Of a stretch of 40,522 bases of DNA, positions 1 through 40,522 are shown piece after piece; the first letter of the stretch is position 1, and the number at the start of each line of letters is the position of its first letter. A program made the translations under genes and the position numbers. The notes under the pieces were generated by a model. That model did not search any database. It saw only the letters and a program-made list of their open reading frames with translations, and had not been told where the DNA came from. Source of the stretch: a virus; the IMG/VR virus record IMGVR_UViG_3300048091_000434, positions 1-40,522 of that record; one strand, written 5' to 3'.

Positions 1-276
1 TTAACAGGCGAGTTTTAAGCCGTTGAGTTGATTGCACTCTTTAACAGCAGCGGCGCGCTGTTGGTCGAGGTAGGTGGCCAGGTCAGTGATGTGGATCCCT
101 TTCGCCGATTTCTGGCTCGGCTCCAGTCGGGTGATCGGGATTTTGATCTGACCGCTCATCACTTTTCGCTGGAACATATCTGGCGTCAGGTGAGTGAAGT
201 AGTCCCTGCAGACTTGCTCCAGGGGGATGATGGCCTGGCCGTTGTATTGGGCCATCAGGATAAATGCAGTGTTCAT
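1..276 (-). CDS. PrtN-family (pyocin activator-like) regulator, copy 1
   Basis: A 91-residue protein matching the PrtN family, small DNA-binding activators known from pyocin control in P. aeruginosa and common at the integrase end of Pseudomonas prophages. The family signature is visible: IPLEQVCRDYF near the N terminus, then SGQIKIPITRLE, then a basic segment ending in HITDLATYLDQQR. I chose the ATG at 276 because GGAGG lies a few bases upstream; a longer upstream reading has no ribosome site. The start overlaps the stop of the PP-loop gene (ATGA-type), so it is the last gene of the leftward operon inside the window. A second homologue lies at 2729-3046. Whether it acts on phage promoters, on excision or on host genes cannot be told from the sequence. 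Confidence 0.85.
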   Translation of the reverse strand: MNTAFILMAQYNGQAIIPLEQVCRDYFTHLTPDMFQRKVMSGQIKIPITRLEPSQKSAKGIHITDLATYLDQQRAAAVKECNQLNGLKLAC

Positions 277-1265
277 GCGGCCTCCTGGACTACTGCAAAT
301 TGATCTTGATGTGCATCGCAGAGTCCGTAGGCGCTGGAACAGGCCGTCGCATCTGTTGCGATCATCAAGTCGTACTGGATGCCGCCTCGGGCTGTCTTCG
401 ACCACTCGACGGCTTGGCGGATGCTGGCGATTTCCATCACCTCGACTGCGCTCATGTTGGCGATTGATCCTTTTGGGTGTTTTGCGTTGGAGCCAGCAAA
501 GAACGTGGCTGCCCCGCGCTTGCTGGCCTGTTGAGTGATTCGCTCCCAGCGATCAATGCGGTCGATTACTTCAGGGAATCGCAAGGCTATTTCGCGCAGT
601 TCGTCCTTACGGCAGTTGATGCAGGGCATACAGCCCACACGGCCCATGCCCTGGGAGTACAGCGGGTTTGGCTTGATGCCCATGTATCGATGAGCCTCGA
701 AGACCGCTGGAATGTCCCACTTCAAGATCGGCCGATAGTTGAATAGGCCGCCACCTACTTCATCGCACTCGGGCAAGTAACGCCGGTTGAGCGATTCGTC
801 GGCACGCACACCCTGCCAACTCATGATCATGTCGCCGCTGCCCAACATCGGCATCACAAGCTGCTCAAGCATTGGGTCCCGTTTCAGCTCCATGGTGCAG
901 AATTGCGCCTTGCGGCTTGGGAACCGACCTTTCCATATACAGAGGTCGAGGAACGGATTGCCGGTTGGTTGCAGCACATTCAGAGCGGCCAGCACCACTG
1001 ACTCGTCGACACCTTGCTCGCGCCATTTGGTTTCGATGAACCGCCGCTTACCTTCGATGCGCTGGGTGAAGTCGGCGCGCACACGGGTGATCTTGGTGTG
1101 GGTGGCTTGCTCCAGGTAGTCGAGATATTCGTAAGTCTGTTCGTGCTCGTTACCTGTATCGGCAAAGACTGCTTGCAGGTTCGGTACTTCCAGGGCAATG
1201 GCGACCAGTAGGGTGGCGGTGCTGTCCTTCCCGCCACTGACGCTCACGACGTTATGTACGTTCAT
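273..1265 (-). CDS. Phage PAPS reductase-like PP-loop protein
   Basis: A 330-residue protein of the phosphoadenosine-phosphosulfate reductase / N-type ATP pyrophosphatase superfamily. The PP-loop SGGKDST sits at residues 10-16. Cys123 and a Cys212/Cys215/Cys218 cluster (GCMPCINC) could hold an iron-sulfur cluster, as in DndC-like and other phage PP-loop proteins. The family adenylates or sulfurates substrates using ATP; the phage substrate is unknown, with DNA or tRNA thiolation, sulfate use or an antidefence role all possible. It overlaps the neighbouring genes at both ends (14 nt upstream, 4 nt downstream), so it is translationally coupled within the early leftward operon. The PP-loop is intact, which argues that it is active. 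Confidence 0.85.
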   Translation of the reverse strand: MNVHNVVSVSGGKDSTATLLVAIALEVPNLQAVFADTGNEHEQTYEYLDYLEQATHTKITRVRADFTQRIEGKRRFIETKWREQGVDESVVLAALNVLQPTGNPFLDLCIWKGRFPSRKAQFCTMELKRDPMLEQLVMPMLGSGDMIMSWQGVRADESLNRRYLPECDEVGGGLFNYRPILKWDIPAVFEAHRYMGIKPNPLYSQGMGRVGCMPCINCRKDELREIALRFPEVIDRIDRWERITQQASKRGAATFFAGSNAKHPKGSIANMSAVEVMEIASIRQAVEWSKTARGGIQYDLMIATDATACSSAYGLCDAHQDQFAVVQEAA

Positions 1266-1521
1266 CGCTGGCCTCCTGTTGTGGGTACTTATACCCCACG
1301 ACAGGCTGCGCGGGCGGGCGATCCTGAGCGTTTAGCGTTGCATCAGCGAGCGCTGCCCCGCGCAGCTTTTCGTGGGGTATAAGTGCCTCGGCAGTGGCAC
1401 TGAAAGGGGCGATAATGCCTGCTGCTGCGCAGCAGAGACTGTTTTTTACAGGCGTGTCGATCCCACTGTCGAAGCGGAGTAAAGCGGCCTGCACTTGCAT
1501 TCGGTCCTGTGAGTGCTTCAT
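1252..1521 (-). CDS. Small phage protein of unknown function (89 aa)
   Basis: I do not recognise a family. The ATG at 1521 was chosen because GGAGGAAA stands five bases upstream; a longer reading from 1602 lies wholly inside the HD gene and lacks a site. The protein begins MKHSQDRMQVQAALLRF, is rich in Ala and Pro, and has no clear membrane segment. It overlaps the HD gene stop by 4 nt and the PP-loop gene start by 14 nt, which supports it as a real member of the operon. Confidence 0.6.
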   Translation of the reverse strand: MKHSQDRMQVQAALLRFDSGIDTPVKNSLCCAAAGIIAPFSATAEALIPHEKLRGAALADATLNAQDRPPAQPVVGYKYPQQEASDERT

Positions 1522-2060
1522 GCCGCTTTCCTCCGATGTTCGATAGCGAGTTGATCCATCAGACGCTGGTGGAACGTGAGCCGGGCTTCGGTGGCGGACC
1601 ATGGGCGGATGGTTTCAACCATAGGTTCAATGCCGATCAAACAATCCCAGTTGGCCGGATCGGTTGGCATGAGGTCGCGGCGTTCGGTAGCTAGTGCAAT
1701 CAGGTCGGCCTGGCGAACACAAGCGGGCAGTTCGGGAGGGATGTCGAAGCGCTCACAGACGCGCAGCCAGGTCCAGTCTTCAACGTCCTGGTAGGCGTGC
1801 ATCCATTGTTTGAGGGGGCGTGTCATGTCGCCCAAGTAGGCCTCGGTAGCATCGTGGAGCAAGGCTGCGAGTTTGTGTTCTTCCGGCACCAACTCGGCGA
1901 CGATGCAGCTGTGTTGGGCGACGCTATAGAACTCGCGTGTGTGGCCATTGAAGCGGCACAGGTGTGCGAGCGAATGGGCGATGTCTCGTGGATCGATCAT
2001 GTTGGCGTCGGGCTCGAACAGGTCAAAGTGCTTGCCCGTATGGGTCAGGATGCAGTTCAT
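1518..2060 (-). CDS. HD-domain phosphohydrolase (YfbR-like nucleotidase type)
   Basis: A 180-residue HD-superfamily metal-dependent phosphohydrolase. Ligands can be read: His50 in SVAQHS, the His69-Asp70 pair in LLHDATEAYLGD with Glu73, and a distal Asp119 in RQADLIALATE. Relatives such as YfbR hydrolyse deoxynucleoside monophosphates. Phage copies may adjust nucleotide pools or remove nucleotide signals, but the substrate here is an inference. The start overlaps nothing and has GGAGG just upstream; the stop overlaps the next gene by 4 nt. It sits in a cassette with the PP-loop protein, which suggests that both act on nucleotides or nucleic acid early in infection. Confidence 0.85.
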   Translation of the reverse strand: MNCILTHTGKHFDLFEPDANMIDPRDIAHSLAHLCRFNGHTREFYSVAQHSCIVAELVPEEHKLAALLHDATEAYLGDMTRPLKQWMHAYQDVEDWTWLRVCERFDIPPELPACVRQADLIALATERRDLMPTDPANWDCLIGIEPMVETIRPWSATEARLTFHQRLMDQLAIEHRRKAA

Positions 2061-2278
2061 GCAGCCTCCTTGGTCAGATCGGCCAGCAGGAGCGCGCTCT
2101 TGGTGTCTTTGTGCAGTTTGCGCAGGACATTGTTGCCAATCAGCGCACCCAGCTGCCGATCGAACTCTTTGCGAAAACGCGTCAACTCACGCAATTCGTT
2201 GAGGGTTTTTGTGTGTTGATGCTGGAGTGAACCAGCTGCCTCCGGAGTTAGGCGTAGCAATGGGATTGGGCTGCTCAT
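2057..2278 (-). CDS. Small phage protein of unknown function (73 aa)
   Basis: A 73-residue, helix-rich, basic protein (MSSPIPLLRLTPEAAGSL at the N terminus; ELTRFRKEFDRQLGAL in the middle). No family is recognised. It overlaps the HD gene start by 4 nt and the upstream membrane-protein gene stop by 4 nt, which strongly supports translation as part of the same operon. Confidence 0.65.
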   Translation of the reverse strand: MSSPIPLLRLTPEAAGSLQHQHTKTLNELRELTRFRKEFDRQLGALIGNNVLRKLHKDTKSALLLADLTKEAA

Positions 2279-2688
2279 GCTGCGTGCTCCGGTGCTTTGG
2301 GCTCGATTTGGGCTGCCAGGCTCAAGGCTTTTTCGCGCAGTCTCAGTGTTTCCTTTATCTGGTCTTTGGCTGTCGGAAAGGCACTGAAGGTCTGGGCAGC
2401 AATTCGCAGCTTGTCAGCAATGGCCAATAGGGTTCGGTGACCGTCGATTCCGAGCGTGTCCTTGAGTTTCTTGCAGTGCGAGGCCAGCTGCTTATGGTCG
2501 GTACGAATGAACTGAAGGGATGCTTCAAGTTCGCTGATGATTTCGGCGTTCGCGGCTTGCTGAGTAATCACGCCTTCTTCTCGACCCTCGAGGCGGCCAT
2601 CGGCCAAGCCTCCTCGGTAGCCGATCCAGTAGAAGAGGACGGCCGCGATGATGACGCTGGCCATTGCGCAGATTTGAAGTGCGGTCAT
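2275..2688 (-). CDS. Single-span membrane protein with coiled coil
   Basis: A 137-residue protein with an N-terminal membrane helix (ICAMASVIIAAVLFYWIGY, about residues 5-23) followed by a charged stretch with GRLEGREEG and a long helical, probably coiled-coil cytoplasmic part. I placed the start at the ATG at 2688, where GGAG lies about nine bases upstream and the hydrophobic segment follows at once; a longer start at 2769 would add a polar tail that overlaps the upstream gene. The function is unknown. An early-operon inner-membrane protein could be an exclusion or host-takeover factor, but nothing in the sequence decides this. Confidence 0.65.
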   Translation of the reverse strand: MTALQICAMASVIIAAVLFYWIGYRGGLADGRLEGREEGVITQQAANAEIISELEASLQFIRTDHKQLASHCKKLKDTLGIDGHRTLLAIADKLRIAAQTFSAFPTAKDQIKETLRLREKALSLAAQIEPKAPEHAA

Positions 2689-2728
2689 GTGGTGTGCTCC
2701 ATAGGGCTGGTGGTGGCAGCCGTTTGAT

Positions 2729-3046
2729 TTACTCGGTTGGCTCGTCTTGCGGTCGCGGCATCTCTGCATCCGCCTTGTAGGCGCGGATGTCGATCAGAGA
2801 GGCAACGTGCCGGATGTGCGCGTACTTTGGTGCCTTGCGACTGGTGTCCAGGGTGGTTATGGGGAGCTGGATTCGGCCGCTGTTGATCTCCGTGACAAAC
2901 GACTGCTCGTTGAGGTTGCGGAAGTACTGTTCGCGCACTTTCTCCAGTGGAATTAGTACGTCACCGAAAATGCGGTAGAGCAGCTCTACGGTCGCCGACT
3001 CAGGTGCGAGTTGCAGTCGGAGTGGCGTTTGGCCTGTGTTAGTCAT
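2729..3046 (-). CDS. PrtN-family (pyocin activator-like) regulator, copy 2
   Basis: A 105-residue second PrtN homologue. It shares with the copy at 1-276 the order IPLEKVREQYF, then SGRIQLPITTLDTSRKAP, then HIRHVASLID, with different flanks and a longer acidic C-terminal tail. The two are divergent paralogues, not a recent duplication. The ATG overlaps the stop of the 59-aa gene upstream by 8 nt. Having two family members in one early operon is unusual and may mean that they control different targets or form mixed complexes (inference). Confidence 0.8.
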   Translation of the reverse strand: MTNTGQTPLRLQLAPESATVELLYRIFGDVLIPLEKVREQYFRNLNEQSFVTEINSGRIQLPITTLDTSRKAPKYAHIRHVASLIDIRAYKADAEMPRPQDEPTE

Positions 3047-3218
3047 TGGCTTGCTGAGCCTCCTTGCGTTGTGATCTTGCCGGGTGGTTCCAGGCGTTCA
3101 GGCAGTGGCGTTTGGTCAGCTCCCGCAGATGTTCCGGCACTTCGAGGAGCGCGGCATTGCGCTCCTCGCGTGTACGCATGGCGACGATCTGGCGGGCGTA
3201 TTCCCTAGGCCACGTCAC
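3039..3218 (-). CDS. Small phage protein (59 aa), GTG start
   Basis: A 59-codon frame read from GTG at 3218: VTWPREYARQIVAMRTREER, then a central VPEHLREL and a basic C terminus. The pattern YAxxIVxMxTREERxxAL with VPExxR resembles small proteins common in Pseudomonas phages, of no known role. The GTG overlaps the end of the KilAC-like gene by 14 nt and the stop overlaps the next gene by 8 nt. No strong ribosome site is seen, so translation would be coupled; an internal ATG at 3179 is the alternative start. Confidence 0.6.
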   Translation of the reverse strand: MTWPREYARQIVAMRTREERNAALLEVPEHLRELTKRHCLNAWNHPARSQRKEAQQAND

Positions 3219-3489
3219 GGTTGTCGGCCGGAATGGCGGGCAGTTCGAGCCCCAGCTGTTCGGCCAGCCAGCGCATGCCGGCTTGCCGGACCTTGGTCGA
3301 CTGGCTGTATTGCATGCCAGCGGTTTCGTGATACCAGGTGCCGTCTTTGATCCGCAGGTACTCGCGGTCGCGAACCGGGAATGCCGGCAGGCGGCGGTCG
3401 TTGATAAGGCCTTTCTCGCGCATGAGCGCGATCAGTTTGGGTCGAGTGATGCCGAAGTACTTCGCGGCTTTTTCCAGGCTACGTTCCAT
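3205..3489 (-). CDS. KilAC-domain-like antirepressor fragment or small regulator
   Basis: A 94-residue protein resembling the C-terminal KilAC DNA-binding domain of phage antirepressors: MERSLEKAAKYFGITRPKLIALMREKGLI (a helix-turn-helix-like start, given here only as a description of residues 1-29), followed by YLRIKDGTWYH and a TKVRQAGMRWLAEQLGL end. Full antirepressors usually carry an additional N-terminal Bro or Rha domain; here the domain stands alone. AGGAGG lies five bases before the ATG. It probably binds DNA or counteracts the repressor (inference). Confidence 0.65.
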   Translation of the reverse strand: MERSLEKAAKYFGITRPKLIALMREKGLINDRRLPAFPVRDREYLRIKDGTWYHETAGMQYSQSTKVRQAGMRWLAEQLGLELPAIPADNRDVA

Positions 3490-3498
3490 CTCGGCCTC

Positions 3499-4089
3499 CT
3501 AGGCTGCATGCGCGGTGGGAGTCGCCACGGCAGCCAGGTGGTTGATGGATTCGGCCACTTGCTCGTAAATCTCGGCATCGCTACCGCACACGGTGAAGCA
3601 CTTTGTGCGCGGACGTTTCACGCCGATACTCATGATGGTGGTGACGCCTGGACGGGTCTGTGTGCGATGGATGGCGACGTGGATGGGGAGATCGAAACCC
3701 ATGTCGAGGCTCAACGCGCCGCCGGTGCGTACAAGCTCGAACACTCTCTGCCTGTTCTCGATATCAAACCGAGCATATTGGCGACTTGCATGCGGAAGCG
3801 TCAGAAGATCGGCCGTATTGCTGGGGTCTGCCGGACCGTTAGCAATTTCTTCAATGAAGTCGGCTAGCTTCAGATGCATCTTTTTTTCGTTCTTCAAGGT
3901 CAGCGAGTGGCGTTCGCTGCCGAGTTCGACCGTGAAATAGGTATCAGATGGATTGCGCTCCACCTTCAGACGGAACGTCAGTGCTTCACGCTTAGGAGTC
4001 GACCGCAGGACGTGGCTGAAGGTCTCGGTTAGGTTGACCTGGGCGTTCAGCAGCTGCAGGGTGCGATTGTCGATCTTGAACTTGCTCAT
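3499..4089 (-). CDS. Phage protein of unknown function (196 aa)
   Basis: A 196-residue soluble protein beginning MSKFKIDNRTLQLLNAQVNL, with mixed alpha/beta character and no motif that I recognise. A middle part has TLKNEKKMHLKLADFIEEI and a C-terminal part has VTTIMSIGVKRPRTKCFTV. It is the second gene behind pL, starting inside the stop of the 59-aa gene at 4086 (ATGA overlap). Early-operon position suggests a role in establishing infection or recombination, but there is no direct evidence. Confidence 0.7.
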   Translation of the reverse strand: MSKFKIDNRTLQLLNAQVNLTETFSHVLRSTPKREALTFRLKVERNPSDTYFTVELGSERHSLTLKNEKKMHLKLADFIEEIANGPADPSNTADLLTLPHASRQYARFDIENRQRVFELVRTGGALSLDMGFDLPIHVAIHRTQTRPGVTTIMSIGVKRPRTKCFTVCGSDAEIYEQVAESINHLAAVATPTAHAA

Positions 4090-4265
4090 GCTGCCTGCCC
4101 TCCGCCATTCGGATCGAAGGGGGCGGGCTGGTAGCTTTTAGCGACAAGTTTGGGTTTGTTGTTGTGGATGATGATCAGGCAGCCGGTGGTGGATTGCAGC
4201 TGCTCGATCAGTTTCCGATTGCTGGTGCACGCCGGATGGACGTGCAGGGTGGCTGTGGTGTGCAT
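4086..4265 (-). CDS. Small phage protein (59 aa), first gene after pL
   Basis: A 59-codon frame from ATG at 4265, beginning MHTTATLHVHPACTSNRKLI and ending DPNGGGQAA. Its TGA overlaps the ATG of the following gene (ATGA), the coupling used throughout this operon. The ribosome site is weak. It is the first gene downstream of the readable leftward promoter at 4301-4329, about 30 bases from the expected transcript start. No family is recognised. Confidence 0.6.
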   Translation of the reverse strand: MHTTATLHVHPACTSNRKLIEQLQSTTGCLIIIHNNKPKLVAKSYQPAPFDPNGGGQAA

Positions 4266-4300
4266 GGTATTGTCTCGCTCTGTGGTGGAAGAGTGAGGCG

Positions 4301-4329
4301 AATATCAACCATTGGTTTAATCGTGTCAA
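4301..4329 (-). promoter_or_regulatory. Leftward early promoter (pL-like) with operator
   Basis: On the minus strand a perfect -35 TTGACA (4324-4329) is followed after 16 bases by TGATAT (4302-4307), or after 17 by GATATT. The spacer holds the near-perfect palindrome AACCAATGGTT. The plus-strand block TATCAACCATTGGTTTAA (4303-4320) matches the block at 5160-5177 in 15 of 18 positions, so both are likely repressor operators. A further related TCAACAACTGT lies at 4326-4336. Confidence 0.75.
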
Positions 4330-4386
4330 CAACTGTCGGGTGATGTTTTGTGTCTTTCTGGTCGAGCTGTAGAAAAAGGGAAGGTC

Positions 4387-5112
4387 TCATTCAGGGGTAA
4401 AGGTGCCGATGACTTTCCCACAAATCTGCATTTCTTCGGTGAGTTCGATGATCGGATACTGCGGGTTGATAGGCTTTAGATAGTGCTTCCCTGCGTCCTG
4501 CACTAAGACTTTGAACGTCGCCTCGTTGGTGCTAGGTAGTGTTGCTATGACTCGGTCACCGTTGTTTACCGCTAGCTCCGGGTCGACAAAGATTACAGAG
4601 CCTGCAGGATAACTTCTCCCCGGACCGGTGTTGGTCATGGAGTCCCCAACGACGCGCAATGCATAGCCAGATTTGCTGATATTGACCGGGCAAGGGAGCC
4701 AAAGCTCTGCATCGAAAGACTCAACGCTCGCGCCCATTTCGCACCATGAACCGGCTTGAACCCACGAAATTAGCGGAACCTTGCCCATTTTGTGGTCGGT
4801 AATCCTCACTGCGTCTACATTGCTTTCCGGGCTTCTAGGGGGCACTCCATCGGGGAAAACAGGCATTACGCCATGCTCAAGCCATTCTCTGCGTACACCC
4901 AACCAATCAGATAATGCCGTGAGGCTATCGACCTCTGGCATAGCTGCACCATTTAGCCATTTGCTGACCGCCTGAGGCGTTTTTTCGACCCCTTCGGCCT
5001 TCAGTTTCTTGAGGACGTCAGCACCTCTCCCATGCTTCCGAACGTTATTAGCGTCAAGGGCGGCGTGGAGCCTTTCGGCAAACATGAGTCGCAAATTTTC
5101 TTTATCAATCAT
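4387..5112 (-). CDS. CI-type prophage repressor, HTH plus S24 peptidase
   Basis: A 241-residue lysogeny repressor. The N-terminal third contains a helix-turn-helix (KTPQAVSKWLNGAAMPEVDSL, around residues 45-65). The C-terminal half is a LexA/CI S24 self-cleavage domain: scissile Ala120-Gly121 in VQAGSW, nucleophile Ser158 in GDSM, and Lys201 in ATFKVLV. All catalytic residues are present, so RecA-stimulated cleavage and SOS induction are expected from family knowledge. It is divergent from the Cro-like gene, with operators on both sides (4303-4320 and 5160-5177). It also resembles PrtR, the partner of PrtN in pyocin control, which fits the two PrtN-like genes nearby. Confidence 0.93.
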   Translation of the reverse strand: MIDKENLRLMFAERLHAALDANNVRKHGRGADVLKKLKAEGVEKTPQAVSKWLNGAAMPEVDSLTALSDWLGVRREWLEHGVMPVFPDGVPPRSPESNVDAVRITDHKMGKVPLISWVQAGSWCEMGASVESFDAELWLPCPVNISKSGYALRVVGDSMTNTGPGRSYPAGSVIFVDPELAVNNGDRVIATLPSTNEATFKVLVQDAGKHYLKPINPQYPIIELTEEMQICGKVIGTFTPE

Positions 5113-5133
5113 GAGTTGATGATCACATAGAAG

Positions 5134-5177
5134 TTGCTAATCCGTCAGTTGAACTTTACTATCAACCAACAGTTTAA
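5134..5177 (+). promoter_or_regulatory. Rightward early promoter (pR-like) with operator
   Basis: TTGCTA (5134-5139) and TACTAT (5157-5162) are separated by exactly 17 bases. The operator block TATCAACCAACAGTTTAA (5160-5177) overlaps the -10 element and start point, and nearly repeats the block at pL. The transcript would begin near 5169 and lead straight into the Cro-like gene. The repressor's own leftward promoter must lie in the same 80 bases. Confidence 0.7.
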
Positions 5178-5192
5178 TAGAGGGCCAAAAAA

Positions 5193-5450
5193 TTGAACCC
5201 GTCAGACTTTCCAAATGCCATCGCGTTCGCTTTTGAAGCTGTAGGGGGCATAGGTGCTGCCGCCAAAGTGTGCAACCGGAGCTACCAGGCACTGAACAAA
5301 TGGCGTCTGGCATCCAGCCTGCCGCGAACTGATTACACCGGTGAAACTCAGTACGCCGCGCTTTTGGCGATTGCTGCGAAGAAAAAGGGCAATGAATTTG
5401 ATGCCGCTTGGTTGCTCCATGCGTCGACCCCACAAAAAACTGCTGCATAG
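5193..5450 (+). CDS. Cro-like / YdaS-like DNA-binding protein, TTG start
   Basis: An 85-residue helix-turn-helix protein: AVGGIGAAAKVCNRSYQALN followed by KWRLASSLPRTDY is the pattern of YdaS/Cro proteins, with the recognition helix near SYQALNKWR. No in-frame ATG exists nearby; TTG at 5193 is preceded by AGAGGG at a workable distance and gives the expected N terminus. It is the first gene of the rightward early transcript and faces the CI repressor. It probably represses pL/pR to permit lytic growth (inference from position and family). Confidence 0.8.
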   Translation: MNPSDFPNAIAFAFEAVGGIGAAAKVCNRSYQALNKWRLASSLPRTDYTGETQYAALLAIAAKKKGNEFDAAWLLHASTPQKTAA

Positions 5451-5454
5451 ATAG

Positions 5455-5478
5455 AAAAAAGGCGACCCAAAGGCCGCC
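5455..5478 (-). terminator. Intrinsic terminator on the minus strand
   Basis: Read on the minus strand: GGCGGCC, loop TTTG, GGTCGCC, then six T. The 7-bp stem includes one G-T pair. The T-run lies only on the minus strand (A-run at 5455-5460 on plus), so it stops transcription coming leftward towards the cro end. No minus-strand protein gene precedes it, which points to a non-coding transcript. Confidence 0.7.
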
Positions 5479-5700
5479 CAGTTCCTCCCGGCACGCACCA
5501 CCACAGCGCTGTCGGGTCGCGGTAAAGAAAGGCGGGCACACCACATGCTAACCACCTCTCTTTATCGCGCTTTTCCAAGGCACGGATGCCTTGGTGTTGC
5601 TGCCTTTTCCACCACAGATCGGGCAGCTGTTGCGCCAGAGGTGAACGACGGATCGTTTGCCTCGGCACGGTGCCGGTGTCGATCCTGAAGATCTAGCTGG
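5455..5700 (-). ncRNA. Candidate antisense regulatory RNA in the cro-cII leader
   Basis: About 330 bases between the Cro-like and CII-like genes hold no convincing protein gene. The minus strand has a strong terminator at its left end and carries a perfect 8-bp hairpin (CCAAGGCA, loop CGGA, TGCCTTGG, 5576-5595) and a CGGCAC/GTGCCG hairpin near 5662-5674. The location is that of lambda OOP (antisense to the cII leader) and recalls the C4/CI RNAs of P1, P22 and P4. The 5' end and promoter are not identified, so the coordinates of the right side are approximate. Confidence 0.35.
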
Positions 5701-5782
5701 CGTTTGGGCCCTTTCAAGCCACGCGGCAAATGTATCACCACTGCACGCCGCGCGGCACTGGCAACTTTCAAGGATTAATGCC

Positions 5783-6301
5783 ATGAGCCGAATCGCTCTG
5801 AGTTGTATCGAACGGGCGCAGCGGGAAGTCCTGCCGCTCGATCTAGCGCTTTACCATGCTGCCAGGGACTACCCTGGTGGCGCCGCTGCAATTGCCGTCA
5901 CCACCGGCAGAAACCCCACCACGCTGCAGCACAAACTCTCTCCCACCCATCCCAGTCACTCTGTGAACATCCAGGAGTTTGGCGAAATTCTCGAACTGAC
6001 CAAGGATCGCCGCATTCTCGATGCAGTGCATGCGCTAGTCGGCGATACGACTTGGCAGGAGTTGGCCGAGGCCTATACCAACGACATGCCTGAGACGTTG
6101 ACGACTGGCATTGCAGAGTACTTCAGGCAGGTCGCCGATTTGGCGGATACCTGGGCCAAAAGCATCGGTGATGGCGTGGTAAATGATCGCGAACTGGCCG
6201 AGATTCGCCTGCAGGTGTTTCGCGGCATTCAAGGGCTTCTGGGGATGTTCAACCGAGCCACGTACGTCAATCAGACAACGCGGGTGGCTGACCATGGCTG
6301 A
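5783..6301 (+). CDS. CII-like phage regulatory protein (CP76 type)
   Basis: A 172-residue protein resembling the phage regulatory CII family (CP76 type) of Pseudomonas and enterobacterial phages. The N-terminal part LDLALYHAARDYPGGAAAIA followed by TGRNPTTLQHKLSPTHPSHSV is the characteristic DNA-binding segment; a helical C-terminal region follows. The ATG at 5783 has AAGGA eight bases upstream; a longer frame from 5657 would run through the structured leader. It is expected to steer the lysis-lysogeny decision. Its leader is the target of the putative antisense RNA. It overlaps the DksA-like gene start by 8 nt. Confidence 0.75.
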   Translation: MSRIALSCIERAQREVLPLDLALYHAARDYPGGAAAIAVTTGRNPTTLQHKLSPTHPSHSVNIQEFGEILELTKDRRILDAVHALVGDTTWQELAEAYTNDMPETLTTGIAEYFRQVADLADTWAKSIGDGVVNDRELAEIRLQVFRGIQGLLGMFNRATYVNQTTRVADHG

Positions 6302-6521
6302 TATTGCTGATTTTGCGAATGACTTGGTTCAAGAGCGCCTTGATCAAGCCCTCGCGGCACGCAACGCCGCTAAGCCTGTGTTGGCAGCGCATTCTTTCCT
6401 GTTCTGCGTAAGTTGCGACGATCCGATTCCGGAGGCTCGCCGACTTGCCCTGTTGGGTTGCGATCTGTGTGTTATTTGCCAGTCCGTTGTTGAATCGCGG
6501 AAGGCCCGCCATGCTCGATGA
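6294..6521 (+). CDS. TraR/DksA-family zinc-finger protein
   Basis: A 75-residue protein with a TraR/DksA C4 zinc finger: Cys38-x2-Cys41 (FCVSC) and Cys59-x2-Cys62 (LCVIC), with the typical PIPEARR between them. The N-terminal helix LVQERLDQALAARNA matches the family. Such small phage proteins bind RNA polymerase in the secondary channel and mimic DksA with ppGpp, altering host transcription. The start overlaps the CII-like gene and the end overlaps the primase gene. Confidence 0.88.
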   Translation: MADIADFANDLVQERLDQALAARNAAKPVLAAHSFLFCVSCDDPIPEARRLALLGCDLCVICQSVVESRKARHAR

Positions 6522-8727
6522 GGTATTGGGGCAATTCGCAGACTACGGCCTCGAACCCGAGCAACCGTTGGTATTCGGCAAACTGACCCGCTGCAAAACC
6601 TCCCAGGACAAGGGCAAGGAAAAGAACGGCTGGTATGTAGTCCATGAGCACCGGACCGAGAAAAACGAAACGCTGATCTTCGGCAGCTTCGGTGACTGGC
6701 GTTCCGGCGAAACCCAAAAAATTAAGGTCAAGGCCGGACGTATGAGTCCCGAAGAGCGCGAAGTTATGCGCGCTCGTCAGGAAGAGGCAAAGCGCAAGGC
6801 TGCTGAGATCGCAGCCAACGCTGCACGGCGAGCGGCCAACCGTGCTGCAGGTCTGTTCAAACGCATGCCTGAGAAGGGCAAAAGTGCTTATCTGGATCGA
6901 AAGCAGATTGTCGGCTTCAAGGTTCGTTATGCGCCCCGTACCGGCGCATTTTTAGTGCCTATGTGTAACGTGCGGGATCAGATTGTCGGTCTGCAGGTGA
7001 TCTTTCCGGCAAAGCAAGAAGACACCGGGCGCGACAAGGCTTACTGGCCTTACGGCATGTCGAAAGAGGGCGCCTTCCATTTGATTGGCCCGCACCCTGA
7101 ACCCGGTGAGCCGGTGCTGGTGTGTGAGGGCTACGCCACGGGTGCCAGCTTGCACATGGCGACGTCGCTGACGGTCGCAATCGCGTTCGACGCGGGCAAC
7201 TTACTCCCGGTCTCCAAGGCCATGCGCGAGCGTTTCCCCGGTTGTCCGCTGATTCTCTGTCGGGACGATGATTGGAAAACCAAACGCCCCAATGGTGAGC
7301 CTTGGAATCCCGGGGAAGAGAAAGCCAACAACGCAGCGTTGATCGTCGGTGGTCAGGTGGTCGCACCTGTCTTCTCGGGTGAGCGTGAGACCAAGTGGAC
7401 CGACTTCAACGACCTGCACGTTGCCGAAGGTTTGGAGGCTGTCCGTCGCCAGGTGTTGGCGGTGGTCAAGCCTCCTGCAGCTGGTGGCTGGAAGGATCAA
7501 CTGGCCCGCACCGAAAACGGCTCCCTGATTGCGCACATGCAGAATGTCGAGCTGATCCTGGGCAACGACGAGCGCTGGGCCGGCGTGATCGGTTACAGCG
7601 TGTTCAGCTCCAAAATCGTCAAACTGCGATCCGCACCCTTTGGCGGTGGTGCCGGCGATTGGGCCGACATCGATGACATGCGGGTGATGAAATGGCTCGC
7701 ACAGCAATACAACTTGCGGGTTAAAGCGTCCCATGTGATCGAAGCGGTTAGCGTGGTTGCCCACGACCATGCTTTTCACCCGGTGCGCGAGTACCTGGAG
7801 AAGCTTGAGTGGGACCGCGTGCCTAGGCTGGAAAGCTGGTTGACCGATGTACTGGGCGTCCAGGCCAGTGAGTATTCTGCCAAAGTTGGCAAGCGCTGGC
7901 CGATCTCGGCTGTGGCTCGGGTGATGCGCCCAGGCTGTAAGGCTGACTCGGTGATGATTCTCGAAGGCGGGCAGGGTGAAGGTAAGTCCACCGCCATGGG
8001 CATTCTCGGCGGCGAGTGGTTTATGGACACGCCTTTTGCCCTCGGCGACAAGGACAGTTTTCAGGCAATTCGCGGCAAGTGGATTGTCGAGCTGGGGGAA
8101 CTGGACAGTTTCAACAAGGCTGAGAGCACCAAGGCCAAACAGTTCTTCTCGGCGTCCACCGACACCTACCGCGAGAGCTACGGCCGCAGAACAAACGATG
8201 TGCCACGCCAGTGTGTGTTCGTGGGTACCACCAACCAAGAGGAATACCTCAAGGACGCCACCGGCAACCGGCGTTACTGGCCGGTGTTCTGTAACAAGGT
8301 CGACCTGGAAAAACTGCGCGAGATCCGTGAGCAGCTGTGGGCTGAAGCGGTGTTCTGCTTCGAGGCTGGCGATATCTGGTGGGTAACGAAGGATGAGTCA
8401 TGGATGTTCGCCGAGGCACAGGACGAACGCTTTGTTGTGGATGAGTGGGAAGGGCCAATCCTGACCTGGTTGGAGGAATCGCAGCTCGGCGAAACCGCCA
8501 CCGGCAACGAGATTTTGACCCAGGCTCTCAAGCTCGATTTCGGCCACTGGGGCAAGCCTGAACAAATGCGAGTCGGCGCGATCATGCACCGGCTGGGCTG
8601 GCGTAAGAAGCGTATGCCGGCGTTGGCAAAAAGCGGTGTCCGTCAGTGGGCCTATCAGAAGCCCGAAACGTGGGGGCGTGTGTCTGCATTGCAGCAGACG
8701 ATGGTAGAGGAGCCTTGCTTTGATTAA
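6511..8727 (+). CDS. Toprim primase - VapE helicase replication protein
   Basis: A 738-residue fusion replication protein. Residues about 195-260 are a Toprim domain (LVCEGYATGASLH, then AFDAGNLLPV and LILCRDDDW). Residues about 420-650 are a VapE/P4-type superfamily 3 helicase-like ATPase with Walker A GGQGEGKST near 485, a WIVELGELDSF Walker B region and GTTNQEEYLKDATGNRRYWPV. The ATG at 6511 follows GGAAGG; an upstream frame to 6445 lies inside the DksA gene. In P4 the comparable alpha protein combines primase, helicase and origin binding. The repeat tract at 9111-9387 may be its target (inference). Confidence 0.92.
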   Translation: MLDEVLGQFADYGLEPEQPLVFGKLTRCKTSQDKGKEKNGWYVVHEHRTEKNETLIFGSFGDWRSGETQKIKVKAGRMSPEEREVMRARQEEAKRKAAEIAANAARRAANRAAGLFKRMPEKGKSAYLDRKQIVGFKVRYAPRTGAFLVPMCNVRDQIVGLQVIFPAKQEDTGRDKAYWPYGMSKEGAFHLIGPHPEPGEPVLVCEGYATGASLHMATSLTVAIAFDAGNLLPVSKAMRERFPGCPLILCRDDDWKTKRPNGEPWNPGEEKANNAALIVGGQVVAPVFSGERETKWTDFNDLHVAEGLEAVRRQVLAVVKPPAAGGWKDQLARTENGSLIAHMQNVELILGNDERWAGVIGYSVFSSKIVKLRSAPFGGGAGDWADIDDMRVMKWLAQQYNLRVKASHVIEAVSVVAHDHAFHPVREYLEKLEWDRVPRLESWLTDVLGVQASEYSAKVGKRWPISAVARVMRPGCKADSVMILEGGQGEGKSTAMGILGGEWFMDTPFALGDKDSFQAIRGKWIVELGELDSFNKAESTKAKQFFSASTDTYRESYGRRTNDVPRQCVFVGTTNQEEYLKDATGNRRYWPVFCNKVDLEKLREIREQLWAEAVFCFEAGDIWWVTKDESWMFAEAQDERFVVDEWEGPILTWLEESQLGETATGNEILTQALKLDFGHWGKPEQMRVGAIMHRLGWRKKRMPALAKSGVRQWAYQKPETWGRVSALQQTMVEEPCFD

Positions 8728-9085
8728 GCGAATCGATGAGATGCTCAAGCTCTGGGCGCAGGATCTGCACTCGCCGATTCCTGAAACCTATGGCGGAGCG
8801 AGTGGAGGCAACATGATTGCCATGCTGATGGAGTGCAAGGGGGAGCTGATACGTGGCACGCGGGGAAGTCGGGTGCTGTTGGATGAGTCGGCGGATATTG
8901 AGCTGATCGTCAACAAGCATTTGCCGGCGCAGCTATCGCTGGTGGTGTGGGAGCACTACTGCAACCACGAAAGCTTTCTGTCGCAGAAGTACACCCACTG
9001 CGGTTGCAGTCGCGATACCTATTATCAGCGACTGCATGAAGCGCACCTTCACATCGCAGGTCTGTTGCTGGGGAAAGCTGCATGA
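8720..9085 (+). CDS. Q-like late antiterminator / late regulator
   Basis: A 121-residue protein with the end pattern of phage antitermination Q proteins: CGCSRDTYYQRLHEAHLHIAGLLLG, a helix-turn-helix-like SRxTYYxRLxEA segment, here described at residues about 93-117. It starts with TTG at 8720, with AGAGGAG seven bases upstream, overlapping the primase stop by 8 nt. The position, last in the early rightward operon and just before lysis and packaging genes, is where Q sits in lambdoid phages. It would let polymerase pass the terminator at 9568-9592 into the late genes. Confidence 0.7.
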   Translation: MIKRIDEMLKLWAQDLHSPIPETYGGASGGNMIAMLMECKGELIRGTRGSRVLLDESADIELIVNKHLPAQLSLVVWEHYCNHESFLSQKYTHCGCSRDTYYQRLHEAHLHIAGLLLGKAA

Positions 9086-9110
9086 CCCCTAGCGTCACTC
9101 CGCATACCCT

Positions 9111-9387
9111 TGTCCTACTGTCCGGCCTTGTCCTACTGCCATTTAATGCGGTCGGACAAGTGCAGGCCGCGCCGTTGCTGGGCTGTCCTACTGTCCAACC
9201 TTTGCCCGCACCATGCACACGTAAGCATAGCGGGCACGTAGTCGCGCCCATGGCGCGCACGCGTGCTTTTAGCTTTCTCTCCATACACAAGGAAAAGTTA
9301 AATAAGGTAGGACAGTAGGGCAGAGCCCCGAATTTAAGGGGCTGTGGCTGTCCTACTTCGACTCTGAATGGTAGGACAGGTAGGACG
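9111..9387. repeat. Cluster of TGTCCTAC / GTAGGACA repeats
   Basis: The 8-mer TGTCCTAC or its complement occurs at 9111, 9129, 9184, 9307 (reverse), 9349, 9371 (reverse), and once with the last base changed at 9380 (reverse). Several copies are extended to TGTCCTACTGTCC. Seven copies in 277 bases, in both orientations and in a stretch without a convincing gene, are far above chance. They could be iterons of a replication origin served by the Toprim-VapE protein, or binding sites of a regulator. The only frame across them (9082-9318) looks non-coding. Confidence 0.7.
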
Positions 9388-9567
9388 GGACTACAGAAGC
9401 GATAGCCGAGGTGTTGTATTCGCCGACATTCGCTAGGCGTTCACCTTGCGTTACCCACTTATTCACCGGGTGGCATTAAAGTGGGGTTGCTGCCACCGGA
9501 ATCCACCTGTAAAAAGTACCCATCTTCGATAGGTGCGACCGCAGAGAGCGGCAGGCACCACACACCA

Positions 9568-9592
9568 AACCCGGCCCTTGTGCCGGGTTTTT
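9568..9592 (+). terminator. Intrinsic terminator before the late genes
   Basis: AACCCGGC (9568-9575), loop of six, GCCGGGTT (9582-9589), then a short T-run. It stands 20 bases before the holin start, in the place of lambda tR'. It fits a late operon that is silent until an antiterminator acts. The 9388-9567 stretch upstream shows no clear gene; TTGCGT near 9448 with an AT-rich block about 20 bases later is a possible late promoter, too weak to call. Confidence 0.75.
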
Positions 9593-9611
9593 GCGTTTAT
9601 GGAGTAGGGCG

Positions 9612-9959
9612 ATGACGAACGAGCAGCAAGCGCTGGCAGAGATGCCAATCTGGTTAGTGATCGTCCTGGCCCTGGTCGGCGGCGTGTCGGGTGAGATGTG
9701 GCGGGCGGACAAGGATGGGGCACGAGGCTGGGTGTTGTTACGGCGCCTGGCCCTGCGGTCTGGTGCCTGTATCGTCTGCGGCGTGTCGGCCATGATGCTG
9801 ATGATCGGCGCCGGCATGACGATCTGGACGGCGGGGGCCTTGGGTTGCCTGACTGCGATGGCCGGGGCCGATGTCGCCATCGGCCTATACGAGCGATGGG
9901 CCGCCAAACGTATTGGCGTTAGCGAGTCGTCCGCCACTGGCGGCGAACCAGGGCAATGA
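9612..9959 (+). CDS. Phage holin, three membrane helices (LydA-like)
   Basis: A 115-residue protein with three hydrophobic segments: IWLVIVLALVGGVSG (about 14-30), CIVCGVSAMMLMIGAGM (about 53-70) and AGALGCLTAMAGADVAIGL (about 75-94), and a polar C-terminal tail. GGVSGEMWRADKDG between the first two resembles LydA-type and related holin families. GGAG precedes the ATG. It forms the inner-membrane hole that releases or activates the endolysin. Unusually, the endolysin is not next to it but more than 23 kb away at 32967. Confidence 0.75.
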   Translation: MTNEQQALAEMPIWLVIVLALVGGVSGEMWRADKDGARGWVLLRRLALRSGACIVCGVSAMMLMIGAGMTIWTAGALGCLTAMAGADVAIGLYERWAAKRIGVSESSATGGEPGQ

Positions 9960-10687
9960 TGCGGCTTGAGATGCGCGACAACATCGACAAGATCGTGAAG
10001 GGCATGCGAGGGCTCAGTCGCAACAAGGTGCCAACTGCTGCGGCCAAGGCGTTGACCTTCACTGCTGAACGAGTGCAGATCGCGGAGAAGGCCGAGATTG
10101 CCCGTGTGTTTGATCGTCCTACCCGCTGGACGTTGAACTCGATTTACAAGCGAAGTGCCACGGCCACCCGATTGTTCGCCCGCGTGTGGGTCAAGGATGA
10201 AGCCAGCTCGGGCGTTGCGGCCTCGAAGTACTTGCCGGTGCATATGGATGGCGGCAATCGTCCGCACAAGCGGTTCGAAAAGGCGCTGATCCACTATGGC
10301 CTGATGCCTGCCGACATGTACGCGGTACCAGGTCGACGGGCTCGAATGGATGGCAACGGCAACATCAGCCGGGGCCAGATCGTCCAGATACTGTCAGCGC
10401 TTGGCGCTGCCGAGCGTGTATCAGGCTTCATGGCCAACCGCACGGCGCGGAGTAAACGTCGCAATCGCAATGCTCCTGACTACTTCGCTGGTCGGCCGGG
10501 CAATGGCACAGGCCCATTGGGTATCTGGCAACGCATTGGCAACGGTGCGCGCCCCATCCTGATCTTCGTTAAGCGTCCGACCTATCGTCGTCGCTTCTAC
10601 TTCTACGGTGTGGCCAACCGCGTCGCCGCTGCCGAGTTCGAACCGCTGTTTCGCCGGGCATTGGCCCGCGAGATGGCTCGCGACTGA
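9956..10687 (+). CDS. Minor tail protein Z-like (tail completion)
   Basis: A 243-residue basic protein resembling lambda gpZ: an N-terminal segment with KGMRGLSRNKVPTAAAKAL, where gpZ-type proteins have VPxAAAxAxNR, followed by a long basic, loop-rich body and a C-terminal LFRRALAREM. gpZ-like proteins complete the tail where it meets the head. It overlaps the holin stop by 4 nt. In lambda, Z lies after portal and head-joining genes; here it stands before the terminase, an unusual place. Identity by pattern only. Confidence 0.55.
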   Translation: MMRLEMRDNIDKIVKGMRGLSRNKVPTAAAKALTFTAERVQIAEKAEIARVFDRPTRWTLNSIYKRSATATRLFARVWVKDEASSGVAASKYLPVHMDGGNRPHKRFEKALIHYGLMPADMYAVPGRRARMDGNGNISRGQIVQILSALGAAERVSGFMANRTARSKRRNRNAPDYFAGRPGNGTGPLGIWQRIGNGARPILIFVKRPTYRRRFYFYGVANRVAAAEFEPLFRRALAREMARD

Positions 10688-10876
10688 GGCCTTCGTCGAT
10701 TTTCAGCGTTTTCTCCCGATTTTGGGGCGATTCAGCAACGGATCGAGGCCTCATCCCCTTTTTCAATGGGTCCTTTCGGCGATCTGGGGAAATGGGGTAA
10801 TTCGAACCCCGATCTTTTTGCAGATTCAACCCGACATAGGGGGTTCCGCTTCCTAGTCCAGTCCATGGAGACGAGC
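10688..10876. other. Intergenic region before terminase, candidate cos/pac region
   Basis: A 189-base gap without a gene, unusually long for this compact genome, lies directly upstream of the small terminase gene. It contains the hairpin GGGGT-AATTCGA-ACCCC near 10794-10810 and repeated CGATTTT/GATTTTGG elements near 10697-10725. Position and the gpA/Nu1-type terminase suggest that it holds the cos cleavage and binding sites; the nicking positions cannot be read. Confidence 0.35.
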
Positions 10877-11374
10877 ATGCCAACGCAACGTGAAATCGCT
10901 GATCACCTGGACATGAGTGAGCGAAACGCTCGCGACGTGCTGAAGGGGATAGGCATCAGCGATTGGCAATCGGCCAGCCTGGACGAAATCCGGATTGCTT
11001 ACATCCGCGACTTGCGCGCGAAAGCAGCTGGGCGCGGAGGCAGCCAACTGGAAGAACTGAATGCGGTGCGGATCGATGAAGGCAGGGTCAAGGCCGCGAA
11101 TGGCCGCTTGCTGTACCACGAAAAATTGCGGTCGCTGATTCCCAGCATGGAAGCGGAACGCGTGCTGGCCGATTGGGCCGGCTTTGCCAACCGGGAGTAC
11201 CTGGGCGGCGTCGAACGACTTATTCAGGAAATCGAGAACGTGCAGAAACTCACGGTAGATCGATCTGTGGTGGCCAAAGTTGCTGGACCTACAACCGAGC
11301 GAATTGCAGGCTACGCGCGAAAACTTGGCGCGGAGCTTGTCGGCAGCAGCGGGGAAATTCAACCCGCCGCGTGA
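10877..11374 (+). CDS. Terminase small subunit (Nu1-like)
   Basis: A 165-residue DNA-packaging protein. The N terminus MPTQREIADHLDMSERNARD is a winged helix-turn-helix of the Nu1 type that recognises the phage cos DNA. The C-terminal part is helical and probably binds the large subunit. I took the ATG at 10877 because TGGAG lies six bases upstream; in-frame starts at 10865 and further left are possible but lack a site. Its 3' end overlaps the large subunit gene by 95 nt if that gene begins at its TTG. Confidence 0.8.
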   Translation: MPTQREIADHLDMSERNARDVLKGIGISDWQSASLDEIRIAYIRDLRAKAAGRGGSQLEELNAVRIDEGRVKAANGRLLYHEKLRSLIPSMEAERVLADWAGFANREYLGGVERLIQEIENVQKLTVDRSVVAKVAGPTTERIAGYARKLGAELVGSSGEIQPAA

Positions 11375-13412
11375 CGTGCCGACAGCGGAGTACTTGAGCA
11401 CCAAGTTTTACCTGCCCGCTGAAAGCGGGGTGCTGCATGGCCTCTACGACTTCCATTACACGCCATATTTCCTCGGTGTCGCCGCCGCGCTGGACGATCC
11501 GCGTGTCAGCGAAGTGGACCTGATGAAGGCCGCGCAGATCGGCTGGACCTGGTTCCTGATCGGCTACCTGTTCAAGTTCGTCCAGTTCCTGCCTCGGCCA
11601 ATCATGATCCTGTTCGCCAAGGAGAAGGACGGGAAAAACTTCCACGATGAGAAGCTCAAGCACGGCGTGACGGCGAACACCGAGATCAACAAGTTGATGC
11701 CGGTCGATACCAGCCGCACCTCCGGCAACCGCTGGGACCACAAAAGCTTCCCTGGTGGCTTCCTCAAATTGGTGGCGTCGAACTCGCCCGGCAACGTCAA
11801 GTCGACCTCGTCCGTGGGGTTGTCGGTGGTCGAGGAGCCCGACGACACCAGCGACGACGTGAAGGGGCAGGGGGATGCGATCGCCCTGCTCGAAGAGCGC
11901 GGAAAACGTTACCCCGGCTCGAAAATGTTGGTCGGCGGAACACCAGCGATCAAGGGCGCGAGCAAGACCGAAGCGCGGTTGGCGCAGACCGATTGCCGGG
12001 TATTGCCGGTCATCTGCCATACCTGCGGCCAAGCCCATGTGCTGGACTTTGCTCACATCAAGTACCTGGACATTGCCGAGGGAGCCGAGCCGCACGAAAT
12101 CTATGGCCGTGCGGATCCTGAGACCGCCGGTTACGCCTGTCCGCACTGCGGGGAAATTTGGGACGACTACCAGCGCAAAGAGAACATCCGCAACACGGTG
12201 TTCAATGCGGTCGAGGCGGGTGATCCGTACTGCGGTTGGGTACCGACCAAGCCCTTTGCCGGACGTGCCGGCTTCATCGAGCTCAACGAACTTTATGCCT
12301 GCCTGCCCGGTACCAGCCTGGCGGACATCGTGCGTGAACAACTCAACGCCGAGCACCGGGCGGAGATGGGCGACCTCTCGCTACTGATCAAGTTCGTCAA
12401 CCAGAAACAGGGGCGCGCCTACGAGTACAAATCGGATCTGCCCGAAGCCGACAAACTGGCGGAGCGGGCTGAAGACTATCCCGAGCTGTTTGTCCCCATG
12501 GGCGGACTGGTCCTGACGGCCGGCGTCGACGTACAGCACGACCGGTTGGCAATCATCATCCGCGCATGGGGGCGGGGCGAGGAGTCCTGGTTGGTTTACT
12601 GGGGCGAAATTCACGGTCAGGTAGTGTTGCCGGATCAGGGCGTCTGGCTTGACCTGGAGAAGCTGTTGTTTGCTCCGATTGCCCACGCTTGCGGCGCCAA
12701 GTTGAAGGTGCTGGCTGTTTCGCTGGACACCTCCGATGGCACCACCACCCAGGATGCAGCGTATTCGTTTTGCCGCAAGCATCAGCAACGCGGAGTGATG
12801 GCGATCAAGGGGGCGAGTGAACGAGGCAACACACGTGACGATGAGCGCAAGGAAATTTTCAGCGCGCCTCGGCAGGGCGTGGATACCGACAAAGAACAAA
12901 AGGCGTCGAAGTACGGCCTCCGTCCTTACATCGTCGGCACGTCACGGGCCAAGGATCTGTGGATCGAAGGTCGGCTGCCGCTGACCGGCGATGGTCCTGG
13001 CCGGATGCATTTCTACAAGACGGTGCGGCCGGATTACTTCCGGCAGATCACCGCCGAAGTGAAGGCTCCCAGCCGGCGACATCACTACCGCAAAGTCTGG
13101 CAGAAAAAGGCCGGGGAACCGAACGAAGGGACGGACTGCGAAACCTATGCGCTGCATGCGGCCCGGTCGTTGAAAACGCACCTGTTGAATGAGCACGACT
13201 GGGCGGCATTGGACGCTCAAATCCGGCAGGGCGGATTGTTCGATTCGTCACCAGCGGAGCCTGAGTCCGAGCAGGATACCGAGCCCCAAACGGCACCGGA
13301 AAAACCGGCACCCACACCACCCGCTGAACCCACCGAACTCCCGCCTTCTGGCGGGAGAGTTGTTTCTGGGCGCCGCAGCGCAATGCGCGTGCTCTCCCAA
13401 CGCAGGAATTAA
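11280..13412 (+). CDS. Terminase large subunit (gpA-like)
   Basis: Up to 710 residues, of the lambda gpA family. Readable hallmarks are the FHYTPYFLG entry region, a deviant Walker A around residue 85 (KAAQIGWTW, like lambda KSARVGYSK), VVEEPDD as Walker B, zinc-like CxxC pairs (CHTCG, CPHCG), and the nuclease region starting TAGVDVQHDRL with GRGEESWLVYW. The C-terminal 60 residues are a Pro/Glu-rich tail. The TTG at 11280 gives the longest form and overlaps the small subunit gene by 95 nt; a GTG at 11376 directly after its stop is an alternative. Confidence 0.93.
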   Translation: MLDLQPSELQATRENLARSLSAAAGKFNPPRDVPTAEYLSTKFYLPAESGVLHGLYDFHYTPYFLGVAAALDDPRVSEVDLMKAAQIGWTWFLIGYLFKFVQFLPRPIMILFAKEKDGKNFHDEKLKHGVTANTEINKLMPVDTSRTSGNRWDHKSFPGGFLKLVASNSPGNVKSTSSVGLSVVEEPDDTSDDVKGQGDAIALLEERGKRYPGSKMLVGGTPAIKGASKTEARLAQTDCRVLPVICHTCGQAHVLDFAHIKYLDIAEGAEPHEIYGRADPETAGYACPHCGEIWDDYQRKENIRNTVFNAVEAGDPYCGWVPTKPFAGRAGFIELNELYACLPGTSLADIVREQLNAEHRAEMGDLSLLIKFVNQKQGRAYEYKSDLPEADKLAERAEDYPELFVPMGGLVLTAGVDVQHDRLAIIIRAWGRGEESWLVYWGEIHGQVVLPDQGVWLDLEKLLFAPIAHACGAKLKVLAVSLDTSDGTTTQDAAYSFCRKHQQRGVMAIKGASERGNTRDDERKEIFSAPRQGVDTDKEQKASKYGLRPYIVGTSRAKDLWIEGRLPLTGDGPGRMHFYKTVRPDYFRQITAEVKAPSRRHHYRKVWQKKAGEPNEGTDCETYALHAARSLKTHLLNEHDWAALDAQIRQGGLFDSSPAEPESEQDTEPQTAPEKPAPTPPAEPTELPPSGGRVVSGRRSAMRVLSQRRN

Positions 13413-13414
13413 AT

Positions 13415-13636
13415 ATGGCCATCACACTGGAACAAGCGCAGAACCAGCTACAGGCCTGGCTCGATGCGAGCCTCAAGGTCAGCCAGAAACAGAGTTACCG
13501 CATCGGTACTCGCCAGCTGAACTATGCCGACGCGGCGGAGATCACCCGGATGATCGATTACTGGCAGGGGCAGGTTGATCGTCTGGCCAGTGGTCGCCCT
13601 CGCGGTATTGTCCTGCGCGGGATCACCCCGTTATGA
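13415..13636 (+). CDS. Head-tail joining protein (gpW-like)
   Basis: A 73-residue protein of gpW type (lambda gpW is 68 residues): MAITLEQAQNQLQAWLDASL at the start, SYRIGTRQLNYADAAEIT in the middle. gpW fills the portal channel after packaging and makes the platform for tail joining. It lies between terminase and portal exactly as in lambda and overlaps the portal start by 4 nt. Confidence 0.85.
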   Translation: MAITLEQAQNQLQAWLDASLKVSQKQSYRIGTRQLNYADAAEITRMIDYWQGQVDRLASGRPRGIVLRGITPL

Positions 13637-15243
13637 GTCGCACGCCGAAGTTGCCTGAGCCCACGTTGTTGGATCGGGCCATCAGCTGGCTCAGCCCCGA
13701 AAGCGGCGCCAAGCGTATGCAGGCGCGCATGACCATGACGGCGCTGGGAGGTTACAGCGGCGCCTCCAAGCGCAAGCGCTCGCTCAGTGCCTGGCACGCG
13801 TCGGCGGGGAGTGCCGCTGCAGATCTGCTTCCGGATCTGCCGACGCTACGGGAGCGATGCCGAGATCTGGAGCGTAACAACCCCATCGGCGGCGGTGCGA
13901 TCAACACGGTCACCACCAAGACGGTAGGCACCGGCCTGGCACTCAAGTCGGTGGTCAATCGGCAGATCCTCGGCTGGGATGAGGATACTGCCCGCGAATG
14001 GCAGCGCAACACCGAGTCGTTGTTCAAGTCCTGGGCGGAAACCACAGCGTGCGACATCACCCGCGAACAAAACTTCTACGGGCTTCAGGATCTGGCCTGG
14101 CGTTCAGTGCTCAGCAGCGGGGACGTGTTTCCGCTGCTGACGCACAAGGAACGGCCGGGACAGCACTATTCGGCCTGTATCCAGTTGATCGAGGCCGACC
14201 GGATCTGCAATCCGCAGGGCAAAGCCGACACGGAAACGCTCACCGCCGGAATTGAACGTGATGCGGACGGTGAACCGATCAAGGCGCACATCCTGCGCAG
14301 CCACCCCGGCGCATTGGGTGTGAAAGAGCGGGTGTGGGATGAGCGACCATTCTTCAATGAGCGGGGTGGGCGGGCGCTGCTGCATCTCTATCGGCGCCGA
14401 CGTGTGGGTCAACCGCGCGGCGTGCCGTACCTCACTCCGGTGATCGAGAAACTCAAGCAGCTCGACCGCTACACCGATGCGGAGCTGGAAGCCGCTGTGG
14501 TGTCGGCGTTTTTCGCGGTGTTTATCAAGCCCGGGAACGGCGGCCAGCTCAGCCCGTTGGCTTCGGCTGCGACCGGCAACACCCCCGTGGGTGGTGATCG
14601 TCCGGCCGGTCGTGAGTCCGGTGGGTGGGACGGTTCACTCAGCGGCGGCATTGTCGCCGAGCTGGACGACGGCGCCTCGATCGACACCGCCGCGCCGGGC
14701 CGTCCCAACCTGGCATTCGATCCGTTCGTGTTGGCGATGTTGCGGCAGATCGGCATGGCGCTGGAGCTGCCGTATGAGGTGTTGATCAAGCATTTCACCG
14801 CCAGCTACACCGCCGCCCGTGCGGCGGTGATGGAGGCCTGGCAGTTCATCCGCGGTTGTCGCGACTTTCTTGGCACCGGCTTCTGCCAACCGGTGTACGA
14901 GCACTGGCTGGAAGAAGCGGTCGCTCAGGGTGATGTCGATGCCCCCGGCTTTTTCGACCACCCGCTGTTGCGTTATGCCTACTGCGGCTCGCTCTGGGTG
15001 GGTGATGGCCCCGGCACGGTGGACCCGCTCAAGGACATCAACGCGGCCAAGGGCCGTGTCGATCTCGGCGTCAGCACCTTGGCCAAGGAATCGATGCTCT
15101 ACGACGGCAGCGACTGGGAAGAAAACCACGAGCAGCGCGCCCTGGAGGTGAAGCGCCGGATGGAGGATGGCCTGTCTACAACGCCGGCCTCACAGCCTGA
15201 AGATCAGCTGCCGCCAAACCCTGACTTACCCGAACGGACCTGA
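13633..15243 (+). CDS. Portal protein (lambda gpB family)
   Basis: A 536-residue portal protein, close to lambda gpB (533). It has the family's early RERCRDLERNNPIGGGAINT segment, a WAETTACDITREQNFYGLQ region, and the late LPYEVLIKHFTASYTAARAA stretch. It forms the dodecameric ring at the packaging vertex. It overlaps gpW by 4 nt and is followed after 2 nt by the protease gene. A Gly-rich insertion around residues 310-345 is longer than I would expect. Confidence 0.93.
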   Translation: MSRTPKLPEPTLLDRAISWLSPESGAKRMQARMTMTALGGYSGASKRKRSLSAWHASAGSAAADLLPDLPTLRERCRDLERNNPIGGGAINTVTTKTVGTGLALKSVVNRQILGWDEDTAREWQRNTESLFKSWAETTACDITREQNFYGLQDLAWRSVLSSGDVFPLLTHKERPGQHYSACIQLIEADRICNPQGKADTETLTAGIERDADGEPIKAHILRSHPGALGVKERVWDERPFFNERGGRALLHLYRRRRVGQPRGVPYLTPVIEKLKQLDRYTDAELEAAVVSAFFAVFIKPGNGGQLSPLASAATGNTPVGGDRPAGRESGGWDGSLSGGIVAELDDGASIDTAAPGRPNLAFDPFVLAMLRQIGMALELPYEVLIKHFTASYTAARAAVMEAWQFIRGCRDFLGTGFCQPVYEHWLEEAVAQGDVDAPGFFDHPLLRYAYCGSLWVGDGPGTVDPLKDINAAKGRVDLGVSTLAKESMLYDGSDWEENHEQRALEVKRRMEDGLSTTPASQPEDQLPPNPDLPERT

Positions 15244-15245
15244 CC

Positions 15246-16598
15246 ATGACCGATAAACCCACTGATGCGCCACCCGTGCATCGGGTGACGGCGTTCGACC
15301 TGGTGTCGCGTGAACCCTGGGCCATCACCCCGGATATGCTCAACACCATCGCCGCCATCGCCCGGCGCGAACATGAAGGCCCCGAGGCCGTGGAGGCCCG
15401 CCAAGGGCGGCCCTTGCAGAACAGCCGGACGGTGACCCAGCGCGGCAACGTGGCGTTGGTGCCGGTCACTGGGCCGGTCTTTCGTTACGCGAACCTGTTC
15501 ACCGCGTTGTCCGGTGCGACCTCGCTCGACGTATTGGCGAAGGACTTCACCACGGCGGTGGATGACCCACGTACCGAAAGCATCATCCTGGTGATGGACA
15601 CCCCCGGCGGGCAAGCCAGCGGCATCGCCGAGTTCGCGCAGATGATCCGCGCCTCTCCCAAGCGGGTGGTCGCGTACGTGTCGGGCAATGCCGCCAGTGC
15701 GGGCTACTGGATGGCCTCGGCGGCGCACGAAATTGTGATGAGCCGCACCGGTGGGGTCGGCTCCATCGGCGCCGTGCTCAACATCCGGGCCAATAAGGAC
15801 GACGGCAGCCTGGAGATTGTCAGCAGCCAGAGCCCCAACAAGCGTCCGGACTTTACGACCGAACAGGGTCGGGCGGTCGTGCAAAGCCATGTCGATCGCT
15901 TGGCCGGCATCTTCATCGAAGACGTTGCGAATTATCGCGGCGTGACCGTCGACGACGTCCTCGCCGATTTCGGCCAGGGCGACATGCGCATTGGCTCTGA
16001 CGCCGTGGCGTTGGGCATGGCCGACCGCGAATCCACCCTGGAAAACCTGATCGCCGAACTTAACGGCGGCAACTTTGGAGACCGCTCAATGAGCACCCCT
16101 AACACCAGTAAGCCCAACGATAGCGACAAGCCGCCGGTCATCGATCGCGACTACCTGGCCGCCAACCATGCCGAGTTGCTCGCGACATTGGAGCACGACG
16201 CGCACGCGGCTGGTGCGCGCGCCGAGTGTGATCGCATCAAGGGTGTCGAGGCCGCCGCGTTGCCAGGCCATGAAGAGCTGATCGCCACTCTCAAGTTCGA
16301 TGGCGTGACCAGCGGCCCAGAGGCCTCCGCCCAGGTGATCGCGGCGGAGCGGGCCAAGCGCAGCAATGCCCTGGCCACGTTGCGCAGCGATGCCCCGGCA
16401 CCGGTGCCAAACGCTCCTGCTCCCGCGCCGGAGCCGGCCGTAAAAACCAGTGAGGATCCGGATGCGCCGCTGGAAGAACGCGCCAAGGCGACCTGGGACA
16501 GCGACAAGGAAGTGCGTGCCGAGTTCGGCACCTTCGAGGCCTATCACGGTTATCGCCGGGCCGAGGACAAAGGCCTGATCAAGGTCCTGAAAAAGTAA
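15246..16598 (+). CDS. Head maturation protease, S49 family (gpC-like) with scaffold tail
   Basis: A 450-residue fusion as in lambda gpC. Residues about 65-270 form an S49 (SppA-type) serine protease: MDTPGG at 118-122, nucleophile Ser151 in NAASAGYW, GSIGAV, and probable general base Lys199. From about residue 282 the protein is a helical, Ala/Glu-rich scaffolding region with a Pro/Ala linker (APAPVPNAPAPAPEP). It cleaves head proteins and the scaffold during capsid assembly. An internal in-frame start gives the separate scaffold form. Confidence 0.9.
   Translation: MTDKPTDAPPVHRVTAFDLVSREPWAITPDMLNTIAAIARREHEGPEAVEARQGRPLQNSRTVTQRGNVALVPVTGPVFRYANLFTALSGATSLDVLAKDFTTAVDDPRTESIILVMDTPGGQASGIAEFAQMIRASPKRVVAYVSGNAASAGYWMASAAHEIVMSRTGGVGSIGAVLNIRANKDDGSLEIVSSQSPNKRPDFTTEQGRAVVQSHVDRLAGIFIEDVANYRGVTVDDVLADFGQGDMRIGSDAVALGMADRESTLENLIAELNGGNFGDRSMSTPNTSKPNDSDKPPVIDRDYLAANHAELLATLEHDAHAAGARAECDRIKGVEAAALPGHEELIATLKFDGVTSGPEASAQVIAAERAKRSNALATLRSDAPAPVPNAPAPAPEPAVKTSEDPDAPLEERAKATWDSDKEVRAEFGTFEAYHGYRRAEDKGLIKVLKK
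16089..16598 (+). CDS. Internal-start scaffold protein (Nu3-like)
   Basis: Inside the protease frame an ATG at 16089 (residue 282) has TTTGGAG eight bases upstream and would give a 169-residue protein identical to the protease C terminus, starting MSTPNTSKPNDSDKPP. In lambda, Nu3 is made in just this way from the 3' part of C and acts as scaffold for the prohead. The ribosome site falls in a GGNFGDRS linker, and the region after it is helical, as expected for a scaffold. Confidence 0.65.
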   Translation: MSTPNTSKPNDSDKPPVIDRDYLAANHAELLATLEHDAHAAGARAECDRIKGVEAAALPGHEELIATLKFDGVTSGPEASAQVIAAERAKRSNALATLRSDAPAPVPNAPAPAPEPAVKTSEDPDAPLEERAKATWDSDKEVRAEFGTFEAYHGYRRAEDKGLIKVLKK

Positions 16599-16640
16599 CT
16601 CTGTATTTAACCCTCACCCCCTCGGCTTTGGAGAACACCC

Positions 16641-17054
16641 ATGCCTCTTACCCTCGACACCCCGCGCTCCTATGAGATCGGGGATATCAATGAATTGCCC
16701 GTTGCTGCGGCCACGCAGATCTTTGAAGGCGCAGCGGTCGGTATCAACTCGGCGAACGGGTTAGCTCGTCCTTTGGCCGCCGGTGATCTGTTTGCCGGTT
16801 TCGCTGATCGCAATGCCGACAATCGCCAGGGCGCCGCTGCTGCCCTACGTGTGCGCCTGCGTGAAGCCGGCAAGATCGAGGTGCCGGTCGCCGGGCTGGC
16901 CGTGACTGACATCGGCAAACTGGTTTATGCCAGTGACAGCGGCACCTTTGCCCTCACGGCCGCCGGCAACAGTTTGATCGGCCATGTCCATCGTTTTGTC
17001 AGCGGTGGCGTGGGCATCGTCAAGTACGCCGCCCAGGCTATCGCGGCCGCGTAA
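16641..17054 (+). CDS. Capsid decoration-like protein (DUF2190 type)
   Basis: A 137-residue beta-rich protein between protease and major capsid genes, the place of lambda gpD. Repeated short hydrophobic strands with Gly turns, AVGINSANGLARPLAAGDLFAG (residues about 31-52) and VTDIGKLVYASDSG, resemble DUF2190 decoration proteins. GGAG precedes the ATG by about seven bases. It probably stabilises the expanded capsid. Confidence 0.7.
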   Translation: MPLTLDTPRSYEIGDINELPVAAATQIFEGAAVGINSANGLARPLAAGDLFAGFADRNADNRQGAAAALRVRLREAGKIEVPVAGLAVTDIGKLVYASDSGTFALTAAGNSLIGHVHRFVSGGVGIVKYAAQAIAAA

Positions 17055-17093
17055 TCGCGCGCCCATCTGTCACCTACATCAGGAGAATCACCC

Positions 17094-18038
17094 ATGGGTG
17101 CTGAAGTACTTTCCAGCCGTGCCGTCATCGGCACGTTTTACGAACTGCTCGAGCAGAACACCGGGACCAGCTGGATCGACGTCTTGTCGAACCTGTTCGA
17201 CTCCGACCAGGCCAAGGAAACCTATCCGTGGATCGGCAGTGTGCCGACCTTGCGTGAGTGGATCGGTGGCCGGCATGCCAAAGGATTCATTTCTGCCGAC
17301 CTCGAAATCGAAAACCTGCACTTCGAAGCGACCATCGAAGTACTGGTCAAAGAGCTGCGTCGCGATAAAACCGGGCAACTGCGCATCCGCCTCGGTGAGT
17401 TGGCCGACCGTACCAATTCGCACTGGGCGCGCTTGTTGTCGGCGCTGATTCTTAACGGTGAAAGCCAGGTCTGCTACGACGGCCAGTACTTCTTCGATAC
17501 CGATCATGAAGAAGGCAAAAGCGGGGTGCAGTCGAACAAGATCACCACCGACATCAGCGAGCTGAGCGCCACATTGCATGGCACCCCAAGTCGCCCCAGC
17601 CCTGAAGAGTTCCAGCAGGCCGTCGCCAAGTCGGTTACCCAACTGACCAGCCTGAAGGACGATCAGGGCGAGCCGATCAACGAGCTGGCGCGTGAGTTCC
17701 TGGTGATGGTGCCATTCAGCCTGCTGAGTGTGGCGCAGTCGGCATTGACCGTGCCGCGTGGTACCAACATCAGCGAAGTCGTCATGCCGGACAACGTCAC
17801 GGTGCGGGTGATCGGCAACGTGCGCCTCAATGCCTGGACCGACAAGTTCGTCACCTTCCGCACTGATGGCCGCCTGAAAGCGTTCATTCGTCAGCAGGAA
17901 ACGGACGTGGTGATGAAGGCTAAGGCCGAGGGCTCGGAGTTCGAGTTCGACAACGATGCCCACCAATACGGCGTTGATACCTGGCGCAACGTCGGGTTCG
18001 GTCGCTGGCAGTACGGCGTCCTGAACCAGCTGGTGTAA
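17094..18038 (+). CDS. Major capsid protein, Mu gpT-like
   Basis: A 314-residue protein of the Mu gpT major head family rather than lambda gpE. Matches visible by eye: YPWIGSVPTLREWIGG (Mu has a YGWLGKFPTLKEWVG-type segment), a later EVLVKELRRD block, and CYDGQYFFDTDH (Mu CYDGQNFFDKEH). The C terminus has FGRWQYGV. The ribosome site AGGAG is eleven bases upstream. Its combination with lambda-type terminase, gpW and portal genes shows the mosaic head module. Confidence 0.85.
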   Translation: MGAEVLSSRAVIGTFYELLEQNTGTSWIDVLSNLFDSDQAKETYPWIGSVPTLREWIGGRHAKGFISADLEIENLHFEATIEVLVKELRRDKTGQLRIRLGELADRTNSHWARLLSALILNGESQVCYDGQYFFDTDHEEGKSGVQSNKITTDISELSATLHGTPSRPSPEEFQQAVAKSVTQLTSLKDDQGEPINELAREFLVMVPFSLLSVAQSALTVPRGTNISEVVMPDNVTVRVIGNVRLNAWTDKFVTFRTDGRLKAFIRQQETDVVMKAKAEGSEFEFDNDAHQYGVDTWRNVGFGRWQYGVLNQLV

Positions 18039-18072
18039 GCCCTCAGGCTTAAATCTCACAGAGGACAACACC

Positions 18073-18315
18073 ATGCCGAAATACCGTGTCGATCAGCCCA
18101 TCACCCTGTATGGGGGGGAACTGATTCTGACCGATGCTCAGGCCAGTGCGCGAGCGCACAGCCTGGAGCAGATCAAAAAAGGCCGCTACACCATCGTGCA
18201 GCCAGTTCAGTTCAAGATTGGGGAGGAAATTGTGATCCCCGGCGAACCGGACAAGGCGCTGGCGCAGCGGGTTTCTCGGATCGAGCGCAAAGCCGGAGAC
18301 AGCCATGGCGAATAA
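18073..18315 (+). CDS. Small head/tail-region protein (80 aa), unknown
   Basis: An 80-residue protein beginning MPKYRVDQPITLYGGELILT, with an EIVIPGEPDKALAQRV end. GAGGA precedes the ATG. It lies between capsid and connector genes and overlaps the next gene by 11 nt. No family is recognised; the position suggests a capsid accessory or connector role. Confidence 0.7.
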   Translation: MPKYRVDQPITLYGGELILTDAQASARAHSLEQIKKGRYTIVQPVQFKIGEEIVIPGEPDKALAQRVSRIERKAGDSHGE

Positions 18316-18514
18316 ATCCTACACCGTGCTGTCGGGCTCATTTCGCGACCATAACAACGAAGTGATTGGCGTCGGCGGTACCGTCGTGTTGCCCGATGAT
18401 GTAGCGCTCCGGTTCCGTAACCAGCTGCTGGAGATCAAACAGGGCTCGGTACCGGTTGCGGTTGCCGCGTCGGCCAAGTCCAGCGGAGCGGCCAAGGATG
18501 GCCGCGATGTTTGA
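18305..18514 (+). CDS. Small head/tail-region protein (69 aa), unknown
   Basis: A 69-residue protein starting MANKSYTVLSGSFRDHNNEV, with a VGGTVVLPDDVALRFRNQLLEI core and a Ser/Ala-rich tail. The fold seems to resemble the preceding 80-residue protein (both have a short beta part and then a LxDDxA/LTDAQA helix). It overlaps both neighbours. Its function is unknown. Confidence 0.65.
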   Translation: MANKSYTVLSGSFRDHNNEVIGVGGTVVLPDDVALRFRNQLLEIKQGSVPVAVAASAKSSGAAKDGRDV

Positions 18515-18794
18515 CGAAGATCTCGCGGGCTTCCTCGAAGATTTCGATGCCGGCGGGTTGGTCGGTGACCAGCCATTTCTAGCCGTTCGGGATATGCCGG
18601 ACGAGATACGGGCCATGGCCGGCATCAATAGCCAGTCCACCTATTACGAGATCCTGGTCATCACTGCCGAAGCCAAGCGACTGGGCATCGACAACGGAAA
18701 GTTGATCACGGTCGGCGGTGTCTCTTTCCGGGTGCGCGACCGACTGATGATCGATGACGGGGCGTTCAGTCTCGTTTCACTCACCGAGATTTAA
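18498..18794 (+). CDS. Head-tail connector (gpFII-like)
   Basis: A 98-residue protein resembling the gpFII head-tail attachment family: MAAMFDEDLAGFLEDFDAGG start, then a compact beta domain with KLITVGGVSFRVRDRLMIDD. Two starts are possible, the ATG at 18498 (GGAG nine bases before) and the ATG at 18507 (AAGGA eight bases before). It lies between capsid and tail-terminator genes, as in lambda. It overlaps the preceding gene by 17 nt. Confidence 0.7.
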   Translation: MAAMFDEDLAGFLEDFDAGGLVGDQPFLAVRDMPDEIRAMAGINSQSTYYEILVITAEAKRLGIDNGKLITVGGVSFRVRDRLMIDDGAFSLVSLTEI

Positions 18795-18796
18795 TC

Positions 18797-19249
18797 ATGC
18801 CTTCGATTCAGGAACGCATCGTCCAGCGGGCGCAGGCGCTGATTCTGGACGCCGGTACGTTGGTCGAAGATCGGGTGTTTCGCAGCCGCACCGAGGCGTT
18901 CACGCGCAAGCAAACGCCGGCGATCGTGATCCGCCCAGATCTGGAAACCACCGAACGTGAGAGTCACACGGTGGACCGCAACCAGTTCGAGTTGTCGGTG
19001 GAAATTCTCGCCCGCGAAGACACTGTGACCAGGAACACCTGGGATCAAGTCGCTGATCTGGTCAAGGTCGCCGTGCATGCGGTGCTGATGGGGGAGGACG
19101 CGTTTCCCGAAGCTGACCGCGTGCAGCGCTTTTACATCGACTGGATTGAAGAGGAGGGCGACAACACCGCAGGCAACTGCATGGTGCGGTACCGCTTCAC
19201 CTATCTGTGCAATACCGGCGATCTGACGTCCGGTCCTACCCTTTATTGA
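18797..19249 (+). CDS. Tail terminator-like minor tail protein (gpU-like)
   Basis: A 150-residue protein beginning MPSIQERIVQRAQALILDAG, with PAIVIRPDLETTERES and a beta strand pattern of tail-terminator proteins (ELSVEILAR in the middle, MVRYRFTYLC near the end). It caps the tail tube at the head-proximal end. It starts 2 nt after the FII-like gene and precedes the tail tube gene. Confidence 0.7.
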   Translation: MPSIQERIVQRAQALILDAGTLVEDRVFRSRTEAFTRKQTPAIVIRPDLETTERESHTVDRNQFELSVEILAREDTVTRNTWDQVADLVKVAVHAVLMGEDAFPEADRVQRFYIDWIEEEGDNTAGNCMVRYRFTYLCNTGDLTSGPTLY

Positions 19250-19260
19250 GGAACACAACC

Positions 19261-20016
19261 ATGCAAATCGCATTCGGCAGCGGGCTGTTTTATGCCACCC
19301 CGCTAATGGACGCCTTCGGTAATGCCATCTCCGCACCGACGCCAATCCTGCTGGGCATCATGCAGGAGGCGTCGGTCGATCTGTCCTTTGACTCCAAGGA
19401 GTTGTTCGGTAGCGAGCAGTTCGCGGTCGACGCAGCACGCGGTCAAGGCAAATTGACGGGCAAAGCCAAATCGGCGCAGATCAGCTTGCTGCAGTGGAAC
19501 CAGCTGGTATTCGGTCAGACGCTGACGACCGGCCAGGTGCTGGTCCATCATGCCACGACCCCGACTGCTATTCCGGTCGCCGCCAAGCTCCTCGTCACCC
19601 CACCGGCTGGGGGCTCGCTCTCGGGTGATCTGGGGGTGCGTGGTGCCGGCGCGGTGCCGTTTGTACGGGTGTTGAGTGCACCGACCGCTGGCCAGTACAC
19701 CTTTGATGTGGCGACCGGCGAATACGGTTTCGCCGCGGCCGATGTGGCCACGCCGGTGTTCATCGACTATCGCTACACCGTGCAGACTGGCAAGAGCCTG
19801 TCGGTGCGCAATTTGCCGATGGGTGACATGCCGGTTTTCCAGGGTGAGTTGATCCTGAAGTACAAGGGCAAAAGCATCTATGTCCGCGTCCCCAACTTTG
19901 TCAGCAACAAACTGGGCATCGCCACCAAACAGGACGATTACACCATCCCCGACTTTGAATTCACTGGCTATGCCGATGAATTCGGCGAGGTGTGCTACTG
20001 GAGTGCGAACGAATGA
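19261..20016 (+). CDS. Major tail tube protein
   Basis: A 251-residue tail tube candidate. The start at 19261 has TTGAGGAA upstream; an earlier frame start lies inside the terminator gene. The N-terminal domain contains SVDLSFDSKELFGSEQF, followed by GKLTGKAKSAQISL, typical of tube proteins that insert hairpins in the ring; a C-terminal YVRVPNFVSNKLGI and DFEFTGYAD complete it. It lies just before the tail chaperone, as in all lambda-type tails. Confidence 0.8.
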   Translation: MQIAFGSGLFYATPLMDAFGNAISAPTPILLGIMQEASVDLSFDSKELFGSEQFAVDAARGQGKLTGKAKSAQISLLQWNQLVFGQTLTTGQVLVHHATTPTAIPVAAKLLVTPPAGGSLSGDLGVRGAGAVPFVRVLSAPTAGQYTFDVATGEYGFAAADVATPVFIDYRYTVQTGKSLSVRNLPMGDMPVFQGELILKYKGKSIYVRVPNFVSNKLGIATKQDDYTIPDFEFTGYADEFGEVCYWSANE

Positions 20017-20363
20017 GTACCGTGAACATTCCGGGTATCAGTTACCCGTTCCCGGGTCAGCCGCTGGTGATTCCGCCGCTGTCGCTGGGAGACCTGGAGC
20101 AGTTGTTGGATCGGATCAATGCAATCGTCGCAGGTGGCATGGACCGGGGCAGCATTGCGACGGTGATCGACGCCACCCACGCGGCGCTACGCCGCAATTA
20201 CCCGGACATGCCGCGCGAGGAGGTGGCGGGTCTGCTGGATCTGCGCAACATGCGCGACGTACTGAACGCCGTGATGAGTGCGTCCGGCATGGAGGCGCAA
20301 CCGGTGAACGAACAGGGGGAAGTCCCGGCCCCTTCGACTGGGGCCAACTCTACGCTCACCTGA
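20013..20363 (+). CDS. Tail assembly chaperone, short form (gpG-like)
   Basis: A 116-residue protein (MSTVNIPGISYPFPGQPLVI at the start) of the gpG-like tail chaperone kind: helical, with a LLDRINAIVAG helix and LRRNYPDMPREEVAGLLDLR. It overlaps the tube gene stop by 4 nt. Such chaperones coat the tape measure protein during tail assembly. The zero frame ends at 20363, but a second coding frame continues to 20620. Confidence 0.75.
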   Translation: MSTVNIPGISYPFPGQPLVIPPLSLGDLEQLLDRINAIVAGGMDRGSIATVIDATHAALRRNYPDMPREEVAGLLDLRNMRDVLNAVMSASGMEAQPVNEQGEVPAPSTGANSTLT

Positions 20364-20620
20364 TTGCCAGCACCGGGCAAAGCCCAATCACGTTACGGCG
20401 TGAGTGGGACATGACGATGGTGGGGCACATGACCGACTACTGGCGTCACCATCCGCCGGTTCATGTGCTCGTTGCCGGTTACATGGGCTACAAACCGGAA
20501 ACGCATGTTACTGATGCGCCTGATCTGGCGACAAACCTTGAAGCATTGGTCGAGGATCTACGCGACGAGTTGCCAGAGCATTTAAGGAGTGCCTTGGATG
20601 CGTTTATTGGGAAGGATTAA
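20013..20620 (+). CDS. Tail assembly chaperone, -1 frameshift product (gpGT-like)
   Basis: The -1 frame stays open from before 20310 to the stop at 20620 and encodes PFDWGQLYAHLIASTGQSP, then a conserved-looking WDMTMVGHMTDYWRHHPP and a long acidic helix. It has no start or ribosome site of its own. The likely slip is on GGGGGAA (20315-20321): zero frame GGG GAA, -1 frame GGG GGA. The product would join the G part to the T part, as in lambda gpGT. The exact slip site is an inference. Confidence 0.65.
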
Positions 20621-20808
20621 GTCGATGTGGGTCACCTCTTACAGGTTGTTGGATAGCATTAGGCGTCGAATTCTAACAATATCCTTTTTTACTGGCGCTG
20701 GGCCATTATTGGGCTAGCCTTGATCCAAGGGACTATGTCTAGCGATTTCAAATCTCCCTTAATTCAGCCTAATTGATGTCGGTCAACATTTGCTGTGAGG
20801 GCTTTCGT

Positions 20809-22071
20809 ATGTCGGTAATCATAAAGGGATGTATGTTTTTTGCTGTTCTTCTAGGGTTTGTAAATGTATCGGGATGCTCTGGGATAGGGCCGCAAATTGA
20901 TAATAGGTATACTGTATTTACTCCGGAGTTTGCAGATAATCGAGTTTATTATCTGGGGGCGAAAGGTGCCGGGCAAAACCAACCTCTAGAATCAATAGGA
21001 ACTAGCTCGCCAAGGGCCGGTAATACTATTGCTCGGAACTCTCCAATTTCTATAGTTCTGAGGTCTGTTGAGATTCCAGCAAAGTATGAAAGTGATGGAA
21101 AGGGAGGAGTGAAAAAGGGGGTGGTTACTGAGGATGCGGATTATGCGGTTATTCTCGATGTTGGTACAAAAGCCGATGGGTCATCCAGTTCAATGGTTGT
21201 CTGGTATCAGCGTGGTGTCCAGCCTGACCAGTCGCTAAATTTCTCCAATTTGCTTGTTTATTACGAGCCTAGATGGGATGAAAGAGTCGCACCGTTTTTT
21301 CGTGTGCGAGTAATGAACGTGACAAAGGAAAAAAATATTGAGACCCGAAAGGCGTTAGAACGAGCACATAATATCGCTGGCTCTGTTGGTGTGATGGCGA
21401 AAAATCCAATTGTTACACCCCTGATCGGAATTTCATTTACTGCTGCTGAACTGGTATTTGCTAACAAGGAAAATAAAATGCTTTTGGACTATTCAGTTCA
21501 ATTGTATTCATCTTCTTCAGCCGCGCAAGCCGGTATGGAACTAGGAACTCTAAAACGTGGTTCGTATGTAGTTGTAGGACGGCCTCCGGCAGAGACTCGT
21601 GATTTTTGGAAGGGGCCATTTTCTTACGAGCCAGACAGTCGAGCAATTTTCAGGGGGACGAATGTGATTAATGTCCCAACTGCTTCGCTAACTGTAGGCA
21701 CTTTCGAGAGTATCGTGCCAACCATCGTTATGGAACGTTCAACAGCTCTCACTGCATTGTTGAGCTCCAATGGCTCTGGGTCAACTGTTGAAGAAATAGA
21801 AGATGTTAATAATCGACTTTCCGCGAGTATTGAGGCATTTGCTGCAACGGAAAAAATTCGGAGATATAGAAATCACCAGGATGTTGAAGCTATTTTAGTA
21901 AAAATGGATATGGATCCTGTTTTTCAAGGGCGATTAGGATCGGAAGATGTCTTTTTTGTATTGCGCGCAGCAAGCGAATGTTTTGGTGTTAAGCCTTTTG
22001 TTTCAGTTAAAGAGGCGATTGATTATAGGACTGCGCATGCGAATGAGAGTTGCAAGGGGGAAGCGTCATGA
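20809..22071 (+). CDS. AT-rich moron lipoprotein 1 (unknown, 420 aa)
   Basis: A 420-residue lipoprotein of no recognised family. The start at 20809 has GAGGG seven bases upstream; the signal segment MFFAVLLGFVNVSGC ends in a lipobox with Cys23. The mature part is a mixed, beta-rich body with IARNSPISIVLRSVEIP, a middle VGVMAKNPIVTPLIGISFTAAELVF segment that could touch a membrane, and a helical C-terminal end. It is clearly AT-rich compared with the surrounding tail genes. Together with the next lipoprotein it sits between the tail chaperone and tape measure genes. It is not needed for a tail and is probably expressed from the lysogen. Confidence 0.75.
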   Translation: MSVIIKGCMFFAVLLGFVNVSGCSGIGPQIDNRYTVFTPEFADNRVYYLGAKGAGQNQPLESIGTSSPRAGNTIARNSPISIVLRSVEIPAKYESDGKGGVKKGVVTEDADYAVILDVGTKADGSSSSMVVWYQRGVQPDQSLNFSNLLVYYEPRWDERVAPFFRVRVMNVTKEKNIETRKALERAHNIAGSVGVMAKNPIVTPLIGISFTAAELVFANKENKMLLDYSVQLYSSSSAAQAGMELGTLKRGSYVVVGRPPAETRDFWKGPFSYEPDSRAIFRGTNVINVPTASLTVGTFESIVPTIVMERSTALTALLSSNGSGSTVEEIEDVNNRLSASIEAFAATEKIRRYRNHQDVEAILVKMDMDPVFQGRLGSEDVFFVLRAASECFGVKPFVSVKEAIDYRTAHANESCKGEAS

Positions 22072-22559
22072 GGCATGTGGTATTATTATTTATAATATTA
22101 ATTTTGGCTGGTTGTAGTAGTGGTGGAGCGTTGCACACTTATCCATTCTCTACAACGTCTACAGTTCCTCTAAGTCCAGGCATTCCCCGTTATCCGGAGC
22201 TTGGGGATTTTCAGCTTAATGAGGGGACTCCTACAATTGATGCGTTGCTTAAAAGCTTCAGTCATAATGGAACTAAAACTTTCATGGATCGAGGGCTAAG
22301 GCAGGCGTATTTTGAAATTTATCCTGGGCGAGCTTGGTGTGATATTTCTTTTAAGAGTGGGTTGGTGAACTATATGTTCGGTGTTCAGTTTGTTCAGGTG
22401 TCAGGGGGTGGGGTAACTGCTGTGGTACGAAATATGCGTACGGTTCAAGGTTACCCAGTAGATTCTAAAGTGATGGAAGTAACTCCTAATGTGTATGCCG
22501 CTCTGGTAGATGCACAACTTTTCAAGCCAACACTGGCAACCGAGCAAAGTTTAAAGTAG
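22068..22559 (+). CDS. AT-rich moron lipoprotein 2 (unknown, 163 aa)
   Basis: A 163-residue lipoprotein. The signal peptide MRHVVLLFIILILAGC has the lipobox LAGC with Cys16. The mature protein begins with a Ser/Pro-rich linker (FSTTSTVPLSPGIPRYP) followed by a small globular domain with ASP-less, aromatic-rich strands (RAWCDISFKSGLVNYMFGVQF). The ATG overlaps the stop of lipoprotein 1 (ATGA) and AAGGGGG lies upstream, so the two are translated together and probably act together at the outer or inner membrane. A strong terminator follows 40 bases later. No family is recognised. Confidence 0.75.
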   Translation: MRHVVLLFIILILAGCSSGGALHTYPFSTTSTVPLSPGIPRYPELGDFQLNEGTPTIDALLKSFSHNGTKTFMDRGLRQAYFEIYPGRAWCDISFKSGLVNYMFGVQFVQVSGGGVTAVVRNMRTVQGYPVDSKVMEVTPNVYAALVDAQLFKPTLATEQSLK

Positions 22560-22597
22560 TAGAATTTTTGTAGTTAACCTAGGCTTTTTGCATAGAC

Positions 22598-22621
22598 AGC
22601 CCCGCTTCGGTGGGGCTTTTT
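22598..22621 (+). terminator. Intrinsic terminator closing the lipoprotein cassette
   Basis: AGCCCCGC, TTCG tetraloop, GTGGGGCT, then five T. The 8-bp stem with a UUCG loop is very stable. A terminator inside a late tail operon, directly after AT-rich inserted genes, is the classic mark of an independently transcribed moron. Confidence 0.85.
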
Positions 22622-22646
22622 ATTGCCTGCATTTCGAGGTTGCGGC

Positions 22647-25406
22647 ATGGATAGAAACATCGCGTACCAGTTCACTGCCGGGACCCAGGGTTTTGATCGG
22701 GCGGTGGATAGCATCGAGCGCAACATGCGAGATGCCCGCAGCACCTTCAATCGCGAGCTGAAGGCGATCAACACCGACATGGTCGGCAGCCAGGTGCAGA
22801 TCAGTCGTCTGGGTACTGCTGCCAATGATGCCTTCGCCTGGGTGGGCACCAAGCTCAAAGGTGACCTGTTGGCCTTGGGTGCCTCGATGGCGGCGGTGTT
22901 TTCGGCCGTGGCGATCAAGGATTTTGTGGCCGATAGCAAAGCGGCCGCTATCCAGCAGGAGGCCGCTTATCGAGGCTTGGAGGCTGTGGCCAACCATGCC
23001 GGTGTCGGCATCGGCCGCGCTATGCAGGAAGCGCAGAAGTTGTCCGCTGATGGTCTTCTCAGCGTCGGTGATGCCGCCAAAGCCCTGCAAAACTTATTGA
23101 GCCGTGGCTACAACCTGGATCAATCGATCGCGGTCATCAACCGCCTGAAGGATGCGGCGGCCTTCAACCGTCAGGCCAATCTCGGTTTGTCCGAAGCGGT
23201 ATTAACAGCCACCGAGGGTCTGAAGAACGAAAACTCGGTACTGGTCGACAACGCGGGCGTGACAAAAAACGTCGCCAAGATGTGGGACGAGTACGCCAAA
23301 AGCATTGGCACCACGCGCGATAAGTTGACCGAATCCCAGAAGGTCCAGGCTGAATACACCGGCATCCTCAAGGAAACCGAAGCTCAGGTCGGCAATGCGG
23401 ACAAAGCGGCGAAGGGGCTCACCGGTAGCCAGGCTGAACTGGACGCCAAAAGCAACGAGCTGAAGGTCACCGTCGGTACCATCCTTGAGCCCGCGTTCAT
23501 CAGTCTGAACAAGACCTTGGCCGAGACGGCGAGCTGGTTCAACGGCCTACTCAAGAGCATGACCGGTGTAGGGGTAACGGTCGACGAGGTCAGAGGCAAC
23601 ATCGCCCGACTTGAGGCTTCTTTGGCGAATCTCAAAGAAGGCCCGCGCGGCGGCGGTGCCAGGGGGCCGCTGGAAGGCACACTGCAAGAGCAGCGTCTGC
23701 TCTTGGAACAGCTGCAGTTGTCATCGGACAAGATCGACGATGTCGACGCAGGCATGAAGACGCGCCTGGCGCGCATTGAAGAGCAACGGCGCAAAGTGGC
23801 CGCGATGGCCGCGACCGGCGATACCGCCTTGTCCACTAAGCAGCAAGCCCAGTTGCGTCCCACGGCCTATGGTCTTGAAGTCAGCCGACTGACCAAGCTT
23901 GAAGAGTCGTATGCGGCCGCCATTGAGCGGCGCAAGGAGCTGCAAAAGGGAACAGAACCACCGGCCAAGCCCGAGCCCGAAGTCAGCAGCGGCGGTGCCG
24001 CCAAGTCCCGGGTCAGTCAGTGGTCCGAGGTACTGGAAGCGCAGAAGGTCGCCCACGCGCAACAGCAGGCGGATCAAGGCACCTACTATCAGTTTTCGCT
24101 TCAGCAAGAGGTTGAATACTGGCAGGGAATTCTCAAACGTACTGACCTGAGTGCATCCGAACGTCTCGGCGTTCAGCGAAATTACCTGGCCGCGCTGACG
24201 GCCATGCGGCGTCAGGACGAGGGTAAAGCGTTCGCGGATCTGCAGGCTCAGGCGCAGCAGTATCGCAACAACATGGATGCGCGGTTGCAGATCGCCCAGC
24301 AAGCACTGGAGCGCAGCCGGCAGCTGTATGGTCAGGACAGTCAGGAGTATCGGCAGGCGGCGGCAGAAGTGGTCGCGATCGAGCGGGAGAAGCAGCAGCA
24401 GATTGCCAACATGAAGCAGCAACAAGTTGCTGCTGATCAGCAAACCCGGCTCACGGACATTGCCCATGCCGAACAAATGGCGCAACTCGACCTGCAAGCC
24501 AATCTGATCACTCAGGGGCAATTGCTACAGGCGCAAGCCGAGTTCGAGCAGCAGCGTTATGCGATTGAAGCGGCTGCATTGGCGCAGCGAAAAGCCTTGC
24601 TCGATCAAGATCCGGACCGCAATCCGGTCGCCCTGCAGCAGGTTCAGCAACAGATCCTGGCGCTGGAGCAAACGCATCGCCACAGCATGGCGGTCATCGG
24701 CCGGCAGCAAACGATGGAATCCCAGAGCAACTGGTCCGGCATGCTCGGCAGCATCCAGTCGAGTTGGACCGGCGGCCTCAACGGCATCCTGTCCGGGACG
24801 ATGAGCACTCAAGGTTTACTGCAGGGCATCTTCGGCAGCATCGGTAGCGCGTTCATCGAGAACATGGTGACCAAGCCATTGATGGCCTGGATGTTCGGGG
24901 AAACCGCCAAGACCGGTGCGACGGTGGCCGGCGTTGGTGTGCGTACCGCTGCCGAGGCAGGTGGTGCGGCCATGTCCGTGGCGATCTGGGGGGCCGCCAC
25001 GATGAAGAACATCATCGCCAGTGCCTGGCAAGCGATGGCCGGCGCCTTCGCGGCCATGTCGGCGATTCCTATCATCGGTCCCGTGCTGGGTGTCGCGGCC
25101 GCTGCGGCGGCCGGCGCCTTCGTGTTTGGTTTGGTGAAAAACGTGGCGTCGGCCGAAGGCGGCTACGACATTCCGGCGGGTACCAACCCGATGACCCAAC
25201 TTCACGAACAGGAAATGGTGCTGCCCAAACAGTACGCCAACGTCATCCGCCAGGCGGCGAATGGCGACGGGCAACTGGGGGGTGGTGGCACCTACCACTA
25301 CAACGATTACAGCGGCCGGATGACGCCGGCAGACATCCGGCGCAATGCCCGGGCGTTTGCCGAAGAAATGCAAAAAATGCGGCGCAACGGTGCCATCAAG
25401 GCATAG
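22647..25406 (+). CDS. Tape measure protein
   Basis: A 919-residue tail-length protein. Long helical stretches with Gln/Ala-rich coiled coils (about residues 450-700, e.g. QYRNNMDARLQIAQQALERS) are followed by hydrophobic segments around 770-835 (MAGAFAAMSAIPIIGPVLG, AAAAAAGAFVFGLVK). The C terminus resembles other tape measures that end in a RNAxAFAEEMQKM helix. The start at 22647 has GAGG upstream; longer readings begin in the terminator. It sets tail length and enters the host envelope during DNA injection. Confidence 0.9.
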   Translation: MDRNIAYQFTAGTQGFDRAVDSIERNMRDARSTFNRELKAINTDMVGSQVQISRLGTAANDAFAWVGTKLKGDLLALGASMAAVFSAVAIKDFVADSKAAAIQQEAAYRGLEAVANHAGVGIGRAMQEAQKLSADGLLSVGDAAKALQNLLSRGYNLDQSIAVINRLKDAAAFNRQANLGLSEAVLTATEGLKNENSVLVDNAGVTKNVAKMWDEYAKSIGTTRDKLTESQKVQAEYTGILKETEAQVGNADKAAKGLTGSQAELDAKSNELKVTVGTILEPAFISLNKTLAETASWFNGLLKSMTGVGVTVDEVRGNIARLEASLANLKEGPRGGGARGPLEGTLQEQRLLLEQLQLSSDKIDDVDAGMKTRLARIEEQRRKVAAMAATGDTALSTKQQAQLRPTAYGLEVSRLTKLEESYAAAIERRKELQKGTEPPAKPEPEVSSGGAAKSRVSQWSEVLEAQKVAHAQQQADQGTYYQFSLQQEVEYWQGILKRTDLSASERLGVQRNYLAALTAMRRQDEGKAFADLQAQAQQYRNNMDARLQIAQQALERSRQLYGQDSQEYRQAAAEVVAIEREKQQQIANMKQQQVAADQQTRLTDIAHAEQMAQLDLQANLITQGQLLQAQAEFEQQRYAIEAAALAQRKALLDQDPDRNPVALQQVQQQILALEQTHRHSMAVIGRQQTMESQSNWSGMLGSIQSSWTGGLNGILSGTMSTQGLLQGIFGSIGSAFIENMVTKPLMAWMFGETAKTGATVAGVGVRTAAEAGGAAMSVAIWGAATMKNIIASAWQAMAGAFAAMSAIPIIGPVLGVAAAAAAGAFVFGLVKNVASAEGGYDIPAGTNPMTQLHEQEMVLPKQYANVIRQAANGDGQLGGGGTYHYNDYSGRMTPADIRRNARAFAEEMQKMRRNGAIKA

Positions 25407-25414
25407 GGGGAATC

Positions 25415-26065
25415 ATGCCATTAGGTCCGTTCTGGCCAGCCCGCTGGATCGCCAGTTATCCAGACGTGGGTGAGGTGAGCGATGGGGTGTTGCCGCGCAT
25501 GCCGGGGCAAACACTGCTGTCGAAAAAGGCACCGGAGTGGAGCACGGGGGTGCAAAAGGCGGCCAGCGGCCGGCGGCGCACCACCGCGTACTACTCGGCG
25601 CCCTTGTGGTCGTTCCAGATCAGCTACAACGCGGTGCGCAAACGGCCGGGGCTGGATGAGTGGACGCGGTTGATGGACTTCTTCAACAGCCGCAAAGGCC
25701 AGTTCGGCGAGTTCCTGTACTTTGATCGCTCCGATCACCTGGTGAAACTTCAGCGGTTCGGTACCGGCGACGGTACCACCGTCACCTTTCAACTTTCCCG
25801 TGCCATCGGCAGTTGGATCGAGCCGGTGTATGGCGTCGTCAACATTGATGCGCTGACAGTCGGTGGAGCACCTGTCTCGGCCTACAACGTGGACGAGCTG
25901 GGGCGCATCACTTTTGCCGTGCCACCTCCCAACGGGGCGTCACTGGTGTGGAGCGGCGCGTTCTATTTCCGCTGTGCCTTCGATGCCGACTCGCTGGATG
26001 GCACCCAGCCGTTCCGGACGATTTGGGAAATGAAGAACATCGCCTTTACGAGTATCAAACCATGA
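25415..26065 (+). CDS. Distal tail protein, DUF2460-like
   Basis: A 216-residue protein resembling DUF2460 tail proteins (also in gene transfer agents). Visible features are FQISYNAVRKRPGLDEWTRL, DFFNSRKGQFGEFLYFD and a C-terminal FYFRCAFDADSL with the typical phage-tail DAD motif, then FRTIWEMKNI. It probably forms the ring joining the tube to the tip. It overlaps the next gene by 4 nt. Confidence 0.75.
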   Translation: MPLGPFWPARWIASYPDVGEVSDGVLPRMPGQTLLSKKAPEWSTGVQKAASGRRRTTAYYSAPLWSFQISYNAVRKRPGLDEWTRLMDFFNSRKGQFGEFLYFDRSDHLVKLQRFGTGDGTTVTFQLSRAIGSWIEPVYGVVNIDALTVGGAPVSAYNVDELGRITFAVPPPNGASLVWSGAFYFRCAFDADSLDGTQPFRTIWEMKNIAFTSIKP

Positions 26066-26925
26066 TCGATGCCAGCCCAGAGTTGAAACAGTTCCTGGCC
26101 ACGGCGCGCAGCTTCGTGATGGCCGACCTGTACACGATTGCCTTGGCCAGCGGCCAGGTGCTGCGTTACACCGATGCCGGCCTGCAGATTTACCACGCCG
26201 GACAGAACTACTCGGCCAGCGGCCCGCTGATCAAGCGGACCGGGGTGCGGGCGGTGCGCGGCATCGAGGTGGATACCTTGAACGTCACCTTCACCGCCGG
26301 CCTGAACGACACGGTGTTGGGGGAGTCGGTGCTGCCGTTCATTGCTGGAGGCGGCTTCGATGGCGCGACGTTGATTCTGGCACGGGCCTTCATGGCGGAT
26401 TGGGGGCAGCCGGTGATTGGAACGGTGACGCGCTTCATCGGCCGGGTGGCCGAGGTCGATCCCGTCGATCGTGAGCAGGCAACGGTGACGGTCAAGTCGC
26501 CGATGGAGTTGCTGGATACCAAAGTCCCTCGGGGTGTGTATCAGCCGTCGTGTTTGCGCACTGTGTACAGCGCCGATTGCGGGGTGAATCGGGCGTTGTT
26601 CCAGACAGCGGGCACCGTCCAGGCCGGCAGCAATACCGCCCTGCGGATCAACTCCAACGTGATGGCGGAGCAGGGCTGGTTTGACCAGGGGGTGATTCGC
26701 TTCGTCAACGGGGCGAATGCCGGCGTGGCACGCACAGTACGCCGACAGACCGGAGACGGCGCGGTCACGATGATCCTCGGCGTGCCCGCGGTGCCCGTCC
26801 CGGGTGACCAGTTCCTGATTTATCCGGGCTGCCCGCGCACGCTGGATGCCTGCACCAACAAGTTTGGCAACCGCGCACGTTATCGCGGCATGCCCTTCAT
26901 TCCGGTCGCGGAGACGTCCATATGA
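26062..26925 (+). CDS. Tail hub protein, DUF2163-like (phage BR0599 type)
   Basis: A 287-residue protein of the DUF2163/BR0599 tail type: YTIALASGQVLRYTDAGLQI near the start, a YQPSCLRTVYSADCGVN segment with conserved Cys in the middle and IYPGCPRTLDACTNKFGN near the end. Four conserved-looking Cys suggest a metal or disulfide site. I took the ATG at 26062, overlapping the previous stop (ATGA); a longer frame lies inside the DUF2460 gene. It pairs with DUF2460 in many tails. Confidence 0.75.
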   Translation: MIDASPELKQFLATARSFVMADLYTIALASGQVLRYTDAGLQIYHAGQNYSASGPLIKRTGVRAVRGIEVDTLNVTFTAGLNDTVLGESVLPFIAGGGFDGATLILARAFMADWGQPVIGTVTRFIGRVAEVDPVDREQATVTVKSPMELLDTKVPRGVYQPSCLRTVYSADCGVNRALFQTAGTVQAGSNTALRINSNVMAEQGWFDQGVIRFVNGANAGVARTVRRQTGDGAVTMILGVPAVPVPGDQFLIYPGCPRTLDACTNKFGNRARYRGMPFIPVAETSI

Positions 26926-27380
26926 ATGCGCTTGAAGCTCAACAGCGGGCGGCCGTGGTGGCCGAGGCCGAACGCTGGCTTTGTACGCCGTACCAGCACC
27001 GTCAGCACTTGCTGGGTGTTGGTGTCGACTGTGCCTGGCTGCTGATCGAGGTCTACAACGCAGTCGGGCTAATGCCCTTGATTGACCCCGGACCCTATGC
27101 CCAGGACTGGCACCTGCATCGCAGCGAGGAGCGCTACCTGGACTGGCTCGACCGGTACGGCCACCCGGTGGAGACACCACAACGCGGCGACATGGCGGTG
27201 TGGCGTTTCGGCCGCACGTACAGCCACGGCGCGGTGGTGATCGATGAACACCGGGTCATCCATGCCTACCGCGATATCGGCGTGGAATACGCGGACATGC
27301 GCGAGGAACGGCTGGCCAGCCAGCTGGTGCGTTATTACACACTCAACCTATATGGAGTCAGTGATGGGGGGCAGCAGTAG
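26922..27380 (+). CDS. NlpC/P60 tail-associated peptidase (gpK-like)
   Basis: A 152-residue NlpC/P60 cysteine peptidase. The catalytic set can be read: Cys37 in GVDCAWL, His102 in YSHGAVV, His114 in VIHAY. Phage tail peptidases of this type cut peptidoglycan or process tail components at entry. It overlaps the DUF2163 gene by 4 nt and the tip gene by 17 nt. Confidence 0.9.
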   Translation: MNALEAQQRAAVVAEAERWLCTPYQHRQHLLGVGVDCAWLLIEVYNAVGLMPLIDPGPYAQDWHLHRSEERYLDWLDRYGHPVETPQRGDMAVWRFGRTYSHGAVVIDEHRVIHAYRDIGVEYADMREERLASQLVRYYTLNLYGVSDGGQQ

Positions 27381-29901
27381 CACCATTTCCACCAGCGCCA
27401 CGCGCATCAATGCGCTGCAAGTGCAGAGCAGTGCCAGCGGCAAGCCGATCGCCTGGATCGCCGGCCGAAATCGCATCAGCCCCAACCTGATTTACTACAC
27501 CGACTTCGAAGCCGTGGCGAAGACCACGAAGAAGAAATCGGGTGGCAAGGGCGGCGGCGGGGCGACGCAAAAAGACACCACCTACACCTACTACGCGGCA
27601 CTGATCCTCGCGATCGGTCGTGGGACGTTGGGGGCGGTTCACCGCGTTTTTCGTGACAAGGAAGTGTTTACTGAAACGGTCATCAACGGGGTGACACAGT
27701 CGGCCTTGGCGCAAGCGGGGTTCAGCTTTGCCCGAGGTGACCGGGACCAACCGGTGTGGGGCTTTCTTCAAACCAAGCATCCCGCCGAGGCCATCGCCTA
27801 CGCGGACACCGCCTATGTGTATGCCGGTCGGTACCTGCTCAACGATAGCGCCGGGGTGCAGAACCACACGTTCGAGGTGGACGGTCCCTATCAAGTGCCG
27901 GGGCTGCCGGACGCCAATCCCGGGGAGTTCTTGCCAGGGTTACTGCTCGATCCTCTGGACGGCATTGGATTCCACCCATGGTGGGTGGCCGACCTGAGCA
28001 ATTATCGCAATTACTGTCTGGCGGAAAACCTGTTGTTGAGCCCGGTGCTCGACGAGCAGTCACCGGCCAGTGAAGCGATCGCTCGCTGGCTGCAACTGAC
28101 CAACAGCGAGTTGGTCTGGTCGGCCGGTCAGCTCAAGGTCATTCCCTATGGCGATCAGGTCGTGACCGGCAACGGCGTGACCTGGTACCCGGATGTCACG
28201 CCCGTGGCAGACCTGACCGATGATGATTTTCTGGCCGAGGAAGGCGAGCCACCGGTCTCACTTAAGATCAAGAGTCAGGCCGACAGCTACAACGAAGTCT
28301 CGCTGGAGATCCTCGATCGCGCTCACGAGTACAACACCGATGTGGTGCGCGGCACCGATCAGGCGGCCATCGAGCAGTTCGGCTCGCGACCGATGGAGAC
28401 GATCAAGGCCTATGAGATCTGCGATGTGGCGATCGGCGCGCATGCCGCGCAGTTGCTGGTGCAGCGCAAGCTGTACGTGCGCAATGAATACCAGTTTTCC
28501 CTGGGCTGGCAGCATGTGCTGCTGGAGCCGATGGATCTGGTCACCATCACCGAACCAGGCCTAAACCTGCAGCGTCGACTGGTGCGGCTCATTTCCGTAG
28601 AGGAAGACGAAGAGGGCAAATTGGCGGTGGTCGCCGAGGATGCGTTGTTGGGTGTCGGCAGCGCGCCCAATTACCCGGTGCAAAGCAAAAGCGGCTTTCA
28701 GGGCAATCAGAATGCGGCACCCGGTCCGGTACTGGCGCCGATCATGTTCAATCCACCGGAAAGCCTGTTGCTCGCCGGTGAGTTGCAAGTGTGGGGCGCC
28801 GTGGCCGGTGCGAGCCCCAACTGGGGTGGCTGCGAGATCTGGATCAGTGCCGACGGTGACAGCTATCGGATGGCTGAAACCATCTATGGTCGGGCGCGTA
28901 TGGGGCAGCTTTCCGCCGCCCTGGCCGCCGGCAACGATCCGGACACAGTCCATACCTTGTCCGTGCAGCTGGCGGTACCGGACGAACTGACGGCCGCGAC
29001 TACTGCCGAGGCTGACAGCGGCGCCACCCTGTGCTGGGTGGATGGAGAACTGCTCAGTTATCGCGATGCCACGTTGACCGGCGTGGGGGCCTATCAGTTG
29101 GGCTACCTGCGACGTGGGCGGCTGAGCTCGGCGGTGGCCAGTCATCCAAGCGGAGCACCGTTTGTGCGCCTGGACGACGCGGTCTGGAAATACAGCTATG
29201 CCTGGGATCAGATCGGCAGAACGGTGTGGGTCAAGTTTCGCTCGTTCAACGTGTACGGTCGGGCGTTGGAGGATCTGGCGGACGTCACGGCCTACAGCGT
29301 CACCTTGTCGCCCGCGCGGGTAGTACCTGCGCCGGCGCAGAACCTGGCATTGGTCGGCTCATTCGAAGCACCGTACTTCACCATCAGCTGGACGGCGGGG
29401 GCTCGCGCGGAGGATCGACTGGTGCGGATCCGCAACGCGGGCAGCAATGCGCTGCTGCGTCAGGTGACGACCACCAGCACGGCCTTCACCTACCAACGCG
29501 ACGATGCGCTGGTCGATGGTGCGCTGATTCGCAGCTACCGCGTCGAGATCATCGAGCGCAACGCCGCTGGCAGCGCTCCGCTGGCTTCGCTGTTGGTCAC
29601 CAACTTGGCACCGGCGGCCGTGAGCGGGATAGCGGCCACCGTGAACGGTACCACGGCTGATGTGAGTTGCGATGCAAGCAACGCTGCAGACACTGCCGGT
29701 TACCTGTTTGTGTACTCAACGGCCGCCGATTTTGATCCGGCCATTGCCGGAACCGTTGGCTACCAAGGCGTGTCCCGGACGGCGCAGATCACTGGCTTGA
29801 CCGTCGGCACTACGTACTACCTTTGCGCCGCCGCTTACGACACCTGGAGCAGCACCCGCAGTCAGCTCAACTTTGCCCCGGCAGTTACCTTCAACACTTG
29901 A
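27364..29901 (+). CDS. Tail tip / host-contact protein (gpJ-like)
   Basis: An 845-residue central tip protein. N-terminal region is a gpJ-like hub domain with a Gly/Lys-rich loop (KKKSGGKGGGGATQKD); the middle shows VSLKIKSQADSYNEVSLEILD and DVAIGAHAAQLLVQRKLYVRN, typical of tail-hub proteins; and the C-terminal third contains fibronectin type III-like repeats (PAPAQNLALVGSFEAPYFTI, then PAAVSGIAATVNGTT). The start at 27364 has GGAG six bases upstream. It opens the tail tip and contributes to host recognition. Confidence 0.85.
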   Translation: MGGSSSTISTSATRINALQVQSSASGKPIAWIAGRNRISPNLIYYTDFEAVAKTTKKKSGGKGGGGATQKDTTYTYYAALILAIGRGTLGAVHRVFRDKEVFTETVINGVTQSALAQAGFSFARGDRDQPVWGFLQTKHPAEAIAYADTAYVYAGRYLLNDSAGVQNHTFEVDGPYQVPGLPDANPGEFLPGLLLDPLDGIGFHPWWVADLSNYRNYCLAENLLLSPVLDEQSPASEAIARWLQLTNSELVWSAGQLKVIPYGDQVVTGNGVTWYPDVTPVADLTDDDFLAEEGEPPVSLKIKSQADSYNEVSLEILDRAHEYNTDVVRGTDQAAIEQFGSRPMETIKAYEICDVAIGAHAAQLLVQRKLYVRNEYQFSLGWQHVLLEPMDLVTITEPGLNLQRRLVRLISVEEDEEGKLAVVAEDALLGVGSAPNYPVQSKSGFQGNQNAAPGPVLAPIMFNPPESLLLAGELQVWGAVAGASPNWGGCEIWISADGDSYRMAETIYGRARMGQLSAALAAGNDPDTVHTLSVQLAVPDELTAATTAEADSGATLCWVDGELLSYRDATLTGVGAYQLGYLRRGRLSSAVASHPSGAPFVRLDDAVWKYSYAWDQIGRTVWVKFRSFNVYGRALEDLADVTAYSVTLSPARVVPAPAQNLALVGSFEAPYFTISWTAGARAEDRLVRIRNAGSNALLRQVTTTSTAFTYQRDDALVDGALIRSYRVEIIERNAAGSAPLASLLVTNLAPAAVSGIAATVNGTTADVSCDASNAADTAGYLFVYSTAADFDPAIAGTVGYQGVSRTAQITGLTVGTTYYLCAAAYDTWSSTRSQLNFAPAVTFNT

Positions 29902-29913
29902 TAGAGACTCGAT

Positions 29914-32868
29914 ATGCAACCTATTCAATTCTTCGCCGCCAGGGCTGAGGACGGCGCTCTGCTGCCTGGTGCAACGATAAACGTGTACATCAGCGGTACC
30001 TCGACTCTGGCAAATTTGCACAGTGACGAAAACACGTCTGTGCCGCTGGCGAATCCTGCGTATGCCGATGCCAATGCGGGAGTGTTCTTCTATACGAAAG
30101 AGCGAAAGATTGACGTTGCGATCAGTCGTGGTGGTTATGTAGCGCCGTTGTTGCGGGGGATCGTCACCACCGACCCCGGCGACGTTTTGAACGCGTCGGT
30201 CTCCGCTGCCGACCGTGCGGAGGCCGCCAGGGATGCGGCCCAGCTGTCGTCGGGGATCTACCCCAATACCTCAGCGGGCATCAGCAACACCGCATCCGGT
30301 CGCTATTTCAGTGTGCCAAGCCCTGAGTGGAGTCAGTCGCTGATCCTGTATTTGAACAACGGCGGCGTGCCACTTGAAATTAAGCGTTACCCAAGCAGCG
30401 CCATTCTGGACATTGCTCGGCGGAGTAACTACCAGTTGTCGGGGCGCACGACGAAGGTCGAGAAAGCTGCCTCGAGTCTGGATTTCACGGTGAGCTGGGG
30501 CCGGCTCTACTTCTTTACCGGCACCGGCAAGGCGCGGGCCAACGTTCAAGCTGTGACTGACCTGGTGGTGCCGGACGGTAAATGTGCTTATGTGGATCTG
30601 GCCGAACCCTTGGTCGGCGGCGAGTACCTGGTGCACGTGTCGTCGCTCCCTCTGACGGCGATTGCTAACCCGCCAGGGTCCTACATCGAAGACAGCAAAA
30701 TTATTCTGTTCACCTGCCTGAACGGCATCGTCGGTGGGGCGCTGTATCCCCAGTACCACTCGGTGGGCGATGGGGTGGTGTCGCGTACGGCGTTGACCGG
30801 CTCGTTGCAGAACACCCTGGACCGGGCCGGCTGGCACGTGGTCGGCCGAGCCACCAAACTGCAGCGCAACGTAGGTACGCCAAGCACCTACTCAATCAGT
30901 TTTTCGGAACTGACGGTCACCGGTGGTTTGACCTTTTCGTCGAAAAAGGTAGCCCCGGTCAGTGGTCAGAATGTGCCGTTCGGCGAAGCGCTCTATGTGG
31001 ATCTCGACAGTGCTCCCAATGAGAGCGGTCAGCTGGTTCCGCAAGTCACGACTGGTGGTTTTACGGCCGGGATGTTGGCCTCCGGTGCGTTCGTCACGGA
31101 TCGCAAGGTGTATCTGTTCATCAACGGCACCTCGGGTCTGGGTGGCCCGCTGGCCCGGCAGGAAGCCTCCGTTGATTCCATTGATCAGACGTTGAAGAAC
31201 CGCACGGTGCGTGCGGCCTATCAGGTGATTGGTGACATTGGCCGGTTCCTTCTCAGCGGAACGGCGTGCGTCATGTCGTTCGGCGATCTTCGTGTTGCGC
31301 GGGGGGTGGGCAATACCACTCTGGTGATCGCGGGTCTCACGGATGTGACGGTCCCCCAAGGCCAGGCGCTTTACGTCGATCTGGGCGCCGAGCTGGTCGG
31401 CGGGAAGTTGGTGGCCGAGGTCACCACCGCCGGCTATTCGAGTGTTGGCGGTAGCATCGCTTCGGGTGCATTCGTCGATGACAATAAGCTCTACCTGTTT
31501 ATCAATGATGCGACCGGGTATGGCGGTGCACTGGCCAACCGAAGGCCGCTGAACACGTACCTGGGCGAAGTCTGGCTCAAACAGGCGCCGATCAAGATCA
31601 CCTTTGACCCAGCTACCCGAACGCTGACCTGGGACAACTATTTGATTCTGCCCTCTAACAGTGGGCAGGGGCGCATCAAGCTCGCCCCAGGCTCGTTTTC
31701 TTTCACCAGCACCGGCTTCAACGTTGCCTACCTTGACCTATCGGCCACGGTAACGACCGGCGACACCCCTGCTACGGCAGTAAAGGGAGGGGTGTATTAC
31801 GAGTCTCCCAGCCCTGACCGCTTTCGCGGCCTGCCCAATCAGCTGCCGATGTTTTACTGGAACGGCGCTAACGACTTCGGCTCGCTCTGTGGTTTTCCGC
31901 GTGCCTCCGAGCCGGGCGCGACCGTGGTTACGACGCTGGCGCCGGATGATGTCGTGGTCAAGGTCGGGGCGACTCTGGTCAGCGCCTTTATCAAAGGCAG
32001 CAAGGCCACCTCGAAAAAGTATTTGGAGTTCACTCTGGGCTATGAGTACAAGCCGTTTGACCCTACTGGGGCGGATGCCTATGGCAATGCGGATTTGTGG
32101 CGGTTGAAGCACGCCTACGAGGCTGACTTGGACCCGGTGGCGATCTCGTTCGTCCGCTCACGTTCGGGCAAGGCGCTGCTCAATGGTGGCGAAATTACTT
32201 GCGCGATCAAGGAGCAGGGGGCGCCGGACTACATCGGTGGCTTTCACGGCGATGAGGTCAAGAGCACGGCGATATTACTGCTCGATGGCGTCGAAATCCC
32301 GATGGGCACGGTGGCGACCTACGTCGGCAAGAAGTTGCAGTATGTCCAGCGCTCGACGCTGTTCAAGTGCAACACCCAAACGGCTGTGGCCACGAGGTCG
32401 CAGAGCTTGGTGCTCAGTCATGAAAATGGCCACGCGAAGATCGACATGTCGCAAAAGGTCGTGTGGTCGCAATCGCTGGTGCTGGAGGCCGCAATGCTCA
32501 CCATGCTGCCGATCAAGCGTCTACTGGATGACTCGACGGGCGAGGTGATTACCAATACCGCGCTGCGCTCGCCCTATGTTGGCAAAGAGGATGTGTCTGT
32601 CGAGGGCTTTCCGCAGGTAGCCACTTTGGGGTGGTTGCCTGATTCCCAGATTTGGGGGCCTACCGGGATCTCCGCGAGCGTTCAGATCTTGAAGCATCCA
32701 GGGTATGCCGATTGCGGTTTCTTTGTGGCCAACGCTCCGTTCTACAACAAGGACTATTACAGCGTTGCCGGTAGCGCGGTCAGCACCATGGGCGGGGTAA
32801 CGCACACCACTCAGCCCGGGGAAACCTGGAACGTGGATAGCGTCATCAAGATGACTACCAATCTCTGA
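29914..32868 (+). CDS. Tail fibre / receptor-binding protein with three internal repeats
   Basis: A 984-residue fibre. Residues 1-120 are an attachment domain common in fibres (IQFFAARAEDGALLPGATIN). Residues about 174-282, 308-413 and 436-541 are three diverged copies of one domain; each has PxGxAxYVDL followed by a strand pair and LYLFIN/IILFTC then GGxL. The last 400 residues form a different domain with GGFHGDEV, repeated SQSLVL segments and a Gly-rich C terminus, presumably for receptor binding or trimerisation. No typical chaperone gene follows. Confidence 0.8.
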   Translation: MQPIQFFAARAEDGALLPGATINVYISGTSTLANLHSDENTSVPLANPAYADANAGVFFYTKERKIDVAISRGGYVAPLLRGIVTTDPGDVLNASVSAADRAEAARDAAQLSSGIYPNTSAGISNTASGRYFSVPSPEWSQSLILYLNNGGVPLEIKRYPSSAILDIARRSNYQLSGRTTKVEKAASSLDFTVSWGRLYFFTGTGKARANVQAVTDLVVPDGKCAYVDLAEPLVGGEYLVHVSSLPLTAIANPPGSYIEDSKIILFTCLNGIVGGALYPQYHSVGDGVVSRTALTGSLQNTLDRAGWHVVGRATKLQRNVGTPSTYSISFSELTVTGGLTFSSKKVAPVSGQNVPFGEALYVDLDSAPNESGQLVPQVTTGGFTAGMLASGAFVTDRKVYLFINGTSGLGGPLARQEASVDSIDQTLKNRTVRAAYQVIGDIGRFLLSGTACVMSFGDLRVARGVGNTTLVIAGLTDVTVPQGQALYVDLGAELVGGKLVAEVTTAGYSSVGGSIASGAFVDDNKLYLFINDATGYGGALANRRPLNTYLGEVWLKQAPIKITFDPATRTLTWDNYLILPSNSGQGRIKLAPGSFSFTSTGFNVAYLDLSATVTTGDTPATAVKGGVYYESPSPDRFRGLPNQLPMFYWNGANDFGSLCGFPRASEPGATVVTTLAPDDVVVKVGATLVSAFIKGSKATSKKYLEFTLGYEYKPFDPTGADAYGNADLWRLKHAYEADLDPVAISFVRSRSGKALLNGGEITCAIKEQGAPDYIGGFHGDEVKSTAILLLDGVEIPMGTVATYVGKKLQYVQRSTLFKCNTQTAVATRSQSLVLSHENGHAKIDMSQKVVWSQSLVLEAAMLTMLPIKRLLDDSTGEVITNTALRSPYVGKEDVSVEGFPQVATLGWLPDSQIWGPTGISASVQILKHPGYADCGFFVANAPFYNKDYYSVAGSAVSTMGGVTHTTQPGETWNVDSVIKMTTNL

Positions 32869-32926
32869 TCTAGCGCGAGGCAGGGACGGAAGTCCGTCCT
32901 GCAGTGCCGTTTCGTAGAAGAGCCAT

Positions 32927-32950
32927 GCCCGCCGAATGCGGGCTTTTTTT
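32927..32950 (+). terminator. Intrinsic terminator after the fibre gene
   Basis: GCCCGC (32927-32932), loop CGAAT, GCGGGC (32938-32943), then seven T. A second hairpin, GGACGG-AAGT-CCGTCC, stands just before it (32884-32899). It ends the tail transcript, so the lysis genes after it may need read-through. Confidence 0.85.
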
Positions 32951-32966
32951 CGTCTGGAGAAAAGTG

Positions 32967-33392
32967 ATGACTGCAACAGAAAGAGACTGCGACATCCTTG
33001 CACGCACGCTGTGGGGTGAGGCCCGTGGTGAAAGCCTAGCCGGCCAGATCGCGGTGGCCTGGACGATCCGCAACCGCGTGAACGACGGCAAGGCCAAGTC
33101 GTGGTGGGGTGAGGGCTATGCCGGTGTGTGCCAGAAGCCGTACCAGTTCAGCTGCTGGAACAGGAACGACCCGAATTACGTTTACCTGAGCGGCGCGAAG
33201 CCGATCCCATTCCGTGAGTTCGCTCAAGCGCAGATTGCCGCTGACCAGGTGCTGGCCGGCAAGGTGCCGGATCCCACCGGTGGTGCCACGCATTACTACG
33301 CGACCACGATGCCCAAGCCACCCGTGTGGATAAAGGACGCCAAGCAGACGCTGAAGCTCGGGCGTCACATTTTCTTCAAGGATGTGCCGTGA
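32967..33392 (+). CDS. Endolysin, SleB-type cell wall hydrolase
   Basis: A 141-residue enzyme of the SleB/Hydrolase_2 family: DILARTLWGEARGESLAGQI, with the likely catalytic Glu18, then AWTIRNRVND, the aromatic YQFSCWN and GGATHYY near the end. It is likely to cleave the glycan strand of peptidoglycan at lysis. No signal peptide is seen, so it needs a holin. GGAG is seven bases upstream of the ATG. Confidence 0.88.
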   Translation: MTATERDCDILARTLWGEARGESLAGQIAVAWTIRNRVNDGKAKSWWGEGYAGVCQKPYQFSCWNRNDPNYVYLSGAKPIPFREFAQAQIAADQVLAGKVPDPTGGATHYYATTMPKPPVWIKDAKQTLKLGRHIFFKDVP

Positions 33393-33476
33393 CCCCGCGG
33401 CACTGAAGTTTGCGTATTACCAGGTCGCGCTGAAGGCGCTGGCTTTTACCTTTCCCAACACCCGAGGCAACAAAAT

Positions 33477-33671
33477 ATGCAACTGATTAGTAATTGGAAA
33501 AATGCTTTGAAGATGTCCAGCGTTCAGGCTGGCGGTGCGATTGCAGCGCTGGGTATTGCTGAGCAGATGCTGCCTCAGTTGCAGGCGGTACTGCCGCCTG
33601 CAGCCTACGGTGTTCTGGGCATCCTGGTGATGCTGGCTCGGGTGATCCTGCAACCCAAGCTGAGCAACTAA
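33477..33671 (+). CDS. Second holin-like small membrane protein
   Basis: A 64-residue protein, MQLISNWKNALKMSSVQAGG at the start, then two short hydrophobic segments (GAIAALGIAEQML; YGVLGILVMLARVIL) separated by LPQLQAVLPPAA. The pattern matches small phage holins found beside endolysins (DUF7940 type). GAGG lies upstream. It would be the second holin of the phage besides the one at 9612. A pinholin or antiholin role is possible. Confidence 0.65.
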   Translation: MQLISNWKNALKMSSVQAGGAIAALGIAEQMLPQLQAVLPPAAYGVLGILVMLARVILQPKLSN

Positions 33672-33798
33672 GGAGGGACTGGCGCGAGCTCAAAGAATGG
33701 TCGCCATCACCGACACCGGTGCCCAAGGATTGCTCGCCCTGGCTGCGTGTCAGGCCTATGCGCGGGCGCTAATGACGGATTTACCTGTCGCCCGTTAA
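33672..33798 (+). pseudogene. Possible remnant of overlapping Rz/Rz1 spanin genes
   Basis: Right after the holin-like gene two frames look coding but lack proper starts. One reads MVAITDTGAQGLLALAACQA and ends AYARALMTDLPVAR; the other reads DWRELKEWSPSPTPVPKDC and ends SPWLRVRPMRGR. Two overlapping frames, one Pro-rich, at the place of spanins suggest the C-terminal ends of an Rz/Rz1 pair whose front was lost. This is a tentative reading. Confidence 0.3.
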
Positions 33799-34152
33799 CC
33801 CGACGGGCTGATCTTGGCCGGTGAGGGCGCGTAGCTTTGTGGTGAGCTCGCTGATGTGCTTGCCCTTGGCCATCAACTCCCAGTTACACCGGGTCTCGAT
33901 CTCGGTCGCGTGTCTGTTCGCATTTGCCGCTTCAGCTTTGGCAGTGGCCAATTGAGAACGAAGCGTATCTCGCTCATTGGCAGCTTCGGTGTGCATCTCA
34001 ACTAGCTTGAAGATGTTTTGTCGGGCCTGGCGTATTTGCAGCATCAGTTCCTGAATTTCGTTCTCGAGCATTCGAAGCTGATGCCGGCAGGTATCGAGCG
34101 GCGTCGGGCAGCCAAGCCAGTCGCTGGTATCTTCGATTTCGTACGGGTCCAC
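33781..34152 (-). CDS. Coiled-coil phage protein behind a LexA box
   Basis: A 123-residue, strongly helical protein with a long heptad-like stretch (LRMLENEIQELMLQIRQARQ, then ERDTLRSQLATAKAEAANAN). I chose the second GTG (34152), with AAGG seven bases upstream, over the GTG at 34158. It points leftward, against the lysis genes. The LexA-type box at 34171-34186 lies 19 bases before it, so expression after DNA damage is expected. No function is recognised. Confidence 0.65.
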   Translation of the reverse strand: MDPYEIEDTSDWLGCPTPLDTCRHQLRMLENEIQELMLQIRQARQNIFKLVEMHTEAANERDTLRSQLATAKAEAANANRHATEIETRCNWELMAKGKHISELTTKLRALTGQDQPVGLTGDR

Positions 34153-34170
34153 GGTCACACCTTACAGATG

Positions 34171-34186
34171 CTGGTTTTATATACAG
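34171..34186. promoter_or_regulatory. LexA (SOS) box 1
   Basis: CTGGTTTTATATACAG fits the CTG-N10-CAG consensus with an AT-rich centre. It lies between the leftward coiled-coil gene (start 34152) and a possible rightward small gene (start 34197) and could control both. Confidence 0.75.
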
Positions 34187-34196
34187 TAGTTGAGGC

Positions 34197-34382
34197 GTGA
34201 CGATTAGGCGAGATCAAGGTGACGAGCTGCTGGGGCATCCCGGCTTCGTAGCCTCAACACTAAAGTTAAAAAGAGCGACCGAGCTGGGTGCGTCAACACC
34301 CAGCCTGGCCGCCGTCCCTGCAGATTGTCCCTGCAAGTCCAGCCAAGGCTCTTGCTCCGTGCACAAAGCGCGGCGAGCCTAG
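34197..34382 (+). CDS. Possible small SOS-controlled protein with Cys/His motif
   Basis: A 61-codon frame from GTG at 34197, between the two LexA boxes. It reads MTIRRDQGDELLGHPGF at the start and ends with a CPCKSSQGSCSVHK motif that could bind a metal. A GCTGGGTG/CACCCAGC hairpin (34284-34305) lies inside. The ribosome site is badly spaced (GAGG two bases before), so this may instead be a non-coding leader. Confidence 0.35.
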   Translation: MTIRRDQGDELLGHPGFVASTLKLKRATELGASTPSLAAVPADCPCKSSQGSCSVHKARRA

Positions 34383-34385
34383 CAC

Positions 34386-34401
34386 CTGTTTATATATACA
34401 G
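34386..34401. promoter_or_regulatory. LexA (SOS) box 2 before the methylase gene
   Basis: CTGTTTATATATACAG is a near-ideal Pseudomonas/E. coli type LexA box (CTG-N10-CAG, alternating TA centre). It ends 17 bases before the methylase ATG and overlaps any promoter for it. Confidence 0.88.
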
Positions 34402-34418
34402 TAAAGGTCTTGCTATCT

Positions 34419-35213
34419 ATGTCCACACCCATCATTCCTTGGATGGGCGGCAAACGCCGCCTGGCCGACCGCCTCATTCCGCTTTTTCCGCCTCACGAGT
34501 GCTACGTCGAAGTCTTCGCCGGCGGTGCCGCGCTGTACTTCATGCGGCCCCAGGCTGCTCCCGTTGAAGTCCTTAACGACATCAATGGCGACCTGGTGAC
34601 GCTGTACCGCGTCGTGCAGAATCATCTCGAAGAGTTCGTGCGCCAATTCAAATGGGCGCTCAGCTCGCGCCAGGTGTTCGAGTGGCAGAAGATGACCCGC
34701 CCAGAAACCCTCACCGACATCCAGCGCGCCGCCCGATTCTTCTACCTGCAGCACCATGCCTTCGCTGGCAAGGTCACCGGGCAAACCTTCGGGACTGCGA
34801 CCACCGGCCCGGCCATAAACCTGCTGCGGATTGAGGAAAATCTCTCGGCTGCTTGGCAGCGCCTGTCCGGTACCTACGTCGAAAACCTCCCCTGGCTTGA
34901 ATGCGCCGAACGCTACGACCGTGCCCACACCTTCCACTACATGGACCCGCCTTACTGGCAAACCGCCGGCTACGGGATAGACTTTCAGTTCGAGAACTAT
35001 GAACGGATGGCCGACTTTATGCGTCGCTGCAAAGGCAAGGTAATGGTCAGCATCAACGATCACCCGGACATCCGTCGGGTCTTTAAAGGCTTTCATTTTG
35101 AGCCCCTGGAAATCCGCTATTGCAATACGAACCAACGGCAGGGGAAGGCCGCGGTGAGCGGCGAATTGATCATAATGAATTGGGAACCGTTAGCGTTGGG
35201 AGGTTTGTTTTGA
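34419..35213 (+). CDS. D12-class DNA adenine N6-methylase (Dam-like)
   Basis: A 264-residue DNA adenine methyltransferase of the D12 (alpha) class. The AdoMet site FAGGAAL is at 34-39 after WMGGKRRLADRL, and the catalytic DPPYW is at 176-180. VMVSINDHPDIRRVF near the end is typical of phage Dam proteins. It has no partner endonuclease beside it, so it is an orphan that likely protects phage DNA or changes transcription. The LexA box just upstream indicates that it is made when the prophage is induced. ATG at 34419 follows AAGG at about ten bases. Confidence 0.92.
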   Translation: MSTPIIPWMGGKRRLADRLIPLFPPHECYVEVFAGGAALYFMRPQAAPVEVLNDINGDLVTLYRVVQNHLEEFVRQFKWALSSRQVFEWQKMTRPETLTDIQRAARFFYLQHHAFAGKVTGQTFGTATTGPAINLLRIEENLSAAWQRLSGTYVENLPWLECAERYDRAHTFHYMDPPYWQTAGYGIDFQFENYERMADFMRRCKGKVMVSINDHPDIRRVFKGFHFEPLEIRYCNTNQRQGKAAVSGELIIMNWEPLALGGLF

Positions 35214-35382
35214 CGGGCGCTTCAAGTGTTCGTGAGGTTTTAAATGATCGGTTGCGACGTGGTTTGTCGTGCAAATGTTATGTGTTGTCAATCTGGTCGC
35301 GAGACGAAATATTGATGTGGTAAGGGGGGCGGTTGCATATAGTATATTTTTAAGGGCTAAAATTTTAGGAAGGTTAGTTAAT

Positions 35383-36228
35383 ATGGATTTAAATGAGCTT
35401 TTTTCATCTGTAGAGTTCACGATGCTTGCAAAGTTTAAAGAGTCCGGCTTTATCAAGCATAGTGGTGATAAGGGTGAGAATAGAGAGGAGTTTATTATTG
35501 AGTTTCTGAGGCAGCACTTACCTAAGCGATATGGTGTCACTAAGGGTGAGGTGATTACTAAGGGTGGGCAACGCTCTCATGCAATTGATATTATTATATA
35601 TGATGCTGTTAATTGTCCTGTTTTGTATGCAGGAAAAACATCTATACTGCCAGTTGAAGGTGTGTATGGAATAATAGAGGTCAAGTCATCTCTTTCTAAA
35701 GCTGAATTTGATGACGCAGCAAAAAAAATCACATCCTTTAAAAAGCTCGCCCCTAGAGATCTGGGTATAATTTCAACTCGGGAATATGCCACAATGCATC
35801 GTGGCTCCAGGCCCTTTGGTATCGTATTCGGCTTCCAGTTATCTGGGAATTCTCTACAGTCATTAAGTGAGAATTGGATGGCTCACAGTAATACCGTTTA
35901 TGAGGTGAATTATTTCTGTAATCTGGTGTGCGTGCTCGGAGAGGGGGTCTTGCGGTACGAAAGTGTGAATTTATCGAAGGGAGAAAAACACCTCCTTATA
36001 GATACCGATGAGTTTGTAAATCTGGTCGAGACATCGGAAAAGATGCGTGATTACTCAGGGTCGGATGATGATGTGAGACTTAGAATTGTTAAGGAAGATG
36101 CTCAGGATCGGGCATTCGGTCGGTTTTTTACGTATTTATTGATTATGCTGGCAAAGATGAAATTAAATGTGCCTGACTTGGGTCAATACATAGATCCGAG
36201 TCTGCCAATCACTGCTTTTAGGGAGTAA
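35383..36228 (+). CDS. DUF6602-like PD-(D/E)XK nuclease-fold protein
   Basis: A 281-residue protein resembling DUF6602: SGDKGENREEFIIEFLRQHL, then LPKRYGVTKGEVI, then the core HAIDIIIYDA (Asp69) and VEGVYGIIEVKSSL (Glu99, Lys101), a PD-(D/E)XK arrangement as in restriction endonucleases. The C-terminal part is helical. AGGAAGG lies nine bases upstream of the ATG at 35383; the frame extends further left without a site. It is AT-rich, unlike the methylase before it, and forms an operon with the SEC-C gene 2 nt downstream. A role as nuclease in defence is an inference from fold and context. Confidence 0.75.
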   Translation: MDLNELFSSVEFTMLAKFKESGFIKHSGDKGENREEFIIEFLRQHLPKRYGVTKGEVITKGGQRSHAIDIIIYDAVNCPVLYAGKTSILPVEGVYGIIEVKSSLSKAEFDDAAKKITSFKKLAPRDLGIISTREYATMHRGSRPFGIVFGFQLSGNSLQSLSENWMAHSNTVYEVNYFCNLVCVLGEGVLRYESVNLSKGEKHLLIDTDEFVNLVETSEKMRDYSGSDDDVRLRIVKEDAQDRAFGRFFTYLLIMLAKMKLNVPDLGQYIDPSLPITAFRE

Positions 36229-36230
36229 TT

Positions 36231-36554
36231 ATGGCAGAAATAGATCCTGAAGAACCGTGCCCCTGTGATTCGGGTTTGCTTTTTAAGGAGTGTCACGGTC
36301 CAAAAGTCAAAAAAAAGAAGATGCCAGAAATTACGCGGCGAATGGCACTGAAAGTAATACCGGAGCCTGCCCCCAATACGCGCACTGTAGTTAACTGTGT
36401 CGGGGAGTCGACAGTTGTGTTTATTAGTCATGAGGAGGGTCTTGCTTTAGTGTGCGGCAACTGTGCCTCGGATTTGGTTGTAGGTATGAGGAGGGCTGCT
36501 ATTAGGGATGTTGTTCTTTGTTGCAATAAATGTGGTGCATTTAATGAAACTTAG
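36231..36554 (+). CDS. SEC-C motif / zinc-ribbon small protein
   Basis: A 107-residue protein with two metal sites. The N-terminal SEC-C motif is PCPCDSGLLFKECHG (Cys10, Cys12, Cys21, His22), followed by a Lys-rich PKVKKKKMP linker. The C terminus has Cys75-x2-Cys78 and Cys97/98-x2-Cys101 (VCGNC, CCNKCG), a zinc-ribbon pattern. GGGAG is five bases before the ATG and only 2 nt separate it from the DUF6602 gene, so it is co-translated. It may serve as a nucleic-acid or protein-binding partner of the nuclease-like protein. Confidence 0.7.
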   Translation: MAEIDPEEPCPCDSGLLFKECHGPKVKKKKMPEITRRMALKVIPEPAPNTRTVVNCVGESTVVFISHEEGLALVCGNCASDLVVGMRRAAIRDVVLCCNKCGAFNET

Positions 36555-36637
36555 TTCTGCTTCGGTATAACTAGCAGTTCAACACAATCGGGGTGTGATT
36601 GATGTTGTATGGAATCCATATTGGTCATGTCCTCAAT

Positions 36638-36654
36638 GGAGCCTAGCTCCTTTT
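36638..36654 (+). terminator. Weak terminator between SEC-C and protease genes
   Basis: GGAGC, loop CTA, GCTCC, followed by TTTT. The short stem gives only partial stopping. It suggests that the protease gene could be transcribed both by read-through and from its own start. Confidence 0.35.
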
Positions 36655-36676
36655 CTACGTCTCTGGATTGGTGTTA

Positions 36677-37390
36677 ATGCATATCATCACGGCTAACTCG
36701 AGGATGTCCTTGTTCCTGGAAATGAGGTTTTCAGGTCAAGTGCTGGCAAAGGGTACGGGGTTTATAGTGGAGATGGGCGGTAGCTACTTCTTGATCACAA
36801 ACCTCCATAACGTCACCGGAAGAGATCCGGTCACGGGAAAATGCCTTGATGATAAAACGGCAGCTGTGCCGAATGAGGTGGCCGTCTATGTAACAAGCCA
36901 TTCACCAACTGTTGAAGGGTGCCGCCCGGTTGTAATTCCTCTTCTCGATGGTGATGACAGCCCTCAGTGGGTAGAACATCCCGAACTCAAGGGTCGCGCA
37001 GATATGGTAGCGATCCGTATCGTGCATGAGGATGACATGATCTTGTTGCCCTATGCCCTCACGGAGACTCCTAATTTTGAGCGCAAGCCGTCCATGCAGG
37101 TCAGTGTTATCGGGTTCCCATTTGGGTTGAGCGGTACGGGTAAGGTCGCAATATGGGTTAACGGTACGATCGCTTCGGAGCCTTGCATGGATTTTGATGG
37201 TTTACCTCTTTTCCTGATCGATGCTCGTACCCGGAGTGGGCAATCAGGATCTCCAGTCATCGCGCACTCCACTCTTCTGGGTATCTATAGTGGAAGAATC
37301 AACGCCGAGTCTGATCTGGGTAAGGTTTGGAAAACTTCCGCCATTCTAGAGCTGGTCCGGCATGCTGCCGCTCTATCGGTCAATGCTTAG
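36677..37390 (+). CDS. Trypsin-like serine protease (S1/HtrA fold)
   Basis: A 237-residue protease. The triad is readable: His44 in ITNLHNVTG, Asp109 in GRADMVAIRI, Ser190 in RSGQSGSPV (GxSGxP). GTGFIVEMGGSYFLITN is the usual start of the fold. No signal peptide or PDZ domain is visible, so it would act in the cytoplasm as a single domain. The ATG at 36677 was chosen, with GTG at 36671 and TTG at 36668 as alternatives; no good ribosome site is seen. Serine proteases with nuclease partners occur in defence islands. Whether this one belongs to the same system as the two genes before it is unproved. Confidence 0.8.
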   Translation: MHIITANSRMSLFLEMRFSGQVLAKGTGFIVEMGGSYFLITNLHNVTGRDPVTGKCLDDKTAAVPNEVAVYVTSHSPTVEGCRPVVIPLLDGDDSPQWVEHPELKGRADMVAIRIVHEDDMILLPYALTETPNFERKPSMQVSVIGFPFGLSGTGKVAIWVNGTIASEPCMDFDGLPLFLIDARTRSGQSGSPVIAHSTLLGIYSGRINAESDLGKVWKTSAILELVRHAAALSVNA

Positions 37391-37520
37391 GGCAAATTTA
37401 GGGCAAACTCGGGGCCGCAACAGACCGTAGGACGCCACGAGTATAGGACGAGAGCCCCGTATTTCTTGGCCTGAAGCGGCCCAGAGGGATGCAAGAAGGG
37501 GTTCGAATCCCTAGCCACTG
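37389..37520. other. Candidate right attachment region of the prophage
   Basis: Directly after the protease gene stand two direct repeats AGGGCAAA (37389-37396, 37400-37407), like arm-type sites for a tyrosine integrase. About 90 bases on lies a tRNA T-arm-like sequence, GGGGTTCGAATCCC (37498-37511), without the rest of a tRNA. Coding of the phage cargo ends here and the gene style changes to the right. Base pairing CGGGGC/GCCCCG spans it. The left att partner is outside the window. Confidence 0.4.
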
Positions 37521-37621
37521 ACACGGGAGTACGGCGAGGTAGGTCGCTGGTACTTCTAATTGAACAACAAGGAATCCCCCTTGTTCTGTATCGACCCCAC
37601 CACCGCCCAGGAGCGACCGCT

Positions 37622-37708
37622 ATGCCGATGATCGACAGTGAGCACCTCAAGTACGAACTGGACGCCGTGAAGCGCGTGCGCAATGCCCTGGTGGAGCACA
37701 AACGATGA
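37622..37708 (+). CDS. Tiny protein (28 aa), unknown
   Basis: A 28-codon frame from ATG at 37622, with CAGGAG eight bases upstream: MPMIDSEHLKYELDAVKRVR and a NALVEHKR end. The good ribosome site and the ATGA overlap with the next small frame support it. A single helix is predicted; no function is known. Confidence 0.45.
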   Translation: MPMIDSEHLKYELDAVKRVRNALVEHKR

Positions 37709-37830
37709 CCAGCCCGAGCGACCGCGCTTGGCATCAGGCCGAAACCACGCGCTTGCTCGAAGCCTATGCCGAGGCGACCAATAAGCTGGCCTGGCAGGTG
37801 CAGCAGCAAGTCGAGCGGGCCGGGGGCTGA
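37705..37830 (+). CDS. Tiny helical protein (41 aa), unknown
   Basis: A 41-codon frame, starting inside the stop of the 28-aa frame (ATGA): MTSPSDRAWHQAETTRLLEA, then a helical AYAEATNKLAWQVQQQV end. Codon use is like that of the host (GC-rich third positions). Function unknown; possible toxin-antitoxin or phage small proteins. Confidence 0.45.
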   Translation: MTSPSDRAWHQAETTRLLEAYAEATNKLAWQVQQQVERAGG

Positions 37831-37937
37831 CGGCCGCCGCGAAACCGCATCTGACAACTTTTCGCGCAGATAGAAAGCAACGCCCCACCACGCCACCGGT
37901 GACTACACTGGGGCAAACCCCACAAGGAGCAACACCG

Positions 37938-38147
37938 ATGGCCATTGAAGATATTAAACAACTGCGCACCGTCAACGGCGTGACTCAAGCGCAAGGCCTG
38001 CTTGATCAGGGCTGGCAGATTCTCGCCGTGTGCGTGATGCAGGACGGCAGCAGCCAATATGCCGAATACCACCTAGGCAAACCGGCTGAGCCAGTCCAGC
38101 CCAAGGGCGAGTACCGCGACGGCGAATGGATCGCAGCGGAGGAGTGA
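37938..38147 (+). CDS. Small protein of unknown function (69 aa)
   Basis: A 69-residue protein from ATG at 37938 (AGGAG nine bases before): MAIEDIKQLRTVNGVTQAQG, LLDQGWQILAVCVMQDGSSQ, then a C-terminal KGEYRDGEWIAAEE. The middle resembles short domains that read 'LLxxGWxLL' in phage and plasmid proteins. Upstream 37831-37937 shows no gene. Function unknown. Confidence 0.6.
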   Translation: MAIEDIKQLRTVNGVTQAQGLLDQGWQILAVCVMQDGSSQYAEYHLGKPAEPVQPKGEYRDGEWIAAEE

Positions 38148-38153
38148 CCGCGC

Positions 38154-38190
38154 GTTACGCATAACGGGATGTTTGATAATGTCCTTTATC
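38154..38190. promoter_or_regulatory. Two adjacent palindromes upstream of the DUF2513 gene
   Basis: CGTTA-CGCA-TAACG (38153-38166) and GATAA-TGTCCT-TTATC (38175-38190) are separated by eight bases, about 25 to 60 bases before the DUF2513 gene. They may be operators or a recombinase site. Their function is not recognised. Confidence 0.4.
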
Positions 38191-38212
38191 ACATATAGAT
38201 AGGGAAACCCTG

Positions 38213-38590
38213 ATGAAGCTCGATAAAGACCTGGTGCGCGAGATTTTGTTGGCCATCGAGGCCCATGACCAGCCTCCGCTCGGTTGGATGACACTGAAGC
38301 TTGCTGGCTACTCCCCGGAGTTCGTTTCGTATCAGGTCATGCAGTTGCACGACGCAGGTTTCATCGTTGGTGAGAAACTTGGCGGCATGAATCATTTCGA
38401 ATGGCAGCCCAAGCGACTGACCTACCAAGGCCATGAGTTCCTCGACACCGTGCGAGACGGCGAGGTGTGGCGGCGCACCAAAGCTGGAGCGGAACAAGCC
38501 GGAGGCGCTGGACTGGGGTTTCTCCTGGAGATCGGGAAAGCCTACGGCAAACAGGTATTCAAAGAACGGCTGGGGATCGAGCTGCCATGA
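38213..38590 (+). CDS. DUF2513-family protein
   Basis: A 125-residue protein matching DUF2513: MKLDKDLVREILLAIEAHDQ at the start, YSPEFVSYQVMQLHDAGFIV (winged-helix-like), and LTYQGHEFLDTVRD with VWRRTKAG. The family is small and widespread in prophages and mobile elements; a DNA-binding role is likely from its winged-helix appearance, but the function is unknown. It follows the palindromes at 38154-38190. Confidence 0.8.
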   Translation: MKLDKDLVREILLAIEAHDQPPLGWMTLKLAGYSPEFVSYQVMQLHDAGFIVGEKLGGMNHFEWQPKRLTYQGHEFLDTVRDGEVWRRTKAGAEQAGGAGLGFLLEIGKAYGKQVFKERLGIELP

Positions 38591-38630
38591 ACGACCTGGT
38601 GCTGTCGCCCTCGATCTCGGCATAGGTTCC

Positions 38631-38790
38631 GGCGCAGGTCAGTCAGGCCGGCGAGCATGTCAGCATGCGTTTTTTGGAGTTCTTCACGGCCACTATTCGC
38701 AATGCCAATACCCTGCGCGGGCGGTGAATGAATTTCTGACCTGGTGCCAGATCGTAGGCGTCTCCGATTTGGTCGGAGTCGCGATGAGCG
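38631..38790 (+). pseudogene. Decayed tyrosine integrase N-terminal fragment
   Basis: One frame reads VSQAGEHVSMRFLEFFTATI and on through RNANTLR; after a frame change the text continues YARAVNEFLTWCQIVGVSDL. Put together, this is the SAM-like core-binding start of a tyrosine site-specific integrase (pattern NTxRAYxRAVxxFxxWC). A small deletion near 38717 breaks the frame and no catalytic domain follows, so it is a dead remnant of an integrated element. Confidence 0.6.
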
Positions 38791-38796
38791 CGGCCG

Positions 38797-38976
38797 ACCC
38801 TCGCCGCGCTGAACCTGCCGCACGCGGTCCACACCCAGGCGCTGAAACTGCTGCAGCGCATCGCCCAGGCTGGCCCCGCGCCGAGTGCCAGCGCGCGGCG
38901 GACCGCGTCTATTCCTCCGGAGTCGCAGAAAAACAGAAACAGACACCTGAACAGACACCTAATTGAAGCGGGATAG
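38797..38976 (+). pseudogene. Coding-like remnant next to the integrase fragment
   Basis: An open frame without a start reads TLAALNLPHAVHTQALKLLQ, then RIAQAGPAPSASARR, and stops at 38976. It looks coding but is cut off at its front. It may be the tail of another gene of the same decayed element. ACAGACACCT is repeated directly near 38940-38960. Confidence 0.3.
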
Positions 38977-38996
38977 GCTGGAGGCCTTGAAAATAG

Positions 38997-39050
38997 TGGA
39001 GCGGGTGAAGGGAATCGAACCCTCGTTATCAGCTTGAGAAGCTGACGCTC
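38997..39050 (-). tRNA. Partial tRNA (3' half), tRNA-Gly(CCC)-like, probable att remnant
   Basis: On the minus strand: an anticodon arm TCAGC-TTCTCAA-GCTGA, a variable region, a T-arm GAGGG-TTCGATT-CCCTT and an acceptor strand CACCCGC with TCCA. The 3' half is almost that of tRNA-Gly(CCC) as I know it from E. coli glyU, but the anticodon position reads CTC instead of CCC. No D-arm or 5' acceptor strand is found to the right, so it cannot be a working tRNA. It most likely is the duplicated 3' end left by integration at the gene. Confidence 0.7.
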
Positions 39051-39121
39051 AGGCTCGTACAGGGTGGAGTGTAAAGATCCTTTGACGCCTGCAATCTCAA
39101 AACTCGACGGAGATAAGTGCG

Positions 39122-40156
39122 TTATGCAGGGCCTTCAAGTTCGCTCATTATCAATGTACAAAAATCGTCTTGAATGATGTTCATTATTTCTCGAATCGCA
39201 GGCATTATAAAATCGCCATTTTGTCGGCCCTGCATTATTCCAAGCCAATATGTTGGGTGATACCGCGACAAAGTTCCTAAGAAAAAGGCCAAGAGAAAAT
39301 AACGGCCTATTTTAGAAATGTGAATTTCATTTTGAAATGGTGAAATTAGTGCTGAGTACATCTCAGATGTGTTCTCTAGCTGCGGTAAGTCTGCCAGGCA
39401 GGATGAGCCCGAGGGATGGTTGAGTCGGTAGCGGGAGTGGCCCAGCGTAGGCACGAAATTGTGCTGATATAATTGTGTGATCTCCAATCTGGCCGGAATC
39501 GTTAGCTGTTGCCTAAGAATGTCATCGTCGGGAAGGCCATGGGCTCCAGGGAATATGTCAACGTCCACAAGTTCTGGCCCGATCGCGAATATAAATGAAA
39601 GATAGTTGGAGGCGCTTTTGTTAAAGGTTTTTTCAAATATCTCTCTAAGTTTTGGTTCTCTTGAAAGCACGTCTTCAAATGTGATCTGGGTATTGGCGAG
39701 TGATTGCGTAGGGTAGCACCTTGGAAGTATTAGCTTGTTTGGATATGGTCCTGTGAATATCCAAGGCATTTCAAAGTTTTTCGTGTGTTCCATTAATGAC
39801 AAAAATGTGCCATTAGTTACTACAACCGATAACTCCCCCGCTTGTTTTTGCGCCAGTTTTTCACCCCATCCGTTGGTCGATAAGCCGTGCGCTTGCGGTA
39901 GGGATGATTCTCGGAAGGTTGATGATAGCAAGAGAATTAATCCGCGGCTGAGGGCTAGTACCCCATAGTATTGCAGTACTGGCCGGACCAATAATCCAGC
40001 ATTTGTAGCAGCGCTGAAGTACTCGCGACCTTGAGCTATTGCTGAAACTATTTCTTGTGCTTTGCCGGAGTTCAGCTCTCTACCGTGTCTCCTGTTGAAA
40101 AGGTTCTTCACCAAATCCGTGCTTTCATACAGTGATAATCGTGCCCAGCTGTCCAT
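39122..40156 (-). CDS. YaaC-like protein (AT-rich, probably acquired)
   Basis: A 344-residue protein resembling the YaaC family: NAGLLVRPVLQYYGVLALSR, a hydrophobic-aromatic repeat region, and later YFLLAFFLGTLSRYHPTYWL. No catalytic residues are known for the family. The gene is markedly AT-rich compared with its neighbours and stands beside a tRNA fragment and a dead integrase, so it was probably acquired. The ATG at 40156 has a purine-rich GGAGGAA region just before it. YaaC relatives have unknown roles, and defence is a possibility only. Confidence 0.65.
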   Translation of the reverse strand: MDSWARLSLYESTDLVKNLFNRRHGRELNSGKAQEIVSAIAQGREYFSAATNAGLLVRPVLQYYGVLALSRGLILLLSSTFRESSLPQAHGLSTNGWGEKLAQKQAGELSVVVTNGTFLSLMEHTKNFEMPWIFTGPYPNKLILPRCYPTQSLANTQITFEDVLSREPKLREIFEKTFNKSASNYLSFIFAIGPELVDVDIFPGAHGLPDDDILRQQLTIPARLEITQLYQHNFVPTLGHSRYRLNHPSGSSCLADLPQLENTSEMYSALISPFQNEIHISKIGRYFLLAFFLGTLSRYHPTYWLGIMQGRQNGDFIMPAIREIMNIIQDDFCTLIMSELEGPA

Positions 40157-40312
40157 ATTCTTCCTCCATGACTGTCATGTTCTGCCCTTCAACATGCCTC
40201 TAAGTTTCTCTTGGTTGACGTTTCGAGGCTGAGTGGGCTCAATCAGTCTACGATTCTTCACCGCGCTCGCTCTACCCTCATGCAGCTCCTCCGGGCTTGT
40301 GATGAATAGCCG

Positions 40313-40522
40313 TCACTCTGGCGTCATCATCACCGCGAGCGTCATCTTGATGAACTCTTCATTCTTGTCGATGGCTTCCAGAGCAGCATGCACGTTGTCG
40401 GCAACACCGGCGGCTCCACGCTGCTCGACCCAATTGGTGAGTTCTAGGATGGCGGCTTCCAGGGCGAGCTGGTTTTCGTTGATCTTGAACAGCAGTGAAG
40501 GGAGTAGGTCAGAGGTGGGCAT
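40313..40522 (-). CDS. Small helical protein (69 aa), unknown
   Basis: A 69-residue protein beginning exactly at the window edge: MPTSDLLPSLLFKINENQLA, then ELTNWVEQRGAAGVADNV and a helical end. It resembles short proteins that I associate with Pseudomonas genomes, but no function is known. The ribosome site lies outside the window. The 156 bases between it and the YaaC-like gene (40157-40312) hold nothing that I can name apart from the likely promoter of that gene. Confidence 0.6.
   Translation of the reverse strand: MPTSDLLPSLLFKINENQLALEAAILELTNWVEQRGAAGVADNVHAALEAIDKNEEFIKMTLAVMMTPE

Follow-up and report, generated by a model that had tools for sequence, protein, structure and literature searches.

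A NucC-superfamily nuclease paired with a SEC-C/zinc-ribbon protein in mobile-element cargo, a candidate defence module

The AT-rich cargo block of the prophage

The window, by which we mean the whole stretch of 40,522 nucleotides analysed (IMG/VR record IMGVR_UViG_3300048091_000434), carries prophage genes that include a gpA-type terminase, a lambda-type portal, an S24 repressor, a CII-like regulator and a cell-wall hydrolase. A Dam-type methylase gene is followed by a block of three AT-rich genes that lie on one strand. The three open reading frames are real, and Pfam assigns them to DUF6602, SEC-C and Trypsin_2. At 41-51% G+C they stand out from the surrounding phage (about 58-60%), as the first-pass annotation of this DNA had observed. 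The features of the region are as follows.

34410-35213: Dam-type methylase gene, directly upstream of gene 1
35383-36228 (+): gene 1, NucC-superfamily (DUF6602) PD-(D/E)XK nuclease, 281 aa
36231-36554 (+): gene 2, protein with a SEC-C motif and a zinc ribbon, 107 aa, starting 2 bp past the gene 1 stop
36638-36650 (+): terminator-like hairpin followed by TTTT, a weak consensus match between gene 2 and the protease gene
36668-37390 (+): trypsin-like protease, 240 aa, with an alternative ATG start at 36677

The best relatives of the methylase in the phage collection come from Pseudomonas phages (78% DNA identity). This similarity, the sole basis for a host assignment, suggests that the prophage resides in Pseudomonas. 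The window encodes no tyrosine integrase, and exact direct repeats of 16 bp or longer that span more than 15 kb are absent, so the att site that had been placed at this end of the prophage is unproven. A stretch on the minus strand at 39000-39060 resembles the 3' half of a tRNA, ends in CCCGCTCCA and is a possible attachment-site remnant; ARAGORN reports no tRNA there. Adjoining this fragment, and beyond the phage genes, is a YaaC-like gene (39122-40156, minus strand, Pfam 5e-31, 45% G+C).

The late-gene region holds a second AT-rich insert (20773-22559, plus strand, 44% G+C against about 60% around it) with two overlapping open reading frames of 432 and 169 aa. Neither has a match in Pfam, PADLOC or PHROGs, and they are possibly another cargo pair. 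The phage also encodes a PAPS-reductase-family protein (273-1265, minus strand, Pfam 6e-22). PADLOC matches it to the phosphorothioation component SspD (1e-24), although it is probably merely a member of the phage PAPS-reductase family.

The protease matches Pfam Trypsin_2 with an E-value of 2e-8. Its His47 and Asp112 are conserved, as is the serine of GQSG, which is Ser193 counted from the TTG start and Ser190 counted from the ATG at 36677. The intact His-Asp-Ser protease described earlier is thus present, its Ser190 being numbered from that ATG.

A NucC-superfamily nuclease and its SEC-C neighbour

NucC is the cA3-activated suicide DNase of CBASS and type III CRISPR systems, a homotrimer that turns into a hexamer when active. 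Gene 1 belongs to the same superfamily by both profiles and fold. It matches Pfam DUF6602 above the cut-off (E 2e-31), the PADLOC NucC model (2e-26) and the NucC effector model (4e-32). A single-sequence phmmer search of the PDB aligns it with solved NucC structures at E-values of 1e-10 to 1e-16, namely those of Serratia, Vibrio metoecus and E. coli and the 6q1h chain, whose title names P. aeruginosa ATCC27853 NucC. DUF6602 is the NucC superfamily, a point that the first-pass annotation had missed.

The AlphaFold2 model of gene 1, whose input included one CBASS-NucC-like row, has a pLDDT of 65 overall and of about 87 for residues 41-122, and much of the C-terminal third falls below 50. Foldseek returned 14 significant PDB matches for this model, all of them NucC, with E-values down to 7e-14 and TM scores of 0.49-0.58 by query length. 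The PD-(D/E)XK core recognised earlier is borne out, since D69, E99 and K101 align with the triad D73/E104/K106 of a CBASS NucC, and the triad is kept in all four SEC-C-linked nuclease copies. Mutation of D83 and E114 abolishes interference by Serratia NucC (PMC13060164); allowing for a 6-residue offset in the PDB chain numbering, these residues probably correspond to D69 and E99 of gene 1.

The module shares the PD-(D/E)XK domain, the catalytic D/E/K residues and the core fold with CBASS NucC (E. coli MS115-1, P. aeruginosa ATCC 27853), but it lacks the cyclase, Cap6 and Cap7 partners and the cA3-pocket signature, and gene 1 is about 40 residues longer and has a SEC-C partner. Its best PDB sequence matches (E 1e-16) are the type III CRISPR NucC proteins of Serratia and Vibrio metoecus, and the Vibrio protein is likewise prophage-borne. 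PADLOC found no cas effector-complex genes, and no other cas genes, among the 14 window proteins scanned.

Gene 2 encodes an N-terminal SEC-C motif (CPCDSGLLFKECH, Pfam SEC-C E 1.5e-6) and a C-terminal CxxC...CxxC zinc ribbon that reaches Pfam Zn_ribbon_10 below threshold, in agreement with the earlier description of a protein with two zinc motifs. Its counterparts in the PDB are SecA SEC-C peptides. The CPCxSG...C[HC] zinc-binding motif is common to gene 2, the SecA C-terminus and YchJ, but gene 2 combines it, within 107 aa, with a second zinc ribbon at the C-terminus. The structure model of gene 2 is unreliable (pLDDT 47) and gives no structural support for a contact with the gene 1 product.

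Recurrence of the pair in other mobile elements

Genes 1 and 2 occur together in three unrelated mobile settings, of which the window prophage is one, and the 2-bp gap between them is identical in every other intact pair locus. One copy adjoins the integrase of a P2-like enterobacterial prophage (L002; E. coli G47-1) and is 79% identical to the window copy in the nuclease and 58% in the SEC-C protein. Another is carried by the complete 15.4-kb Acinetobacter baumannii plasmid pA2503 (58% and 51%, respectively). On pA2503, 18 bp separate the pair from an upstream Abi gene with a PADLOC match to PD-T4-5 (3e-16; L003, 2214-3131). The same order of PD-T4-5-like gene and pair is found on L010, and in Acinetobacter the genes may form a three-gene operon.

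A scan of genome contigs with gene 2 as a single protein gave zero matches. The corresponding search with a gene 1 alignment gave one MAG contig with the pair, which is near-identical to the pA2503 module and probably mis-binned. At the search sensitivity applied, the complete pair turned up in one of 5,426 E. coli genomes. One further genome of this set, LR-71-1, carries gene 2 beside a nuclease truncated by IS1 near ssrA/ypjA (L008, 6000-6460). The insertion sequence removed all of the nuclease gene except its 3' end and left the SEC-C gene intact, which shows only that gene 2 is tolerated without gene 1.

Among all loci fetched, the SEC-C signature lies solely beside this nuclease clade and near no other DUF6602 locus, and no nuclease-only copy of the SEC-C-linked clade was seen. 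Between the window and P2-like copies, synonymous sites are saturated (pS 0.87) while dN is 0.16 for the nuclease and 0.33 for the SEC-C gene; both genes have therefore been under purifying selection for a long time. Because the adjacent pair recurs in distant mobile elements, the proposal that nuclease and SEC-C genes are one system gains support. We regard the pair as a travelling two-gene unit, with few independent contexts (n = 3).

Other members of the nuclease family have different neighbours. In the plasmid collection, some lie beside annotated CBASS cyclases (Polaromonas, Citrobacter, where the gene is annotated nucC, and Acinetobacter), and others adjoin genes annotated merely as nucleotidyltransferases. 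Many DUF6602 proteins have neither an adjacent cyclase nor a SEC-C partner, and the partner may therefore be dispensable. DUF6602 proteins from two Klebsiella phage-plasmids (L015, L023), Acetobacter (L004), Vibrio (L016) and Xanthomonas (L006) have no annotated cyclase nearby and are marked either by long, dissimilar C-terminal extensions (359-417 aa) or by a neighbour with an HD domain; these are possible further rewirings of the NucC core. A search of open-licence papers, with subscription journals mostly outside its reach, returned no published description of the nuclease/SEC-C pair and no mention of DUF6602 or of NucC together with SEC-C.

Proposed control of the nuclease

The SMODS cyclase (PF18144) is absent from the window, from the complete pA2503 and from the P2-like record. 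The cA3-pocket residues, which we take to be R53, Y81, H136, Y141 and T226 following Lau et al. 2020, are found exactly at those positions in the Citrobacter NucC. Gene 1 of the window keeps only R53 among the five, as R49, and this position is a lysine in the Acinetobacter copy. In an alignment whose C-terminal part is uncertain, T226 is replaced by K or R and Y81 by N, and H136, Y141 and the gate positions are lost. In an alignment-free comparison, each of the five cyclase-linked NucC proteins carried the motif GTV[PA]xxD, and each of the 12 others lacked it. The cyclase-linked (n = 5) and SEC-C-linked proteins also fall on separate branches, each supported at 100/99 relative to the other group, a figure that covers this split and not deeper branching. 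Membership of the pair in CBASS was rejected on the missing cyclase in the three records and the missing pocket and motif.

With the pocket and the GTV[PA]xxD motif missing, no SMODS cyclase in the three records and separate branches in the tree, the simplest model is that the SEC-C protein acts as the gate. We give a probability of about 0.5 to genes 1 and 2 being an abortive-infection nuclease of the NucC family whose control lies with the SEC-C/zinc-ribbon partner and not with cA3. A fuller version, in which cyclic-nucleotide control of the suicide nuclease has been swapped for the SEC-C/zinc-ribbon protein, with sensing and killing divided between two co-encoded proteins and no second messenger, is more tentative and falls somewhat short of an even chance. 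Given the family of the nuclease and the genomic contexts of the pair, a role in defence is plausible.

We infer that the two genes are made from one transcript and that their products interact physically, with the SEC-C/zinc-ribbon protein taking the place of the cyclase as controlling partner of a NucC-family DNase. Control could run in either direction. The gene 2 protein may restrain the nuclease until a phage event frees it, or it may sense a phage event and switch the nuclease on. The active nuclease would then cut DNA, and phage production would stop.

The ligand could also come in trans from a cyclase encoded elsewhere in the host; CBASS or type III CRISPR of the host would then drive the NucC effector through a cyclic oligonucleotide, and gene 2 would be an accessory. 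The biochemically described NucC proteins are opened or activated by cA3 (PMC10419184, PMC8682760), and the retained R49 would fit such a scheme; the remaining pocket and gate substitutions, the lysine of the Acinetobacter copy, the missing motif and the lack of a cyclase in the three elements speak against it, and we consider it improbable. A toxin-antitoxin or addiction module that serves mainly the stability of the mobile element, with the nuclease as toxin and the SEC-C protein as antitoxin, is a better candidate, though still unlikely. Two small adjoining genes on prophages and a plasmid suit this idea, as do the lack of nuclease-only copies and the LR-71-1 locus, where IS1 took out the nuclease except for its 3' end and spared gene 2, in line with gene 2 being harmless by itself. 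However, a toxin-first gene order is less usual, the toxicity of the nuclease alone is putative, and a single insertion event is weak evidence. Many toxin-antitoxin modules serve in defence, and to that extent this idea overlaps with control by the SEC-C partner.

A nuclease that the zinc-ribbon protein directs to DNA and that has a restriction-like or phage-utility function (DNA processing, superinfection exclusion) without killing the cell has slightly poorer prospects than a ligand supplied in trans. PD-(D/E)XK nucleases are frequent in restriction, the fold has weak similarity to BbvCI, and the Dam-type methylase gene lies directly upstream, but the strong fold matches are all NucC. Related phages that lack the pair commonly carry the methylase, which does not stand beside the pair at other loci; as a restriction-modification partner it is unsupported. 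Least probable is the three-gene system of the first-pass annotation, with the trypsin-like protease as activator of the nuclease or as effector. The three genes are neighbours on one strand within one AT-rich block, and nuclease-protease pairs are known in Hachiman, AVAST, Lamassu and DRT (PMC12799240). The SEC-C half of that reading is supported by the recurrence of SEC-C genes beside the nuclease, but the protease is missing from all other pair loci. Conversely, genes 1 and 2 occur in none of the five protease-relative loci read, which lie on Klebsiella, Photobacterium, Planococcus and Rhizobium plasmids and in Shigella phage SfII. A 113-bp gap with the weak terminator-like hairpin separates gene 2 from the protease gene, although sites of this kind in the region outnumber those in shuffled sequence by a factor of only about 2.8. 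The published pairs of Hachiman, AVAST, Lamassu and DRT and canu also place a nuclease gene close to a trypsin-like protease gene, but they combine an MBL-fold nuclease with a protease fused to the core defence enzyme (PMC12799240). Neither feature applies here, where the nuclease is a NucC-type PD-(D/E)XK enzyme and the protease a separate 240-aa protein, and a role for the protease in the system is therefore unsupported. We rejected it as a third component from its pattern of co-occurrence and from this comparison, and judge it to be a separate, independent cargo gene.

NucC has so far been described as an effector that ends a cyclic-oligoadenylate pathway. If the nuclease is indeed controlled by its SEC-C/zinc-ribbon partner, a NucC effector can be rewired to another kind of sensor. 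The pair would then be a compact 1.2-kb mobile unit and would assign a function to some members of the large and unnamed DUF6602 family.
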